A DNA stretch of 64,000 nucleotides from Saccharomonospora xinjiangensis XJ-54 (lineage in GTDB: Bacteria > Actinomycetota > Actinomycetes > Mycobacteriales > Pseudonocardiaceae): contig NZ_JH636049.1 of NCBI RefSeq assembly GCF_000258175.1, forward strand, positions 2,705,482 through 2,769,481. The letters run 5' to 3'. The notes below the pieces were generated by a model. It had not been told where the DNA came from, searched no databases, and worked only from the letters and a program-made list of their open reading frames with translations. Made by a program: the position numbers and the translations under genes. This document shows, one piece after another, positions 1 to 64,000 of the stretch; positions within the stretch are counted from its first letter, which is position 1; each line of letters begins with the position of its first letter.

Positions 1-27
1 GACGCCTGGCGGACAGGTCAGGGTGCG

Positions 28-1164
28 TCACGCGCCCGCGAGGCGGTTGCCGACGTCGCGAAGCCCCGTGAGGTCGTGAACGTCGCTTGGCAGCGCCGGC
101 ACCTTGCTCACCGGAACGTGAGGGTGCGCCTTCGTGAAACGCGCGAGCAGGCGCTCCTCACGTTTCGACATCTCGACGCGGTCGGCGTGCAGGCGCAGTA
201 CGGCAGCCGCGAGTTCGGCGTCATCGGTGCCCGCACTTCTGCGTTCGAGTGCTTCCGCGGCCGCGAGCGCGTCGATGGCCGACAGCTTCGCGAGCACCGG
301 GTGCGTCCGGTTCGCGACGAGCCCGGCGAGCGGCATCGACTCGGTGGACAACCGTTCGACGAAGTAGCTGGCCTCCCGCAGCGCGTCGGGTTCCGGCGCG
401 GCCACCACGAGAAACGCCGTGCCCTTCGACCGCAGCAGCTCGGCGGTCTTGCCCGCGCGCTCCCTGAACCCGCCGAAGGTCGAGTCGAAAGCCTGCATGA
501 ACGCCGACGCGTCGGCGAGCAGTTGCCCGCCGAGGATCGTGGAAACCGCCTTGGCGAACATCGAGAACCCGGCACTCACGACCTTGCGAAGGCCCCAGCT
601 GCCCGCACGGGCCGGCGTGGTCAGCAGCCGGATCATGCGGCCGTCGAGCGCGGCCGACAACCGTGTCGGCGCGTCGAGGAAGTCCAGCGCCGAACGGCTC
701 GGAGGTGTGTCAACGACGATGAGGTCCCAATCCCCCGTGGCCGCGAGCTGCCCCAGCTTCTCCATCGCCATGTACTCCTGCGTCCCGGAGAACGACGTGG
801 AGATCGTCTGGTAGAAGGGGTTGCCGAGCAGTTGCTCCGCCCGTTCCGGCCCCGCGTGCCTTCGCACCATGTCGTCGAAGGTGCGGCGCATGTCGAGCAT
901 CATGGCCCACAGCTCGCCCTTCGGCTCGAACCCGGCGACCTCGACCTTCCTCGGGTGGTTGCCGAGTTCACGCAGGCCGAGTGCCTGCGCGAGCCTGCGA
1001 GCGGGGTCGATGGTCAGTACCACGGTCTGCCGCCCCCGCTCGGCGGCCCTCAGGGCGAGCGCGGCCGCGGTGGTGGTCTTCCCTACGCCACCGGAACCGC
1101 AGCAGACGACCACCCTCGTCTCGGTGTCGTCGAGCAGGCTGTCGATGTCGAGCTGGTCGGTCAC
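28..1164 (-). CDS. ArsA/GET3-family ATPase, second of an adjacent pair
   Basis: This 378-residue protein is an ArsA/Get3-type P-loop ATPase of the SIMIBI class, predicted cytoplasmic. The P-loop GSGGVGKTT lies at residues 23-31 and a switch-II DTPPS motif near residue 152. The signature lysine usual in this class (KGGVGKT) is a serine here. The GTG start overlaps the stop of the upstream ATPase gene as GTGA, so the two are co-transcribed and probably translationally coupled. The position matches M. tuberculosis Rv3680, whose partner is Rv3679. Adjacent members of this family can act as heteromers, so a joint complex with the neighbour is a reasonable inference. The transported or targeted substrate cannot be told from sequence. 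Confidence 0.9.
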
Positions 1165-2165
1165 AGGCGTACTCCCTGGTCCACCAGTGCGTCGGCGAGT
1201 TCGTAGAGTCCCGCGACGTCCACCCCGCCTGGCTGGTCGGCGAGGCGCAGGGTGGGTAGATCGGCCTCGGAAAGCTGCTCCGACGAGCGCTGCTCGGCTG
1301 CGATCCCGACGGCGTGCTCGACGGTTTCGGTCACCAGCGCCTCCACGGTGGCGTCGGAGAGGTCGAGCCCTGCCGAGGTGAGCCCTGCCCTCACTCCCGC
1401 CACGTCCACGTGCCCTTCCGCGGCGGGGAACAACGAGCGCGCGGGCAGGCGCGGCGGGCGGACCCTGTTCACCAGCACGGCGCCGGGCCGCAGGTCGGCG
1501 CCGTCGAGTTCGGCCACCGCGTCGAGCGTCTCCCGCACCGGCATCTCCTCCAGCAGGGTCACGATGTGGACGGCCGTCTCACCGGAGTGCAGGAGGCGCA
1601 CGACACCCTCGGCCTGGCCTCGGATGGGGCCGGTCTTCGCTACGTCGGTGAGTGCCTTGGTGACGTCGAGGAACTTCACCACTCTCCCTGTGGGCGGCGC
1701 ATCGACGACGACGGCGTCGTAGACGTGCCTTCCGTCGGAATCCGTGCGCCCGACGCACTCCTTGATCTTGCCGGTGAGCAGGACGTCGCGCAGTCCGGGA
1801 GCGAGTGTGGTGGCGAACTCGATGGCGCCCATCCTGCGCAGCGTCCGGCCCGCGAAACCGAGGTTGTAGAACATCTCGAAATATTCGAGCAGTGCCGCCT
1901 CGACATCGACGTGCAGGGCGCGGACCTCGCCACCCCCTGGCGCCGACGCGATGCGCTGCTCGGCGTACGGCAGTGGCTCGGTATCGAAGACCTGGGCGAA
2001 GCCCTGTCTGCCCTCGACCTCCACGAGCAGCACCCTGCGCCCGCCTCTGGCGAGCGCGAGACCGAGGGAGGCCGCGAGCGTCGTCTTGCCGGTTCCGCCC
2101 TTCCCGGTGACAAAGTGCAGCCGGGTCCGAGCGAGTTCGTCGGTCCAGCCTGACAGGGGAGTCAC
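1161..2165 (-). CDS. ArsA/GET3-family ATPase, first of an adjacent pair
   Basis: This 334-residue ArsA-type ATPase corresponds in position to Rv3679. It has a canonical deviant Walker A, GKGGTGKT at residues 21-28, including the signature lysine, and a DAPPTG switch motif near residue 150. I chose the GTG at 2165, which places the P-loop about 20 residues from the N terminus as usual for the family. The frame stays open further upstream, but that extension is Arg-rich and overlaps the small membrane gene on the same strand, so it is probably not coding. It overlaps the next ATPase gene by 4 bp. The pair combines one ATPase with and one without the signature lysine, which suggests an asymmetric dimer. 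Confidence 0.88.
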
Positions 2166-2200
2166 ATTCCGAAGCGTATCCGCAAATCGGCGCGGCCCGG

Positions 2201-2449
2201 TCAGCTCGCGAGTGCGAGGACGCTCACGGTGAGCGCGACCGCACCGGAAAGTACCCAGGTCACGACGACAGGCAGCACCGTCAGCGTGAGTACCGCCGCC
2301 ACGACCAGCGCGGTGAGAGCAACCAGTCCGGTGACGGCGACGGCCGAGCTTTCGCCCGTCCGTTCCCTCGCCTTCGCCATGACGAGGAGGATGCCGATCA
2401 CTCCGGGCACGACGAGCAACGCCGCCGCGAGGATGCGCCATGCTTCCAC
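2201..2449 (-). CDS. Small two-helix membrane protein
   Basis: An 82-residue protein with two hydrophobic segments (about residues 5-24 and 38-80, the latter long enough for two helices) separated by a short charged loop containing KARERTGE. The GTG start lies only 33 bp from the divergent DUF4177-like gene. It sits 35 bp upstream of the ArsA pair on the same strand and may be the first gene of that operon, which would make a membrane partner for the ATPases conceivable. I do not recognise a named family. Codon use is typical of the region, which supports it being real. Confidence 0.65.
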   Translation of the reverse strand: MEAWRILAAALLVVPGVIGILLVMAKARERTGESSAVAVTGLVALTALVVAAVLTLTVLPVVVTWVLSGAVALTVSVLALAS

Positions 2450-2482
2450 GCCGTCCGACGGTACTGGCTAGGGTGTTCGACC

Positions 2483-2644
2483 ATGAGTGCCACGAAGTGG
2501 GAATACGCCACGGTGCCCCTGCTGATCCACGCCACCAAGCAGATCCTCGACCAGTGGGGAGAGGACGGCTGGGAGCTAGTCACGGTCCTGCCGAACCCGA
2601 GCGGCGAGCAGCACGTCGCCTACCTCAAGCGGCCGAAGAACTGA
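2483..2644 (+). CDS. DUF4177-like small protein
   Basis: A 53-residue protein starting MSATKWEYATVPLL and containing LDQWGEDGWELVTV, the W-E-Y and G-W-E-L-V pattern of DUF4177-type proteins. Function is unknown. Gene order matches the small Rv3678A of M. tuberculosis next to the RidA gene. A TAGGGT hexamer at 2469-2474 ends 8 bp before the ATG, so the mRNA may be leaderless; no Shine-Dalgarno is visible. It is 11 bp upstream of the RidA gene and likely shares its transcript. Confidence 0.8.
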   Translation: MSATKWEYATVPLLIHATKQILDQWGEDGWELVTVLPNPSGEQHVAYLKRPKN

Positions 2645-2655
2645 AGGGGCGGATC

Positions 2656-3111
2656 ATGAAGTGGAGCGCGAGGCTCGACCAGCTCGGTATCGAACTGCCC
2701 GCCGTCGCGGCTCCGGTCGCGGCCTACGTCCCGGCCGTGCGCACGGGCTCGCACGTCTACACGTCGGGGCAGCTGCCGTTCGTCGGCGGTGAACTCGCGG
2801 CCACCGGCAAGGTCGGGGCCGAGGTCAGTCCCGAGGAGGCCAAGCAGCACGCGCGGACCGCGGCGCTGAACGGTCTCGCCGCCGTGCACGCCCTCGTCGG
2901 TATCGACTCGGTGGTGCGGGTGGTGAAGGTCGTCGGATACGTCGCGTCGAGCGAGGGCTTCGGCGGTCAGCCCGCTGTCATCAACGGTGCTTCCGAGCTG
3001 CTCGGCGAGGTGTTCGGCGAGGCGGGCGCGCACGCGCGAGCGGCCGTGGGGGTCGCCGAGCTTCCGCTGGGCGCGCCTGTCGAGGTCGAGCTCATCGTGG
3101 AGGTCGAGTGA
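2656..3111 (+). CDS. RidA (YjgF/YER057c/UK114) family protein
   Basis: A 151-residue RidA-family protein. Canonical RidA hydrolyses reactive enamine/imine intermediates released by PLP enzymes and acts as a trimer. Family-like stretches include [21 protein letters not shown] (about residues 32-52) and a C-terminal [17 protein letters not shown]. The family's catalytic arginine near residue 105 is not obvious: the matching stretch reads [13 protein letters not shown], as in the longer YjgF-like subfamily (compare Rv3678c), so canonical deaminase activity is uncertain. An AAGGGGCGG Shine-Dalgarno precedes the ATG. The stop overlaps the next start as TGATG, indicating an operon with the following genes. 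Confidence 0.9.
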
Positions 3112-3752
3112 TGGACCCCGACATCGAGAACTCCTGCCACGAGCTGCTGCTGCGGCTCGCGGGCCGGTTACCCGACCGGTTGCTGTGGCGGTTCCGCGAC
3201 TGGCTCGGAGAAGGTGCGATGGGCACCCTCGCCCGTACGCTGCCGAAGACTTTGCTCAAGCACAGGATTGATCTCGACCAGTCGGAGTATCGCCTGTTGG
3301 TCGCCGGTCTCATCCCACACGGTGCCGACTGGCACGAGGTCAGTTCGACCCTCGGGGTGGACGCGTCGAGCGAGAACCGGTACACATTCACGACGGGTGC
3401 GCCCGATTGGGTGAACACCGTCGATTCGGTGTCCGTGGTGGTTCACGCAACGTTGCGGGGACGCCCGGACGTGGGTGAGGTCCGGGAGAGCTGGCGGCAT
3501 GACCGTGGGTCCGCTGAGGAGCCCGTTGAGGGAGCCAAGCGGGTCCTGCTGGTCACGGCGGTCTCCGGGCTCGCCCGCCTCACTGGGGAACTTCAACGTG
3601 TCCTCCGTGTCCTTGGCGACGAATCGCCCAGCGTCGAGGTTCTGCCGGCGCAGGTCGAACTTCCCGCCTATCACGAGGCTGCACTCGCGAACTCCCGGTT
3701 CGTGTGCGTGGGCGCCGTGGACGCCGGTCACCACAGGCTTGTACCCGCATAG
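3111..3752 (+). CDS. Unrecognised protein, paralogue of the next gene
   Basis: A 213-residue soluble protein that I cannot assign to a named family. Its N-terminal half has the pattern [15 protein letters not shown]...[13 protein letters not shown], which aligns with LLALAGRLDDSAL...PSEQRELALVL in the next gene. Its C-terminal half has [15 protein letters not shown], which aligns with TDYHEAALATATPAW there. The two are therefore tandem paralogues, this one lacking the long acidic tail. It starts at the ATG overlapping the RidA stop; a GTG one codon upstream is also possible. There are no transmembrane segments. Its place in a RidA-Nudix-MBL operon suggests a housekeeping or stress role, but that is only context. 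Confidence 0.7.
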
Positions 3753-3787
3753 CGCTCGCCTCACCGCGGGCTGGAGGGAGATGGGGG

Positions 3788-5344
3788 ATGGTGGACGAAG
3801 GTCTGCCCAAGGACGGCTTCGCGGTGCCGCTGCGGCTGCACAACGTCCTGCTGGCGCTGGCGGGCCGGCTCGACGACAGCGCGCTGTCCGAAGCGCGTGA
3901 GCTCGTCGCCCGTTCACATCTGGACGACGCGGCGGAACTCGCCGTCGGCGCGCTGATCGCGGGCCGCATCATGGTGCGGCCGAGCGAGCAGCGCGAACTG
4001 GCACTCGTGCTGGAGATGAGCCGGTCGGACGCCGCGTTGGCCGACCAGCTCACCGTCGGCGAGTCCGTTCCCGGCTACACACACCGGTTCAGCAGGGACA
4101 ACGATCCCGACGCGGGCATCGCGGAGGCGCTCGACCGCACTCTCCAGGTGCTGCCGGACGTGCGGTCGGTGCACGCGGTGTGGCGTAACACACCGGCGGG
4201 CAGCGTGCCTGGCCCGCTGCCCCAGCGGGTGGTGCTCATCGAGATCGGTCCCGAGGCTCATCCGCCCGCCGTGGCGTTCCGCGTTGACGACGCACTCCGC
4301 CGGAGCGGTATCAGGGCGGTCGTCGAGGTCACGGGGCCGAGCGCCGAACGCACCGACTACCACGAGGCGGCTCTCGCGACAGCCACGCCGGCGTGGCTGG
4401 CTTCGGGGCAGGGCGCAGGCGACACAGGCGGGCGCAAGTCGCGTTCGAGGTCGTCCCGCAAGATCACCGCGGGTGCCGCGAGGGCGAGGTCGGAGTCGGA
4501 GTCGGAGTCGGCCCGGCATGCCTCGCACGATGCCTACACCGCGCCCGAGCGGTTCGAACAGCAGGAGCGGTTCGAGCAGCCCCGGCAGGAGGAGCAGTAC
4601 GAGCAGTACGAGCAGTACGAGCGGTTCCAGTCGCCCCGCCAGGAGGAGCACGAACGGTTCCAGTCCTCCCGGCAGGACGAGCCGGTCCAACCGATCGAGC
4701 AGCGGTGGAGCGAACCCCCAGCTGTCGCCCCACACGACCCTGCGGAGTTCCCGGAGGCCGGGGACGAGCAGGCGAACGCCGCAGCGCCGGTGGTCGAGGC
4801 AGGGCAACCGGCGGCTTCCTCTTCCACCGACCCGGCCGTCGAAGTCTCGGCCACCGATGTGCCTGCCGTCGAAGCTGCTCCCGCCGACCTGGCTTCCGAG
4901 GCGCCGGCCGTCGAGGCTCAGGTCGTGGAGGCTCAGGTCGTGGAGGCTCAGGTCACCGAGGAACCGTGGCCCGAACCCAGGGTCGAGCCGTCCTCGCGCG
5001 CCGAGAAGCCGGAAAAGTCGGATAAGTCGGAAAAGCCGTCGTTCTCGGCCGACGAGCTGGCCGAATTGGAGAACCGCGTCGCCGAGACCACCGAGATGAG
5101 CCCGGAAGAGGTCGCGCAGCTTCGTGCCGCGATCGCCGAGGACTACGAGAAGGGCAGGGAGATCGCGGGGCTGTCCGCCAGCATGGTCGAACTTCCTGAG
5201 CTCGCTCTCGACGACCCTCAGCTTTCCGAGCGTGACAGGCAGTTACTGCGCGAGCTGCACGCCGAACTCGCGGAGCGTGAACGTGCGGAAGCGACGAGGA
5301 CCAACGGGGCCGAACTTCCGTGGGGCGAAGGGTCGAAGGGGTGA
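3788..5344 (+). CDS. Unrecognised protein with low-complexity acidic linker
   Basis: A 518-residue protein. Residues 1-205 are a globular domain shared with the preceding gene (LAGRLDDSAL, YHEAALATA). Residues about 220-430 form a low-complexity linker: first Ser/Arg-rich, then Gln/Glu/Arg repeats such as RFEQ, QYEQ and ERFQS, then Ala/Val/Glu/Pro-rich with VEAQV repeats. The C-terminal 100 residues are a charged, probably helical segment (FSADELAELENRVAE, EVAQLRAAIAEDYEKG). The start is the ATG at 3788 behind GGAGGGAG; the adjacent GTG is an alternative. The architecture resembles scaffold proteins with two folded ends joined by a disordered spacer. No enzymatic motif is visible and function is unknown. 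Confidence 0.8.
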   Translation: MVDEGLPKDGFAVPLRLHNVLLALAGRLDDSALSEARELVARSHLDDAAELAVGALIAGRIMVRPSEQRELALVLEMSRSDAALADQLTVGESVPGYTHRFSRDNDPDAGIAEALDRTLQVLPDVRSVHAVWRNTPAGSVPGPLPQRVVLIEIGPEAHPPAVAFRVDDALRRSGIRAVVEVTGPSAERTDYHEAALATATPAWLASGQGAGDTGGRKSRSRSSRKITAGAARARSESESESARHASHDAYTAPERFEQQERFEQPRQEEQYEQYEQYERFQSPRQEEHERFQSSRQDEPVQPIEQRWSEPPAVAPHDPAEFPEAGDEQANAAAPVVEAGQPAASSSTDPAVEVSATDVPAVEAAPADLASEAPAVEAQVVEAQVVEAQVTEEPWPEPRVEPSSRAEKPEKSDKSEKPSFSADELAELENRVAETTEMSPEEVAQLRAAIAEDYEKGREIAGLSASMVELPELALDDPQLSERDRQLLRELHAELAERERAEATRTNGAELPWGEGSKG

Positions 5345-5363
5345 CCGGCGGTATCGTGCGGCC

Positions 5364-6188
5364 GTGACTCACTCTCCGAACCAGGCGGGTGAACGCTCGT
5401 TCGTGGTACCCGCGAGCGTCGTTCCCCCGCAGCCGCCGGACCCGCCGTCGAAGCCGGTTCCGGCGAAGGACTCCGCCACCGTCGCGCTGGTGCGTGATGC
5501 TGACGGCTCCGGGGTCGAGGTCTTCCTTCAGCGGCGGGTCAGGACGATGGCCTTCGCGTCGGGCATGACGGTCTTCCCCGGAGGCGGGGTTGACGCTCGG
5601 GACGCCGACGCCTCGGTCGGCTGGGTCGGCCCGCCCGCGACGCTCTGGGCTCGCTGGTTCTCCTGCTCGGAGCCGCTCGCGAGGGCACTGGTGTGCGCCG
5701 TCGTGCGGGAGGCGTTCGAGGAGTCCGGCGTCCTGTTGGCGGGTACGGCCTCGACCGTCGTGTCCGACACGAGCGTCTTCGCCGACGCGCGCCGCGCGCT
5801 GATCTCCGGGGAGCTGTCCCTCGCGAAGTTCCTCTCCGACGCGGGATTGATGCTCAGGGCCGACCTGCTGCGGCCGTGGGCGAACTGGGTCACTCCGGAG
5901 GACGAGCCCCGCAGGTACGACGCGCGTTTCTTCGTCGCGGCGCTTCCGGAGGGACAGACCGCGGATGGCGCGACGACCGAGGCCGAATCGACGTACTGGC
6001 AGCGGCCTGCCGACGCGATCGCCGACGCCGAAGCAGGTCGTGCGGCGTTGATGCCGCCGACGTGGCACACACTGACCGAGATCGGGCGGTTCGCGTCGGT
6101 AAAGGACGTTCTGGCGTGCGAGCGAACCATTCGCCGGATCATGCCAAGGCTGGTGTGGAACGGCGACCGCGTCGTGGTGGAGTTGTGA
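5364..6188 (+). CDS. Nudix hydrolase with split Nudix box
   Basis: A 274-residue Nudix-superfamily hydrolase. The N terminus is Pro-rich (residues 10-35). The Nudix box is recognisable but interrupted: the FPGGGVD part is near residue 72 and the REAFEESGVLLAG part near residue 118, about 40 residues apart, as in NUDT19-like enzymes that act on CoA derivatives. Catalytic glutamates lie in REAFEESG. The GTG start at 5364 is the first in frame after the upstream gene, which ends 19 bp before. The stop overlaps the next start as TGATG, so it is co-expressed with the MBL-fold protein. The substrate cannot be told from sequence; acyl-CoA or a nucleotide sugar are both possible. Confidence 0.88.
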   Translation: MTHSPNQAGERSFVVPASVVPPQPPDPPSKPVPAKDSATVALVRDADGSGVEVFLQRRVRTMAFASGMTVFPGGGVDARDADASVGWVGPPATLWARWFSCSEPLARALVCAVVREAFEESGVLLAGTASTVVSDTSVFADARRALISGELSLAKFLSDAGLMLRADLLRPWANWVTPEDEPRRYDARFFVAALPEGQTADGATTEAESTYWQRPADAIADAEAGRAALMPPTWHTLTEIGRFASVKDVLACERTIRRIMPRLVWNGDRVVVEL

Positions 6189-6964
6189 TGAACCATCCCG
6201 CCTACGGTGTGCTGCGCCGTGTCTCACCGATCGCGACGGTGCTGCTGGAGAACAATCCCTCGACGATGACGCTCGACGGCACCAACACGTGGATTCTCCA
6301 GGCACCAGGCCGTTCGGGGCGGGTCGTGGTGGACCCGGGCCACGCGCTCGACGACCACGTGGATGTGCTGGCCGCGCTCGGTGATGTGGAACTGGTGCTG
6401 CTCACGCACTGGCACCCCGACCACTCCGAGGCCGCGCCGGCGCTCGCGCAGCGTCTCGACGCACCCGTGCGCGCGTTCGACCCCGGTCTCTGCCACGCGG
6501 CCGACCCCATCGAGGACGGGGAGACGGTGCGCGCGGCCGGGCTGACGCTGGAGGTCGTGCACACGCCGGGCCACACCGACGACTCGGTGGTACTCAGGGT
6601 CGATCACGACGACGTGACCCATGTCATCACCGGTGACACGGTGCTCGGGAGGGGCACCACCGTGCTCACCCACCTCGGCGACTACCTCGCCTCCCTGCGC
6701 ACACTGCGCGGTTTGCCGCCCGGGTCGCTCGGTCTGCCTGGGCACGGGCCCGAACTGGCCGATCTCGCGACCACAGCGGCGGAGTACCTGCACCACAGGG
6801 AGCAGCGCCTCGACCAGGTGCGGCAGGCGCTGCGGCGGTTGGGTGACGACGCCACGCCACAGCAGGTTGTCGAGGTGGTCTACGCCGACGTCGATCGAGC
6901 GCTGTGGGCTCCCGCGACGGAGAGCGTGCGTGCGCAGCTCGACTACCTGCGCACGCACGGCTGA
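6188..6964 (+). CDS. MBL-fold metallohydrolase
   Basis: A 258-residue metallo-beta-lactamase-fold hydrolase. The metal-binding motif is THWHPDHSE near residue 75, with further ligands in HTPGHTDDS near residue 125 and in ITGDTVLG near residue 145. Length and the C-terminal helical region (about 198-258, REQRLDQVRQAL) resemble LACTB2/glyoxalase-II-like proteins. It corresponds to Rv3677c beside crp in M. tuberculosis. The ATG overlaps the Nudix stop by one base. It converges on the MFS gene with only 2 bp between stop codons and no room for a separate terminator. The substrate is unknown; RNA or thioester hydrolysis are both seen in relatives. Confidence 0.88.
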   Translation: MNHPAYGVLRRVSPIATVLLENNPSTMTLDGTNTWILQAPGRSGRVVVDPGHALDDHVDVLAALGDVELVLLTHWHPDHSEAAPALAQRLDAPVRAFDPGLCHAADPIEDGETVRAAGLTLEVVHTPGHTDDSVVLRVDHDDVTHVITGDTVLGRGTTVLTHLGDYLASLRTLRGLPPGSLGLPGHGPELADLATTAAEYLHHREQRLDQVRQALRRLGDDATPQQVVEVVYADVDRALWAPATESVRAQLDYLRTHG

Positions 6965-6966
6965 GC

Positions 6967-8232
6967 TCAGGCGAGCGCGGCGTCCGGCCGCTCGGTGGCG
7001 GGCCGCTCCACTTCCGGCGTGACGGCGCGCACGGACGCCTTCCTCGCCCACACGACGCCGGCCAGCACGAGCGCGCAGGCACCGGCCACGAGGAAAGCCA
7101 CCGGCGGGCCGCCGCGCTCGACGAGAAAGCCGCTCGCCGACTGCCCTGCGGCCAGGCCGAGGGTGATGGCCGTGAGCACCCAGCCGAAGGCCTCCGCTGC
7201 CGTGCCCTTCGGCGCGACGAGCTCGATCGCCATCGAGTGGCTCGTGGACTGAGGTGTGATGAGGGCACCGGCGAGGAGCATCGCGACCCCGAGTCCCCAC
7301 AGCGTTGACGGCAGGGCCAGCAAGGCGACGCTCGCGCCGAACAGGGCGAGGAGCACGGCGAGGCGAGGCCCCAGCGGCCTCGGCCACGGCCTGAGGCTGA
7401 ACAGGACGCCGAAGGCGACGGAACTCACCGACCACACCGAGAGCAGCACGCCGCCCAGCGCGGTGTTGCCCGCCTCGGTGGCCGCGGCCGGTACGGCGAC
7501 CTCCACGAAACCGATCACCATGCCGAACCCGAGGGCGGCCAGCGCGAGTGTGCGCATGCCGCGGCTGGCGAACGCGCCGAGCAGGGGCGCGTGCGCGCGG
7601 GCTGCGGGTGGCCAGGCGCGTACGGCAGGGCTCAGCGCGAACAGGACCGCGCCGATCACCATGCACGACGATCCCAGCACCATGCCGGTGCCCGGCCACG
7701 GCGCTGCGACGAGCGCCCCCGCGAGGCCGGGACCGAGGATGAAGAAGACCTCCATGCTGATGGCCTCGTAGGAGTACGCCGCGGTGAGAGCGGGGCCGGG
7801 CGGCAGCAACCTGCCCCACAACGCCCTCGACGCCGAGCCGCAGGCGGGTTCGAACAGGCCGATGCCGAAGGCGAGCGGCACGAGCAGGGGTGTCGCGGCC
7901 TGGCTCTCGACGGCTGTGATCAGTGCTGTCACAGCGACGGTGAACAGCGCGGTCACCACGAGAAGCGGGCGTGTCGGTCCCAACCGGTCGATGAGCCTGC
8001 CCTGGACGACGGAGCCCATGGCGACTCCGAGGAGCGTGCTCGCGGACACCAGGCCCGCCACGGCATAGGTACCTGTCATGTGCTGCACGTACAGCAGCTC
8101 GGAGATGCCGACCATGGCGATGGGAAGGCGGGCGAGCAACGATGCGACGAGGGGGCGGCGGCCGGGACGCAGGGTGAGGACGACCCGGTAGTCGGCGAAG
8201 GTCGTGCGACCGGACTCAGCGGAGTGGGACAC
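6967..8232 (-). CDS. Major facilitator superfamily transporter
   Basis: A 421-residue integral membrane protein with about 12 hydrophobic segments and an MFS loop 2-3 motif (VVQGRLIDRLGPTRP near residue 75). The C terminus is a charged cytoplasmic tail (VTPEVERPATERPDAALA). It is probably a proton-coupled exporter of small molecules; the substrate is unknown. It has a GTG start at 8232. A perfect inverted repeat, 7-bp arms, lies 20-37 bp upstream of the start and is a likely repressor site. This gene is not part of the mycobacterial gene order here and looks like a lineage-specific insertion between the MBL gene and crp. Confidence 0.88.
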   Translation of the reverse strand: MSHSAESGRTTFADYRVVLTLRPGRRPLVASLLARLPIAMVGISELLYVQHMTGTYAVAGLVSASTLLGVAMGSVVQGRLIDRLGPTRPLLVVTALFTVAVTALITAVESQAATPLLVPLAFGIGLFEPACGSASRALWGRLLPPGPALTAAYSYEAISMEVFFILGPGLAGALVAAPWPGTGMVLGSSCMVIGAVLFALSPAVRAWPPAARAHAPLLGAFASRGMRTLALAALGFGMVIGFVEVAVPAAATEAGNTALGGVLLSVWSVSSVAFGVLFSLRPWPRPLGPRLAVLLALFGASVALLALPSTLWGLGVAMLLAGALITPQSTSHSMAIELVAPKGTAAEAFGWVLTAITLGLAAGQSASGFLVERGGPPVAFLVAGACALVLAGVVWARKASVRAVTPEVERPATERPDAALA

Positions 8233-8251
8233 GCGTACCAGTATGAGGCAG

Positions 8252-8269
8252 GTGGTACGCCAGTACCAC
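8252..8269. promoter_or_regulatory. Inverted repeat, likely operator of the MFS gene
   Basis: GTGGTAC-GCCA-GTACCAC is a perfect 7-bp inverted repeat just upstream of the MFS start. A further GTACCA at 8235-8240 can pair with the TGGTAC inside it, so three half-sites are spaced over 35 bp. The size fits a TetR/MarR/GntR-type repressor site, but no regulator gene is adjacent. Confidence 0.5.
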
Positions 8270-8346
8270 TATTTTCTTGTCGCGAACTTGAGAGAATTCG
8301 CGCGAAAGGGGTGTAAAGCGCACTCGGGTGGGTATCTAGGTATCGG

Positions 8347-8475
8347 ATGGATAACGGTGCCGACCTGCTCGGCATCAAAACAGAGGCTCAGGCGTCTTTG
8401 AGAGTGAACACGCTTGAAGCGGTGGGGTGGAGCCATGCGACCCTAGCGATGGGCACCCCACGGCTGAAACATTGA
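8347..8475 (+). CDS. Possible orphan 42-residue small protein
   Basis: An open frame starting MDNGADLLGIKTEAQ and ending ALAMGTPRLKH, 42 residues, standing alone between the MFS and crp genes. The predicted peptide has no signal sequence or hydrophobic helix. Third-position GC is only about two thirds, lower than the neighbours, as often seen in very small genes. No good Shine-Dalgarno is visible, and an in-frame stop lies 30 bp upstream, so the ATG at 8347 is the only start. A TATCTA hexamer at 8333-8338 could be a -10 for a nearly leaderless mRNA. It is followed by a series of hairpins ending near 8686. It could equally be the 5' part of a non-coding RNA. I do not recognise the peptide. Confidence 0.4.
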   Translation: MDNGADLLGIKTEAQASLRVNTLEAVGWSHATLAMGTPRLKH

Positions 8476-8755
8476 AGACGTCGAAGGGTGCCGAGGCGCT
8501 GACAGTCGGCGGAACGACTGGTGGCCGCCAAGGCGAGCCCACAACTACAGACTCCCTCCGGGTTTCGGGTCGGGGCCTACAACCGGAGGGCGGGGAGCGC
8601 GGTTCGTCGGGGGACGGCCCGCGCAATAACGGACAAGGGGCCGGACAAGTGCCACGTCGGGGGTGGCGCCCGGCCCCTTGTTCCGTGTCGAGACTGATCG
8701 AGTCTTCTGGACGTGCTCGGCGAGGTCGCCGAACCGTCAGGCGGGAGCGCCGCTC
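8476..8755. other. Hairpin-rich intergenic stretch, possible structured RNA
   Basis: No gene is evident. Going along the + strand I see GGCGG...CCGCC, then CCCTCCGG...CCGGAGGG (8-bp stem), then GCGCGG...CCGCGC, then the long hairpin at 8629-8686. Together with the 8-bp GTGGGGTG/CACCCCAC stem inside the preceding small frame, this looks like a compact RNA of about 350 nt. It does not match my memory of tmRNA, RNase P RNA, SRP RNA or Ms1. Confidence 0.35.
8629..8686. terminator. Long hairpin, probable terminator
   Basis: A stem of 16 pairs with one bulge joins ACGGACAAGGGGCCGG (8629-8644) to its complement ending at 8686. The loop contains a nested GCCAC/GTGGC hairpin. On the minus strand it is followed by TTATTG. 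It probably ends crp transcription, and perhaps also the + strand RNA, since the two converge here. Confidence 0.65.
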
Positions 8756-9430
8756 TCAGCGAGCCCTTCGGGCCAGGCGCTCCGGGTCGAGGATCAGCAC
8801 ACTCTTGCCTTCCAGCCGCAGCCAGCCGCGGTGGGCGAAGTCGGCGAGTGCCTTGTTCACGGTCTCGCGAGACGCGCCGACGTACTGGGCGATCTCCTCC
8901 TGTGTCAGGTCGTGGGTGACCCGCAACAGACCGGCCTCCTGGCTGCCGAAGCGCTGCGCGAGCTGGAGCAGCGCCCTGGCGACCCGGCCGGGGACATCGG
9001 TGAAGATCAGCTCGGCGACCATGTTGTTGGTGCGGCGGAGCCGGCGTGCGACGACGCGGAGCAGTTGTTCGGCGATCTCCGGTCGCGTCGAGATCCACTG
9101 CCGCAACGCGGGACGGTCCATCGTGACCGCGCTGACCTCGGTGACCGTCGTAGCGGTCGAGGTACGCGGGCCGGGGTCGAAGATCGACAGCTCGCCGAAC
9201 ATGTCCGAAGGGCCCATGATCTGGAACAGGTTCTCGCGGCCGTCGGCAGACTTACGGCCGATCTTCACCTTGCCCGACTTGATGATGTAGAGCTTGTCCC
9301 CCGGCTCGCCCTCGTTGAAGATCACGTGGCCGCGGGGGAAATCCACCGTCTCCAGAGTCTGTGCGAGCGCCTCTGCCGCCGCCGGTTCCACACCCTGGAA
9401 GATGCCCGCGCGGGCCAGGGTCTCGTCCAC
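8756..9430 (-). CDS. crp: Crp/Fnr-family cyclic-nucleotide-type transcriptional regulator
   Basis: A 224-residue global regulator of the Crp (GlxR-like) type. The N-terminal cyclic-nucleotide-binding barrel spans about residues 10-125, with [23 protein letters not shown] long dimerisation helix follows, then a C-terminal winged helix (about 165-215) with the recognition region [21 protein letters not shown]. It binds cAMP-dependent palindromes of TGTGA-N6-TCACA type in relatives. The GTG start at 9430 follows AAAGGAGG at good spacing, giving the family length; an upstream extension of the frame has no such support. Gene order next to nth matches Rv3676. The upstream gap (9431-9648) contains CTACA-N5-TGTAG at 9492-9506, possibly an autoregulatory site but a poor Crp match. 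Confidence 0.95.
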
Positions 9431-9648
9431 CTCGTGCCTCCTTTGGGTAGCGGCCGCCGTCTCCGCACGCGGGACGGCGTGCCGCCGATCACTACATGCA
9501 GTGTAGGGCGTGCCCCCGAGATCGCTCCCCGCTCGGGCCATGGAAAGGCAACCTGCTACTAACGAGTACGAGAAACGCGAACTCACCGCGTTCGCTCGAA
9601 TACTCCCTGTTGAGAGGCTCGGCGGAGGACCTCGTCCGACCGAACAGC

Positions 9649-9900
9649 CTAACTCCGGAGGCTACGCTGCTTGTTCTTGGCCGCCCTTCCCGAGAGCCTG
9701 CGAAGCCGGAACAACTCCAGCGCGCGGCCGATGCCGTGGCCGTAGAGTGCCCTGACCTCGTCCGGCCGTGCCTGCTCCAGAAACTCCTCGACGTCTTCCC
9801 CGCGCACGGAAACGTGCCGCAGGCGGTGCTCGACGCGCTCCATCCCGAGCGCGAAAAGCATCACCACGACCGGCACCGCGATCACGAACCAGACGGTCAT
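9649..9900 (-). CDS. Small single-pass membrane protein (Rv3675-like position)
   Basis: An 83-residue protein. Residues 2-19 ([18 protein letters not shown]) form a membrane helix, followed by a basic/acidic cytoplasmic tail with [33 protein letters not shown] and a very basic end. The ATG at 9900 follows AGGAG. It sits between crp and nth, the place of the predicted membrane protein Rv3675. Function is unknown. It may be transcribed with crp, 218 bp downstream, although that gap is large enough for a separate promoter. Confidence 0.75.
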
Positions 9901-10011
9901 ATCACTCCTGATCTCTAGCTCATCCGGGCTCGGTCGTCGCGTCACGTTTCCTGACCCGACGTCAGCGAAGGAGGTGGCTTCCTCACCCGACGGCGCACGT
10001 AGGCTAGCGGG

Positions 10012-10782
10012 GTGTCGTCAACCGTCGGGAACGCCCCCCGTAAGGGGCGCGCAGTCGCTGAACAGAGCCGGTTGTCGTTGGTCAGACGCGCGCGGCGTAT
10101 GAAGCGTTGCCTCGATGTGGCCTACCCAAACGCCCATTGCGAGCTGAACTTCTCCACCCCGCTCGAACTGCTGGTCGCCGTCATCCTGTCCGCGCAGTGC
10201 ACCGACGAGCGGGTCAACGAGGTCACCCCGGTGTTGTTCTCCCGCTACCCCACCGCCGCCGACTACGCGGGGGCCGACCGCGTCGAGTTGGAGGAGCTGA
10301 TCCGGCCGACCGGGTTCTTCCGCAACAAGGCGACCTCCCTGATGGGCCTCGGTGCCGCACTCGTCGATCGGCACGGCGGTGAGGTGCCGGGCACGCTCGA
10401 CGAACTCGTGAAACTTCCCGGCGTGGGACGCAAGACCGCGAACGTGGTGCTCGGCGAGGCGTTCGACGTTCCGGGAATCACCGTGGACACCCACTTCGGC
10501 CGCCTCGTCAGGCGATGGGGCTGGACCGGCAGCGACGACCCCGTGAAGGTCGAGCAGGAGATCGGTTCCCTGTTCCCCCGCAAGGAGTGGACGATGCTGT
10601 CGCACCGCGTGATCTTTCACGGGCGGCGGGTCTGTCACTCGCGGAAGCCGGCGTGCGGGGCGTGTCCGCTCGCGAGGGACTGCCCGTCCTTCGGTGCGGG
10701 CCCGACCGAGTTCGACGTCGCGGCGAAACTCGTGAAGGGGGCCGAACGCGACCATCTGCTCGAACTGGTGGCGCGATCTTGA
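10012..10782 (+). CDS. nth: Endonuclease III
   Basis: A 256-residue base-excision-repair DNA glycosylase/AP lyase acting on oxidised pyrimidines. The helix-hairpin-helix [12 protein letters not shown] holds the catalytic lysine (K141), and the catalytic aspartate is D159 in VDTHFGR. The [4Fe-4S] cluster cysteines C208, C215, C218 and C224 have the C-x6-C-x2-C-x5-C spacing. A TAGGCT hexamer at 10000-10005 ends 6 bp before the GTG start and no Shine-Dalgarno is visible, so the mRNA may be leaderless. Its stop overlaps the next gene, opening a four-gene operon (nth, thioredoxin-like, Nudix, MarP) also found as Rv3674c-Rv3671c. Confidence 0.96.
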
Positions 10783-11390
10783 CACCGGCGACGAAGTGGG
10801 CGCTCGCCGTGGGCGCACTGGCACTCGCGTTGATCGTTGCGCTGCTGCCGAGGTCGGCGAGCGTGCCACCCGACACCGAAGACGACACCGAACTCGCTGC
10901 GGCGAGGCAGCAAGCCGCGCTGGCTGCCTGCCTCCCGGAGCAGGACGGCGGGGAGGGCCGGAGCGCGGGCGGTGCCTTCCAGGACGTGCGAGTCCACTGT
11001 CTCGGCGATGGCTCCCAGGTCGAGTTCGGCGACACACTCGGTGAGGGCCCGACGCTCGTGAACGTGTGGGCGACCTGGTGTGAACCCTGTAGGGAGGAAC
11101 TTCCGCTGCTCGCGCGGTACGCGGAACGGCCGGACGCGGCCAGGGTCGTGACGGTGCAGGTGCAGAGCGCACCGGAGGACGGGCTGCGGCTGTTCACCGA
11201 ACTCGGGGTGCGGCTGCCTGCCCTCCACGACGGTGAAGGGGCGAGCGGTCCGGTGCGCGGAGCCCTCAGGGTGCCGACCGCGCTGCCTGCCTCGTACGTC
11301 GTGGAGGGCGGCGAGGCGCGGCTCGTGACCAAGCCGAGGCTGTTCACCTCCGTCGAGGAGATCGTGAACGCGGTGGAAGGGACGCGATGA
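10779..11390 (+). CDS. Membrane-anchored thioredoxin-like (TlpA/ResA-type) protein
   Basis: A 203-residue thiol-disulfide oxidoreductase anchored by an N-terminal helix (residues 5-24, [19 protein letters not shown]) with the thioredoxin domain outside the membrane. The active site is [13 protein letters not shown] (CxxC) near residue 105. A cis-proline region follows around TALPASYVV. The TTG start overlaps the nth stop (TTGA); no better start exists. Two further cysteines (about residues 48 and 72) lie before the active site. The position matches Rv3673c. Being next to MarP, it may help form or break disulfides in that protease or in other envelope proteins. Confidence 0.88.
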
Positions 11391-12091
11391 ACGGGCCCCT
11401 GATTCCCCCTGCGGAGGCGCCGGACTTCCTTCGGCCACTTGTCGAGGCGAGCGCGGAACTCGATCCGGCCAGGTTCGCCAGGGTCACCGGACCACCACGC
11501 ACCGGTGCGAGGCTCGCGTCGGTGCTGATGTTGCTCGGCGACACGGCCGATCACGGCACGGACGTGTTGCTGCTGCGCAGAGCCGACACACTCGGATCGC
11601 ACGCGGGTCAGGTCGCGTTTCCGGGGGGCGGAGCCGAGGACGGCGAAAGCCCTGTGGCGACCGCGCTGCGGGAGGCGGAGGAGGAGACAGGAGTGGCGCC
11701 CGAGGGCATCCGCCCCGTTGCCGTGTTCCCCCGGCTGTACGTGCCCGTGTCACGGTTCGCGGTCACGCCCGTGCTCGCGCACTGGCACGCGCCGTCACCG
11801 GTGCGGCCCGTCGATCCGGCCGAGACCGCGGCCGTTGCCAGGGTTCCGATCACCGAACTGGCCGATCCGGCGAACAGGTTCCAGGTGCGCAAGCGCGGTG
11901 CACAAGGTCAGAAATGGCGCGGGCCCGCCTTCACGGTGAAGGGGCTCTTCGTCTGGGGTTTCACGGCTGGGTTGCTCTCGGTGCTGCTCGAACTGGGCGG
12001 CTGGGCGAGGGAGTGGGACCGCGACGACGTGAGGGAGCTTGACGTAGCGTTGGCCGAACACGAGGCGCGCACCGCAGCCCGGTGGATGTGA
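11387..12091 (+). CDS. Nudix hydrolase, CoA-pyrophosphatase type
   Basis: A 234-residue Nudix enzyme with an intact Nudix box, GGGAEDGESPVATALREAEEETGV (about residues 80-103 with REAEEETG at its core). The UPF0035-like stretch SHAGQVAFPGG just before it is typical of CoA pyrophosphatases (NUDT7/8-like), which cleave CoA to 4'-phosphopantetheine and 3',5'-ADP. The ATG overlaps the thioredoxin-like stop by 4 bp. It is 13 bp upstream of marP. It corresponds to Rv3672c. The CoA assignment rests on the pre-box motif and is a family-level inference. Confidence 0.88.
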   Translation: MNGPLIPPAEAPDFLRPLVEASAELDPARFARVTGPPRTGARLASVLMLLGDTADHGTDVLLLRRADTLGSHAGQVAFPGGGAEDGESPVATALREAEEETGVAPEGIRPVAVFPRLYVPVSRFAVTPVLAHWHAPSPVRPVDPAETAAVARVPITELADPANRFQVRKRGAQGQKWRGPAFTVKGLFVWGFTAGLLSVLLELGGWAREWDRDDVRELDVALAEHEARTAARWM

Positions 12092-12104
12092 CAGGGGAGA
12101 GACG

Positions 12105-13286
12105 GTGAACTGGGTTGACGTGCTGGTGATCCTGCTGGCATTGCTCGCGGCGATCTCCGGTGCGCGTCAGGGTTTTCTCGTCGCACTCCCCGCCTTCCTC
12201 GGCGTCATCGCGGGCGCGGTGCTCGGTATCCGGCTCGCGCCGCTTCTCGTCGAGGTGTTCGAACACCCCGCAGCGCGGGTCGCCGTCGCCGTGGGCACGG
12301 TGGTGTTCCTCGTCGCGCTCGGCGAGACCGTCGGCGTTTACCTCGGCAACAAGCTCAAACGCAGGATCTCCTCACCGAAACTGTCCGGTCTGGACAATGC
12401 GCTCGGCGCGGTGGTGCAGGGCGCCGTGGTGTTCGTGGTCGCCTGGCTGATCGCGCTGCCCCTCACGAGCGTCGCCGCGCTGCCGGGACTGACCAAGGCG
12501 ATCAACGACTCGTCGGTGCTCGGCGGCGTGAACGAGGTGATGCCCGAGGCCGCACAGGGTCTTCCCGGCGAGCTGCGGCAGCTTCTCGACGAGTCCGGTT
12601 TCCCCACCATCCTCGCGCCCTTCCAGGACGCGCCAGTGAGGGCGATCGACCCGCCCGACCCCGCGTTGCAGGAGAGCGCGGTGGTGCAGGGTGTACGCAG
12701 CAGTGTGCTCAAGGTGCGGGGCACGGCGCCGAGCTGCTCGCGAGCGTTGGAGGGCACCGGTTTCGTCATCGACGCGGAGCGGGTGATGACCAACGCGCAC
12801 GTCGTCGCGGGCACCGACAGGGTCATGGTGGAGACGGAGCAGGGCGATCTCGATGCCGAGGTGGTGCACTACGACCCTGCTACCGACCTGGCTGTGCTCG
12901 CCGTTCCCGGGCTGGCGGCGAGGCCGCTGCCGCTGTCGGAGGAACCCGCCTCGGCAGGAGAGGACACGATCGCGCTCGGCTATCCGCTCGACGGTCCCTA
13001 CACCGCGACACCGACGCGCATCAGGGAACGCATCACTTTGCGGGGCCCCGACATCTACGACTCCGCGACGGTTCAGCGCGACGTCTACACCGTCAGGGGG
13101 CAGGTGCGCAGCGGCAACTCGGGCGGCCCGCTGATCAATCCGGACGGCGAGGTGGTTGGCGTCGTGTTCGGCGCCTCGGTTGAGGACCCGGACACCGGTT
13201 TCGTGCTCACCGGGGACGAGGTCGGCGACGAGATCCAGCGAGCGCGGTCGTTCGGCTCGCCGGTCGGCACAGGGCCCTGCACATAG
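12105..13286 (+). CDS. marP: MarP-like membrane serine protease
   Basis: A 393-residue protein with a CvpA-like N-terminal region of four membrane helices (about residues 1-120) followed by a periplasmic trypsin-like protease. The catalytic triad reads from the sequence as H232 (TNAHVVAG), D261 (TDLAVL) and S339 (GNSGGPL). In M. tuberculosis the orthologue Rv3671c preserves intrabacterial pH under acid and oxidative stress and cleaves peptidoglycan hydrolases. Cysteines C211 (PSCSRA) and C392 near the C terminus could form the regulatory disulfide known in that family. It starts with GTG after GGGGAGAGACG. It converges with the EphE-like gene with 3 bp between stops. Confidence 0.93.
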   Translation: MNWVDVLVILLALLAAISGARQGFLVALPAFLGVIAGAVLGIRLAPLLVEVFEHPAARVAVAVGTVVFLVALGETVGVYLGNKLKRRISSPKLSGLDNALGAVVQGAVVFVVAWLIALPLTSVAALPGLTKAINDSSVLGGVNEVMPEAAQGLPGELRQLLDESGFPTILAPFQDAPVRAIDPPDPALQESAVVQGVRSSVLKVRGTAPSCSRALEGTGFVIDAERVMTNAHVVAGTDRVMVETEQGDLDAEVVHYDPATDLAVLAVPGLAARPLPLSEEPASAGEDTIALGYPLDGPYTATPTRIRERITLRGPDIYDSATVQRDVYTVRGQVRSGNSGGPLINPDGEVVGVVFGASVEDPDTGFVLTGDEVGDEIQRARSFGSPVGTGPCT

Positions 13287-13289
13287 TGA

Positions 13290-14222
13290 TCAGATGCCGT
13301 GCAGGAACTCCGTGAGGAGTTTCGTCGTGGTGTCCGGTGCTTCGAGGTGGGGGAAGTGACCGACGCCGCGTACCCATTCGAGGCGCGAACCCGGACCGCG
13401 CCACGGCGCCGACTCGCGCGCCGTGGCCGGCAACACGCACGGGTCGCCGTCGCCGTGGACCTGCAACACCGGCATCGCGACCCGATCGGAGATCGCCTCG
13501 GCGAATCGGCGCCCGTCGCCCCTGAACTGTGAGCGGAAAGCCCAGCGGTAGTACTCCAACGAGCTGTGGGCGACACCGGGTATGCGCATGGCGTGCCGGA
13601 ACCTGCGTGCCGCCTCCGTGAAGTCGGGCCTTCCCTGCCAGCGTGTGCCCGACCAGGCCCGCAAAAGCTGCTCGACCTCCGCGGCGTCGGCTTCCACGAG
13701 ACGCCGTTCGGGCGCCATCGGAATCTGCGACCGCAGCAGATGGCGCATCGCTCTCGCCTGGCCGCGCCGCCGCCACAGGGTTCGCCGGATGGCCGCGCGC
13801 AGGGCGAGCGGATGCGCGCCACCGAGCACGCTCACCGACGCGACGACGCGAGGATGCAGTGCCGCGACCGACCACGCGAGCAGGCCGCCCCAGGCGTGCC
13901 CGACGAGGTGCGCCCGACGTTCCCCGAGCGCCCTGACCAGCCCGGCGACGTCACCGGCCAGCGTCCAGCCGTCGTAGCCGCGCGGAGGCTTGTCCGAGTC
14001 GCCGTACCCACGCAGATCCGCCGCGATGACACGGAAACCGGCGTCGGCGAGCGCCGTCAACTGGTGGTGCCATGCCCACCAGAACTCACCGAAGCCGTGC
14101 AGCAGCAGGACGGCGGGGCCGGACCCCTGTTCGGCGACGTGCAGCCTGATGCCGTTGGCCGAGACGTCGCGATGTGTCCACGGGCCCTCGTATCGCACGG
14201 TCGAAGGATCGGGAACGGACAC
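13290..14222 (-). CDS. Alpha/beta hydrolase, EphE-like, lacking the usual nucleophile
   Basis: A 310-residue alpha/beta-hydrolase-fold protein related to epoxide hydrolases; its position matches Rv3670 (ephE). The oxyanion motif is HGFGEFWWAWHHQ and the nucleophile-elbow sequence is LVGHAWGGLLAW. The elbow normally reads GHDWGG in epoxide hydrolases, with Asp as nucleophile; here that residue is Ala, read directly from the codon GCC. The C-terminal histidine (GVGHFPHLE) is kept. Catalysis of the classical type therefore seems unlikely unless another residue takes over. The GTG start at 14222 lies 20 bp after the holin-family gene, so the two are probably co-transcribed. Confidence 0.88.
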   Translation of the reverse strand: MSVPDPSTVRYEGPWTHRDVSANGIRLHVAEQGSGPAVLLLHGFGEFWWAWHHQLTALADAGFRVIAADLRGYGDSDKPPRGYDGWTLAGDVAGLVRALGERRAHLVGHAWGGLLAWSVAALHPRVVASVSVLGGAHPLALRAAIRRTLWRRRGQARAMRHLLRSQIPMAPERRLVEADAAEVEQLLRAWSGTRWQGRPDFTEAARRFRHAMRIPGVAHSSLEYYRWAFRSQFRGDGRRFAEAISDRVAMPVLQVHGDGDPCVLPATARESAPWRGPGSRLEWVRGVGHFPHLEAPDTTTKLLTEFLHGI

Positions 14223-14242
14223 GGCGCGGCTCTCGGTGATCG

Positions 14243-14755
14243 TCAGCGCGCCGTAGAGGAGCTCGCGGTCTCCTCCTCGGCACGCGTGCCCCTGTGCCTG
14301 AGCACGTCGGCGGTGTCCTTCAGGCTGTCGATCGAGCGTTGCGGTTTGCGGACCCGCCGCCACTTGCGCAGCCCCGCGTAGGCGGCCAGACCCGCCGTCA
14401 GCAACATCAGCAGGAACACGATGCCGAACGCGGCCCAGCGCGGCAGCCACTCCGCGATCAGCTCACCGAGGAAGAAAAAGAAGAAGAAGGAGCTGTACAG
14501 CCCGATCACACCGGCGAGTACGAAGAAGAGACTTCCTCGGAACGCCTTCTTCGCTTCGCCGACCGCCTCGGCCTTGATCAGCTCGACCTCGGCTCTGACC
14601 AGCGTGGACACCTGCTGGGCAGCGTCCTTCACCAACGAGCCGATGGATGCGTCCTGTGCTGTCGCGTCGTCGGGGGACAGCGGAAGGTAGGGCACCGCAG
14701 GGGCACCACCCGCGCTGTCCTCCGAAAGGTTCTTGGGGCTGCTCACGCGCCTCAT
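14243..14755 (-). CDS. Phage-holin-family (DUF1469-like) membrane protein
   Basis: A 170-residue protein of the actinobacterial phage-holin-superfamily type (putative actinobacterial holin-X), which despite the name is a chromosomal envelope protein. Residues 40-70 form an amphipathic helix (IGSLVKDAAQQVSTLVRAEVELIKAEAVGEAKKA). Two membrane helices follow, the first with a six-phenylalanine run in SSFFFFFFLGE and the second at about 108-128. The tail is basic and helical. The position equals Rv3669. An internal GTG three codons downstream is an alternative start. No phage genes are nearby. Confidence 0.85.
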   Translation of the reverse strand: MRRVSSPKNLSEDSAGGAPAVPYLPLSPDDATAQDASIGSLVKDAAQQVSTLVRAEVELIKAEAVGEAKKAFRGSLFFVLAGVIGLYSSFFFFFFLGELIAEWLPRWAAFGIVFLLMLLTAGLAAYAGLRKWRRVRKPQRSIDSLKDTADVLRHRGTRAEEETASSSTAR

Positions 14756-14804
14756 CGTGCCACGTGATCAATCTCGGGGCGCGACGAGGCGCGCCGCGAC
14801 GTGG

Positions 14805-15545
14805 TCATCCGAGCACAGTGCCCGACAGGAAACCCACCGCGTACGTGATGAGCATCGTCAACGCGCCGACGCCCACGTTGCGAGCGGCGGCAGGTAAGGG
14901 AGGTGCCTGGCCGAGCCTGGCGCTCACCAGACCGGTGATCGCCAGCGCGATCACCACAGCGCCGCCGGTGGCAGGCACCCTGACGGCAGGAGGGAAGAGC
15001 AGGATCGCCAGCAGAGGCAGCAACGCGCCGACGGTGAAGGCGATCAGCGAGGCCCACGCGGCCTGCCACGGGCTGGTGAGCTGTCCCGGATCGATGCCGA
15101 GTTCCACCTCGGCGTGCGCCTGGAGCGGGTCCTTCTCCGTGAGTTCGCGTGCGACGTCGGCGGCCAGCCGGGGAGACAGCCCCTTCGCTTCGTAGAGCTG
15201 CGCCAGCTCCCGTTCCTCTTCCTCCGGCATCGTGCGCAGTTCGTGCCGCTCCAGCCGCAGCAATGAGCGCTCGGTGTCGCGCTGTGTCGAGACGGAGACG
15301 TACTCGCCGCCTGCCATCGACAGCGCACCCGCGACGACCCCGGCAAGGCCGGCGAACAGGATGGCTTCGAGGTCCGTCGTGGCGCCTGCGACACCGACCA
15401 CCAGCCCCGCGGTGGACACGATGCCGTCGTTGGCACCGAGTACGCCGGCGCGGAGCCAGTTGAGTCTGCCGCCCACGCCGCCGGAGTGAGGCTCGTTCGC
15501 GTGTGGCTGCCTGCTGCGGTCGGACACGGCTCCATCACAGTCCAC
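14805..15545 (-). CDS. VIT1/CCC1-family transporter
   Basis: A 246-residue membrane protein of the vacuolar iron transporter family, which moves Fe2+ or Mn2+ out of the cytoplasm. The first helix region has the signature LRAGVLGANDGIVSTAGLVVGV, followed by GALSMAGGEYVSVSTQRDTE. A hydrophilic, Glu-rich metal-binding helical domain (ERELAQLYEAKG...) lies between helices 2 and 3, and three further helices complete the five-helix fold. Start choice is uncertain between GTG at 15545 and GTG at 15527. A strong hairpin separates it from the upstream gene, so it probably has its own promoter in the roughly 90-bp gap. Confidence 0.9.
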   Translation of the reverse strand: MDCDGAVSDRSRQPHANEPHSGGVGGRLNWLRAGVLGANDGIVSTAGLVVGVAGATTDLEAILFAGLAGVVAGALSMAGGEYVSVSTQRDTERSLLRLERHELRTMPEEEERELAQLYEAKGLSPRLAADVARELTEKDPLQAHAEVELGIDPGQLTSPWQAAWASLIAFTVGALLPLLAILLFPPAVRVPATGGAVVIALAITGLVSARLGQAPPLPAAARNVGVGALTMLITYAVGFLSGTVLG

Positions 15546-15575
15546 CGCGGACCCACCGGCAAGGTGATGAGGGAA

Positions 15576-15615
15576 AAGGTGAGGTGAGCGGCACGGCTGC
15601 CGCTCACCTCACCTT
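15576..15615. terminator. 18-bp perfect-stem terminator
   Basis: AAGGTGAGGTGAGCGGCA pairs perfectly with its complement across a CGGC tetraloop. On the minus strand it is followed by TTTCCC. It lies 18 bp downstream of the coiled-coil gene and upstream of the VIT gene, isolating the two. Confidence 0.85.
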
Positions 15616-15633
15616 CCTGCCGACGGCCGGCCG

Positions 15634-16074
15634 TCAGCTCTCCAGTTCGGCGAGCGCCTGCTTTGCCTGCTGGAGTTCGGCTTCGAGCTGTGCGACCTTG
15701 GCCTGCTGCTGCTCGCGAGCCTCGTTGATCACTTCGTCGATCGGTGCGGACAGCTCCTCGTGGAGTTCCTTCGCCGCGCGGGACACGGCCGAGGCGGGAA
15801 TGTCCAGACCTTTGGCGACCCACTTGCTGCCGTGCTTCAGTTCGGCCTGCCACTCACCGTCCGCGGTGCCGGTGACGGTGAGCGTGAGGATGACGGTCCT
15901 CGTCTTGCGGGCGGTGCTCTTCGCCTTCGCCCTCTGCGGCTTGCCCGATTCCGGCTGGGCCCGTTCGGACTGCTCCTGCTGTTCTCGCTGCTCCGGAGCG
16001 TCCCCCCGCTCGCTCTCGTGGCTCACCGGGGTCTCGTCCAGCTCCTGGTTCGCGGAAGCAGCGTCAACGGTCAT
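15634..16074 (-). CDS. Hypothetical coiled-coil protein
   Basis: A 146-residue soluble protein without a recognised name. Residues 1-55 are Gln/Glu/Ser/Lys-rich and probably disordered. Residues 58-100 form a small beta-containing domain (RTVILTLTVTGTADGEWQAELKHGSKWVAKGL). Residues 105-146 are a coiled coil (AKELHEELSAPIDEVINEAREQQQAKVAQLEAELQQ). A basic AKAKSTARKTRT patch sits before the domain. Similar small proteins with a DUF6319-like arrangement occur in actinobacteria, but I cannot confirm that assignment. It is a single-gene transcript closed by the strong terminator at 15576-15615. Confidence 0.75.
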   Translation of the reverse strand: MTVDAASANQELDETPVSHESERGDAPEQREQQEQSERAQPESGKPQRAKAKSTARKTRTVILTLTVTGTADGEWQAELKHGSKWVAKGLDIPASAVSRAAKELHEELSAPIDEVINEAREQQQAKVAQLEAELQQAKQALAELES

Positions 16075-16656
16075 CGTCAGTGTCGTCTCCTAGAGAAGCG
16101 GGTTGTCCTCGAAAGGGTCCTGCAAGCGGTCAGGATAGAACGTTCGTTCGACTGTTCACCCGGAGGGGTTGACCTTCAGTGGCGCCGGGAAAGGCGATCA
16201 CGAATACGCGCCTGGGTTGCGTCCGTGACGGTATCGAGACCGTTGTGGAATGCGGTTTGCTCCGGTTTGGGGATCGTCGCGTTACAGCCATGCACACGAA
16301 AGGATGAAACGCGCGTGTGTTTGGTAGCGCGTTGAAGTATCTCAGCTGGCGTTGCTTATTTTTCGAGTGAAGGAACCGAGGTCGAAGCGGTTTTCGAGAC
16401 CTTTTCAGTCAACTCTCCGTAGTCGCCGGTTGTGATCTTGGAGGGAAAGTTTCCTCCCGGGGTCCGGCGCATGCCCCTTCCTCGTCTGAACACAATGGAC
16501 CATCGAATGCCGTTTCAGCAGGACGGTGGCGCTTTTCGAGTTGTTACTCCGCGGTTAGGCGAATCGTTCGAGGCCGCTGGAAGGCGGTGGTGAGCCGTTT
16601 TGCTTGAATAGCGATCGACTCGCCCAGTTGATCAATTCGTTCAGGGACTGCGATTA
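16075..16656. other. Long intergenic region upstream of the L,D-transpeptidase
   Basis: No gene is evident in this 580-bp spacer, which has a noticeably lower GC content than its surroundings. Visible elements are a near-palindrome GGAGGGAAAGTTTCCTCC near 16440 and AT-rich stretches such as TTATTTTTCG near 16352. It presumably holds the promoters of the divergent coiled-coil and transpeptidase genes. I looked for a c-di-AMP (ydaO-type) riboswitch, common before actinobacterial cell-wall enzymes, and saw no convincing match. Confidence 0.5.
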
Positions 16657-17484
16657 ATGGAAAGAACCGATACTTCCCGAGGCCGGTCCGAGGGTCCGGC
16701 CGGCCGCAGACGGTCCTCGCGCAGGATGCTGGCCCTCGCGGCCGCAGCCACGCTGACATTGCTGACCGCGGCCTGTGGCGGCGACAGCGGAAATTCGGCG
16801 GAAGCCGAGGGCGGTGGTCAGCAGGCAACCACACTCCCGGAAGCCACGACGTACGGGAAGGTGCCGAACGCGCCGAAGGACCCGGAACCGAACGCTCCGA
16901 CCGAAGGGGAGGTTCTGCACCCGACCCGCGAACTTCAGGTTCACGACGCGGTCGGAGGTACGCCGATCGCACGACTGCCCGTCAAGCAGATCTCCTCGCC
17001 GACGTGGGTGCCCGTCATCAAGCGCGAGGGAGACTGGGCGCAGATTCTGCTGCCGACCCGGCCCAACGGTGCGACCGGGTGGATCGACACGTCAGGTGAT
17101 GCGGTCGAGTCGGCCGAGAACGACTACCTGGTCAACGTCGATCTGAAATCGTTCAACCTCGAAATCCTCAAGGACGGCCAGCAGGTCGGCCAGTGGACGG
17201 TCGGGATCGGAGAGCCCGAATCCCCGACACCGACGGGACGCGCCTACATCATCGCCTCCATCGAGGAGACGGTGAACGACTACAGCCCGATCGTTCTCCC
17301 GCTGAGCTATCACTCGAACTCCCACGAGAGCTACGGCGGCGGCCCCGGCACGGTCGGCATCCACACCTGGCCGGACGACAGCTTCGTCGGCAAGGCCAAC
17401 AGTGACGGGTGCATCAGGGTGACGAAGGACGCCCTCGACGCGCTCGCCAAGCTCCCGCTCGGAACGATCGTCAACATCGTCTGA
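16657..17484 (+). CDS. L,D-transpeptidase lipoprotein (YkuD domain)
   Basis: A 275-residue envelope protein. A basic N terminus and hydrophobic helix end in a lipobox LLTAAC, with lipidated cysteine C40. After a Pro-rich spacer there is an SH3-like region (about residues 90-145, TPIARLPVKQISSPTWVPV). The YkuD catalytic domain (about 155-275) has H236 (GIHTWPDD) and the nucleophile C252 in SDGCIRV. Such enzymes form 3-3 peptidoglycan cross-links or attach proteins to peptidoglycan. AGGGA lies 9 bp upstream of the ATG. It is 70 bp upstream of a second secreted-protein gene that may be co-transcribed. Confidence 0.92.
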   Translation: MERTDTSRGRSEGPAGRRRSSRRMLALAAAATLTLLTAACGGDSGNSAEAEGGGQQATTLPEATTYGKVPNAPKDPEPNAPTEGEVLHPTRELQVHDAVGGTPIARLPVKQISSPTWVPVIKREGDWAQILLPTRPNGATGWIDTSGDAVESAENDYLVNVDLKSFNLEILKDGQQVGQWTVGIGEPESPTPTGRAYIIASIEETVNDYSPIVLPLSYHSNSHESYGGGPGTVGIHTWPDDSFVGKANSDGCIRVTKDALDALAKLPLGTIVNIV

Positions 17485-17554
17485 CTCGCGAGCGGGCTTA
17501 TCCAGGTAATCGCTGATCAGTACCCATCCCTTACCGCTCTAGAAAGGCAATTCC

Positions 17555-18340
17555 TTGTCGAAGAAGAGAACAGCCGCTCTCGGCGCAGGTGTCCTCTCGG
17601 CGCTCGTCGTGGGTGGCATCGCGTTCGCTCCCACCGCTGTCGCGGCGCCCGAGGACTCCGCATACGCTCTCGCGGCCGACGGCCTGGTCAACATCACCAA
17701 GGTGCCGCACGTGATCGGCGAGGGTAAGGACCACCTCGTGCACACCGACCTGCCCAGCGCGGCCAACCGCATCCTGCACGCCGGCGTGTTCAACTCGGCG
17801 GTGGAACAGGGCTACGCCAAGGCCAGCACCACCGACGTCGAGCTGGGACTTCCCGGAGTTCCGGCGATCGCCGTCGGACTGGTGACGGCCGAGTGTGACG
17901 ACCTCACGGGCTCCACGTCCGTCGCCGATCTGCGGATCGGTGGCCAGGAGATCGCGCTCGACCAGATCGGTCCGAACACGGAGATCATCCCCGACGCGCT
18001 CCAGGGCATCGCCCGCATCACGCTGAACAAGCAGACCGCGAACGACGACGGCTCCCTGACGGTCAGCGCCCTCTCCGTGGACCTCCTCGACGGAACGCAG
18101 ACCGTTGACCTGTCCACGGCCACCTGCACCGAGAAGCCCGAGGCTCCCGAGGAGCCGGAGGAGCCGACCGCGCCGCAGAAGCCGAGTGAGCAGCCCAGCG
18201 CACCGCCGTCGGACGACGACGGTGACAACGGTGGCGACGACGGGGACGACGGCGGTGAGCTGCCCGGCTCGACGCCGGACGAGCGCGGCAAGGCGCCGGT
18301 GCCGGTTCCGCAGCCCGGCCACCTCGACGTGACCGGCTGA
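17555..18340 (+). CDS. Secreted protein with acidic Pro-rich tail
   Basis: A 261-residue exported protein. A Sec signal peptide occupies residues 1-30 (AALGAGVLSALVVGGIAFAPTAVAA). Residues 31-190 form a beta-rich domain with a cysteine pair (AECDDL and ATCTEK), resembling the choice-of-anchor proteins common in Pseudonocardiaceae. The tail from about 190 is Glu/Pro then Asp/Gly-rich (DDDGDNGGDDGDDGGE), with no LPxTG motif or membrane anchor. The TTG start is supported by AGAAAGG 7 bp upstream. Being next to the L,D-transpeptidase suggests a cell-wall role, but function is unknown. Confidence 0.8.
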   Translation: MSKKRTAALGAGVLSALVVGGIAFAPTAVAAPEDSAYALAADGLVNITKVPHVIGEGKDHLVHTDLPSAANRILHAGVFNSAVEQGYAKASTTDVELGLPGVPAIAVGLVTAECDDLTGSTSVADLRIGGQEIALDQIGPNTEIIPDALQGIARITLNKQTANDDGSLTVSALSVDLLDGTQTVDLSTATCTEKPEAPEEPEEPTAPQKPSEQPSAPPSDDDGDNGGDDGDDGGELPGSTPDERGKAPVPVPQPGHLDVTG

Positions 18341-18373
18341 CCGATCCGGTAATCCGGCTCGCTGAGGTAGAAC

Positions 18374-18413
18374 AAGGGCGGCCTCCACCACGAGCAGGGT
18401 GGAGGCCGCCCTT
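18374..18413. terminator. 16-bp perfect-stem bidirectional terminator
   Basis: AAGGGCGGCCTCCACC pairs with its exact complement over an 8-base loop. It lies between the convergent secreted-protein and acs genes and can serve both. Confidence 0.88.
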
Positions 18414-18435
18414 CGTCATCCTCGGCGTCTCGGGG

Positions 18436-20436
<2,001 letters not shown>

Positions 20437-20667
20437 GGTGCCTCCTGGAATGCGAATGACGGCTTTACGCCCGCGGCGCCGGTAGCGACGTTAGTACCCC
20501 ATGTCACAAGGGTGCAGCCAGTGCGCGACGGCAGACAAGCGCCGGGGGACGAGTGGCTGACGAACGGCGGACGAGCGCTGCCGCTGGTCCGGGCTCGGGT
20601 GCTGCCGCAGGGGCGGCGACCGGGTGGGGCCGCCCCAGGTGCGGAGATCGATCTGCGGGTTGGAGAG

Positions 20668-20791
20668 TGGCGATCGAGCGCTGCCGCCGTGCGGCGAATC
20701 GGGTGCTGCCGCCGGTGCGGCGAATCGGGTGCTGCCGCCGGTGCGGCGAATCGGGTGCTGCCGCCGGGAGGCGGCGATCGAGCGCTGCCTA
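20668..20791. repeat. 26-bp tandem repeats upstream of the Fic-like gene
   Basis: Three perfect 26-bp copies lie at 20689-20714, 20715-20740 and 20741-20766 (core GGCGAATCGGGTGCTGCCG). Variant copies with GGCGATCGAGCGCTGCC flank them on both sides. They abut the start of the Fic-like gene, so they may affect its expression or its annotated start. Confidence 0.85.
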
Positions 20792-20802
20792 TGCTCAGCG
20801 GC

Positions 20803-21555
20803 ATGACCGACCCACTCGCACCGCTGATGGAACTCGGCGGTGTCGCCGAGGCCGCGAAGAGCGCGCAGGATGCCGTGTTCGCCGTGCACCGGCTTCCCGC
20901 CAACCTGCGGGGCGGCTCGGCCACAGCCGCGGAGGCGTCGGTGCGGGCCGCGCGGGCGTCCGCTGCGCTCGACGGTGCGAACCCGGATCTTCCGGAGGAC
21001 GGTTCGGTGACCGATCCCGTTCTCGCGGGTTCGCTGCGGGTGGCCGAGGCCACCGAGTCGCTGCTGCCGACGTGGCGCCGTGCCCCGCTCCAGGTGCTGG
21101 CGCGCCTGCACGTGCTGGCCGCGGCGGACCTGACCGACGACCCTGACGCCCTCGGCAGGCCACGTCCGGACGACGGCGCAGAGGACACCGGGCCGATCGC
21201 GCGGCGGTTGGAGCTGCTCGCGCAGTTGGTCACCGGAGCCACCTCCGTGCCTGGGCCGGTGCTCACGGCGGTGGTGCACGGGGAGTTGCTCACGCTGCGG
21301 CCGTTCGGTTCGGCTGACGGCGTGCTCGCGCGGGCGGCCGCCCGGTTGTCGATGATCGCCACGGGGCTCGACCCGAAGGCGTTGACTGTTCCTGAGGTGG
21401 CGTGTTTCCGCAGGCAGAAGCGATACGAGGAAGCCGCGAAGGCATTCGCCTCCGGTGAACCCGACGGCGTACGGCAGTGGCTGCTCTTCTGCTGCGAATC
21501 TTTCGAGGCGGGTGCCAGGGAGGCGAAGAGCATCGCCGACGCCGCCACCCCCTGA
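20803..21555 (+). CDS. Degenerate Fic-domain protein
   Basis: A 250-residue protein with the layout of the short actinobacterial Fic-domain group. An inhibitory-motif-like ASAALDGANP lies near residue 55. The segment at about 165-185, VHGELLTLRPFGSADGVLARA, aligns with the catalytic Fic motif HPFx(D/E)GNGRxxR. The catalytic His is Arg (RPF) and GNGR reads ADGV, so AMP transfer is unlikely. The start is probably the ATG at 20803; the in-frame ATG at 20791 is an alternative inside the repeat region. There are no transmembrane segments. Orthologues sit near acs in other actinomycetes, often annotated as oxidoreductase without evidence. Confidence 0.7.
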   Translation: MTDPLAPLMELGGVAEAAKSAQDAVFAVHRLPANLRGGSATAAEASVRAARASAALDGANPDLPEDGSVTDPVLAGSLRVAEATESLLPTWRRAPLQVLARLHVLAAADLTDDPDALGRPRPDDGAEDTGPIARRLELLAQLVTGATSVPGPVLTAVVHGELLTLRPFGSADGVLARAAARLSMIATGLDPKALTVPEVACFRRQKRYEEAAKAFASGEPDGVRQWLLFCCESFEAGAREAKSIADAATP

Positions 21556-21560
21556 CGCCG

Positions 21561-21623
21561 TGTCCGCACTTCCCGTACGCGTGTCCGCACTTCCTGTACG
21601 AGTGCCTGCACTTCCCGTACGGC
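21561..21623 (-). repeat. Three 21-bp repeats related to those near 50.4 kb
   Basis: Three imperfect direct copies (21561-21581, 21582-21602, 21603-21623) of a 21-bp unit with core TGTCCGCACTTCCCGTACG. The unit is the reverse complement of the repeat at 50401-50580, apart from one or two bases per copy. They directly follow the Fic-like stop codon. Confidence 0.85.
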
Positions 21624-21782
21624 TGTCCATGTAATCGATCACCAGCGATGTCACCGTCGCAGCCCTCACGACGCTGTAGGGGCCGCTGGTGGGTGTCGCG
21701 GGCTCGTGCGCAGCGGTGACGATCGAGGGCGCGACGTGGCTCGCCACGCCGCTGTTGCCCCCGTGGCACTCGGCCGACGCGG

Positions 21783-22709
21783 TTACGACGCCTGCGCCCG
21801 CACGGCGGCCAGTGCTGCCCTGACATGACCGTCGGCCGCGTGCAGGGCGTGGACCGCTCTCTCGACCTCGACGTCACCGAGCAACTGCACGAGTGCCACC
21901 TTCAGGTCGCCGTCCGCCTTGGTCAGGGCCTCGCTGCACTCGTGATCGCCGAGTCCGGTCGCCTCCCGGAGGATGCGGATCGTGCGCCCTCGCAGTTTCG
22001 CGTTGGTCGCCCGCACGCTCACCATGAGGTTCGAATACGTCCTGCCGAGCTTGACCATCGTCGCGGTCGAGAACGCCGTCAGAACCAGCTTCTGCGCTGT
22101 TCCCGCCTTCATCCTGGTGGAACCCGCGATGACCTCGGGGCCGGTGTCCACGACGATCCGCACGTCGATGCCTTCGAATCGCGGCGCCTCGGGATTGCAC
22201 GACACCAGCGCGGTGGTGGCGCCGAGCCGGTTGGCCTCCCGCAGAGCGCCGATCACGTAGGGGGTGCGGCCCGACGCCGTCAGCCCGAGGACGAAGTCGC
22301 CGGCCGACACGCTCTCCCGCAACTCGGCCGCGCCTGCTTCGTCGTCGTCCTCCGCGTTCTCGACAGCGGCCCTCAGCGCTTCCTGACCACCGGCGTGGTG
22401 GGCGACAAACCAGTCGGACGGCACGTTGTAGGTGGGCACGAGTTCGGCGGCGTCGAGCACAGCGAGCCTGCCCGAGGTACCCGCGCCGACGTAGTGCACG
22501 CGGTGTCCTTCGCGCAGCGAGTTCGTGGCCGCGTCCACCGCTTTCACCAGTTCCGGAAGTACCTGGCGCACGGCACCGGGGACGGAATGGTCCTCGGTGT
22601 TGATGGTGGCCAGGATGTCGGTGGTTGACATCCTGTCGATGTCGGTCGTGTTCGGGTTGCGCCGCTCAGTCGGCGACTCGACGTGCACGACCTGCGGTGA
22701 AACGGTCAT
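21783..22709 (-). CDS. murQ: N-acetylmuramic acid 6-phosphate etherase
   Basis: A 308-residue enzyme that cleaves the lactyl ether of MurNAc-6-phosphate to GlcNAc-6-phosphate and D-lactate. It has the SIS-domain signature YVGAGTSGRLAVLDAAE and the conserved VIAGSTRMKAGTAQK. The acid/base glutamates are expected in LDAAELVPTY and ENAEDDDEAG. The C-terminal UBA-like helices (ATGLGDHECSEAL) are present, giving full length. It lies 56 bp downstream of the RpiR-type regulator on the same strand and is the last gene of the muropeptide recycling cluster. Confidence 0.95.
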   Translation of the reverse strand: MTVSPQVVHVESPTERRNPNTTDIDRMSTTDILATINTEDHSVPGAVRQVLPELVKAVDAATNSLREGHRVHYVGAGTSGRLAVLDAAELVPTYNVPSDWFVAHHAGGQEALRAAVENAEDDDEAGAAELRESVSAGDFVLGLTASGRTPYVIGALREANRLGATTALVSCNPEAPRFEGIDVRIVVDTGPEVIAGSTRMKAGTAQKLVLTAFSTATMVKLGRTYSNLMVSVRATNAKLRGRTIRILREATGLGDHECSEALTKADGDLKVALVQLLGDVEVERAVHALHAADGHVRAALAAVRAQAS

Positions 22710-22765
22710 CTGGGCCCTCACTCCTGTTCGGCTGGCCTGCGCGCGGCGGGTGGCGCAGGCCGGGT

Positions 22766-23734
22766 TCACTGCTCCCGCGTGGCGCGCCGCCTCCCGTCGG
22801 GGCGGATGCCGAGGCGGTGTCCTTCGACGGCGTCCCGTGTCGCGTCCAGGGCAGCCATCGCCGTGTCGAGGTGTCGCTGGGCCACGCCGATGAACAAGCA
22901 GTCGATCACCGTCAGCTGGGCGATCCGGCTCGCGGTGGCGCCCGAGCGGAAGGTCGTCTCGCGTGCGGCGGTGGTCAGCACGTGATCGGCGACCGACGTG
23001 ATGGGCGAACGCGGGAAGTTGGTGATGGCCACGGTGGTGGCACCGTGTTCCTTCGCGACGCGCAGTGCCTCCACGGTGTCGGTGGTGGCGCCGGAGTGCG
23101 AGATGGCGACGGCCACGTCTCCCTCGCCGAGCACTGCCGCGGAGGTCAACATGATGTGCGTGTCGGACCAGGCGAAGCACACCCTGCCGATCCGGTGCAT
23201 CTTCTGCTGAAGGTCGGCGGCGACGAAGGCGCTCGCGCCGACGCCGTAGACATCGACCCTGCCTGCCGAGGCGACGAGTTCGGTGACACGGGTCAGCTCG
23301 GCGATGTCGAGCTGCTCGGCGGTTTCCTCGACGGCTCTCGCGTCGGCGAAACCGACCTTGCTCACCACCGAGGCGAGGTCGTCCTCCGCGGTGATGTCAC
23401 CTCCGAGCTCACGCGAGGACCTGGCCTCGGTGCGCGCGGTGTCGGCTGCGAGGGCAATGCGCAACTGAGGGTAGCCACCGACACCGATGGCCTTGCAGAA
23501 CCGGGTGACGGTGGTTTCGCTGGTCTTGGCGGCCAGTGCCACCTCGGTGATGCTTCGCCGTGCGACGGAGGAAGGGTCGTCGAGCACGACTTTCGCGACC
23601 CGCTGTTCGGCACGGGCCAGCCCGGGCAGTAGAGAGCGGATGCGCACCAGAGGACTGGTTTCCTGCTCGGTGACCGGCGCGGTGTCTTTCACGTCCGGAT
23701 CGCTTTCCGTGGGAAACTTACTAACACCAGGCAT
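22766..23734 (-). CDS. RpiR/MurR-family transcriptional regulator
   Basis: A 322-residue regulator. The N-terminal HTH_6 domain (about residues 30-105) contains ARRSITEVALAAKTSETTVTRFCKAIGVGGYPQLR. The C-terminal SIS sugar-phosphate-binding domain (about 150-290) contains GVGASAFVAADLQQKMHRIG and ISHSGATTDTVEAL. Such regulators respond to MurNAc-6-P or GlcNAc-6-P. The start is the ATG at 23734; the frame stays open 13 codons upstream without a Shine-Dalgarno. An AT-rich CATATATG overlaps the start and may be part of a promoter for a leaderless mRNA. Position beside murQ points to control of this cluster. Confidence 0.9.
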   Translation of the reverse strand: MPGVSKFPTESDPDVKDTAPVTEQETSPLVRIRSLLPGLARAEQRVAKVVLDDPSSVARRSITEVALAAKTSETTVTRFCKAIGVGGYPQLRIALAADTARTEARSSRELGGDITAEDDLASVVSKVGFADARAVEETAEQLDIAELTRVTELVASAGRVDVYGVGASAFVAADLQQKMHRIGRVCFAWSDTHIMLTSAAVLGEGDVAVAISHSGATTDTVEALRVAKEHGATTVAITNFPRSPITSVADHVLTTAARETTFRSGATASRIAQLTVIDCLFIGVAQRHLDTAMAALDATRDAVEGHRLGIRPDGRRRATREQ

Positions 23735-23840
23735 ATATGACAAGGTTACCCGCACCTTCCCGAGAGATCGCAACCCGCGCGAACCACAGAGCGGGCTTCG
23801 GTGAGTGGTTGCTCGGAAAGTCGCTGGTCAACACGCCGGT

Positions 23841-23860
23841 GTTAACCCGAATTGGCTAAC
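23841..23860. promoter_or_regulatory. Palindrome upstream of the murR-like gene
   Basis: GTTA-A-CC-CGAATT-GG-C-TAAC has matching outer (GTTA/TAAC) and inner (CC/GG) arms. It lies about 105 bp upstream of the regulator start, between it and the amiE-like stop. It is a candidate autoregulatory operator. Confidence 0.45.
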
Positions 23861-23873
23861 GAGTTGGCAACGT

Positions 23874-25631
23874 TCAGCGGTGTGTCAGCGTGAACCCCCG
23901 CGCGTCGAGCTTTTCGGGGTGACGTTCACCGTCCAGAAGTGTGCCTTCCACGCCCCGCACCTGGATAGCGTCCACCAGCACACCACGGGCGGTGTAGCTC
24001 CCGTCTGTCGTGAATCGCCAACGAAGCGTGACATTCTCGGCTTCGGAGATCTCCGCCCGCACCCGCCACCACGCGCGGTGTTCGGTGCCGGACAGTCCGT
24101 CCACCGCGTCCTTCGGCGCGCCGACGCCGCGCGCCCTCATCCGCACCGCCGACCACGTGCGGCCCCCATCGGTGGACACTTCGAGCACGAGCCGGTCGCT
24201 GGTCTCGCTGTTGACGAAGGCCGCGAAGGACACCCTGGCCTCCCGGCCGCGCGCGTCGAGTTCCGGAGTCGTCAGCGTGGTGGTCACACCGTTACCGGGG
24301 GAGCTGGACCACGCCCGCGAGCCCTGCGCGGGCCGGACGGCGAGCGCGCGGGCGAGTCCGGTGGCCCACGCCTGCCGGGCAGCGTTGATCGAACCCCATG
24401 ATCGCGAGGGATGGACCCGGTTGGTGAGCAGCACCGCGATCGACCTCGACTGGCGGTCGATCACCAGAGAGGTGCCGGTGTAGCCCGTGTGCCCCGCCGT
24501 GGACGGCGAGGTCAAACCGCCCATGTACCAGATCTGGTCGAGTTCGAAGCCGAGCCCGTGCGAGTCGCCGGGGAACTCGATGTTGTAGTTCGTGAAGAGC
24601 TGCAACACCGTGCTCGGGCGGAGGATGCGCTCGCCACCATACGCGCCGCCGTTCAGCAGTGCCTGTGCCAGCACCCCGAGATCGCTCGCGGTGGAGAACA
24701 ACCCGGCGTGCCCGGCGACACCGCCCAGCGCCCACGCGTTCTCGTCGTGCACCTCGCCACGGATCAGGCCACGCGGAGGAGTCACCTGGAACTCCGTCGC
24801 CGCGATGCGGTCGAGCTTCTTCTCCGGCGGGTTGAACTCGGTGTCGGTCATGCCGAGCGGCTCGGTGATGCGCTTGGCGATCACCTCGTCCAGAGGGTCA
24901 CCGGTCGTGCGCTCGACAAGGAGTCCGAGGGTGATGAGGTTGAGGTCGGAGTAGGTGTACGTGGTGCCGGGCTCGTTCTGGGGGGCGACGTCGAGAACGG
25001 CCTTGATCCGCGACTGCCGGTCGGGCCAGTCGCGCCACAGGAACAGCGAGGGCTCCAGACCCGAGGTGTGGGTGAGCAGCTGCTCGACGGTGATCTCTCG
25101 CTTGCCGTTCACCCCGAACTCGGGCAGGTATTCGGCCACAGGGCTTTCGAGGTTCACCGTGCCGCGTTCCACGAGCTGCATCACGGCGATCGCGGTGAAG
25201 AGCTTGGTCACCGACGCGATATCGAAGATCGTGTCCGGCCGCATGGGAACCTGTTCCTCGGCAGGCAGTTCGGCTCCGGAACCGTCCGCGTAGCGCAGCG
25301 CGCTGCCCACCGCGTAGGTGTCAACGACCTTGCCCTCATGGGCGAGCAGGCCGACAGCTCCCGCGAAGAGCGGGTGCCCGTTCACGTAGTCCGGCTCGGT
25401 CATCCGAGCCAGCAGGCGCCTCGAGGACCCCAGCGGGCTGGGGTCGAGCCCCACGTCCTCCGGGTCGGCGGGTTCCAGGACTGTCGATGCTGGCGCGAAA
25501 CCACGCTGCGGCTGGTCGAACCGGCCGGAGCTCGCCGTCACTGCGGCCATCGCGGTCGCTCCCGTCACCACGAGGATCGCGAAGAGAGCCGCGATCCTCG
25601 ACACCCTCGACACTGTGGTCTTCGCGCGCAT
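23874..25631 (-). CDS. Secreted serine hydrolase, AmiE-like (class C beta-lactamase fold)
   Basis: A 585-residue exported enzyme with a signal peptide at residues 1-30. The S12 beta-lactamase-fold domain spans about 45-425. Catalytic S140-x-x-K143 is in FDIASVTKLF, the second-box tyrosine is in YTYSDLN, and the third box is HTGYTG. A beta-sandwich extension of about 140 residues (from about 440, GVTTTLTTPELDARGREARVSF) may bind wall polymer. In Bacillus subtilis the matching gene next to nagZ and namZ is amiE (ybbE), an N-acetylmuramyl-L-alanine amidase that removes the stem peptide. I assign that role by context. It lies 51 bp after namZ. Confidence 0.82.
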   Translation of the reverse strand: MRAKTTVSRVSRIAALFAILVVTGATAMAAVTASSGRFDQPQRGFAPASTVLEPADPEDVGLDPSPLGSSRRLLARMTEPDYVNGHPLFAGAVGLLAHEGKVVDTYAVGSALRYADGSGAELPAEEQVPMRPDTIFDIASVTKLFTAIAVMQLVERGTVNLESPVAEYLPEFGVNGKREITVEQLLTHTSGLEPSLFLWRDWPDRQSRIKAVLDVAPQNEPGTTYTYSDLNLITLGLLVERTTGDPLDEVIAKRITEPLGMTDTEFNPPEKKLDRIAATEFQVTPPRGLIRGEVHDENAWALGGVAGHAGLFSTASDLGVLAQALLNGGAYGGERILRPSTVLQLFTNYNIEFPGDSHGLGFELDQIWYMGGLTSPSTAGHTGYTGTSLVIDRQSRSIAVLLTNRVHPSRSWGSINAARQAWATGLARALAVRPAQGSRAWSSSPGNGVTTTLTTPELDARGREARVSFAAFVNSETSDRLVLEVSTDGGRTWSAVRMRARGVGAPKDAVDGLSGTEHRAWWRVRAEISEAENVTLRWRFTTDGSYTARGVLVDAIQVRGVEGTLLDGERHPEKLDARGFTLTHR

Positions 25632-25682
25632 CGCGTCGCTTCACCTCACCTTGTCACGGCGCACCGGCGTCGGCGCGGGATT

Positions 25683-26972
25683 TCACCGGTAGAGCAGGTA
25701 GGGCTGCCGTTGCCGGTCGAACGCGGCAAGCTCGTCGTGCCACGACGCCACGATGTCGCCTGTCGTCGCTCCCGCGTCCACCATCGTGCGGAACCGGTCG
25801 GAGCCGGTCAGTTTGTCGATGAAGTTGTCCCTGCGCCAGCCGAAGAGCCCGGGGTAGAGCTGTCGCGCGGTCACGATGAGATCGACACCGGTGCGGATGG
25901 GATCGAAGCGGTGTGGATCGGTGACGGTCAGCTGGAGCCCGCCGCAGGTCTCACCGGCGAACTTGCCGAACGTCGGAACGTAGTAGCACTCGCGGAACAC
26001 CACCCCTGGCAGGTCGTGCGACGAGACCTCCTCACGCCAGCGCCAGTCAACTCCCGGCGCGCCGAGAATCTCGAACGGGCGGGTCGTGCCCCTCCCTTCC
26101 GAGAACACCGTGCCTTCGAAGAGGCACGTCCCGGGGTAGGCGAGGGCGGTGTCCGGCGTCGGCATGTTCGGTGAGGGTGGTGTCCACAGCAGGCCCGTTT
26201 CGGCGAACACCTGCCTTCGATGCCAGCCCCGCATGGTGACGACATCGAGTGAGCCGAGTTCGACGCCGTCGCCGGGGAGCAGTTCGGCGGCGAAGAACCG
26301 CGCGAGCTCACCCACCGTCATGCCATGCTGCTGCACGATCGGCTTCAGCCCGACACCCGAGCTGTACGCGGGGTCGAGCATCGGCCCGTACGCCTTGCCT
26401 CCCACCGGGTTCGGCCGGTCGAGCACGACGAACTGCGCGCCGATCCGCGCCGAGGCCACCATCGCCCGGTACATCGACCAGATGTAGGTGTAGAAACGCG
26501 CTCCCACGTCGGCGATGTCGAACACCACCGTGTCCACCCCCGCCTTGCGGAGCAGTTCCGTGAGTTTGTCCGTGCCGACGCCGTAGATGTCGTACACGGG
26601 CACGCTGGTGCGCGGATCGGTGTAGTCGCCTTCGGAGCCGCCTGCCTGCGCGCTGCCACGGAATCCGTGTTCGGGGCCGAAAACGGCCACCGGGACGACC
26701 CCGGCCGCGACCAGCGAATCCACGATGTGCGCCTGGCCGGTCAGGACGCCGGTGGGGTTGGACAGCACGCCGACGCGGCGGCCTGCGAGGCGGCGCCAGC
26801 CGTCGGCGGCGAGCCGGTCGGCTCCCGGCGTCACCCTCGCCCCGCCACGCGCCTGCCCTGCGAGTGGTGAGGCAGGACCGGTGACGGCTGCGCCCGCAGA
26901 GGTCGCGGCGGTTGCCAGGAGCGAGCCGGCGAGCGCGCCGGTGGACAGGAACCTGCGCCTGTTCACGGTCAT
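25683..26972 (-). CDS. namZ: Exo-beta-N-acetylmuramidase (DUF1343)
   Basis: A 429-residue DUF1343 protein (glycoside hydrolase family 171). NamZ of B. subtilis releases MurNAc from non-reducing ends of peptidoglycan fragments. A twin-arginine signal (NRRRFLSTGALAGSLLATAATSAGA) shows export by Tat. Conserved parts include GVLSNPTGV, FGPEHGFRG near residue 100, FDIADVGARFYTYIW and LDRPNPVGG. The ATG overlaps the nagZ stop by 4 bp (ATGA), so the two are translationally coupled. The enzymes are complementary: NagZ removes GlcNAc and NamZ removes the exposed MurNAc. Confidence 0.93.
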   Translation of the reverse strand: MTVNRRRFLSTGALAGSLLATAATSAGAAVTGPASPLAGQARGGARVTPGADRLAADGWRRLAGRRVGVLSNPTGVLTGQAHIVDSLVAAGVVPVAVFGPEHGFRGSAQAGGSEGDYTDPRTSVPVYDIYGVGTDKLTELLRKAGVDTVVFDIADVGARFYTYIWSMYRAMVASARIGAQFVVLDRPNPVGGKAYGPMLDPAYSSGVGLKPIVQQHGMTVGELARFFAAELLPGDGVELGSLDVVTMRGWHRRQVFAETGLLWTPPSPNMPTPDTALAYPGTCLFEGTVFSEGRGTTRPFEILGAPGVDWRWREEVSSHDLPGVVFRECYYVPTFGKFAGETCGGLQLTVTDPHRFDPIRTGVDLIVTARQLYPGLFGWRRDNFIDKLTGSDRFRTMVDAGATTGDIVASWHDELAAFDRQRQPYLLYR

Positions 26973-28861
26973 GGTGTGTCTTCCTGACGTCGGGTCGGGG
27001 CCAGGAACGTCAGCCCGTGGCCGAACGGGTACAGAATCTGTGTCGGGTCGGGCCCGTCGGGGACGGCGACCGGGAGCCTGCCCTCGGGGGAGCGTTCCCC
27101 GACGATCACCTTCGCCAACGAGTTCATGGTCACGTCGCGCCAGTCGTAGGTCGCGATCCAGGTGGGCACCTCGACGTGGCCAGGGTCGTACGGCTCCTGG
27201 ACGGCGACCGCGATCACCGGCGTGTCCGTGCTGGTCAGCCGTTCCACAAGCTGACGCTGAGCCTCACTGCCCCGCAAGCCGTTGGTGAGGACAATCACGA
27301 CGTCGGCGGTACCTGCCGCGCCGACGACGTGGTCGATGGTCGCCTGGTCGGGGGCCGCTCCGGTCGAGATCGCCTCGATCTCGGCCTCGGTGCGCCGGGT
27401 CAGTGCCTCGGCGAGTGCCTCGACGGGCTCGGCGGCGTATCCGGGGTAGGTCGGGCGGTTCCAACCGGTGACCAGCACCTTCCCCACTTCGCCTTCCAGG
27501 GGCAGCAGGCCTGCGTCGTCGCTGAGCACTGTGGTCGAACGGTCGGTGAGCCGCTGCACGGTCTCCCGGTTCTCCTCGGTGCCGACGACGTCGTCCACCC
27601 GGTGCACCGGAACGATCGGGCGCTCCACGATCCCGCGCTCGTGCTTCATCCGCAGTACCCGCAGGACACTGGTGTCGATGCGCTCCTCGGTGAGCCTGCC
27701 GCTGCGCACGGCGGCGAGCACACCACCGATGGCGGCGTCGAGGTCGGGCGGCATGAGCATCTGATCGACGCCGGCCTCCAGCGCGCGTACCGGGATCTCG
27801 GCGTCGGAGTACTTCTTGCGCACGCCTGCCATGCCGAGGGAGTCGGTGACGACAACGCCGTCGTAGCCGAGTTCCTCCCTCAACAGTCCGGTCATGATCG
27901 GCCGCGAGAGCGTCGCCGGGTCACCGGAGGCGTCGAGGCTCGGCACCGAGATGTGTGCCGTCATGATCACGTCGATGTCTGCTTCGACGGCCTTGCGGAA
28001 CGGGGGCAGGTCGTGGGTGCGCCAGTCCTGTTCGCTGCGGTCGATCACGGGAAGGCCGACGTGGCTGTCGTCCTTCGCGTCACCGTGGCCGGGAAAGTGC
28101 TTCGCTGCGGCCGAGACACGCCTTGGCGCGGGGCCCGAGTTCTCGTAGCCATCGACCTGCGCGGCGACGAACTGCCCCGCGAGGTCGGCGTCGGAGGAGA
28201 ACGACCGGGAGCCGATGACCGGGTTCAGCGGGTTCGAGTTCACGTCGGCAACGGGCGCGAAGTCCTGGGTGATGCCCATGGCCCGCAGCTCCGTCGCGCT
28301 GATCGCCGCGGCCGTCCTCGCGCCATCGACATCGCGGGATGCGCCGAGGGCCATCGCACTGGGGTACTCGGTGACGTGCTCGGCGATCCGGGTGACCCTG
28401 CCACCTTCCTGGTCCACCGCGACGACGAGTGGTACGCCGGGGCCTGAGTTCAGCGCGGCGCGCTGCAACCCGTTGGAGAGCCGTGCCACCTGCCGTGGCG
28501 TCTCGATGTTGTCGGTGCCCCCGTGGTTGAAGTAGATAACGCCTCCGACGTTGTACTCGCGCACCACGTCGGCGGGAGTGTCAACGCCGTACTTGCGCTG
28601 GTTGCCGGGGTGAGTCTCGTCGGCCGACGTGCCCCAGACATCGACCACGAACAACTGGCCGACCTTCTGCTCCAGCGTCATGGACCGCAATGTCCGCTCA
28701 GGCCAGCTCAGTCTTCCCCCTCGGCCGGAGGCGGATTCGGGGTCGGTGGTCGAGGCGGTCTGCTGAGCTTGCGCCGATGCCGCGCCGGTGGTCACGGCGA
28801 GCAAGCCTACGAGTGCGGCGGTGGCGCGGGCCTTCCAAGGCCGGGCGCTGCGAGTGGTCAC
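26969..28861 (-). CDS. nagZ: Exported beta-N-acetylglucosaminidase (glycoside hydrolase 3)
   Basis: A 630-residue GH3 enzyme. The signal peptide is at residues 1-33 (ATAALVGLLAVTTGAASAQAQ). The catalytic TIM barrel has the NagZ signature KHFPGHGDAKDDSH with K254/H255, the His serving as general acid in this group, and the nucleophile candidate D340 in VVTDSLGM. A C-terminal alpha/beta domain (about 420-610) is present as in B. subtilis NagZ. It removes GlcNAc from muropeptides outside the cytoplasmic membrane. The GTG start at 28861 follows GGGAGG; the frame is open 18 codons upstream but without a ribosome site. It is the first gene of the nagZ-namZ-amiE operon. Confidence 0.94.
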   Translation of the reverse strand: MTTRSARPWKARATAALVGLLAVTTGAASAQAQQTASTTDPESASGRGGRLSWPERTLRSMTLEQKVGQLFVVDVWGTSADETHPGNQRKYGVDTPADVVREYNVGGVIYFNHGGTDNIETPRQVARLSNGLQRAALNSGPGVPLVVAVDQEGGRVTRIAEHVTEYPSAMALGASRDVDGARTAAAISATELRAMGITQDFAPVADVNSNPLNPVIGSRSFSSDADLAGQFVAAQVDGYENSGPAPRRVSAAAKHFPGHGDAKDDSHVGLPVIDRSEQDWRTHDLPPFRKAVEADIDVIMTAHISVPSLDASGDPATLSRPIMTGLLREELGYDGVVVTDSLGMAGVRKKYSDAEIPVRALEAGVDQMLMPPDLDAAIGGVLAAVRSGRLTEERIDTSVLRVLRMKHERGIVERPIVPVHRVDDVVGTEENRETVQRLTDRSTTVLSDDAGLLPLEGEVGKVLVTGWNRPTYPGYAAEPVEALAEALTRRTEAEIEAISTGAAPDQATIDHVVGAAGTADVVIVLTNGLRGSEAQRQLVERLTSTDTPVIAVAVQEPYDPGHVEVPTWIATYDWRDVTMNSLAKVIVGERSPEGRLPVAVPDGPDPTQILYPFGHGLTFLAPTRRQEDTP

Positions 28862-28924
28862 ATGGCCTCCCGGTGTGCGGACGTGCGGATGTGGAAAATC
28901 CACCCGTACGAGCAAGCAAGCGGA

Positions 28925-28958
28925 AAGCTACTCACCAAACCGTGGTCGGTCAACGACC
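28925..28958 (-). promoter_or_regulatory. nagZ promoter with overlapping palindrome
   Basis: On the minus strand TTGACC (28953-28948) and TAGCTT (28930-28925) are separated by 17 bp, a good housekeeping-sigma promoter. It predicts a start near 28918 and a 5' leader of about 57 nt. The inverted repeat GGTCG-TTGAC-CGACC (28958-28944) is centred on the -35 box, so a bound protein there would block RNA polymerase. Confidence 0.7.
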
Positions 28959-28980
28959 GAACGTAGCAACGGCCTGTAGG

Positions 28981-29234
28981 CAGAAAGAGTGGCGCCCGCC
29001 GGCTACCGGAACCAGCGGGCGCCACGTGGTCACATGTTCGGCCGGGCGACCAAGCGTGCAATCGTGTCGTCACTCGCGGGGACTCGGCGTCCGGCGTCCC
29101 GTTTACGCAGTCCCTCGACGACAAGCCTCTCGCGGCGTGCTCCGCGTGGGTACCCGACGTCCATGTACAGACGTTCCGCCGGGGTGGAACAGGCTTCTCC
29201 TCCGCCTGTTCCCTGGCCGGGGGAACCTCCGCAC
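28981..29234 (-). ncRNA. Candidate Ms1/MTS2823-type (6S-like) small RNA
   Basis: A gene-free stretch carries all parts of a stand-alone minus-strand RNA of about 250 nt: a near-consensus promoter at 29268-29240, internal hairpins such as GGAACAGGC/GCCTGTTCC (29186-29212), and an intrinsic terminator at 28989-29025 followed by TCTTTCT. In mycobacteria the abundant RNA Ms1 (MTS2823), which binds the RNA polymerase core, lies directly downstream of the HAD phosphatase gene Rv3661 on the same strand. Here the RNA is in exactly that place. The identity is inferred from synteny and architecture; I did not match the primary sequence or fold it. Confidence 0.7.
28989..29025 (-). terminator. Terminator of the Ms1-like RNA
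   Basis: GTGGCGCCCGC and its perfect 11-base complement enclose a 15-base loop. On the minus strand the stem is followed by TCTTTCTG. Confidence 0.85.
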
Positions 29235-29239
29235 TTCCC

Positions 29240-29268
29240 TTTGTAGTCAGTGACGGGCGTCACTTCAA
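29240..29268 (-). promoter_or_regulatory. Strong promoter of the Ms1-like RNA
   Basis: On the minus strand TTGAAG (29268-29263) and TACAAA (29245-29240) are exactly 17 bp apart, close to the vegetative sigma consensus and the best promoter seen in the window. The predicted start is near 29234. Confidence 0.8.
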
Positions 29269-29330
29269 GGTTTGCGGACGGTGCACCGTTCCAGATTCCG
29301 AACGGATGACGTGGCCCGATACGGACCGTG

Positions 29331-30176
29331 TCAGCCGCGCGGCGAGTCGCGGTGCTTCTTCCTGGAAAGGCCGAACAGGGTGGCACCCGCGGCCACGGCG
29401 CCGACACCGAGTCCCACCGCGACGGCCGCCGTCGTCGTCGGGGAGGGAATGCGGGCACGGGGGGAGATCGGGCTCGCGAACGTGTGTACCGGCCAGCCAC
29501 GTTCTTGCGCCGCGCGCCGCAGGGCCCTGTCCGGATTCACCACGTGCGGGTGGCCGACGACCTCCAGCAGCGGGAGGTCGGTACTCGAATCCGTGTAGGC
29601 GTGGCACTCGGCGAGGTCGTACCCGCGCTCCGCGGCGATCTGCCGGGCCGCGACCGCCTTGTACTCGCCGTAGCAGTAGAAATCCACCTTGCCCGAGTAG
29701 CGGCCGTCCACGATCTCCATCCGGCTGCCGAGGCTGTGCGTGATGCCGAGCATGTCGGCGATGGGCCGCACGACCTCCTCTCCGGTGGCGGACAGGACGA
29801 TCACGTCCCTTCCCTCGGCCTTGTGCCGCTCGATGAGTTCCGCGGCCTCGGCGTACACCAGCGGCGCCACCACGTCGTGGAGCGTCTCGCTCACGATGGC
29901 CTTGACCTGCTCGACGTCCCAGCCCGTGCACATGCGCGAGATCTCGGCACGGAGTCGTTCGGTCCGGTCCTCGTCCGCTCCGGACAACGCGAACATCAAC
30001 TGTGCGTAGGCGCTCTTCAACGCCGCACGGCGGTTGATCAGTCCTTGCCGGAGGAACGGCTTGCTGAAGGCGAGCGCGCTGGACGAAGCGATGATCGTCT
30101 TGTCGAGGTCGAAGAACGCCGCCGAGGTGGCCTGCGTCGTGGGGAGAGGGGCGGCGCTGTCATCGAGTGGGGGCAC
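29331..30176 (-). CDS. HAD-superfamily IB phosphatase with C-terminal membrane helix
   Basis: A 281-residue HAD-IB (SerB-like) hydrolase. Motif I is FFDLDKTII (residues 21-29), motif II is VLSATGEE near residue 128, and motif IV is AYTDSSTDLPLLE near residue 195. A C-terminal helix (about 250-270, TTTAAVAVGLGVGAVAAGATLFG) followed by basic residues would anchor it with the catalytic domain in the cytoplasm. It is orthologous in position to Rv3661, and in Streptomyces to a gene linked to differentiation. The GTG start is at 30176. Small RNA genes flank it on both sides. The substrate is unknown. Confidence 0.88.
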   Translation of the reverse strand: MPPLDDSAAPLPTTQATSAAFFDLDKTIIASSSALAFSKPFLRQGLINRRAALKSAYAQLMFALSGADEDRTERLRAEISRMCTGWDVEQVKAIVSETLHDVVAPLVYAEAAELIERHKAEGRDVIVLSATGEEVVRPIADMLGITHSLGSRMEIVDGRYSGKVDFYCYGEYKAVAARQIAAERGYDLAECHAYTDSSTDLPLLEVVGHPHVVNPDRALRRAAQERGWPVHTFASPISPRARIPSPTTTAAVAVGLGVGAVAAGATLFGLSRKKHRDSPRG

Positions 30177-30301
30177 GGCACCACGATATTGGGAATCGAG
30201 GTGACCCGTCGGCGACAGGCTGACCTCGGCGGGAGTGACTGTGGTGTGTCACTCGTCGTTCGCCCGCGTTCACGTCGTCGTTCACCGGGTTAGAGTGGAG
30301 G

Positions 30302-30391
30302 CGCCCGGCAACGACCGGGCCGTTCGGTTCACTCCCCCCAGGACCGAACGGCGGCGGCCCTCGCTCCTCCCCCTGGCGGGGGCCGCCTTTC
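30302..30391 (+). ncRNA. 6C RNA (B11/ncRv13660c-type small RNA)
   Basis: Two consecutive hairpins have loops rich in cytosine. GCCGTTCGGT/ACCGAACGGC (30319-30352) has a loop with six C in a row, and GGCGGCCC/GGGCCGCC (30353-30387) has a loop with five C and is followed by TTT as terminator. A 5' mini-hairpin CCCGG/CCGGG precedes them. This is the actinobacterial 6C RNA architecture. The RNA lies upstream of and in the same direction as ssd, exactly as the 93-nt B11 RNA next to Rv3660c. A TAGAGT -10 box at 30291-30296 fits a start near 30302. In mycobacteria 6C/B11 pairs through its C-rich loops with G-rich ribosome-binding sites. Confidence 0.93.
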
Positions 30392-30410
30392 ACATCGCAT
30401 ACCCAGCGAG

Positions 30411-30437
30411 TTGTCCACAGCTGGACAGTTGTCCACA
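30411..30437 (+). promoter_or_regulatory. Two DnaA-box-like sequences before ssd
   Basis: TTGTCCACA occurs at 30411-30419 and 30429-30437 in the same orientation, 18 bp apart. It equals the preferred actinobacterial DnaA box. The sites lie between the 6C RNA terminator and the ssd start. Confidence 0.7.
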
Positions 30438-30523
30438 GGTTTGCCAGGTGTGGGTTGTCCGTGGTGTCGCCGAGGACGACGGTGGTGGAGAAAACCGTCG
30501 ATTCCGGGGTACTGGGGGCAGAG

Positions 30524-31600
30524 ATGGCCGAGACGACCGAGACGACCGAGATGGTCGAGGCAGCAGACAACCGCCCACTCGTTGTCGTGGCCGACGACGT
30601 CGTGCGCGACCACATCACCCGGCTTGCGGCAGCGGTGGGCTGCGATCCCTGTCATGCCCGTGATGTCGGAGCCATCCGGTCGCGATGGGCTCGTGCACCT
30701 CTCGTCCTGCTCGACCGGGTTCCCGACATCGGTGACCTGCCACGGCGGCCGAACGTGCTGCTCGTACGCGCCGAAGCCCCGACACAGTCCGAGTGGAAAG
30801 CGGCGGTGTCTCTCGGCGTTGACGGAGCCGCCATCCTGCCGGAGGACGAGGATCTGGTGGTCACGTCGCTCGCCGATGTCGCCGAGCGGCCCAGCGCCCG
30901 TGAGGGCAGGGTGCTGGCTGTGGTGAGTGGGCGAGGTGGTGCGGGCGCGTCGGTGCTCGCGGCGAGCGTGAGTTCGGAGGCGGCGCGGTGCGGTGATGCG
31001 GCACTGCTCGTTGACTGCGATCCGCTCGGCGGTGGTATCGATCTCGTGCTCGGCACCGAGGCCGATGAGGGGTTGCGCTGGCCGGACCTGCGCTTGTCGG
31101 CCGGTCGCATGGCCATGAGCGAGCTCGACGCCGCCCTGCCCTCGCGCAGGCGGGGCCGGGGGCGCCTGTCTGTGCTGTCGTGCGACAGGGCAGGCCGCGG
31201 TCCGACGGATGTCGCCGTGGCCGCTGTGCTCGACGCGGGGCGGCGGGCAGGGCGGACGGTGGTGTGCGACCTGCCCCGCTATCCGGGCCCGGTGTGCGAC
31301 GAGGTCCTGCACCGCGCCGATCTCACGGTGCTCGTCGTGCCCGCCGATGTGCGCGGCTGTGTCGCGGCAGCATGCGTGAGGCGGCGACTGGGCGAACGCA
31401 CGTCACGCATGGAGGTCGTCGTCAGGGGAAGAGCGACGAGTGGTCTCTCGGAGGCCGACATCGCCGAGGCCGTCGGCGCGCCGGTGCTCGGTTGGCTGCG
31501 TCACGACAACGCAGTCGCGCGGACACTCGACCTCGGGTCTTTCCGGCCGACCAGGCATCTCGCGAGGGTGGCGCGGACAATCCTCGCCACCCTCGCGTAG
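30524..31600 (+). CDS. ssd: Septum-site-determining protein, Ssd/MinD-like
   Basis: A 358-residue MinD/ParA-superfamily protein orthologous to Rv3660c (Ssd), which inhibits septation when overproduced in mycobacteria. Residues 25-115 form a receiver-like N-terminal domain. The ATPase-like domain starts near 130 with SGRGGAGASVLAASV, a deviant Walker A without the catalytic lysine, and has VDCDPLGGGIDLVLG as the switch-I-like region. The start is the ATG at 30524; the frame is open 23 codons upstream from a GTG. It precedes the tad genes, as TadZ/CpaE-type proteins do, and may place the pilus machine. Confidence 0.88.
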   Translation: MAETTETTEMVEAADNRPLVVVADDVVRDHITRLAAAVGCDPCHARDVGAIRSRWARAPLVLLDRVPDIGDLPRRPNVLLVRAEAPTQSEWKAAVSLGVDGAAILPEDEDLVVTSLADVAERPSAREGRVLAVVSGRGGAGASVLAASVSSEAARCGDAALLVDCDPLGGGIDLVLGTEADEGLRWPDLRLSAGRMAMSELDAALPSRRRGRGRLSVLSCDRAGRGPTDVAVAAVLDAGRRAGRTVVCDLPRYPGPVCDEVLHRADLTVLVVPADVRGCVAAACVRRRLGERTSRMEVVVRGRATSGLSEADIAEAVGAPVLGWLRHDNAVARTLDLGSFRPTRHLARVARTILATLA

Positions 31601-31613
31601 AAGGCCGTCGCAC

Positions 31614-32363
31614 TCAGGCGGAGAAGCCGCCGTCCACGCTGATGGCCGTCCCGGTCACGTAGCGGCCACCGTCGCTTGCGAGGAACGACACCGCCGCGGC
31701 GATCTCGTCGGGCGAGGCGTACCGGCCAAGAGCGGTGAACGAATTGATCGTCTCCGCGTTGGGGCCGTCAGCCGGGTTCGTGTCGGTGTCGGTCGGGCCG
31801 GGGTGCACCACGTTCACCGTGATGCCGCGCGGCCCGAGTTCCCGCCCCAGTCCCTTGGCCAGCCCGACGAGCGCCGCCTTGCTCGCCGAGTACAGGGAGA
31901 AGCCGGGGAAGATCGCGCGCTCGGCGATGTTGCTTCCGATGTTGATGATCCTGCCGCCGTCACGCATGTGCTCAAGCGCGGCCTTCGCCGCGGCGAACGG
32001 AGCGCGCACGTTGACGGCCATGGTCCGATCGAAGTCGTCGAGCGTGATGTTCTCCAGCGGCGCGACAAGGAACTCGCCCGCGTTGTTCACGAGGACGTCG
32101 AGCCTGCCGAGCACGTTGGCCGTGCGTGCCACGGCAGCCTCGATCGCGCCGGGCTCGCCGCTGTCCGCCCTCACGGCGAGCGCACGTCGTCCTGCCGCCT
32201 CGACGGCGCTCACCACCTCGCGAGCCTTGTCCTCACCGCTGACATAGGTGATGGCGACGTCGAAGCCGTCGGATGCGAGGCGGCGCGCGGTTGCCGCACC
32301 GATTCCCCTGCTGCCGCCCGTGACGAGCGCAACGCCTGCGGTGTGTGTCGAATGTTCTGTCAT
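31614..32363 (-). CDS. Short-chain dehydrogenase/reductase
   Basis: A 249-residue NAD(P)-dependent classical SDR. The cofactor motif TGGSRGIGAA is near residue 14, NNAG near residue 92, and the catalytic YSASK (Tyr and Lys) near residue 155, with the active Ser in INIGSN. The C terminus YVTGTAISVDGGFSA is of FabG type. It is probably an oxidoreductase of unknown substrate. It lies on the strand opposite to ssd and tadA, separating genes that adjoin in mycobacteria, and so looks like an insertion into the ssd-tad operon. The stop lies 13 bp from the ssd stop. Confidence 0.92.
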   Translation of the reverse strand: MTEHSTHTAGVALVTGGSRGIGAATARRLASDGFDVAITYVSGEDKAREVVSAVEAAGRRALAVRADSGEPGAIEAAVARTANVLGRLDVLVNNAGEFLVAPLENITLDDFDRTMAVNVRAPFAAAKAALEHMRDGGRIINIGSNIAERAIFPGFSLYSASKAALVGLAKGLGRELGPRGITVNVVHPGPTDTDTNPADGPNAETINSFTALGRYASPDEIAAAVSFLASDGGRYVTGTAISVDGGFSA

Positions 32364-32441
32364 GCCAACGAGTTTGCTGCTCTGACGTCCCGGTATCCGG
32401 CGGAAAACCGACACCGCGTTCGAATTGCCTCAGCGGTCCCC

Positions 32442-32478
32442 TGTGGACAAGTTGCCTACAGGGCGCGAGTTGTCCACA
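32442..32478. promoter_or_regulatory. Inverted pair of DnaA-box-like sequences before tadA
   Basis: TGTGGACAA (32442-32450) and TTGTCCACA (32470-32478) face each other across 19 bp, about 100 bp upstream of tadA. They match the pair before ssd exactly in sequence. A one-mismatch copy, TTGTCCACC, lies inside tadB near 33775. Confidence 0.65.
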
Positions 32479-32575
32479 GGCGGGGAAGTCGGTCGTTGTC
32501 CGAGGTAGATCCGAGAGGCAACGTTGTCGGGGTGTTCGGGTGCTTCGCCTGAGCGCGAACCGAGGAGGGGGAGAA

Positions 32576-33766
32576 ATGAGTACCGATCTCGTCGAACGGG
32601 TCAAGGCCAGGCTCGCGGGCACCCAGAGCGTCATGGACCCGAGAACCGTCGCCGACGCGGTGAGGGCAGAGGCAGGCGGTGTCGCAGGTCATCTCGACGT
32701 ACTGGCCGCACTCAAACTGCTGGACGACGAACTCGTCGGTGTGGGGCCGTTGGAACGGCTGCTCGCGTCGCCCGACGTCACCGACATACTCGTGACGGCA
32801 CCGGATCAAGTGTGGGTTGACGGCCCCGACGGGCTGCGCCGCACCGACGTGCGGTTCCCCGGCGAGGAGGCCGTGCGCAGGCTCGCGCAAAGGCTCGCGC
32901 TCGTGGCGGGTCGCAGGCTCGACGACGCCGCGCCCTTCGTGGACGGTTGGCTGCCGGGAAGCGGCCCCGAGGGACGCATCAGGCTCCACGCGGTGCTGCC
33001 TCCCGTCGCTGCTGAGGGCACGTGCCTTTCGCTTCGGGTTCTGCGACCGGCGAAGCACGATCTGCGTTCTCTGCGGAGGCTCGGCACGGTGGACGACGCG
33101 GGCCTCGCTTTGCTGGAGGCCATCGTCTCGGCGCGGATGGCGTTCCTCGTGTCCGGTGCGACGGGCTCGGGGAAGAGCACGCTCCTTGCCGCGCTCCTCG
33201 GTGCCGTCGATCCCGCCGAACGCGTGGTCTGCGTCGAGGACGTCGGTGAGCTTCAGCCCAGCCATCCGCAGTTCGTCCGCCTCGTGGCAAAACCGCCCAA
33301 TGTGGAAGGGGTCGGCGAGGTGACGTTGCGGGAACTGGTTCGCCAAGCGCTCCGGATGCGGCCAGACCGCCTTGTCGTCGGTGAGGTGAGGGGCCGCGAG
33401 GTGGTCGAACTGCTTAATGCTTTGAACACCGGTCACGACGGCGGTGCGGGCACACTGCATGCCAACGCGCCCGCCGAGGTGCCTGCGCGGCTCGAAGCTC
33501 TCGCCGCTCTCGGCGGCCTCTCCCGAGAGGCATTGCACAGCCAACTCGCAGCCGCTGTCCAGGTCGTCCTGCACATGCGCCGCGAGCCGTCCGGACGGCG
33601 AGTGCTGGCCGAGATCGGCATGCTCAGTCGCACACGCGGCGTGGTGACGGTGGAGACCGCGTGGCGTCCGGGGGAGCGGCTGAAGCGAGATTCACCCCTC
33701 ACCGTCGAGCTTCTCCAGCGGCGGAGCACCGCTCGGCCGAGATTGGCCGGAGTGCCGTCGTGTTGA
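32576..33766 (+). CDS. tadA: TadA/CpaF-type secretion ATPase
   Basis: A 396-residue hexameric ATPase of the tight-adherence/type II-IV secretion superfamily, powering Flp pilus assembly. An N-terminal helical domain is followed by the catalytic core. The Walker A is SGATGSGKSTLLAALLG near residue 190, the Asp box reads VCVEDVGEL, the Walker B region MRPDRLVVGEVRGREVVELLNAL, and the His box NTGHDGGAGTLHANAP. The ATG start at 32576 follows GAGGAGGGGGAG. The stop overlaps the next gene by 7 bases, indicating tight coupling. It corresponds to Rv3659c. Confidence 0.93.
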   Translation: MSTDLVERVKARLAGTQSVMDPRTVADAVRAEAGGVAGHLDVLAALKLLDDELVGVGPLERLLASPDVTDILVTAPDQVWVDGPDGLRRTDVRFPGEEAVRRLAQRLALVAGRRLDDAAPFVDGWLPGSGPEGRIRLHAVLPPVAAEGTCLSLRVLRPAKHDLRSLRRLGTVDDAGLALLEAIVSARMAFLVSGATGSGKSTLLAALLGAVDPAERVVCVEDVGELQPSHPQFVRLVAKPPNVEGVGEVTLRELVRQALRMRPDRLVVGEVRGREVVELLNALNTGHDGGAGTLHANAPAEVPARLEALAALGGLSREALHSQLAAAVQVVLHMRREPSGRRVLAEIGMLSRTRGVVTVETAWRPGERLKRDSPLTVELLQRRSTARPRLAGVPSC

Positions 33767-34581
33767 TCTCGGGGTTGTCCACCGCGGCGGTGGGCTTGCT
33801 GGTCTGGCCGCCGGGCATTGCGGGGCAACGGCTTTCCGTGCTCACACGGAATCTGGGACAGAAGCGGTTGGATGTACGCCGCCGCGACCGTCGTGTTGTC
33901 ACGGCGGTGGCCGTGTTGTCGGCTGTTGTGTCCAGCCTTCTCGTTGGAATCCCCGTCACCATCGCGTGCGCTCTGCTCGTGGCAGCTCTGGCGCTACATC
34001 GGCGTAGCAGAGCACGAGCGCAGGCAGTGGCGGCCGACCTCGACGGCCTCGCCTGTGCTTTGCATGGCGTTGCCGTGGAGTTGAGGGCGGGTACCGACCC
34101 CATCGCCGCGGTGGAAACGGTCGCGCGAGAGTCCCGGCCCGACCTGGCGGCACGACTGCGTGGCTTCACCGTGTCGGTACGGCTGTACGGAAAGCCGGAT
34201 GCCGGGTCGCGCTTGATGCCCGCGCGTGGGGCGTGCTCCCAGATCGATCGGGTGCTGGCGCAGGTGGCAGCGGCATGGTCACTCGCGGCCCTGCACGGCG
34301 TGCCGTTGGCCGGCATTCTCGAAGCGGTCCATCGGGATGTCGCGGCGAGCGCGCGATCGGCACGGCAACGTGACGCACGATTGGCCGGGGCGAGGGCGGG
34401 AGGCGCGGTGCTGGCCGCGCTCCCCGTGGCCGGTGTCCTGCTCGGGGAGGGCATGGGAGCCGGGCCGGTAAGTGTGCTGACCGGAACCTCGGCAGGCGCA
34501 GTGCTGTTCGTCATCGGTTCCTTCCTGCTGCTGGCCGGGGTCGCCTGGACAGCTCGGTTGACCAGCGGGGCGCTCTCATGA
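33760..34581 (+). CDS. tadB: TadB-like pilus assembly membrane protein
   Basis: A 273-residue inner-membrane platform protein of the type II secretion F family. Hydrophobic segments lie near residues 3-20, 48-80, 205-225 and 240-265. The cytoplasmic domain between them has ALHGVAVELRAGTDPIAAVETVA, typical of TadB. The start is GTG 33760 or the adjacent TTG; both overlap the tadA stop. It overlaps tadC by 4 bp. It corresponds to Rv3658c. Confidence 0.85.
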   Translation: MLISGLSTAAVGLLVWPPGIAGQRLSVLTRNLGQKRLDVRRRDRRVVTAVAVLSAVVSSLLVGIPVTIACALLVAALALHRRSRARAQAVAADLDGLACALHGVAVELRAGTDPIAAVETVARESRPDLAARLRGFTVSVRLYGKPDAGSRLMPARGACSQIDRVLAQVAAAWSLAALHGVPLAGILEAVHRDVAASARSARQRDARLAGARAGGAVLAALPVAGVLLGEGMGAGPVSVLTGTSAGAVLFVIGSFLLLAGVAWTARLTSGALS

Positions 34582-35216
34582 GCACGGTCGGCGCTGTGAT
34601 CCTGGCCGCTGCCGCGATATTGCTCTGGCCGCCGATGTACAGCGCGCGGGTCCACGCGCTCGATCGCCCGGACTCCCCGGACGGCGCGAGGCCGGACAGT
34701 TCTTGTGCCCGGCGCCTCGTGCACCGGCTGGTGATGACCCGCCGTGGCCGCGCGCCCAACCGCGTGGAGATCGGCTCCGCCGGTGATTCAGCACTCGCGC
34801 TCGACCTGCTGGGTGCCTGTCTGGCGGCAGGCATGCCGGTGCCGACGGCGGTATCGGCGGTAGCGCGTGTTGCGACGGACCCCGTGGCCGGGCTTCTGCG
34901 AGATGCCTCGCATGCGCTGGCTCTCGGTGCGACGCCCGAAGTGGCCTGGCAGCGTGCCCGAGACCATCCCGCCATTGCGGACCTGGCGCGTGCGGCATGC
35001 CGGACCGCAGCGTCCGGGAGTGCGCTCGCGAGGCAGACCTCCGCACTCGCCGATCGGCTCAGGCTCACCGAAGCCGATCAGCTCGAAGCTCAAGCGCAGC
35101 GGGCGAGCGTGCTGGTTGTCGGGCCGCTCGGCCTGTGCTTCCTGCCCGCGTTTCTGTGCCTGGGGGTGATCCCCGTTGTACTCGGCCTCGCCAGCCGACT
35201 GCACGTTCTCCCGTGA
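34578..35216 (+). CDS. tadC: TadC-like pilus assembly membrane protein
   Basis: A 212-residue membrane protein, second half of the split F-type platform. An N-terminal helix occupies residues 3-20 and a C-terminal pair lies near 180-207. The central cytoplasmic region LDLLGACLAAGMPVPTAVSAVARVATDP matches the T2SSF domain, shorter than in proteobacteria. The ATG overlaps the tadB stop as ATGA. It is expected to interact with TadB and the TadA ATPase. It corresponds to Rv3657c. Confidence 0.84.
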   Translation: MSTVGAVILAAAAILLWPPMYSARVHALDRPDSPDGARPDSSCARRLVHRLVMTRRGRAPNRVEIGSAGDSALALDLLGACLAAGMPVPTAVSAVARVATDPVAGLLRDASHALALGATPEVAWQRARDHPAIADLARAACRTAASGSALARQTSALADRLRLTEADQLEAQAQRASVLVVGPLGLCFLPAFLCLGVIPVVLGLASRLHVLP

Positions 35217-35244
35217 CGAGAAGATCAGGAAAGGACTCAACCCG

Positions 35245-35424
35245 ATGTTGAAGAAACTCCGCGTGCTCACAGAGTCGGACGGCGGCATGTCCACAGCCGA
35301 GTACGCCATGGGAACACTGGCCGCAGTCGCGCTCGCCGCCGTGCTGTACATCGTGCTCAGTGGTGATGTGGCCAAGGACGGTCTGACTTCCATCATCGAG
35401 CAGGCATTCTCAGCGGAACCCTAG
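35245..35424 (+). CDS. Flp-type pilin (DUF4244)
   Basis: A 59-residue prepilin. The basic leader MLKKLRVLTESDGG is followed by G/MSTAEYAMGTLAAVALAAV, which carries the Flp G-x4-EY processing signal, so cleavage after the second Gly is expected. The hydrophobic helix spans about residues 17-40. The short C terminus (DGLTSIIEQAFSAEP) is typical of DUF4244 proteins of the actinobacterial tad locus (Rv3656c). AGGAAAGGA precedes the ATG. No prepilin peptidase gene is in the window, so processing must use one encoded elsewhere. Confidence 0.87.
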   Translation: MLKKLRVLTESDGGMSTAEYAMGTLAAVALAAVLYIVLSGDVAKDGLTSIIEQAFSAEP

Positions 35425-35826
35425 ATGTTCGACGAGCCTGGGACCGATGAACGAAATGCTGAGCGCGGTGCTGTCACAGTGGAAGCAGCGATCGCCGTTT
35501 GTTCCCTTGTCGTCGTCTTCGGCCTCGTCCTCGCCGGTGTGGCGGCGGTCGTCGATCAGATGCGTTGCACGGACGCCGCCACCCAGGCAGCCAGAGCGCT
35601 CTCCAGAGGGGCAGGGGTGCCGACCGCGGAAGACGTGGTCGAGGCAAGCGCCCCGGCAGGCGCGACGCTGACTGTCCGACGTGACGGAGATGCGGTCGTC
35701 GCCAGGGTGAGTGTTCGCCCTGCTGGCGGGCTACTGCCCGGTGTCGTCGTGAGAGCCGAGGCACGCGCCGAGCTGGAGCCAGGTGTGGACGAGGAGGTTG
35801 CCGGTGAGGTCGATGGTCCACCCTGA
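35425..35826 (+). CDS. TadE-like pseudopilin
   Basis: A 133-residue TadE-family protein. The segment ERGAVTVEAAIAVCSLVVVFGLVLAGVAAV (residues 14-43) has the class III prepilin-like G-x4-E motif followed by a single helix. The remaining exterior domain is Val/Arg/Ala-rich. The ATG begins immediately after the pilin stop codon with no gap. It corresponds to Rv3655c. It is probably a minor pilin needed for assembly or stability of the Flp fibre. Confidence 0.85.
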   Translation: MFDEPGTDERNAERGAVTVEAAIAVCSLVVVFGLVLAGVAAVVDQMRCTDAATQAARALSRGAGVPTAEDVVEASAPAGATLTVRRDGDAVVARVSVRPAGGLLPGVVVRAEARAELEPGVDEEVAGEVDGPP

Positions 35827-36220
35827 CACCGTCACGGGTAACGAAGACGAGTCCGGCGCGGCCACGGTGTGGACCGCGTGCGCCATCGCTGCGCTACTCG
35901 TCCTCCTCGGTGCACTGTGGACTTTGGGGACCGTTCTGGTGGCTCGCCAGCGGGCGGCGGGGGCCGCTGATCTGTCAGCTCTCGCGGCAGCTGGGCATGC
36001 TTCCGAGGGAGAGGCGCGGGCGTGCGCGCACGCGAGCGTGCTGGCAGAGAGGATGGCGACGCACGTCTCGGATTGCCGACTGCACGGTTGGGACGCGCTG
36101 GTGACTGTCCAGTTGGATGTACGGGGGCCGGTCGGTCTGAAAGGCACGCTCACGGCACGGGCCCGAGCAGGACCGGTTGAGCACGTGTCCGTACCGGTGG
36201 AGTCGCACAGCGGCCGGTGA
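35813..36220 (+). CDS. TadG-like / Rv3654c-type secreted or membrane protein
   Basis: A 135-residue protein with one helix (residues 16-42, GAATVWTACAIAALLVLLGALWTLGTVLVA) followed by ARQRAAGAADLSALAAA, the signature of the helicase/secretion neighbourhood TadE-like family. The exterior domain has paired cysteines (ACAHAS and SDCRLH). The chosen ATG at 35813 overlaps the tadE-like gene by 14 bp; a GTG at 35783 is an alternative. It is the last gene of the tad cluster. Confidence 0.78.
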   Translation: MVHPDTVTGNEDESGAATVWTACAIAALLVLLGALWTLGTVLVARQRAAGAADLSALAAAGHASEGEARACAHASVLAERMATHVSDCRLHGWDALVTVQLDVRGPVGLKGTLTARARAGPVEHVSVPVESHSGR

Positions 36221-36395
36221 GTTCGGCGGTGGCTCGTGAGTCCGGTGGCCGGTGAGTCTGGCGGTGACCGAACCGGTGGAATCCCGTGGTGGTCGGTAAG
36301 TTCGGCAGGCGCGCGTGATTTCGGCAGTGTGCGCACCGGTGGAGTTCCGTACCGGCCGCTCAGTCGCATGGTGGTCGCCGGTGAGTTCGGCAGCC
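36212..36395 (+). repeat. Degenerate repeats after the tad cluster
   Basis: Variants of GGTGAGTTCGGC recur about seven times (for example near 36218, 36252, 36295 and 36378) with irregular 15-60 bp spacing. They run into the 530-bp gap up to the PrimPol gene, where I see no gene. Confidence 0.55.
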
Positions 36396-36750
36396 GGTTG
36401 TTCGTCGGCGTGTGGCTGACAGGTCGGCCGGTGCGGGTGGCCCGCGAGCAGCGGTCGATTCGGGGCGACGAACGGTCCGATGCCGGGTGGTCCACGGGCG
36501 CCGGGCACAAATCATCGAAACCACAACGGCTTCGCGAAGAATTGAGCGTCCCGTGGGAGGGGTGCAGCGGGCGACGACCGGCATCCCGCGTGAGGTGGCG
36601 ACTTCGCCTCCCATGTTGGCGCTTTGCTCACTCGTCGTTCACCCGGCGCCGGTTGCCGAGTGAGCGGTTCCCGTGCTCTGCATGGTGCCGTTGAGTGAGA
36701 TGCGACACCACGACCGACGGCGGTCAAGCCCGAGGAGGCATGAGTACGAC

Positions 36751-37398
36751 ATGTTGGACACCGTATGGCCGGATAGCTGGCGCGCTGCCTTCCGCATCGA
36801 ACTCCGAGCGGAGGCCATCGGCCTCGCCTGGCGAGGTTGGCCGGTGATTCCGGGCACCTATCCGGACGCCGAACCCGGTGCTGCGGCACAGAGCGCGACG
36901 TCGATGTGGACAAGGCCGACACCCGCTCACGACGACTGGGAGAGCCGCATCGGCGCTCACCCGCAGCAGGTCGCGGCCTGGTGGACAGGCCGACCGTACA
37001 GCCTGCTCGTCGCCACGGGCACTCTCGTGGACGCCATCGAGGTGGACGATCAACTCGGGCGTCGTGCGGCCGTGCTGCTGAGGGCGACTGGGCAGCCCGC
37101 TCCCATCGTGGCGCTGCCGAACGGGCGGTGGCTCTTCCTGACCGTGTCGGCCAACGGGGTTCCTCGCACGCTGTCCGACGCGGAGGGCATCGAATGGCAC
37201 GGTGAGGGCAGCTGGGTTCCGCTGCCGCCGACGCCCTTCCGTCACGGTGTCGTGCACTGGCGGGTCAAGCCCGAGGTGTGGGGCTGGAAGCTCCCCTCGG
37301 CGGAGGTGGTACACGACGTGCTTGTGCGCGCACTGGAAGGGGAACCGCATCCGCACGCTCTTCGTCAGGTTCTGCCTGTCGAACCGTCCGCAGCCTGA
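36751..37398 (+). CDS. PrimPol-like (bifunctional primase/polymerase N-terminal) protein
   Basis: A 215-residue protein resembling the N-terminal primase-polymerase domain found in plasmid and phage replication proteins. The start AIGLAWRGWPVIPGTYPD matches the AL...GW.V.P opening. VDAIEVDDQLGRRAA carries the expected metal-binding acidic pair, and LPNGRWLFLTVS a later core strand. The helicase half is absent, so it is a stand-alone domain. The ATG follows GAGGAGG at 12 bp; no other start is in frame nearby. Its 3' end overlaps the convergent helicase gene by 34 bp. Catalytic activity is unproven. Confidence 0.75.
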   Translation: MLDTVWPDSWRAAFRIELRAEAIGLAWRGWPVIPGTYPDAEPGAAAQSATSMWTRPTPAHDDWESRIGAHPQQVAAWWTGRPYSLLVATGTLVDAIEVDDQLGRRAAVLLRATGQPAPIVALPNGRWLFLTVSANGVPRTLSDAEGIEWHGEGSWVPLPPTPFRHGVVHWRVKPEVWGWKLPSAEVVHDVLVRALEGEPHPHALRQVLPVEPSAA

Positions 37399-39767
37399 TC
37401 GTGGGTGTGGTCGTGCGCGGGTCCTGTCGCTGCCCCGACAGCGGCCAGGACAAGGTCCAGCACGGCCACCGCCCCCGCCTTGTCCAGCGGTTCGTTGCCG
37501 TTCCCGCACTTGGGCGACTGAACGCAGGACGGGCAGCCCGCCGGGCACTCGCAGGAGATCACGGCCTCTCGCGTCGCGGTGAGCCAGGGGACGAAAGCGG
37601 CAAACCCGCGGTCGGCGAAACCCGCGCCACCAGGGTGGCCGTCGTGCACGAACACCGTTGCCTCCCCGGTGTCGGCGTGCACTGCGGTGGAAACACCACC
37701 GATGTCCCACCGGTCACACGTCGCGAAAAGCGGTAGCAGGCCGATCGCCGCATGCTCGGCGGCATGCAGGGCGCCGGGGACGCGCGCCGGCTCCACGCCG
37801 GTGCCCCCCGGCTCCCTGCCCTGACCGCACAACAGCTGATCGTCGATCGTGTACCAGACGGCGCGGGTGTGCAGTACCTGTTCGGGCAGGTCGAGAGGAA
37901 CGTGGTCCAGCACCTCACCCGTGTGCAGCCTCCGCAGGTAGCCGACGACCCGGGAGGTTACCGCGACGTGCCCGAGATTCACCGTCACGCCGTCGTAGAC
38001 GAGCTTCTCGCTCACGTCGAGAACCTCGATGTCCACCACGTCCCTCGCCGAGGTGCTCCACTCCGGGTCCTCGGCGTGGACGAAGGCGATGCCCTGCTCC
38101 AAGTCAAGCTCATCGACCACATAGGACTCGCCGCGATGCAGATACACCGCGCCGGGGTGCACCGTGCCACACGCTGACGCGCCGTCAACGGTGCCGAGCA
38201 ACCTGGACGTGTCGCTCTCCACGACAGCGATCTGCTCGGCGCCGGAGCCGCGAATGTCCACATCACCGTGTGGACGGTCTCTCGCCGTCCAATACCAGCC
38301 ACTCGGTCGGCGGCGCAGCAATGAATCGGCGACCAGAGAGTCCAGCACAGCCTTTGCCGCGTCACCGCCGAAATCGTCGAGTTCGGGCGTCGTCAACGCC
38401 GACTCCGCCGCCGCGCAGGCGAGGTGCGGAGCGAGCACGTACGGATTGGCCGGATCGAGAACAGCGGCTTCGACGGGGCGATCGAGCAGCGCCTTCGGAT
38501 GGTGAGCCAGATAGGTGTCGAGAGGATCGTCGCGGGCCACGAACACCACGAGCGCGTCTTCCCCCGCTCGGCCTGCCCTTCCCGACTGCTGCCAGAACGA
38601 CGCGAGGGTGCCCGGGTAACCGGCGAGCACAACGGCATCCAGCCCGGAGATGTCCACGCCGAGTTCCAGCGCGTTCGTGGTGGCGACCCCGAGGAGTTCG
38701 CCGCCGAGCAACGCGGCTTCCACCTCGCGTCGCTCCTCGGGGAGGTAACCGGCGCGGTAGGCCGCCACCTTGTCCGCGAGTTCGGGAGCCACCTCGGCCA
38801 GGATGCGTTTCGCCGCGAGAGCGGTCAGTTCCGCGCCCCGCCGGGATCGTACGAAGGCCAGCGTTCGAGCGCCCTCGATGACGAGTTCGGCGAGGATGCG
38901 CGCAGCCTCAGCGCCTGCTGAGCGACGCACCGGCGCGTCGTTCTCGCCCGTCAACTCGTCCAGCAGCGGCGGTTCCCACAAAGCGACCGTGCGGGCGCCG
39001 TGCGGTGAGCCGTCGTCGGTCACGGCGACGCAGTCGTCCCCGATCAGGCGGGTGGCGAACTCGGCAGGGTCCGCCGTGGTCGCCGACGCGAGCACGAAAA
39101 CAGGGTCGGCTCCGTAGCGCCTTGCGATGCGCCGCAGCCTCCGCAGCAGGAGCGCGACGTGTGAGCCGAACACACCTCGGTAGCCGTGGCACTCGTCCAC
39201 GACGACATAGGACAGTCCTCGGAAGAAGCGCGCCCAGCGTGGATGAGCGGGGAGCAGGCCCCTGTGCAGCATGTCCGGATTCGAGAAAACCCAGCGGGCG
39301 TGGTCTCTCACCCATCCGCGTTCACTCTGTGGAGTGTCGCCGTCGTACCGGGCGGGCCGGACGCCCGCAACATTCATGTCGCACACAGACCGTAGCTGGT
39401 CGCCGGAGAGTGCCTTGGTGGGTGACAGGTAGAGGGCCGTTGCTTTACTGTCCGTCGCCAGGGTGGACAGCACGGGCAGTTGGTAGGCCAGCGACTTACC
39501 GGATGACGTCCCCGTCGCGACGACGACATTGCGCCGTGTCCACGCCGCCGACGCCGCCTCCACCTGGTGGCTCCACGGTTTCTCCACCCCGGACGACACG
39601 AACGCGTCGAGTACGGCGGAGGGCACCCATTCGGGCCAATCGCCGAATCTGGCTTCTCTCGCGGCGAGGTCGGCGATGTGGGTCACCGGGTAGCGGTCAT
39701 CTGGTACACCGGCCGTAGCGCGAGCCAGTAGGTGGCTTGCCCTCGCGGCCGTCCCGCTCCGGGTCAC
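37365..39767 (-). CDS. DEAD/DEAH-box helicase with DUF1998 zinc domain
   Basis: An 800-residue superfamily 2 helicase, orthologous in position to Rv3649 and similar to B. subtilis MrfA (YprA) and yeast Hrq1. Walker A is ATGTSSGKSLAYQ and the motif II box reads VVDECHGYRG. Motifs V-VI lie around VATTNALELGVDISGLD and QQSGRAGR. The C-terminal DUF1998 region has four clustered cysteines in CECPAGCPSCVQSPKCG. MrfA-type helicases act in mitomycin-type DNA damage repair. The GTG start at 39767 follows GAGGAGG; the longer open frame lacks this support. It overlaps the convergent PrimPol gene. Confidence 0.92.
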   Translation of the reverse strand: MTRSGTAARASHLLARATAGVPDDRYPVTHIADLAAREARFGDWPEWVPSAVLDAFVSSGVEKPWSHQVEAASAAWTRRNVVVATGTSSGKSLAYQLPVLSTLATDSKATALYLSPTKALSGDQLRSVCDMNVAGVRPARYDGDTPQSERGWVRDHARWVFSNPDMLHRGLLPAHPRWARFFRGLSYVVVDECHGYRGVFGSHVALLLRRLRRIARRYGADPVFVLASATTADPAEFATRLIGDDCVAVTDDGSPHGARTVALWEPPLLDELTGENDAPVRRSAGAEAARILAELVIEGARTLAFVRSRRGAELTALAAKRILAEVAPELADKVAAYRAGYLPEERREVEAALLGGELLGVATTNALELGVDISGLDAVVLAGYPGTLASFWQQSGRAGRAGEDALVVFVARDDPLDTYLAHHPKALLDRPVEAAVLDPANPYVLAPHLACAAAESALTTPELDDFGGDAAKAVLDSLVADSLLRRRPSGWYWTARDRPHGDVDIRGSGAEQIAVVESDTSRLLGTVDGASACGTVHPGAVYLHRGESYVVDELDLEQGIAFVHAEDPEWSTSARDVVDIEVLDVSEKLVYDGVTVNLGHVAVTSRVVGYLRRLHTGEVLDHVPLDLPEQVLHTRAVWYTIDDQLLCGQGREPGGTGVEPARVPGALHAAEHAAIGLLPLFATCDRWDIGGVSTAVHADTGEATVFVHDGHPGGAGFADRGFAAFVPWLTATREAVISCECPAGCPSCVQSPKCGNGNEPLDKAGAVAVLDLVLAAVGAATGPAHDHTHDQAADGSTGRT

Positions 39768-40135
39768 TGCCGCCTCCTCTCGGGCTCGCCGCACGTCGTC
39801 GCGACACACTCCAGGGTGGACGAGGCGGCGCGTGCTCTCGGTGAGTTCCACGCTGCCACGCCGGAGAAATGTCGATTTGTCACCCGGTATGTCACCTTCG
39901 AAGCTTCGCACAATCCGGTGATGTGATCGTGGACACGCTGTGAGCGTGATCAGTTTCACAGATTGTTTACCCGTATGCGAGCTGCGTCACTGTTGCTCGC
40001 ATGGGCTCCTTTACCAATAGACTCCGCCGAACCACACAAATAGTGGCGTAGATCCCACTGTCAGCGTCGGCACACCGGTCGCATCGGCCTCCGGGACCGG
40101 CGCGGGCAACAGGCGACGTCTCAGGAGGACAACGA
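39768..40135. other. Intergenic region between helicase and hppA
   Basis: A 368-bp divergent promoter region without a gene. It holds the inverted repeat at 39975-40002, a TAGACT hexamer near 40016 that could be the hppA -10 box, and a short AGTGG/CCACT hairpin near 40050 in the presumed hppA leader. Confidence 0.5.
39975..40002. promoter_or_regulatory. Inverted repeat upstream of hppA
   Basis: ATGCGAGC and GCTCGCAT form perfect 8-bp arms around 12 bases. It lies about 135 bp upstream of the hppA start and could be a regulator site. Confidence 0.45.
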
Positions 40136-42421
40136 ATGGCCCGGCACTTCCTCGCGGAGGGCTCCATGGAGCTTTCCGGAGGTGACTACGGCATCGTCGC
40201 CGTGGTCGCCGCGGTCGCCCTCGCAGCACTGGTCATCGGTTATCTCCTGCTCAAGGAAGTGCTGGCCGCGGGCCAGGGCACTCAGAAGATGCAGGAGATC
40301 GCCAAGGCCGTGCAGGAAGGTGCGGCCGCATATCTGAACCGACAGCGGAACACGCTCGCCGTCTTCGGTGTGATCGTGTTCCTCCTGCTGCTCGTTCTCC
40401 CCGCCGAGAACCTCGGCGAGCGGATCGGGCGGTCGGTGTTCTTCCTCGTCGGTGCGGCGTTCTCGTTCTTCATCGGCTACCTCGGCATGTGGTTGGCCAC
40501 GAGAGCGAACGTGCGGGTCGCGGCTGCGGCGAGGGAGCCTTCGGGCAGGGAGAAGGCCATGCGCATCGCCTTCCGCACCGGTGGTGTGGTCGGCATGTTC
40601 ACGGTCGGGCTGGGGCTGTTCGGCGCCTCGGTCGTCGTGCTGGTCTACACCGGACAGGCACCGAAGGTCCTTGAGGGCTTCGGCTTCGGCGCCGCGCTCA
40701 TCGCGATGTTCATGAGGGTCGGCGGCGGCATCTTCACCAAGGCCGCAGACGTCGGCGCCGACCTGGTAGGGAAGGTCGAGCAGAACATCCCGGAGGACGA
40801 TCCCCGCAATGCCGCGACGATCGCCGACAACGTGGGCGACAACGTGGGTGACTGCGCAGGGATGGCCGCGGACCTGTTCGAGTCGTACGCCGTCACCCTG
40901 GTGGCGGCGCTGATCCTTGGCAGCGCCGCGTTCGCGACCACGGGTCACGGGCTCGTGTTCCCGCTGATCATCCCGGCCATCGGGGTGATCACCGCGGTGA
41001 TCGGTATCTACATCACGCGGGCTCGCGCCGGCGAGAGCGGGCTGACGACCATCAACCGCTCGTTCTACATCTCGGCGTTCATCTCCGCGGTGTTGTCGGC
41101 CGTGGCGTCGTTCGTGTTCCTGCCGAGTTCGTTCGACGGCGCCGACGGCAACCCCGCCGTGATCGCGACCGTTTCGGTGATCATCGGCATCGTGCTCGCT
41201 GGCGTGATCCTCTGGCTCACCGGCTACTACACGGGCACCGAGCACAAGCCGGTGAAGGATATCGGCAAGACCTCGGAGACGGGTGCGGCCACGGTGATCC
41301 TGTCGGGCATCGCCGTCGGCTTCGAGTCGGCCGTGTTCACGGCTTTCGTCGTGGGTGCGGCGGTGTTCGGTGCTTACCTGCTCGGCGGTTCCGTCGCGTT
41401 GTTCGCCGTGGCGCTCGCCGGCACCGGCCTGCTCACGACGGTCGGTGTCATCGTCGCCATGGACACCTTCGGGCCTGTTTCGGACAACGCGCAGGGCATC
41501 GCGGAGATGTCGGGCGATCTGAGCGAGGGCGAGGGTGCGCAGATCCTCACCGAGCTCGACGCGGTGGGCAACACCACCAAGGCGATCACCAAGGGCATCG
41601 CGATCTCGACGGCGGTGCTGGCGGCCACCGCGCTCTTCGGGTCGTACTCCGACGCCATCGGACGTGCGCTCACCGATGCGCAGGCCACCATCGACGAGGT
41701 CGGCGACGCCTTCGTCAGCAACATCATCGCGCCGAACACCTTGGTCGGTGTCGTCATCGGCGCTGCGGTGGTCTTCCTGTTCTCCGGTTTGGCGGTCAAC
41801 GCCGTCTCGCGGGCGGCCGGTGCGGTGGTGTACGAGGTTCGCCGCCAGTTCCGCACGATTCCGGGGATCATGGAGGGAACGACGAGGCCGGAGTACGGCA
41901 AGGTGGTTGACATCGTCACCCGCGACTCGTTGCGGGAGCTGGCCACACCGGGTCTGCTCGCGGTGTTCGCGCCGATCGCCGTCGGTTTCGGGCTCGGTAC
42001 CGGTGCGCTCGCAGGCTACCTGGGAGGCGCGATCGCCACGGGCATGTTGATGGCCGTCTTCCTCGCCAACTCCGGCGGAGCGTGGGACAACGCGAAGAAG
42101 CTGGTGGAGGACGGGCACCACGGCGGTAAGAATTCCGAGGCACACGCGGCCACCGTCATCGGTGACACGGTCGGCGACCCGTTCAAGGACACGGCGGGGC
42201 CCGCGATCAACCCGTTGTTGAAGGTGATGAACCTGGTGTCGCTGCTCATCGCTCCGGCGGTGGTGAGTCTCTCGGTCGGCGACAACGCGTCAACACCGGC
42301 GAGACTGGCGATCGCACTCGGTTCGGTGTTGATCATCGCGGTCGCGATCGTGGTCTCGAAGCGGCGGGCCTCGGCGATGAACGACACACCCGCCGCCGAG
42401 AACAACCCCGCGAATGCCTGA
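40136..42421 (+). CDS. hppA: Membrane-bound proton-pumping pyrophosphatase
   Basis: A 761-residue integral membrane H+-PPase with about 16 helices, coupling pyrophosphate hydrolysis to proton export. The catalytic signature is KAADVGADLVGKVEQ followed by DDPRNAATIADNVGDNVGDC near residues 220-245. The loop VGNTTKAITKG has Lys where potassium-dependent enzymes have Ala, so this is the K+-independent type. A second conserved patch, DTVGDPFKDTAGPAINP, is near residue 678. AGGAGG precedes the ATG. A strong hairpin 110 bp downstream ends the transcript. Confidence 0.96.
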   Translation: MARHFLAEGSMELSGGDYGIVAVVAAVALAALVIGYLLLKEVLAAGQGTQKMQEIAKAVQEGAAAYLNRQRNTLAVFGVIVFLLLLVLPAENLGERIGRSVFFLVGAAFSFFIGYLGMWLATRANVRVAAAAREPSGREKAMRIAFRTGGVVGMFTVGLGLFGASVVVLVYTGQAPKVLEGFGFGAALIAMFMRVGGGIFTKAADVGADLVGKVEQNIPEDDPRNAATIADNVGDNVGDCAGMAADLFESYAVTLVAALILGSAAFATTGHGLVFPLIIPAIGVITAVIGIYITRARAGESGLTTINRSFYISAFISAVLSAVASFVFLPSSFDGADGNPAVIATVSVIIGIVLAGVILWLTGYYTGTEHKPVKDIGKTSETGAATVILSGIAVGFESAVFTAFVVGAAVFGAYLLGGSVALFAVALAGTGLLTTVGVIVAMDTFGPVSDNAQGIAEMSGDLSEGEGAQILTELDAVGNTTKAITKGIAISTAVLAATALFGSYSDAIGRALTDAQATIDEVGDAFVSNIIAPNTLVGVVIGAAVVFLFSGLAVNAVSRAAGAVVYEVRRQFRTIPGIMEGTTRPEYGKVVDIVTRDSLRELATPGLLAVFAPIAVGFGLGTGALAGYLGGAIATGMLMAVFLANSGGAWDNAKKLVEDGHHGGKNSEAHAATVIGDTVGDPFKDTAGPAINPLLKVMNLVSLLIAPAVVSLSVGDNASTPARLAIALGSVLIIAVAIVVSKRRASAMNDTPAAENNPANA

Positions 42422-43458
42422 GGCCGCCAACGCACGCGGGGTAAGCACGGCTACGCGCTGGAGGTCGTAGCGTCCCCGGTCGCCGTGGGTGGTTCGTCGG
42501 CCACAGCGAACACGATCATGGCTGGTCGGCAGGGCCGGGAGGGAGAGCGTGGCTCTGCCCTCCCGGCCCGGTTCACGCGATCCCTCGGGAGTACGACCGT
42601 CGGGCGTTCGCGCGGAGGCGCCTGTGCGCGGTGCGGCCGGAGTGCCTGCGGTGGTTGCCTTGTGCGGCGTCGGCGGCGGCGGGAATGCCGCTCCGGAACC
42701 GACCCGGCACGGCAAAGCTGGCTGTGCCGAGGGCGGTCGCGACCGTCCGACAGGCGGACGCCGGGGACCGCCTGTTGCGGGGCGGCGTCCGGACTGCCCT
42801 GTCGATTCGGAGCCGCCGGTCCTCGAGGCGAGCAGGGCAGGCCGGGCCTCGGCTGCCTCGGGTGACTCGCCGGAGGTGATGGTCGGCCTCGACGTCGAGG
42901 ATGGCGGAGTCATGCCCGCATCGGTGCGGACGGTGGCGCAGAATCCGTCGGGCGGCATCGGCGTAATCGGCGTCGGCCGGGCTGCCGACCGGCTTCGACG
43001 CGGTGCCCGCGCTGTACGAGGCGAGTGCGCAGGCGTCGGCTGCCGGGACTTCACCCGAATCGGCAGGACGCCCGGATCGACTCTCCCGCTTCCTGAGAGT
43101 TCCGTTCCTGAAAGCGCTTCCGGTTCCTGAACGGCACCCCTGCTCCTGAAGGCGCTCCCGGTTCCTGGAATCGGTCGTTTCCCCCGACGCGGCAGGGGAA
43201 CCCGTGTCGGTGCGCGCTGGGCGGCCAGCCGAGGAAGCCCCACTCACGGTGCTCGGTTCGTCACCCATAGCCCCGGCCGATGCGGGCGGTATGGCACGTG
43301 CTAGGTGTGGAAAAGGAGCGGTCGAAAAACCTTCCTTCAGCGGCCGGGAACGCGTGACGGCGCCGGTGTGTTGCAGCACCTGAGCGGACAGCGGGAGCGC
43401 ACAACGTGCACACTGGCTGGTCGAACGAATGGAATCTTGAGCGAAAGAGCGGGACAGC
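42422..43458. other. 1-kb spacer between hppA and topA
   Basis: No convincing gene. Open frames exist on both strands but compete with each other and encode Arg/Pro/Ser-rich translations without recognisable motifs. The best is a minus-strand frame from about 43267 to 42870. Around 43083-43160 variants of GTTCCTGAA and GCGCTTCCGG repeat several times. The hppA terminator lies at its left end. Confidence 0.5.
42532..42569 (+). terminator. hppA terminator hairpin
   Basis: GGGCCGGGAGGG (42532-42543) pairs with its perfect complement (42558-42569). The loop is itself closed by AGAGC/GCTCT, giving about 17 pairs. There is no T-run, which is common in high-GC actinobacteria. Confidence 0.78.
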
Positions 43459-46245
43459 GTGGCTGGAACGACACGGACGAAGAGAACGGGCACGAGCGGT
43501 GACGGTCGCCGGAGACTGGTGATCGTCGAGTCGCCGACGAAGGCCCGTAAGATCGCTCCGTATCTCGGCAGCGACTACGTCGTCGAGTCGTCCCGTGGCC
43601 ACATCCGGGACCTGCCGAGGGGCGCAGCCGACGTGCCAGCCAAATACAAGGGGCAGTCGTGGGCGCGCCTCGGAGTCGATGTCGATAACGGGTTCGAGCC
43701 GCTCTACGTCATCACGCCGGACAAGAAGTCCACGGTCAGCGAGCTGAAAAGCCTGCTCAAGGACGTGGACGAGCTGTATCTCGCCACCGACCCCGACCGC
43801 GAGGGCGAGGCCATCGCATGGCATTTGCTCGAAGCGCTCAAGCCGAAGATCCCGGTGCGGCGCATGGTCTTCCACGAGGTGACCGAGCAGGCCATCCGCG
43901 CTGCCGCCGAAAGTACTCGTGATCTCGACTCGGACCTCGTTGACGCGCAGGAGACCCGGCGCATCCTCGACCGGCTCTACGGCTACGAGGTGTCGCCAGT
44001 GCTGTGGAAGAAGGTCATGCCGAAGCTGTCGGCGGGCCGGGTCCAGTCGGTGGCCACCAGGGTGATCGTGGAGCGGGAACGTGAGCGCATGCGGTTCACG
44101 TCCGCGTCGTACTGGGACATCTCCGCCGTCATGGACACCGGTGGGGCTCAGGGGGAGACAGGGCCGCGTTCTTTCCCAGCCCGGCTCACCTCTGTGGACG
44201 GCGCGCGGCTGGCGACCGGTCGCGACTTCGGCCCGGACGGCAGGCTCAAGGAGCAGTCGCAGGACGTGCGGGTGCTGGGGGAGGTCGATGCGAACCGGCT
44301 GGCCGGAGCTCTGGCGGGCCGCGAGTTCAGGGTCACGAGCGTCGAGGAGAAGCCCTACACGCGTAGGCCGTACGCGCCGTTCATGACATCGACGTTGCAG
44401 CAGGAAGCGGGGCGCAAACTCCGGTTCTCGTCGGAACGCACGATGCGGGTGGCGCAGCGGCTCTACGAGAACGGCTACATCACCTATATGCGTACCGACT
44501 CCACGACGTTGTCGGAGTCGGCGCTGTCGGCGGCGCGCAGCCAGGCCACCGAGTTGTACGGCTCCGAGTACGTCGCGGACAAGCCGCGCCAGTACACACG
44601 CAAGGTCAAGAACGCGCAGGAGGCACACGAGGCGATCCGGCCAGCCGGTGAGGTCTTCCGTACCCCCGGCGCTGTGGCGGCCGAGCTGGAGTCCGACGAG
44701 TTCCGGCTGTACGAGTTGATCTGGCAGCGCACGATCGCCTCGCAGATGGCCGACGCCAAGGGCACCACGATGTCGGTGCGGATCTCCGGCACGGCGGCCA
44801 GCGGCGAGGAGTGCGTGTTCTCGGCTTCGGGGCGCACCATCACGTTCCCCGGCTTCCTCAAGGCGTACGTCGAGTCGGTTGACGCCGAGGCAGGAGGGGA
44901 GGCCGACGACAAGCAGAGCAGGCTGCCGAGGCTGGCGAGGGACCAGGCGCTGACGGCGACGGAGCTCGACCCCGACTCGCACGCCACCTCGCCCCCTCCG
45001 CGTTACAGCGAGCCGAGCCTGGTCAGCAAGCTGGAGGAACTCGGGATCGGCAGGCCCTCGACGTACGCGTCGATCATCAACACCATCCAGGACCGCGGCT
45101 ACGTGTGGAAGAAGGGGTCCGCGCTGGTGCCGTCGTGGGTGGCGTTCTCGGTGGTGGGCCTGCTGGAACGGCACTTCGAGCGGCTGGTGGACTACGACTT
45201 CACCGCCGCGATGGAGGACGAACTCGACCGAATCGCCGCAGGCGACGAGCAGCGCACCGAGTGGCTGTCGCGCTTCTACTTCGGCGGCGAGATGGGTGTT
45301 GACGGCTCGATCGGCAGGCTCGGCGGGCTGAAGAAGCTCGTCGGCTCCGGTGTCGAGGACATCGACGCACGGGAGATCAACTCGATCCCGATGTTCCCAG
45401 ACAGCGAGGGCCGCCAGGTCTACGTGCGGGTCGGCCGCTACGGGCCGTACCTCGAACGCGAGGTCGATGGCCAGTCGCAGCGCGCGAACCTGCCGGAGGA
45501 CCTCCCGCCGGACGAGTTGACGCCCGAGATCGCGGAGAAGTTGTTCGCGACACCGCAGGAGGGGCGGGTGCTGGGCACCGACCCCGGCAGCGGCCACGAG
45601 ATCGTCGCGAAGGAGGGTCGTTTCGGTCCTTACGTGACCGAGATCCTGCCCGAGCCGGAGCAGGGCGAGGACGGCGCGAAGGCAGGTAAGGCGAAGAAGG
45701 CCAAAGCGGCCAAGCCGGCCAAACCGAGGACGGCTTCGCTGTTCAAGTCGATGTCGGTGCAGGACGTGACGCTGGAGGACGCGCTGCGGTTGCTGTCCCT
45801 GCCCCGCGTCGTCGGAACAGACCCGGAGAGCGGCGAGGAGATCACGGCGCAGAACGGCCGCTACGGGCCGTACCTGAAGAAGGGCAAAGACTCGCGGTCG
45901 CTGTCGAGCGAGGAGCAGATCTTCGAGATCACGCTGGACGAAGCGCTCAAGATCTACGCGGAGCCGAAGCGGAGGGGAAGGCAGGCCGCTGCAAAGCCGC
46001 CGTTGAAGGAACTCGGTGATGACCCGGTGTCGGGCAAGCCGATCGTCGTGAAGGACGGCCGGTTCGGCCCGTACGTCACCGACGGCGAGTACAACGCCTC
46101 CCTGCGCAAGTCCGACTCCGTTGACGACCTCACGCCGGAGCGGGCGGCCGAACTGCTGGCGGAGAAGCGGGCGAAAGGGCCGGCGAAGAAGAAGGCCACC
46201 ACCACCCGGCGCAAGACGGCGTCGGCGACGAAGTCGAAGAGCTGA
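43459..46245 (+). CDS. topA: DNA topoisomerase I
   Basis: A 928-residue type IA topoisomerase relaxing negative supercoils. The TOPRIM domain starts with LVIVESPTKARKI (residues 20-32) and has TDPDREGEA. The active-site tyrosine is Y343 in TYMRTDSTTLS. The C terminus has several Topo_C repeats (GTDPESGEEITAQNGRYGPYLKKG type) in place of zinc fingers and ends in a Lys/Ala/Thr-rich basic tail, as in mycobacterial and Streptomyces enzymes. The GTG start sits behind a weak GGGACAG site. It corresponds to Rv3646c. Confidence 0.97.
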   Translation: MAGTTRTKRTGTSGDGRRRLVIVESPTKARKIAPYLGSDYVVESSRGHIRDLPRGAADVPAKYKGQSWARLGVDVDNGFEPLYVITPDKKSTVSELKSLLKDVDELYLATDPDREGEAIAWHLLEALKPKIPVRRMVFHEVTEQAIRAAAESTRDLDSDLVDAQETRRILDRLYGYEVSPVLWKKVMPKLSAGRVQSVATRVIVERERERMRFTSASYWDISAVMDTGGAQGETGPRSFPARLTSVDGARLATGRDFGPDGRLKEQSQDVRVLGEVDANRLAGALAGREFRVTSVEEKPYTRRPYAPFMTSTLQQEAGRKLRFSSERTMRVAQRLYENGYITYMRTDSTTLSESALSAARSQATELYGSEYVADKPRQYTRKVKNAQEAHEAIRPAGEVFRTPGAVAAELESDEFRLYELIWQRTIASQMADAKGTTMSVRISGTAASGEECVFSASGRTITFPGFLKAYVESVDAEAGGEADDKQSRLPRLARDQALTATELDPDSHATSPPPRYSEPSLVSKLEELGIGRPSTYASIINTIQDRGYVWKKGSALVPSWVAFSVVGLLERHFERLVDYDFTAAMEDELDRIAAGDEQRTEWLSRFYFGGEMGVDGSIGRLGGLKKLVGSGVEDIDAREINSIPMFPDSEGRQVYVRVGRYGPYLEREVDGQSQRANLPEDLPPDELTPEIAEKLFATPQEGRVLGTDPGSGHEIVAKEGRFGPYVTEILPEPEQGEDGAKAGKAKKAKAAKPAKPRTASLFKSMSVQDVTLEDALRLLSLPRVVGTDPESGEEITAQNGRYGPYLKKGKDSRSLSSEEQIFEITLDEALKIYAEPKRRGRQAAAKPPLKELGDDPVSGKPIVVKDGRFGPYVTDGEYNASLRKSDSVDDLTPERAAELLAEKRAKGPAKKKATTTRRKTASATKSKS

Positions 46246-46420
46246 CCTGCTCGCGCCCGGCCTTCGCCGAACACGGCGAGTGATCGACACTGTGCTCCGA
46301 TGAGCGGGTGGCGAGGGCGTGGATTACCGCTACCCTGGTCAACGCACGGCACGCGGTGTGCCACGCAGTGTGAGAACGCTGGTGGCGCACACACCGAGCC
46401 CGACCATGGGAGGACGTGTG

Positions 46421-46915
46421 GTGGACGCGGACGGTACTCAGGCTCCTGAGCCGCCGAAGCCGTTCAGCGACCCGTTGGGTGGCGCGCCGGAGGGCGGTGC
46501 GGCAGGCAGAGCCGACGGTGCGGCGGCGAGCGGCGAGGTCGCGAAGCCCGTCGAGGTCGATCGCGAGGCGGCGCGGCAGCTGGCCACCGTGCTGGCGGAG
46601 CAGAATGCGCGGGCACCCGCCGGTGCCGGCCCTGATGCGGGCCCCGATGCCGACGACGAGCCGACGGCGGAGATACCACCGCAGAAGGCGGGAGTGAGAG
46701 CGTCGAGACCCGCACTGCTCGCTCCCATCCTGCGAAGGCGCGGGCCCACAGGCGGGGTTGTGCGGCGAGGTGGGCGAGCGGCTCCCCGGATGCGGAGGCC
46801 GTCGTCCGGAGCGGCGGGATTCGCGGTGGCGCTCACGCTCATGCTGATCTTCTTGCTGATCGCCATTCAGTTCGTGGCCAGTTTCGTGGAAAGTGTGACG
46901 GGCATATTCGGCTGA
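46421..46915 (+). CDS. Small membrane protein with disordered N terminus
   Basis: A 164-residue protein. Residues 1-85 are Pro/Ala/Gly/Asp-rich and probably disordered, with a short helix REAARQLATVLAEQNA. A basic stretch (RRRGPTGGVVRRGGRAAPRMRR) precedes a C-terminal helix (about 132-160, AGFAVALTLMLIFLLIAIQFVASFV), so the bulk is cytoplasmic. I chose the GTG at 46421, 7 bases after GGAGG; the GTG just before it is equally in frame. A TACCCT box near 46330 may be its -10. No family was recognised. Confidence 0.65.
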   Translation: MDADGTQAPEPPKPFSDPLGGAPEGGAAGRADGAAASGEVAKPVEVDREAARQLATVLAEQNARAPAGAGPDAGPDADDEPTAEIPPQKAGVRASRPALLAPILRRRGPTGGVVRRGGRAAPRMRRPSSGAAGFAVALTLMLIFLLIAIQFVASFVESVTGIFG

Positions 46916-47086
46916 GCCGGCACGAGAACGATTCGTGCCGACAGGCTGACGCTGTGTAAGTTTCGCGGCTCTCCCGCGCGTGCTGCCGGTGCGGCGCTAC
47001 CCTGAGCGCACGGCGGTGCCGAGAGAGGGTGGGGTCCCATCAACGAGTCGCAGAAGGGGGCAGGAGACGCCGAGACGCGTTCCAGC

Positions 47087-49126
47087 GTGTCCAGTGCGTC
47101 CAACGAGGCGTCCACCGTGAGAAGGGTTCGCCGGGTGCTGGCCATCAGGCCGTTCCGGCGGCTGTGGGGCGTCACGTATCTGTGCAGCGTGGCCGACTGG
47201 TTGTCCCTGCTCGCGCTGACCGGCCTCGTCACGAAACTGACCGACGACTACACGGCACAGAACTTCGCCTTCGCCGGCATCGTGCTGACCCAACTGCTTC
47301 CCGGCCTGCTGTTCGCGCCTCTCGGTGGAATGCTCGCCGACCGTTTCGACCGCCGCAAGATCATGGTGGTCGCCGATCTCGTGCGTTTCGGACTGCTGAT
47401 TTCGATCGCGATCGTCGGCACGCCCCTGTGGTTGTTCGTGGCCAACTTCCTCGTCGGTTCCGCGGCGATGATGTGGATTCCGTCGAAGGACGCGGCGGTG
47501 CCCAATCTGCTCCGCCGCCGGGATCAGGTGGAAACGGCGAACCAGCTCGGAATGGTGATGACCTACGGGGTCGCGGTCGTCACCGGCGCCGGAATCTACG
47601 CGATCCTCACCGGTATTCAGACGACGTTCAACCTTCCGCCCGACCTGCTCGGCGAGTTCGGCACCGCCAAGATCGTCGTGGTCCTGAACGGCATGCTCTA
47701 CCTCGCGAGCGCGTTGCTGGTGGCGCGCATCCCCGAGCTTTCGCTGCGCAACGTGCACCCGGTGCCTGAGACGGGCGAACGTCCGGTGGTGCGCAAGCCG
47801 GAGCGTGAGCAGGGCGGTTTCCGCAGCATGGTCAAGGACGGCGTGCGGTTCGTGCGGAGCACGCCGCTGATCCGTGGACTGCTCATCGGCATGGTCGGCG
47901 CCTTCGCGGCAGGCGGCGCCGTGATCGGGTCGGCGAAACCGTACTCGTCGAGCCTCGGCGGTGGAGACGCCTCGTTCGGATTGTTGTTCGTGGCGGTATT
48001 CGTCGGTGCGGCCATCGGGCTGGCCGGTGCGCCGAAACTGGCTCGCAGGCTCCCTCACGAACGCTTGTTCGGTGTCGGCATCGTGATCGCGGGGCTTGCC
48101 CTCGTCGTGGTCGCGCTCGCGCCGCACCTCGCGGTGGCGCTCGTGGCTGTCGCGCTCGTCGGCGCGTGCGCGGGTGGCGCGTTCCTCACGGGCATCACGA
48201 TCATCGGGTCGCAGATCGACGACAGCATCCGTGGCCGGATCAACGCCATCTACCAGTCGCTGCTGAAGATCATCATTTTCGGGACGACCTCGGCGGTGCC
48301 CGGTTTGATCGGGCTGGTCAAGCCGCGCGAGGTCATCGTGTGGGGAAACCGGCTCATCATCGACGGGACCCGCCCCGTGTTGCTGGCAGGAGGACTGCTG
48401 GCCGCGCTCGTCGGTGTGATCGCCTACCGGCAGATGGATTCGCGGCGCACCGAGCCGATCTTCGCCGACCTCCGCAACGTCATCCGTCGCCGCCCACACC
48501 GGGTGAACGGCGTGCTCATCGCGCTGGAGGGCACGACGGCGGCGGACACGGAGGCGCAAGCGGCCAGGCTCGCCGAGTGGCTCGGCAACGGGCCGCGTCC
48601 CGTGGTGCTGGCCGCCGATCCCGCACTCGACGACGAGCGGCTGACGTCCCTCATCTCGGGCGCTTCGCTCGGTGGCGCGAGGGCGAGGGCGCTGGCCGCC
48701 GCGGCTGTGCGTGCCGACATCGTCGAGCGAGACGTGCGGCCCGCGCTCGACAGCGGCGCGATCGTGGTGATGGAGCGATTCGTGGACACGCCGCTCGCGC
48801 ACCTCTCGACAGTCGCGGAACTCGATGTCGCCGAGCTCGAAGGGCTCACAGACTGGGCGACGGGAAGGCTGCGCCCCGATCTCACGGTGCTGCTCGACGC
48901 CGAACCCGGTGAAGGTGAGGATCGATCGACGAACACCGCGGAGCACCATTGGCGGGTGCAGGAGATGCTGGCCGAGATGGCGGCTTCGGCCCCCGACCGG
49001 TACGTCGTCGTTGACGCGGAGGGCACCGAGGACGAGATCGCGGAGCGGGTGCGGACGTCGGTGTGGGGTGCGTTGTCGGGGAAGGTCGTGTTGCCGTCGA
49101 TCACGCGAGAGGTGGCGCAACAGTGA
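47087..49126 (+). CDS. MFS transporter fused to a decayed thymidylate kinase domain
   Basis: A 679-residue two-domain protein of the actinobacterial bifunctional MFS/dTMP-kinase type. Residues about 20-440 form 12 membrane helices of MFS type (GGMLADRFDRRKIMVV is the loop 2-3 motif). Residues about 465-665 align with Tmk: VLIALEGTTAADTEAQAARLAEWL stands where the P-loop EGxxGxGKST should be, MERFVDTPLAHLS replaces DRYxDSxxAYQ, and RPDLTVLLDAEP and VQEMLAEMA match later parts. The P-loop lysine and glycines are lost, so kinase activity is unlikely. Start choice is weak: GTG 47087 has no clear ribosome site and the frame is open upstream. It overlaps holB by 4 bp. Confidence 0.85.
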   Translation: MSSASNEASTVRRVRRVLAIRPFRRLWGVTYLCSVADWLSLLALTGLVTKLTDDYTAQNFAFAGIVLTQLLPGLLFAPLGGMLADRFDRRKIMVVADLVRFGLLISIAIVGTPLWLFVANFLVGSAAMMWIPSKDAAVPNLLRRRDQVETANQLGMVMTYGVAVVTGAGIYAILTGIQTTFNLPPDLLGEFGTAKIVVVLNGMLYLASALLVARIPELSLRNVHPVPETGERPVVRKPEREQGGFRSMVKDGVRFVRSTPLIRGLLIGMVGAFAAGGAVIGSAKPYSSSLGGGDASFGLLFVAVFVGAAIGLAGAPKLARRLPHERLFGVGIVIAGLALVVVALAPHLAVALVAVALVGACAGGAFLTGITIIGSQIDDSIRGRINAIYQSLLKIIIFGTTSAVPGLIGLVKPREVIVWGNRLIIDGTRPVLLAGGLLAALVGVIAYRQMDSRRTEPIFADLRNVIRRRPHRVNGVLIALEGTTAADTEAQAARLAEWLGNGPRPVVLAADPALDDERLTSLISGASLGGARARALAAAAVRADIVERDVRPALDSGAIVVMERFVDTPLAHLSTVAELDVAELEGLTDWATGRLRPDLTVLLDAEPGEGEDRSTNTAEHHWRVQEMLAEMAASAPDRYVVVDAEGTEDEIAERVRTSVWGALSGKVVLPSITREVAQQ

Positions 49127-50343
49127 CGAATTCTGCCGCCCCGGCAGGCACCACCGGCCGGGTGTGGTCGCAGCTGGTGGGGCAGGAACAGGCCGTGGAG
49201 ACGCTGGCTTCGGCTGCGGAGTCGGCGGCGGCGCTGGTGTCCGGCCGCACCGACGACCACGGTTCGATGACCCATGCGTGGCTGTTCACCGGCCCTCCCG
49301 GTTCGGGGCGGTCGGTGGCCGCGCGGGTTTTCGCGGCGGCGCTGCAATGCACGCTCGACGCCGGGTGCGGTGAGTGCCAGGGCTGCCGGACCACGCTCGC
49401 GGGCACGCACGCCGACGTGAAACTCGTGGTACCCGAGGGCCTTTCCATTTCCGTCGGCGAGATGCGCGCGCTCGTTCAAGCCGCCGCTCGCAGGCCGACG
49501 ACGGGACGGTGGCAGGTTGTGATCATCGAGGATGCCGACCGGCTCACCGAGGGGGCGTCGAACGCGCTGTTGAAGGCGGTCGAGGAGCCTGCGGAGCGGA
49601 CGGTGTTCCTGCTGTGTGCGCCGTCGGACCACCCTGACGACGTGAGTGTCACCATCCGGTCGCGGTGCAGACTGGTGAATCTTCGCACGCCGTCACCAGA
49701 GGCGATCGCGACCGTGCTCGTGGAGCGTGACGGCATCGACCCCGAGCGTGCGCGGTGGGCGGCCTCGGTGTGTGGCGGACACGTCGGGCGCGCTCGCAGA
49801 CTGGCCACGGACGACAGCACAAGGGAGAGAAGAGCGGCCGTGCTCCGTATCCCGCTGGGGCTGCGGCGCGCCGACGACGTGTTCCGGTGCGCCGACGAGC
49901 TGATCAAAACGGCCGAGACCGACGCGACCGAGGAGAGCAGGGCCCGCGACGAGGTGGAGCAGGAAGCTCTGCGCACCGCGATGGGTTCCGGCGGCACAGG
50001 CAAGGGTGTCTCGGCGGCCAAGCGGGCCGCCGACGCCGCCGTCAGAGCGCTGGAGAAGCGCCAGAAGTCGCGGGCGACCAGAACCCAGCGCGACACGCTC
50101 GACCTCGCGCTCGTTGACCTGGCCGGCTTCTACCGCGACGCGCTGGTGCAGGCAGGTGGCTCGACAGCGGCCCTGACCCATCCCGACTTCGCCGAGCAGT
50201 CGGCCGAGGCGGCCAGGCTGTGGGGCCCGGTGTCCACGCTGCGCCGACTCGAAGCCGTGCTGGCCTGTCGCGATGCCATCGGCTGGAACGTCAAGCCCCG
50301 CATCGCCGTCGAGGCGATGCTGACGACGCTGCGCGAAGGCTGA
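49123..50343 (+). CDS. holB: DNA polymerase III subunit delta prime
   Basis: A 406-residue clamp-loader AAA+ protein. The P-loop position reads GPPGSGRSVAARVFAAAL, with Arg instead of Lys, as is normal for delta prime, which does not hydrolyse ATP. Zinc-binding cysteines lie in CTLDAGCGECQGC. The sensor/SRC-type region VTIRSRCRLVNL is present, and the Walker B-like VVIIEDADRLTEGASNALLKAVEEP is conserved. The C-terminal collar domain begins near residue 250. The GTG start overlaps the MFS/Tmk stop, a coupling also seen as tmk-holB in other bacteria. It corresponds to Rv3644c. Confidence 0.93.
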   Translation: MTNSAAPAGTTGRVWSQLVGQEQAVETLASAAESAAALVSGRTDDHGSMTHAWLFTGPPGSGRSVAARVFAAALQCTLDAGCGECQGCRTTLAGTHADVKLVVPEGLSISVGEMRALVQAAARRPTTGRWQVVIIEDADRLTEGASNALLKAVEEPAERTVFLLCAPSDHPDDVSVTIRSRCRLVNLRTPSPEAIATVLVERDGIDPERARWAASVCGGHVGRARRLATDDSTRERRAAVLRIPLGLRRADDVFRCADELIKTAETDATEESRARDEVEQEALRTAMGSGGTGKGVSAAKRAADAAVRALEKRQKSRATRTQRDTLDLALVDLAGFYRDALVQAGGSTAALTHPDFAEQSAEAARLWGPVSTLRRLEAVLACRDAIGWNVKPRIAVEAMLTTLREG

Positions 50344-50371
50344 TCCCGCCCATGGGCGGTGTCCGTTTCCT

Positions 50372-50410
50372 GCACGCGTGTCCGGCGCACTTGCGCCCGG
50401 ACACGCGTGC
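50372..50410. terminator. Hairpin after holB
   Basis: GCACGCGTGTCCGG and its perfect 14-base complement surround a short loop that can itself pair. It begins 29 bp after the holB stop and is built from the same sequence as the adjoining 21-bp repeats. Confidence 0.65.
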
Positions 50411-50580
50411 GGGAAGTGCGGACACGCGTGCGGGAAGTGCGGACACGCGTGCGGGAAGTGCGGACACGCGTGCGGGAAGTGCGGACACGCGTGCGGGAAG
50501 TGCGGACACGCGTGCGGGAAGTGCGGACACGCGTGCGGGAAGTGCGGACACGCGTGCGGGAAGTGCGGACACGCGTGCAG
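50401..50580 (+). repeat. 21-bp tandem repeat array (about 8.5 copies)
   Basis: Eight perfect 21-bp copies start at 50401, 50422, 50443, 50464, 50485, 50506, 50527 and 50548, followed by a 12-bp partial copy. The unit contains ACACGCGTGCGG and GAAGTGCGG with the palindrome ACGCGT. There are no spacers, so it is not a CRISPR. It fills the gap between the convergent holB gene and the next gene. Confidence 0.97.
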
Positions 50581-50585
50581 GGGCA

Positions 50586-52274
50586 TCAGGTGCTTCTGGG
50601 GTGGGGTGACGGTCTCGTCCCCGCCGGGGCGCGGACCGGCCGGTTGGGTAGCGCCGCCACCAGGACGACGCCGGTCAGCAGCAACGCCGTCCCGGTCCAG
50701 AACAGGGGCACGGCCGAGTAGGCGGCGCTCGTGTGTGCGAGGGCGGCGGGCACGTCGGGCCGATCTGGCCTGCTGGGGTTGGCGGGTGGGGCAGGCTCGC
50801 GGGGAGCGGCCTGACCGGGCTCCTCGGGCTCGGAGCAATCCACGCCGCCCTCCGGTGCGTAGGCGTCGGCTGTCTGCTCGCCGAGCGACACCTGGACCAG
50901 CGCGGAGGGCAACGTCCGTGCCTGCTCCTCGGGCAGAAGATCCCGCAGGCGGTCCGTCGGCAGGACCCGCACGTCGAGCATGCGTGCCACCGCTGTCACC
51001 TGGTGCCCGGCGAACGGCTTCGTCACCGTCCGCGCGTTCTCGTCGATTTCGGCGATGCTCAATCTGAGCACACCGATGTCGAGCACCCGGTCCGCGGCCT
51101 CACCGGACAGCGTGGCCAGTGTGCCGTCGATCCGCTCCGCCGCGTCGCCGACCACCGGCGTGTCCGACAGGTCCTCGTAGCCGGGGAGGTCTTTCAGTTC
51201 CGGCAGTGGGAGGCCGATGGGGACGTCGGCGGTCGGGTTGGCCGCGTCCAGCCGGAACAGCGTCGTGCCGTTTCGTTCGACGGTCAGCACAGGCGCCGTG
51301 TACTCGACTGTCGAGGTCTCGGCCTCTCCTGTGGACACGACACGCAGGGTCGGCTGGCCTGCGACCCTGACGGTGAGGCCGAGCGGCGTTCCCTTCAGGA
51401 TGTCGATCCTGCCTGCCTGAAGCGTCGAGACGGCTTCGACGGCCTTGCGGGTCGTCCTCCCTTCCCCGATGTCCACGAGCCGTACCACCGACCGGGTTGA
51501 CAATGCCTTGTCCACGCTGACGAGGAAGCCTGCCCCTCCGGCGCCGGCACGCGAACCGGACAGCAGGCCGCCCAGGTTCGCCAGCGAACCGGGCAGCTCC
51601 TCCAGCGCGGCACCGAGTTCGCCACCCGCCTCCGCGATCCGGTTGGCGTCCGGCATCGTCGGGATCGCGTTGGCGAGGGAAAGGCTCGCCGCCGATGTCC
51701 CCGCGTCGGCGACGGTGCCGACACACGGGCCGACGGTCTCGCTCCACCTCGCGTGTGCCCTTCCCGCGAGCGCGCTCACGTTCACCAGCGGATTGTCGGG
51801 AGATTCCAGTCCGGTGGAGAGCGCCTTGTCGTTGTCGGGCAGCGCCGTCTGCACGACCGAGCCCGGCGCCTGAGGAGTGTGTCCCGCGACGGAAAGCCCG
51901 AAGGGCGCGGCCTCGGCTATCGACCGCTCGTAGGAAAGGTGTGATTCGCTGTCCGCTCTGGTGTAGGACAGGGCGAACCCGCCTTCCAGCGCCGATTGCC
52001 TCGGCAGGTTCTCGTCCCAGCCCGGCATGGTGGCTTCGGCCTTCACGGCCTCGGGCAGCAGGCGCAACACTCCTAGTGCGGTGCTCGCCTCCGCCATCAC
52101 GCGGCCTTTCGGCTTCGTCTCCACCGAGATCGGTGGCTGGCCATCCTCCGCCGGTTCGGGTTCCGGAGTCGTGGGCACGGTCTGCGCGGCGGCCGGTGCG
52201 GCCAGCAGCGCGAGCAGCACGGCCGTGACGGGCAGCGCGAGGACGCGGGGACGGCTGTGGCTCTTCCTGCGCAT
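50586..52274 (-). CDS. Exported, C-terminally anchored protein of unknown function
   Basis: A 562-residue protein. A signal peptide occupies residues 1-31 (LALPVTAVLLALLAAPAAAQ). A large exterior domain follows, rich in short strands, with a Pro/Glu linker (about 32-50), then a Pro-rich segment (about 495-520) and one C-terminal helix (SAVPLFWTGTALLLTGVVLVAAL) with a short basic tail. Only two cysteines are visible in the exterior domain (VGPCVG and VDCSEP). The ATG at 52274 follows GGGAGGA. No enzymatic motif is apparent. The layout suggests a surface-displayed wall or adhesion protein. The stop lies six bases from the repeat array. Confidence 0.8.
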   Translation of the reverse strand: MRRKSHSRPRVLALPVTAVLLALLAAPAAAQTVPTTPEPEPAEDGQPPISVETKPKGRVMAEASTALGVLRLLPEAVKAEATMPGWDENLPRQSALEGGFALSYTRADSESHLSYERSIAEAAPFGLSVAGHTPQAPGSVVQTALPDNDKALSTGLESPDNPLVNVSALAGRAHARWSETVGPCVGTVADAGTSAASLSLANAIPTMPDANRIAEAGGELGAALEELPGSLANLGGLLSGSRAGAGGAGFLVSVDKALSTRSVVRLVDIGEGRTTRKAVEAVSTLQAGRIDILKGTPLGLTVRVAGQPTLRVVSTGEAETSTVEYTAPVLTVERNGTTLFRLDAANPTADVPIGLPLPELKDLPGYEDLSDTPVVGDAAERIDGTLATLSGEAADRVLDIGVLRLSIAEIDENARTVTKPFAGHQVTAVARMLDVRVLPTDRLRDLLPEEQARTLPSALVQVSLGEQTADAYAPEGGVDCSEPEEPGQAAPREPAPPANPSRPDRPDVPAALAHTSAAYSAVPLFWTGTALLLTGVVLVAALPNRPVRAPAGTRPSPHPRST

Positions 52275-52407
52275 GCGAGAAGTCCTCCCAGTAGCCACCG
52301 ACCCGGCTGCGGTGCCGGTGTCGTGCCCGGATCAACGACGTCGGCCCCCTCGGGTGACGCCGGAAACGGGATCGCTATACTCGTTCGCAAGCCGGGTACG
52401 CCCGCGC

Positions 52408-52481
52408 GCCGCCTTAGCTCAGTCGGCCAGAGCGGCTCACTCGTAATGAGCAGGTCGGGGGTTCGATTCCCCCAGGCGGCT
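52408..52481 (+). tRNA. tRNA-Thr (anticodon CGT)
   Basis: A 74-nt cloverleaf. Acceptor GCCGCCT pairs with AGGCGGC. The D-arm is GCTC...GAGC. The anticodon stem GCTCA/TGAGC holds the loop CTCGTAA with anticodon CGT (reads ACG, Thr). The T-arm GGGGG-TTCGATT-CCCCC is followed by discriminator T. The 3' CCA is not encoded. Confidence 0.97.
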
Positions 52482-52486
52482 CCGGC

Positions 52487-52519
52487 AAGAGGCCCCCTCC
52501 CACGTGGAGGGGGCCTCTT
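52487..52519 (+). terminator. Terminator after tRNA-Thr
   Basis: AAGAGGCCCCCTCC and its perfect 14-base complement enclose CACGT, just 5 bp after the tRNA. The right arm ends in CTCTTC. Confidence 0.88.
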
Positions 52520-52568
52520 CGCATTTCGATGATCGTCACGGCTGCCCGCCGGAGACTAGGGTGTCTCC

Positions 52569-53090
52569 ATGCCGTTGTTCTCGTTCGAGGGCGTGAGCCC
52601 CACCGTGCATCCGGAAGCCTGGATCGCCCCCACAGCCACGCTGGTCGGCGACGTCGTCGTGGAGAAGGGAGCCTCGATCTGGTACGGCGCCGTGCTGCGG
52701 GGCGACTTCGGCCGGATCGTGGTGCGGGAGGGTGCCAACGTTCAGGACAACACGGTGGTGCATGTCAACGACGGGGTGTGCGAGATCGGGGCCAACGCCA
52801 CCATCGGCCACTCGTGCATAGTCCACGACTGCGTCATCGGTGAGCAGGCGCTCGTGGGCAACGGGTCGATCGTGCTCGACAAGGCCGTGGTGGGCAGGCG
52901 GAGCCTCGTCGCGGCAGGCGCCACCATCACCCCCGGTACGCAGGTGCCGGACGAGATGATCGCGAAGGGCAGCCCGGCGAAGAGCTTCACCCCGCTCACG
53001 GACACGGCGAGGGCGTGGGTGGACCACAACGCCGAGGTCTACCGCGCTCTCGCCCGCAGGCACGCCGACGGCGTCACGGAGATCCGGTAA
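52569..53090 (+). CDS. Gamma-class carbonic anhydrase-like protein
   Basis: A 173-residue left-handed beta-helix protein of the gamma carbonic anhydrase/PaaY/CaiE type. Hexapeptide repeats run from about residue 15 to 130. Metal-binding histidines are expected in VVHVND, TIGHSC and IVHDC, and the WYGAVLRGDFGRIVV stretch is characteristic. It forms trimers with metal sites at the interfaces. Carbonic anhydrase activity varies within the family, so the exact reaction is open. The ATG is at 52569. It is 45 bp upstream of the L11 paralogue but that gene appears to have its own promoter. Confidence 0.92.
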   Translation: MPLFSFEGVSPTVHPEAWIAPTATLVGDVVVEKGASIWYGAVLRGDFGRIVVREGANVQDNTVVHVNDGVCEIGANATIGHSCIVHDCVIGEQALVGNGSIVLDKAVVGRRSLVAAGATITPGTQVPDEMIAKGSPAKSFTPLTDTARAWVDHNAEVYRALARRHADGVTEIR

Positions 53091-53100
53091 AAGACCTGGA

Positions 53101-53119
53101 GTCTCCAGCCACTGGAGAC
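53101..53119. promoter_or_regulatory. 19-bp perfect palindrome at the L11-paralogue promoter
   Basis: GTCTCCAG-CCA-CTGGAGAC. A further CTGGAG at 53096-53101 adds a third half-site. TAGCGT at 53122-53127 would be the -10 box for a start at or next to the GTG at 53136, so the palindrome would occupy the spacer of a leaderless promoter, as MerR-type operators do. Confidence 0.6.
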
Positions 53120-53135
53120 CATAGCGTCGCCGCTC

Positions 53136-53564
53136 GTGGCGACAAGCAAGGCGAAGAAGAAGTTCGAGACCACACTCCAGCTGCCTGCGGGCGAAGCACC
53201 GGTGCCGGACATCGGCAAGGCGCTCGGGCAGACCGGGGTCAACCTCGTCGAGGTCAAACGCGCTTACGACGCGGCGACGGCGGGTCAGCGGGGCGAAGTC
53301 GTCCCCGTCGTGATCACCGTGTTCGAGGACCGGTCGTTCTCGATGCGATACAAGACGCCGCCGACCTCGCACCTGATCCGTAAGGAACTGGGTGGCCCTG
53401 GCTCGGCAAGACCGGGACACGAGGCGGCTGGAGTGCTCAGCCGCGACGCGCTGAGAAGGGTCGCCGAGCGCAAACTCCCCGACCTGAACACCTCGGACGT
53501 CGAGGCTGCGATGCGGATCGTCGCGGGCACTGCCCGTTCGATGGGAGTGACCGTGGAGGGCTGA
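53136..53564 (+). CDS. Divergent ribosomal protein uL11 paralogue
   Basis: A 142-residue protein clearly of the uL11 family over its full length. The N-terminal part PVPDIGKALGQTGVNLVEVKRAYDAAT corresponds to the PAPPVGPALGQHGVNIMEF region, and the C-terminal RNA-binding domain retains DLNTSDVEAAMRIVAGTARSMGVTVEG. The proline pair of the thiopeptide-binding loop is changed (PPVG to PDIG), and the central loop differs (RKELGGPGSARPGHE). It is not next to rplA, secE or nusG, so it is probably a second copy rather than the housekeeping rplK. There is no Shine-Dalgarno; the mRNA is probably leaderless. It may act under special conditions or in thiopeptide tolerance; this is inference. Confidence 0.88.
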   Translation: MATSKAKKKFETTLQLPAGEAPVPDIGKALGQTGVNLVEVKRAYDAATAGQRGEVVPVVITVFEDRSFSMRYKTPPTSHLIRKELGGPGSARPGHEAAGVLSRDALRRVAERKLPDLNTSDVEAAMRIVAGTARSMGVTVEG

Positions 53565-53568
53565 ATCC

Positions 53569-53607
53569 GAGTCGGGCCCCGCCGCACGAAGCGACGGGGC
53601 CCGACTC
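53569..53607. terminator. 13-bp perfect-stem bidirectional terminator
   Basis: GAGTCGGGCCCCG and its complement surround 13 bases between the convergent L11-paralogue and ppa genes. Confidence 0.87.
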
Positions 53608-53626
53608 CTGGTTCATGATCGGCGGC

Positions 53627-54133
53627 TCACTGCTCGCCTGCCTGCTCCTCCTTGTGAGCGGCCTCGCGCTCGTAGGAGCGCTGGATCTCAGCCTCGGCCT
53701 CGGCGCGGCTGGCCCACGAGGAACCCTCGACGCTCTTGGCGGGCTCAAGGTCCTTGTAGACCTGGAAGAAGTGCTCGATCTCCAGCTTGTGGAACTCGTT
53801 GAGGTGGTGGATGTCCCTCAGGTGCTCCATGCGTGGGTCGTCCGACGGCACGGCGAGAACCTTGTCGTCGGGGCCCTTCTCGTCGGTCATGCGGAACATG
53901 CCGATGGCCCTGCATCGGATCAGGCAGCCGGGGAACGTGGGCTCCTGCACGAGGACGAGAACGTCGAGCGGGTCACCGTCCCGGCCCAGCGTGTCGTCGA
54001 TGAACCCGTAGTCGGCCGGATACTGCGTGGCCGTGAACAGGGTCCGGTCCAGCCGGATGCGCCCCGTCTTGTGGTCCACCTCGTACTTGTTGCGCTCCCC
54101 TTTGGGGATTTCGATCGTGACGTCGAACTCCAC
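53627..54133 (-). CDS. ppa: Inorganic pyrophosphatase (soluble, family I)
   Basis: A 168-residue cytoplasmic enzyme hydrolysing pyrophosphate to phosphate. The start [20 protein letters not shown] matches the family. Active-site acids are in [24 protein letters not shown] (the DGDPLDVLV signature), and the C-terminal [12 protein letters not shown] part is conserved. I chose GTG 54133, which gives the usual actinobacterial N terminus and has GCGAGGA upstream; the open frame continues 17 codons further. It corresponds to Rv3628. With hppA the organism has both soluble and membrane PPases. Confidence 0.96.
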
Positions 54134-54287
54134 GCCGTCCTCGCTGCCTCGTCTCTGGCGCCGCTGCTCAACCGGGCGGCTCACACGTGATCACTTCGGT
54201 CTTCACTAGTGTGGACCACGCACGGGTAGGCGCGGCACGCATGGTGTCCAAATGTGACGTCTGCCCTCTTGACCGCGAGGAGGGGCT

Positions 54288-56585
54288 TTGCCTGGCACTG
54301 GAGATGGTTCGGGGCCGAGATGGCCGTCCGCCGACCATGATCCCGAAGACGCGCCGGACAATCTTGACTCCTCGTCGAGCCAGACGACAGACAAGGTGAG
54401 GATTCCCACGAACCCGGCGAACGATGCGTCGGGAGAGCCGGCGGTTCGGGGCCTCTTCACTCCACCACGGCACGCGGACGAACCGGAGCGGACCGGCCAC
54501 CAGCCTGCCTGGCCGCAGGAGCCGCGACAGGCTCAGCACACTCCTGGATCGGAGCAGGAGCACACGCAGCGTCCTCCCCAACGACAGCAGGGGCAGGACC
54601 CGCAGCGTCAGGAACCGCAACCTCACAACCCGCAGCGCCATGGTCCGCAGAGCCCTCCCCAGCGTGCGAACCCGGATCTCCCCGACCAGCGGCACGAGCG
54701 GCACCAGTCCCAGCAGCCGCGGCAAGCGCAGTATCAGCAGGCGCGCGATCCCGGGCCGAGGCAACCGCCTGCCGGGTGGCCGCAGAGACAGCCGAACTCC
54801 GCGCCGCCACAGCCGAGACCGGGCAGCGTGCCGCCTGCGGGAAGGCAGGCGTGGCCGCAGCGGATCGAGCCGGGACAGCCGAACACGGGAGAGCAGCAGC
54901 CCGTCCACCCCGGTGCGCGGGCCGACACCGGCACTCAGCAGGCGGTTCGCGCGCCGGTCGGTGCCGCTGGACCTTCGGAGAGAACCTCGTCGAACGGGCA
55001 GCAGGGCGGCGGGCAGCACGTCGGCGGGGAACCGCAGAGGAGCGGGGCCGCGTACGGAGCGAACCCGGTGAGCCCGGCGCCTTCGGCGCATGCTCAGGGC
55101 TCCACGAGTGCCGAGGGCACAGGTCCGGCCGACCCCGCAGGCCCGCCCGATCCCACCGATCCGACCGGTCCCTCCGGCTCCTCTGATGCCACCGAGGGGA
55201 AGCCACGGCGGCGGCGCGTGCTGGTCGCGGTGTCGATCGCCGTCGTGTTGTTGCTCGTGGCAGGCGTCACGCTGGCTCTGCCACCCGTGTCGAACCGCCT
55301 CGGCCTGCCGTGGGCGCCCAACGCGCCGCAGGCGGACCCGCCGCGACCGCAGGAGGTCCGGCTTGCGCTGAGCGAGGCTTCGGCGTCTGGTGCCGCACCC
55401 ACTCCTTCCGGGGTCGCCGCCGCGATCGGAGAACTCGCCACGGACCCCGACCTTGGCGAGCTCTCCGGCAGCGTGGTGGACCCCGCGACGGGACAGCAGC
55501 TGTGGGAGCGCGGCGGCACCACGACGGCCACCCCCGCGTCCACGACGAAGGTGCTCGTGAGCGCCGCCGCGCTGCTGGCGCTCGATCACGATATGCGGCT
55601 GCCGACCAGGGTGGTGCGAGGTTCCGAACCGGGAACCGTGGTGCTGGTGGGCGGTGGCGACGTCACGCTGTCGTCGCTGCCGAAGGGACAGGAGTCGATC
55701 TTCAAGGGTGCCGCGCACCTCGACGACCTCGTGGAACAGGTCGAAAAGGCCACGGGAGGAGACGTCAACAAGGTCGAACTCGACCTTTCCGCCTACACCG
55801 GTCCCGAGACGGGCGCCGGTTGGGCTCCGGAGGACGTGCCGTCTACCTTCATGGTCAAGGTGCAACCGGCCATGCTCGACGGCGGTCGTTCCGACCCGAC
55901 GAACAAGAAGTCGATGGGGCACAGCGACCCCGCACAGCACCTGGCCCAGGAGTTCGCGGAGCGCATCGGCGCCGAGGTCGGCGGCACGACAACCGTGCCG
56001 GAGAACGCGGAGGTGCTCGGCGAGGTGTGGTCGGCCCCTGTCGATGAGCTGGTGCGATACGCGCTTGTGGAGTCCGACAACCTGTTGGGCGAGGTACTGG
56101 CGAGGCAGGTCGCCGTCGCGGAGGGCAAGGAAGCGTCCTTCGACGGCGGTGCCGAGGCCACGCTGGAGGTGTTGAAGCGCAACGGCATCGACGTCGATGG
56201 CGCTGTGCTGCACGACGGCAGTGGCCTTTCCCCACTTAACAAGGTGCGCCCTGCGACGTTGACCCAGGTGCTCTCGCTGGCGGCCTCACCCGACGAGGAC
56301 GAGATCACGACGAGGCTGCGTCCCCTGCTCATCGGCCTTCCCGTCGCAGGCGGCAGCGGAACGCTGGCCGTGCGCTACGGCGAGGAGTCCTCCTCGGCAG
56401 GCCGAGGCTGGGTGCGAGGCAAGACGGGAACGCTGTCCGGTGTGCACACACTCGCCGGGGTCGTGCTCACCTCGGAGGGGCGTGTACTGACCTTCGCGCT
56501 GATGTCCACGGGACAGAACGACGACGCGGCGCGCGCCGCCCTCGACCGCATCACGAGCGCACTGCGTGGCTGTGGCTGCCACTGA
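54288..56585 (+). CDS. dacB: D-alanyl-D-alanine carboxypeptidase/endopeptidase (PBP4, S13 family)
   Basis: A 765-residue protein, far longer than classical PBP4. Residues 1-300 are a disordered Pro/Gln/Arg-rich region with many QRQ and PQ pairs. A membrane helix follows (about 308-331, VLVAVSIAVVLLLVAGVTLAL), then the exterior S13 peptidase. The catalytic motifs are S418-T-T-K421, S596-D-N598 and K712-T-G. It trims peptidoglycan cross-bridges. The N-terminal region must lie in the cytoplasm, making this a type II membrane protein. The TTG start follows GAGGAGGGG. It corresponds to Rv3627c. The low-complexity segment may be a protein-interaction tether. Confidence 0.92.
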   Translation: MPGTGDGSGPRWPSADHDPEDAPDNLDSSSSQTTDKVRIPTNPANDASGEPAVRGLFTPPRHADEPERTGHQPAWPQEPRQAQHTPGSEQEHTQRPPQRQQGQDPQRQEPQPHNPQRHGPQSPPQRANPDLPDQRHERHQSQQPRQAQYQQARDPGPRQPPAGWPQRQPNSAPPQPRPGSVPPAGRQAWPQRIEPGQPNTGEQQPVHPGARADTGTQQAVRAPVGAAGPSERTSSNGQQGGGQHVGGEPQRSGAAYGANPVSPAPSAHAQGSTSAEGTGPADPAGPPDPTDPTGPSGSSDATEGKPRRRRVLVAVSIAVVLLLVAGVTLALPPVSNRLGLPWAPNAPQADPPRPQEVRLALSEASASGAAPTPSGVAAAIGELATDPDLGELSGSVVDPATGQQLWERGGTTTATPASTTKVLVSAAALLALDHDMRLPTRVVRGSEPGTVVLVGGGDVTLSSLPKGQESIFKGAAHLDDLVEQVEKATGGDVNKVELDLSAYTGPETGAGWAPEDVPSTFMVKVQPAMLDGGRSDPTNKKSMGHSDPAQHLAQEFAERIGAEVGGTTTVPENAEVLGEVWSAPVDELVRYALVESDNLLGEVLARQVAVAEGKEASFDGGAEATLEVLKRNGIDVDGAVLHDGSGLSPLNKVRPATLTQVLSLAASPDEDEITTRLRPLLIGLPVAGGSGTLAVRYGEESSSAGRGWVRGKTGTLSGVHTLAGVVLTSEGRVLTFALMSTGQNDDAARAALDRITSALRGCGCH

Positions 56586-56683
56586 GGACGGGTAGCGTCG
56601 AAGCCGAGGTAGGCGGCGAAAGGACGACACGTGAGCACCAGCAGCATCGGCAGCGCGACGTCGAGCGAGCCGAAGCGGCCGTC

Positions 56684-57751
56684 GTGAGGTCCGCGACCCC
56701 GCAGCGGGACCGGAAGCCGAGGCCGCTGATCGACTGGTCGGTGGCGGCCTCGACCGGTGCTTACCTGGTCAGGGGCGGTCCGGTGGTGGACCCCGCCGAG
56801 GCCGAGAGGGTCGTCACGGAGCTGCGCGACTTCACCGTGGAAGCCGAGCGGCATGTCAGGGCTCTCACCGGGCTCGGGGCAGGGCTGCCGCTGCCGCCGG
56901 GCGAGGTCGTCGATCGCCCCGGCTGGGTGCGGGCCGTCGCGTCGGGCCTCGATGAACTGACCAGCAGGGCGCTACGCGACGAGGGGCAGGGTGGCGTCCT
57001 CGCTCCGTTGCTGGCAGGCGGTGCCGGTGTGCAGACGGGCGCGGTGCTGGCCTTCCTCGGAACGAGGGTGCTCGGCCAGTACGACCCGTTCGGCGGTGAC
57101 GACCACAGGGGACGGCTGCTGCTCGTCGCTCCCAACGTGGTGACCGCGCAGCGGGCCATGCGCGTGTCCGGCAGGGATTTCCGCATGTGGGTGTGCCTGC
57201 ACGAGTGCACCCACCGGCTCCAGTTCACGGCCGTCGAGTGGCTGCGCGACCACTTCGCCGACGAGGTCGGCAGGCTGATCGGCGGTTTCACCGAGTCGGA
57301 AGGACTTCCCACGCTGCTGTCGCGGCTGCCCGCCAACGTGCGGCGACTGCGCGAGGCGCGTGGGACCGATTCCGTCGGGGTCGCCGAACTGGTGCAGACC
57401 CCAGAGCAGCGGATCGTGTTCGACCGCCTGCTGGCGTTGTCCACCCTGCTCGAAGGGCACGCCGACTACGTGATGGACGCGGTGGGGCCGAAGGTCGTGC
57501 CGAGCGTGGCCACGATCCGGCGGCGGTTCACCGCTCGCCGAGAGTCCGGCGGCCCGATCGACAGGCTGCTCCGTGGCCTGCTCGGCGTCGAGGCCAAGGT
57601 CCGTCAGTACGCGCTCGGTTCGGCGTTCACGCGCGAGGTGGTAGACGCGGTGGGGATGGACGGGTTCAACGCGGTCTGGACGTCGCCCGAGACGCTGCCG
57701 AGCAGAGCCGAGATCAAGGACCCGAAGGCATGGCTTCGCCGGATGCACTAG
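56684..57751 (+). CDS. Zinc-dependent metalloprotease (DUF2342/zincin-like)
   Basis: A 355-residue protein of the zinc-dependent metalloprotease family DUF2342, sometimes labelled coenzyme-F420-associated (Rv3626c). The zincin helix is LHECTHRLQF near residue 172 (HExxH), and a third ligand region EGHADYVMDAVG is near residue 258. The N terminus LIDWSVAASTGAYLVRGGP is typical. It has no signal peptide. The GTG start is at 56684. It lies 98 bp after dacB, and its end overlaps tilS by 22 bp, indicating an operon. The substrate is unknown. Confidence 0.9.
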   Translation: MRSATPQRDRKPRPLIDWSVAASTGAYLVRGGPVVDPAEAERVVTELRDFTVEAERHVRALTGLGAGLPLPPGEVVDRPGWVRAVASGLDELTSRALRDEGQGGVLAPLLAGGAGVQTGAVLAFLGTRVLGQYDPFGGDDHRGRLLLVAPNVVTAQRAMRVSGRDFRMWVCLHECTHRLQFTAVEWLRDHFADEVGRLIGGFTESEGLPTLLSRLPANVRRLREARGTDSVGVAELVQTPEQRIVFDRLLALSTLLEGHADYVMDAVGPKVVPSVATIRRRFTARRESGGPIDRLLRGLLGVEAKVRQYALGSAFTREVVDAVGMDGFNAVWTSPETLPSRAEIKDPKAWLRRMH

Positions 57752-58761
57752 AGCACGTGCCACCGCGCAGGCGCCCACTCGACGCGGTGCTATCCGTGCG
57801 GAGGGCGGTGCGAAGTTTTCTCTCGGAACCGGAGCACGCCGCACACCTTCGCGCGGGCGAGCTGTACGTGGGGGTGTCGGGCGGTGCCGACTCGCTCGCG
57901 CTGGCCGAGGCGGCGGCCCACGTCGGGGGCAGGCTCGGGGTGCGGGTGTGCGCCCTCGTAGTGGACCACCAGCTCCAGGCTGGTTCGTCGGAGATCGCGC
58001 GGCGGGCGGCCGATGAGGCGCTGCGCCTCGGTGTGCACACGGCGAAGGTGCTTGCCGTGACAGTGGAAGGCCCCGGAGGCCCCGAGGCCGCCGCGCGAAG
58101 GGCGCGGTACGCGGCGCTGCGTGACAACGCGGCGGAAAGCGCGCTGGTGCTGCTTGGTCACACGCTCGACGACCAGGCCGAGACGGTGCTGCTCGGCCTC
58201 GGCAGAGGGTCGGGGCCGAGGTCGCTGGCCGGTATGCGCCCCTTCGAGGTGCCGTGGGCACGACCGCTGCTCGACACGCCCCGAGCCGTCACGAGGGCCG
58301 CCTGCCACGAACTCGGCGTGCACCCGTGGGACGACCCGCACAACACCGACCCCCGGTTCCGCAGGGTGAGGCTGCGCGAGGAGGTTCTTCCGCTGCTCGA
58401 AGACGTGCTGGCCGGTGGGGTGGCCGCGGCGCTCGCCAGGACGGCGCGGCAATTGCGTGAGGACTGTGACGCACTCGATTCGATCGCGGACGAGGTTCTC
58501 GCCGGTGCCCTCGACGGCGCGGGCCTGCGCGTGGAGGTGCTCGCCACGGTGCCGTCACCGGTGCGCAGGAGGGTGTTGCGAACCTGGCTGCTGCATGGCG
58601 GCGTTCGCGAGCTGACGGACGCGCACCTGCGGTCCGTCGATGAGCTCGTGGAGCGCTGGCGTGGCCAAGGCGGCGTTTTCCTACCCGGCGGTGTCGAGGC
58701 GCGAAGGGCGCATGGAAAGCTCGTTTTGAACCGTTGCCAACCCACCACCCCAGGGAGCTGA
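57730..58761 (+). CDS. tilS: tRNA(Ile)-lysidine synthetase
   Basis: A 343-residue ATP-dependent enzyme that converts the wobble cytidine of tRNA-Ile(CAU) to lysidine, making it read AUA. The PP-loop motif is SGGADS at residues 50-55; the motif [22 protein letters not shown] is also characteristic. The C-terminal region is short, as in actinobacterial TilS. The ATG lies inside the end of the metalloprotease gene (22-bp overlap). Hpt follows after 2 bp, the conserved tilS-hpt-ftsH order interrupted here only by secretion genes. Confidence 0.95.
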
Positions 58762-58763
58762 CC

Positions 58764-59318
58764 GTGTACGAGGGCGACATCGCCTCCGTGCTCATCACCG
58801 AGGAGCAGATCAAGGACAAGGTCGCCGAGCTGGCCGAGAAGGTCGCGGCCGACTACCCGACAGAGAAGATGCCGACCGATCTCGTGCTCGTCGGTGTGCT
58901 GAAGGGTGCGGTCATGTTCATGACCGACTTCGCTCGTGCGTTGCCGGTTCCGGCGCAGCTGGAGTTCATGGCGGTGTCGTCGTACGGGTCGGCGACGTCG
59001 TCCTCGGGTGTCGTGCGGATTCTGAAGGATCTCGATCGCGACATCGCGGGACGCGACGTGCTGATCGTCGAGGACATCGTCGATTCGGGCCTGACGCTGT
59101 CCTGGTTGCTGAAGAACCTCGCCAGCCGCAACCCCGCATCCCTGAACGTGTGCTCGCTGCTGCGCAAGAGGGAGGCCGTGAAGGTGGATGTACCGGTGCG
59201 TTACGTCGGGTTCGACATCCCGAACGAGTTCGTCGTCGGTTACGGCCTCGACTACGCGGAGCGCTACCGGGACCTTCCGTTCATCGGAACGCTCGACCCT
59301 CGCGTCTACTCGTCGTAA
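58764..59318 (+). CDS. hpt: Hypoxanthine phosphoribosyltransferase
   Basis: A 184-residue purine-salvage enzyme making IMP/GMP from hypoxanthine/guanine and PRPP. The PRPP-binding loop is [14 protein letters not shown] (about residues 99-112), and the flexible loop region is [14 protein letters not shown] chose the GTG at 58764 ([15 protein letters not shown]), the usual N terminus, with AGGGAG 8 bp upstream; the open frame extends 10 codons into tilS. It corresponds to Rv3624c. Confidence 0.96.
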
Positions 59319-59468
59319 CGGTCCGGCGTCGCGCACGGATACTTTCTGCGAAAAAGGAACCCGAATAGGCGAGAACTCGTCCTAGGGGTACCTCGAGTGC
59401 GTTAACCTTAGCGAAGATCGCAGGTGCTGAGCCGAGTCGGGCTGTGCTGGGGACAGGAGAGCGAACAC

Positions 59469-59837
59469 ATGCCGAACAGCAGCTATGCGGACGCCGCCGC
59501 GTTTCGGGACGCTGCGGCCAACGGGCAGGTCGGGATCGATCCGGACGCTGCGCAGGCCGTCCTGAACAAGATCCGTTCCGGAAAGGACGCCGTCGCGGCC
59601 CTGCTCGACAACACCGGTTTCCTCGCGGTGTCGCCGAAACTGGGGGCCAATCCGGTCGGCGAGGCGATCGCCACCAAGTTCGCCGAGCGCGCGGCGGGAA
59701 TGAACGACTCCTACGCGCAGGCGCTGCGGAATCTGTACACGCAGTACGACGAAGCGGAGCACGCAATTCTCGAGGCGATGAGCCGCTACGACGACTTCGA
59801 CACGACCACCGCCCAGTCCTTGACCGGCCGGCTGTAA
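59469..59837 (+). CDS. PE/EspC-like small type VII secretion protein
   Basis: A 122-residue, mostly helical protein. Two long helices (about residues 24-45 and 65-105) are joined by a turn around LDNTGFLAVSPKLG. The C-terminal part NLYTQYDEAEHAILEAM contains YxxxD and YxxxE signals, the type VII export signature. It is the expected partner for the PPE-like protein encoded 23 bp downstream, like PE-PPE or EspC-EspA pairs. The ATG at 59469 was chosen for its fit to the start of the helical region; the frame is open upstream to a less likely start. Confidence 0.75.
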   Translation: MPNSSYADAAAFRDAAANGQVGIDPDAAQAVLNKIRSGKDAVAALLDNTGFLAVSPKLGANPVGEAIATKFAERAAGMNDSYAQALRNLYTQYDEAEHAILEAMSRYDDFDTTTAQSLTGRL

Positions 59838-59860
59838 ATCTGTAGGGGGAAACGGAAGAC

Positions 59861-61228
59861 ATGTACTCGGACAGAAACGCCTCCGGCGAGCCCACCACGA
59901 GAACGGGCAGCGGGTACGACATGGGCTCTGTCCCCGCTGATGTCAACACCGTCCTGCACGAGGAGAGCGCCGAGGTCGCCGATCTCGTCGAGCGTGCGAG
60001 GAGTCGTGCGGACGGCTTCCAGTACGGCGACGACAGGGCGATCGGTTCGCGGCCGAACTGGGCGGCGAGGAACAGCGAGCAGCTGTACGCGTACGCGACG
60101 GTCAACAACGAGCCAGGTACGGCAGAGGAACTCGGCCAAACCTGGGGCAGCCACAGCAGTGAGCTTTCCAAGATCGCGGACGACCTTTACAACGCCATCA
60201 AGGAACTCGGCGCGGCGTGGGTCGGCCAGGGCGCGGGCGCCGCTCAGGGTGCGCTCGTCGGCATCGCCAACTCCAGCTCGCAGGCGTCCGAGGCGGCGAA
60301 GACCATGCAGGACCGCCTCGGACAGCAGGCGTCTGCCGCGGCCAAGCTGAAGACGATGCCGCAGCCGAAGGAGTTCGACCCGGGCGCGGAGACGGCGGCC
60401 ATGCTCGCCGGTGGTCCCGCCGCGATGGTCAAGGACATGAAGGAGCAGCACGACGCGGCGCAGGCGGTCAAGGCGCAGCAGATCGCGTTCCTCGACGCCT
60501 ACACCGAGGAACTGTCGCAGATCGACGGCACGACCCCGAGCTTCGGGCCGGAGTCGCTGGGGTTGAAGCCGTTGAGCAGCGGCGTCGCCGCGGAGGCGGG
60601 CAGGCTCGGCGCGGTGGGCACCTTCACGCTCTCCGGTGTCTCGGGAGGCGTGTCGTCCGCCCACGGCGGTGTGCCCGCGGCTGCGGTCGGTGGCGCGGCT
60701 GACGCCGCCCACGGAGGCGCCGACGGTGGCCAGGGCGGTCGGGCCCACGGCCTGCCGGGCACGGGTGCGGGAACCGGCTCGGGGCAGCTTCCCTCTGCCC
60801 CCACCGGCGGTGGGTTCAGCGCCGGAAGCGCCCTCGGCGCGGCCGCGGCCGGTGGTGCGCTCGGCTACGCGGGCGTCAAGGCGGCCAAGTCGCTGTCGTC
60901 GGGCAAGCGCAGCGGAGCGAAGAAGGACGTCGTGACCTCGGAGACGGTGGCCTCGGCCAACCAGACCGGGAGCACCAGCATGGCGGGCCAGCCGCAGAAT
61001 CAGGGTTCCGTCGCTCCTCTGCCCGGCGGTGTGCCGGGAGCCAACGCGGCGGCCACGGCCGCGCCGATGGGCATGGGCGGCATGGGGGCCACAGGCCGCC
61101 AGGACGGGGAGAAGGAACACACGCACGCCTCGTTCCTCATCGAGCCGGACCCGGACGCCACGTTCGGGGCCACGGAGTCGGCTGCGCCCCCGGTGCTGGG
61201 TGCGTGGGACGACGACGAAGGGCGATAG
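59861..61228 (+). CDS. PPE-like type VII secretion substrate
   Basis: A 455-residue protein. The helical N-terminal domain (about residues 30-200) contains AAWVGQGAGAAQGALVGI (a WxG turn) and long amphipathic helices as in PPE proteins, though without the PPE tripeptide. The middle (about 250-380) is Gly/Ala/Ser-rich and flexible. The C terminus carries a conserved-looking HASFLIEPDPDATFG followed by PPVLGAWDDDEGR, also seen in actinomycete ESX-linked proteins. It probably leaves the cell as a heterodimer with the preceding protein. GTAGGGGGAAACGG precedes the ATG. Confidence 0.8.
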   Translation: MYSDRNASGEPTTRTGSGYDMGSVPADVNTVLHEESAEVADLVERARSRADGFQYGDDRAIGSRPNWAARNSEQLYAYATVNNEPGTAEELGQTWGSHSSELSKIADDLYNAIKELGAAWVGQGAGAAQGALVGIANSSSQASEAAKTMQDRLGQQASAAAKLKTMPQPKEFDPGAETAAMLAGGPAAMVKDMKEQHDAAQAVKAQQIAFLDAYTEELSQIDGTTPSFGPESLGLKPLSSGVAAEAGRLGAVGTFTLSGVSGGVSSAHGGVPAAAVGGAADAAHGGADGGQGGRAHGLPGTGAGTGSGQLPSAPTGGGFSAGSALGAAAAGGALGYAGVKAAKSLSSGKRSGAKKDVVTSETVASANQTGSTSMAGQPQNQGSVAPLPGGVPGANAAATAAPMGMGGMGATGRQDGEKEHTHASFLIEPDPDATFGATESAAPPVLGAWDDDEGR

Positions 61229-61230
61229 CA

Positions 61231-62022
61231 GTGCGCGAGAGGCTCACCGAGGTCGAACTCGACTTCCTCTGGGAGGCGAGCGGCCTCGGTGAACCGCCGT
61301 ATCCGATCACGCTGCGTTCCCACGGCGACACGGTGGAGGAGCGGGCCGCTCTCCGCGCCGAGGTCCTCGCCGCTCTCGCACGCCGAGGTCTGATCGACGA
61401 CAACGGCAGGCTCGGGCCGTGGATCGAGGACGCCCTCGGTGTGCTGGCCACGGCCGACCTCAGCCTCGATTCCGTGTTGATCTCAGCTCCGGGAGCGCAA
61501 CCCCGGATGGCCGTGGCAGGGGCGTCGGGCCGGCACGCCGTGCTCCTCGTGCAGGAGGCGGGAGTGGTGTGGCTGGAGACCATCCCGCCCGACGGGCTCG
61601 CCAGCGCCATCGTGGGGCAGTTGCCCGGCGCGCCGAGGGGCAAGGAGAAGTCGATCAACGTGCCCCTTGAGCAGTTGCTTGTGGGGCCAGGGGCCGACTT
61701 CATGCAGCGCAGGCCGGCAACGACCGACGGCAGCACGGCCCGCGCCGACGAGGACCGCAAGGCACTGGCGCGACTGCACGCTCAGACCCGCGAGCGTGGT
61801 GGCCAGATCGGCGCGAACTCACGGGGACGTTCGGGCGGCAGGAGCCGTTCGCCGGTGTTGAGCTGGTTCGACACCGAGACTGGCCGCTACCTCACACAGG
61901 CGAGCCGGGGTCCCGACGGGCGAGACTGGATCGTCATCGCGCCCGCGGACGCGCCAACCCTGCGGCACAGGATGTCGGAGATGCTGTCTTCCGTGGCGCA
62001 GGCCACTGCCGCGCCTCTCTGA
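61231..62022 (+). CDS. EspG-like type VII secretion chaperone (copy 1)
   Basis: A 263-residue soluble protein of the EspG family, which binds the tip of PPE proteins and keeps them unfolded or dimeric before export. Typical elements are LDFLWEASGLGEPPYPI at the start, a central sheet (RHAVLLVQEAGVVWLETI), and a C-terminal SPVLSWFDTETGRYL followed by GRDWIVIAPAD. The GTG start is 2 bp after the PPE-like stop. It is paralogous to the next gene with matching blocks along the whole length. Confidence 0.85.
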   Translation: MRERLTEVELDFLWEASGLGEPPYPITLRSHGDTVEERAALRAEVLAALARRGLIDDNGRLGPWIEDALGVLATADLSLDSVLISAPGAQPRMAVAGASGRHAVLLVQEAGVVWLETIPPDGLASAIVGQLPGAPRGKEKSINVPLEQLLVGPGADFMQRRPATTDGSTARADEDRKALARLHAQTRERGGQIGANSRGRSGGRSRSPVLSWFDTETGRYLTQASRGPDGRDWIVIAPADAPTLRHRMSEMLSSVAQATAAPL

Positions 62023-62078
62023 TCGCTATTCTCTCGATCGAAGTCAGGTCCGTCACGTCGTTGGAGTTCGGGGGCACC

Positions 62079-62846
62079 GTGTCCGCGCAGGAGTTCTTCA
62101 CACCGGTCACCTTCGACGTGCTGTGGGAGGAGGTCGGGGCAGGGGAACTGCCGTACCCGCTGACCGTGCCGTCGCACGGTGAGGACGAGGCCGAACGCGC
62201 TGCGCTGCGCAGGAGGGTCGAGGCGGAGCTCTCGGCCAGGAACATCCCCGGCTCGCCGGTCGAGGAGTGGCTTCGCATGCTGGCGCTGCCCTCACTCAGT
62301 ATCGACGCGCTGCACATCCCGGAGTTCCGGAAGCGGCCGGTGGCCGCGCTGGCCGCCTCGGACGGAACGAAGGCCGTTCTCGCCGTCCAGGACGCCGACG
62401 GCGTGTGGCTTCGCCCTCTCTATCTCGACGGGCTCGTCTCCGCGATCATCGGGTTGCTCCCGCCTGGGGCGCGCGGCACGGAGGCTTCCATCACCCTGCC
62501 GCTCGACGAGGCGATGCGGGTCCGGCCTTCGCAGACCGCGGCGGCGAGTGGCGCGCCAGGAAGGCGGGGTGGTCTCGCCGACCGGTCGCACGACCCCGTC
62601 GAGACGTACGCGACGTTGATCGGGCAGCCACGTCTGCGAGGGGGACAGCTCGCCGCCAACAGCAGGGATGAACTGGGCACCAAGCGGCGTTCGTCCGTGC
62701 TGGCCTGGTTCGACACCGCGTCCGGTCGCTACCTGAGCGTGTCGCGCACCGGACCCGACGGCAGGGAATGGGTAGCGGTCGCACCGGCCGACGCGAAGAC
62801 CCTGCGCAGCCGCCTCGGCGAGCTGGTCGCCGAGGTCACCCGCTGA
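62079..62846 (+). CDS. EspG-like type VII secretion chaperone (copy 2)
   Basis: A 255-residue EspG-family paralogue of the preceding gene. It shares TFDVLWEEVGAGELPYPLTV, KAVLAVQDADGVWLRPL and SSVLAWFDTASGRYL with GREWVAVAPADAKTLRSRL. I chose the GTG at 62079; a TTG at 62061 is an alternative. A TATTCT box near 62028 suggests that it may also be transcribed separately. Two chaperones beside one PPE-like gene suggest either a heteromer or separate substrates. Confidence 0.83.
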   Translation: MSAQEFFTPVTFDVLWEEVGAGELPYPLTVPSHGEDEAERAALRRRVEAELSARNIPGSPVEEWLRMLALPSLSIDALHIPEFRKRPVAALAASDGTKAVLAVQDADGVWLRPLYLDGLVSAIIGLLPPGARGTEASITLPLDEAMRVRPSQTAAASGAPGRRGGLADRSHDPVETYATLIGQPRLRGGQLAANSRDELGTKRRSSVLAWFDTASGRYLSVSRTGPDGREWVAVAPADAKTLRSRLGELVAEVTR

Positions 62847-63055
62847 GCCGGTGACGGATTTCGGGGAACACGGCGGCCGTCGCAGTCGTTGTCCCTGACA
62901 GCATCAAGGAGCGCCCGGCATCCGAAGTGAAGCCGGACGGTACGCTGGTGAGACGGTGAACTCCGTAGCGCCCGCGCATGTGTCAGTACCGCGACGGCGG
63001 ATGTCACAACCTACCGCCTAGCCAGGGAGGGTCGAGGCCACCACGGCCGGATCGA

Positions 63056-64000
63056 ATGGACCGCAAGCGCCTGCTCAGGAACCCACTGCTGTGGATACTT
63101 CTGGTTCCGCTGCTGCTGTACTTGGTTTTCACCGCAGTCAACGACACCGACGGCGATTTCGCCGAAGTGCCGACGTCGCAGGCCATTGAGCAGATCCGCT
63201 CTGGCAATGTTGACGAAGCCACGCTGGAGGACCGCGAACAGCAGCTGAAGCTCAAGCTGGCCGACCCGATCGAGGTCGATGGCCAGCAGGTCGAGCAGGT
63301 GCGCACGCAGTTCCCCGCCGGTGCCTCCGACCAGCTGTACAACACGCTGGTGAACGCGGGAAATGGCGAGCGTGACGTCAAGTTCAACACCACCGTCACC
63401 CAGGACAGCATCTTCGCGCAGCTGCTCATCTACTTGATCCCGCTCGGCATCCTCGTGCTGCTGCTCATGTGGATGATGAACAGCGCTCAGGGTGGCGGCA
63501 ACCGCGTTCTCAACTTCGGCAAGTCCAAGGCGAAGCAACTCAACAAGGACATGCCGACCACGACGTTCAACGACGTCGCCGGCGCCGACGAGGCGGTCGA
63601 GGAACTGCACGAGATCAAGGACTTCCTGCAGAGCCCGGCCCGTTACCAGGCGCTCGGCGCCAAGATCCCGAAGGGCGTCCTGCTGTACGGCCCGCCCGGC
63701 ACGGGTAAGACGCTGCTGGCGCGCGCGGTGGCAGGCGAGGCCGGGGTGCCGTTCTACACGATCTCCGGTTCCGACTTCGTCGAGATGTTCGTCGGTGTCG
63801 GTGCCTCCCGGGTTCGGGACCTGTTCGAACAGGCGAAGCAGAACGCGCCGTGCATCATCTTCGTCGATGAGATCGACGCCGTGGGCCGCCAGCGTGGCGC
63901 CGGTCTCGGCGGTGGGCACGACGAGCGCGAGCAGACGCTGAATCAGTTGCTCGTCGAGATGGACGGGTTCGACTCGCGTGGCGGCATCATCCTCATCGCG
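63056..64000 (+). CDS. ftsH: ATP-dependent zinc metalloprotease FtsH (3' end outside the window)
   Basis: The first 315 codons of FtsH, a hexameric membrane-bound AAA+ protease degrading damaged membrane and regulatory proteins. An N-terminal helix (residues 8-26) is followed by an exterior loop domain (27-120) and a second helix (about 122-142). The AAA+ module has Walker A GPPGTGKT at 212-219, Walker [12 protein letters not shown] and the pore motif [15 protein letters not shown]. The protease half with HExxH lies beyond the window end, so the gene is truncated only by the window. No close Shine-Dalgarno is visible at the ATG. It corresponds to Rv3610c. Confidence 0.97.

Follow-up and report, generated by a model that had tools for sequence, protein, structure and literature searches.

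A probable Ms1 RNA gene behind the HAD hydrolase gene of Saccharomonospora xinjiangensis and a candidate CRP-type dyad in its promoter

Gene order and transcription signals of the locus

The window analyzed in this study is a stretch of 64,000 nucleotides from Saccharomonospora xinjiangensis XJ-54. It carries ssd, a CpaE homologue (30455..31600, plus strand; TIGR03815), the 6C RNA (30318..30391, plus strand; RF01066, 62.8 bits with a gathering score of 47), a HAD-IB family hydrolase gene, which is a marker of Ms1 loci (29331..30176, minus strand; TIGR01490), the putative Ms1 RNA (28984..29233, minus strand; aligned to Rfam RF02566 over model positions 1-304), and a nagZ-like glycoside hydrolase family 3 (GH3) gene (26969..28861, minus strand; PF00933, E 5.7e-91). 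According to the annotation of the window, ssd, 6C RNA, HAD, and Ms1 stand in the order of an intact Ms1 synteny, with the RNA behind the HAD-IB hydrolase gene and beside ssd, as is the case in the synteny described in PMC9130861. The linkage of 6C and Ms1 is the same in mycobacteria (PMC9569102). The nearest named relatives of the HAD protein include S. saliphila and S. iraqiensis, followed by Prauserella and Amycolatopsis. Over the stretch compared, Ms1 promoters from genomes of the window's genus are also identical to those of named species (L214 with L033 and L220 with L035), and the genus assignment is based on these two observations.

The preliminary description of this DNA had proposed a gene-free body of about 250 nt, and indeed no recognized gene overlaps it, with HAD ending at 29331 and GH3 likely starting at 28861. 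The longest open reading frame of GH3 begins at 28915, and the GTG at 28861, which was picked by eye from the Shine-Dalgarno sequence, is most likely the start of the gene. A putative GH3 promoter, TTGACC-N17-TAGCTT (28925..28953, minus strand; read from the sequence only), is located about 27 bp past the T-rich tail of Ms1, where a nagZ promoter had been expected. An influence of Ms1 on nagZ, which had also been considered, was dropped as a claim, as its support is adjacency alone.

The promoter suggested for the RNA, TTGAAG-N17-TACAAA on the minus strand, was confirmed, with the -35 element at 29268-29263 and the -10 element at 29245-29240. A strict sigma-70 scan recovered no promoter at Ms1, because TACAAA is without the final T. 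The case for this putative promoter rests on conservation: A occupies positions 4, 5, and 6 of the -10 element in 78, 77, and 78, respectively, of 79 distinct Ms1 promoters, all from Mycobacteriales, which have a 17-nt spacer and represent 110 of 115 loci (the other 5 loci have 18 nt). The distance from TTG to the TA of the -10 element is 20 nt in 110 of the 115 loci and 21 nt in 5; the search required TTG and TA, so these letters themselves are no evidence of conservation.

At the other end, a terminator stem of 11 bp with a T-rich tail had been described on the minus strand. The stem and the tail were both found (28989..29025), but the stem is composed of 16 pairs, followed by TCTTTCTG; it is supported by a terminator scan and by the covariation of helix 9. 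It is one of three terminator-like sites in 28700-29500, compared with a mean of 0.5 in shuffles, and the other two are short and on the plus strand. The predicted fold of the body has a free energy of -136.6 kcal/mol, compared with -112.9 for 200 dinucleotide shuffles, none of which is as low (z -4.63), and presents a long hairpin with a central internal loop and conserved flanks. Judged from these signals in the DNA, the RNA would have its own promoter and its own intrinsic terminator.

Identity of the RNA

Ms1 is a small RNA that is thought to hold the RNA polymerase core in resting cells (PMC4191392, PMC9130861, PMC11077062), and it makes up more than 60% of the RNA-polymerase RIP-seq reads in stationary phase (PMC11077062). 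When 28850-29350 (501 bases) was searched with 4227 Rfam families at an E-value limit of 5, Ms1 was the sole family that matched: RF02566 aligned to 29233-28984 on the minus strand over model positions 1-304 of 304, with 58.1 bits and an E value of 6.9e-14 for the 501 bases. The covariance-model match on which the preliminary description had made the identity depend was thus obtained, though under the Rfam gathering score, which is 162 bits for RF02566. At gathering thresholds, Rfam gives only a tRNA and the 6C RNA in the whole window and no Ms1. In the whole genome, a single RF02566 match was listed (E 1.5e-13).

The low score is shared by the family. RF02566 matches were found in 118 of 150 Pseudonocardiaceae genomes, all below the gathering score; 0 of the 150 reach 162 bits, and 32 are without a match under the strict filters applied. 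None of 14 control genomes matches. In the genus of the window, 11 of 12 genomes have a match; the twelfth, which has none, is 83% complete. Across the phylum, RF02566 finds 15 of 396 genomes, counting that of the window, and the 9 of 396 that exceed the gathering score all belong to one genus (g47), which suggests that this score fits a narrow group. The value of 162 is a curation limit and not a biological trait or defining feature, and it hides Ms1 genes throughout Pseudonocardiaceae. There was also no RF02566 match among the listed genomes of the family taken for Streptomyces; therefore, a genome that RF02566 does not match need not lack Ms1. According to the discussion of PMC9130861, Rfam yields Ms1 candidates only close to mycobacteria.

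A conserved core, CCCACGC...GCACGCTTGGT, is common to the window and mycobacteria and occurs in a looser form in other actinobacteria. In the window, its two strands are CCCACGCGGAGCA (29138..29150, minus strand), conserved in the locus comparison, and GCACGCTTGGT (29049..29059, minus strand), which is predicted to pair with the former beside internal loops (helix 5). With the regular expression CCCACGC..AGC followed by GCACGCTTGGT, the core was found in 115 of 128 loci, a set that repeats some loci; the 13 loci without it were kept out of the alignment. The two motifs are separated by 91 nt in the window and by about 90 nt in most Pseudonocardiaceae, whereas the mycobacterial distance is about 142-148 nt, and this closer spacing accounts for most of the difference in length from the mycobacterial Ms1. 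A looser expression applied 3' of HAD genes in more distant actinobacteria found related cores, a result that includes some chance matches and was obtained without a shuffle control.

The consensus structure was derived from 27 Pseudonocardiaceae-type sequences of the 28 listed (L021 was left out) and contains 71 pairs. Of these, 36 are changed on both sides, compared with 17.4 in shuffles; the paired cells amount to 95.0% compared with 87.5%, and the covariation score is 0.265 compared with 0.124, with 0 of 500 shuffles as high in each of the three measures. When the 3' partner is shifted by 1-3 columns, the paired cells fall from 95% to 32-42%, a comparison that favours the structure over its shifted versions, as it was predicted from the same alignment in which the pairs were counted. 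Since the relatedness of the sequences inflates the shuffle test as well, the counts are to be read as support for the structure and not as proof of it. Helix 5, which joins the two core motifs, has 0 pairs changed on both sides; because it is invariant, covariation is no test of it, and its conservation is the argument.

The full-length covariance-model match, the order of HAD, 6C, and ssd, the core motif, and the covariation all bear out the identity with Ms1 that had been proposed, and we are confident in suggesting that the region encodes an Ms1 RNA, an orthologue of MTS2823 and scr3559, with a predicted promoter of its own behind the HAD gene and a predicted terminator of its own. As the RNA has the same parts as its Ms1 relatives, it most plausibly shares their role, which would include binding of the core polymerase, build-up in stationary phase, and an effect on the polymerase level, the subject with which a 2019 paper on Ms1 reportedly deals.

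Two other identities were weighed. The general shape of a long hairpin with internal loops is also that of 6S RNA, and Ms1 first came up in searches for 6S RNA (PMC4191392). However, the gene order and the core motif are those of Ms1, up to an E value of 5 the stretch 28850-29350 has no match to a 6S family of Rfam and, among the 4227 families, only the one to Ms1, and scr3559, the relative from Streptomyces coelicolor, binds RNA polymerase mostly without HrdB (PMC9130861, PMC11077062). We consider it extremely improbable that the RNA is a 6S RNA rather than Ms1. HAD, the RNA, and GH3 lie on one strand with short gaps, so that the stretch, rather than being a separate RNA, might belong to the HAD mRNA as a structured 3' UTR or serve the GH3 gene as a 5' leader. 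This is very improbable in view of the conserved promoter in front and the covarying terminator behind, and GH3 is preceded by a promoter-like sequence of its own. Moreover, although a GH3 match stands beside HAD in 52 of 59 Pseudonocardiaceae-type HAD loci, the flank compared contains one in 0 of 49 other HAD loci, mostly of mycobacteria, which argues against a leader.

A CRP-type dyad in the promoter spacer

Between the -35 and -10 elements of the putative Ms1 promoter lies AGTGACGCCCGTCACT (29264-29249, minus strand), a candidate CRP-type dyad of the form AGTGA-N6-TCACT with the core GTGA-N6-TCAC. It is close to the Crp consensus TGTGA-N6-TCACA (PMC7739888), with 2 mismatches, both in the outermost pair. 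The pattern WGTGAN6TCACW has 10 sites in the genome, one of which is the Ms1 site, compared with 6 for the backwards pattern; a single match therefore means little, and it is conservation that carries the argument.

All 11 loci compared in the genus (the window and ten others) have GTGA-N6-TCAC, with 10 different N6. Among the 79 distinct Ms1 promoters, both halves occur in 43, the left one alone in 9, the right one alone in 6, and no half in 21; the half-site columns hold 0.68-1.90 bits and the middle six 0.15-0.84. Of the spacings from 2 to 10, 6 is the only one found, and the 43 promoters show 31 different N6. Some Pseudonocardiaceae lack the dyad: of 40 further promoters of the family, which were picked from places matched in the family search excluding loci already included, 12 have GTGA and TCAC, 12 have GTGA with another xCAC, and 16 fail in one or both halves (L235, anchored at a wrong TTG and showing GTGC...TCAC, was counted as it stood). 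The loci in which the dyad was counted are related, so these counts are not independent, and many of the loci were gathered by HAD similarity.

In many mycobacteria the dyad is broken and reads GTGC...TCTAG or similar; going by the named species, we take these to be slow growers. L107 is a mycobacterium that has the same core variant and keeps the dyad, and the mycobacteria with an intact dyad read TGTGA. Many mycobacterial loci (among L062-L111) share GGTCTAGTAG in place of the dyad, a sequence which is conserved in its own right and is perhaps another operator.

The genome encodes a Crp protein that is a candidate binder of the dyad. The gene at 8756..9586 (minus strand), 20 kb from Ms1, is the genome's best HTH_Crp_2 match and belongs to the Crp/Fnr family, and the closest PDB entry to its product is 3i54 (E 1.1e-117), which we take to be the CRP of M. 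tuberculosis. If this Crp bound the dyad between the -35 and -10 elements, its dimer would cover the Ms1 promoter, and for this reason we propose that Crp may repress Ms1 during growth. CRP that binds close to the start site in M. tuberculosis is associated with repression (PMC4117774); the main text of that paper does not mention MTS2823, Rv3661, or Rv3662.

It is conceivable, although short of probable, that the Ms1 of Mycobacteriales was ancestrally under direct CRP repression through an operator between -35 and -10, which would connect the reserve of RNA polymerase core with the carbon/cAMP state, and that this operator was lost in most slow-growing mycobacteria. Such a loss would help explain why MTS2823 is already abundant in their growing cells. 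In growing M. tuberculosis, MTS2823 is the most abundant transcript after rRNA, and it rises from 6748 to 43600 RPKM (PMC3207917). This change fits repression when set against the rise of about 130-fold of Ms1 in M. smegmatis, but the correlation, one between expression figures, is weak.

The spacer dyad may instead be no CRP site, and might bind another dyad-binding regulator, BldD being one that was considered, or be an extended promoter signature. We regard this as a serious possibility without thinking it probable. In many Pseudonocardiaceae the dyad begins with AGTGA and not TGTGA, its halves vary to the extent that 16 of the 40 family samples fail in one or both, and CRP-like sites are scarcely enriched genome-wide. 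On the other hand, the core of the Crp consensus reads GTGA-N6-TCAC (PMC7739888), N6 is the sole spacing from 2 to 10 and occurs in 43 of the 79 promoters with its 31 different sequences, and the intact mycobacterial dyads have the TGTGA of that consensus.

Returning to repression by CRP, our literature searches found no link of CRP to Ms1 or MTS2823. CRP has been tied to MTS0997 (PMC3207917), and CRP and MTS2823 are both named, without being linked, in passages of PMC12709188. The CRP-type dyad in the Ms1 promoter is possibly new. The sigma factor of the Ms1 promoter and a possible regulator were left open in a 2014 paper (PMC4191392), and a conserved CRP-type site would give the question of Ms1 regulation a specific and cheap test.

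The -35 element of Ms1 is also preceded by a palindrome, CGGTGCACCG (29279..29288, minus strand), which is built around GGTGCACC and represents an upstream element of most of the Pseudonocardiaceae Ms1 promoters compared. GGTGCAC stands 19-20 bp before the -35 element in 37 of 43 distinct Pseudonocardiaceae upstreams, and GTGCAC is present in 30 of the 40 further promoters of the family. However, the GTGCAC element occurs in 2 of the 11 loci of the window's genus, and GGTGCAC in 0 of 65 other loci, a set that was not dereplicated, consists mostly of mycobacteria and relatives, and includes the Pseudonocardiaceae loci L002, L004, and L130. The reading of GTGCAC as a general Ms1 operator was rejected.

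Second copies and comparison with known relatives

The window's own genome has one Ms1 match. Elsewhere, Ms1-like RNAs with no HAD, GH3, or ssd match within 1.5 kb were observed at L002 (G122:C9) and L004 (G002:C46), and by eye the core and the promoter- and terminator-like sequences are kept in both. Each of the two genomes has the usual copy as well, next to HAD and ssd (L129 and L130); that of the L004 genome is on G002:C20, and this genome belongs to a different genus of the family from L002. In the genus of L002 (further HAD-unlinked RNAs at L190-L201 and L204-L213), a large one of Pseudonocardiaceae which we guess is probably Pseudonocardia, 47 of 60 genomes match the L002 copy, some probably through the usual copy only, and 17 of 60 have at least two matches, usual copies included (in G706 these are two pieces of one place). 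Six genomes (G667, G672, G704, G707, G712, and G715) have at least two matches on one contig, which makes a binning error unlikely there. The contexts of the second copies differ between species, and L204 presents a pair of Ms1-like RNAs 1.2 kb apart. Earlier work has described second Ms1 genes in M. nebraskense, M. celatum, Rhodococcus jostii RHA1, Smaragdicoccus, and a Rhodococcus plasmid (PMC9569102), so the second copies are of a known kind.

Carriage of Ms1 by plasmids or phages was considered and rejected. The L002 copy has no match in phages, and one exact pattern found 0 viral contigs. In the plasmid collection, two records match, a 154-kb one of Tsukamurella and a 2.66-Mb one of Nocardia. 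The matching stretch of the former (NZ_LR134469.1; H2, L202), which is labelled as a plasmid, is the usual ssd-HAD-Ms1 locus, and that of the latter has no annotated feature. Both records are probably chromosomal, and that of Tsukamurella is probably a piece of chromosome under a wrong label.

Ms1 binds RNA polymerase and occurs widely, and the RNA of the window can be compared with several known systems. 6S RNA binds the sigma-containing holoenzyme. It resembles the window RNA in its open-promoter-like hairpin and differs in this partner, and it has no Rfam match at the window locus.

The scr3559/Str13 (Ms1) RNA of Streptomyces coelicolor is similar in its position 3' of the HAD gene. The loci used for this comparison are Streptomyces-like and belong to genomes of a family that we take for Streptomyces. 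A related core, CCCACGCG...GACGC(T/C)TGGT, was found in 9 of 10 of them with a loose regular expression. They differ from the window in that GTGA-N6-TCAC is absent from the 10 stretches, which are of 921-981 bases, and in that the listed genomes have no RF02566 match. The Streptomyces-like loci L163-L171, where GTGA-N6-TCAC is likewise absent, have in common a GAGTACAAA -10 element and, upstream, an element resembling AAAGTAAAGAA(C/G)T.

Saccharomonospora is among the genera with predicted Ms1 in Table 4 of PMC9130861, so the Ms1 identity was already known at genus level. The window RNA shares the genus and the gene order with these candidates and is most likely the one of that table, which gives the genus only. 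Compared with the Ms1/MTS2823 of mycobacteria (RF02566), the window RNA is shorter (about 250 nt vs 304) and scores below the gathering score, but it has the full-length match, the HAD/ssd order, the place of the promoter, and the core motif in common with it.
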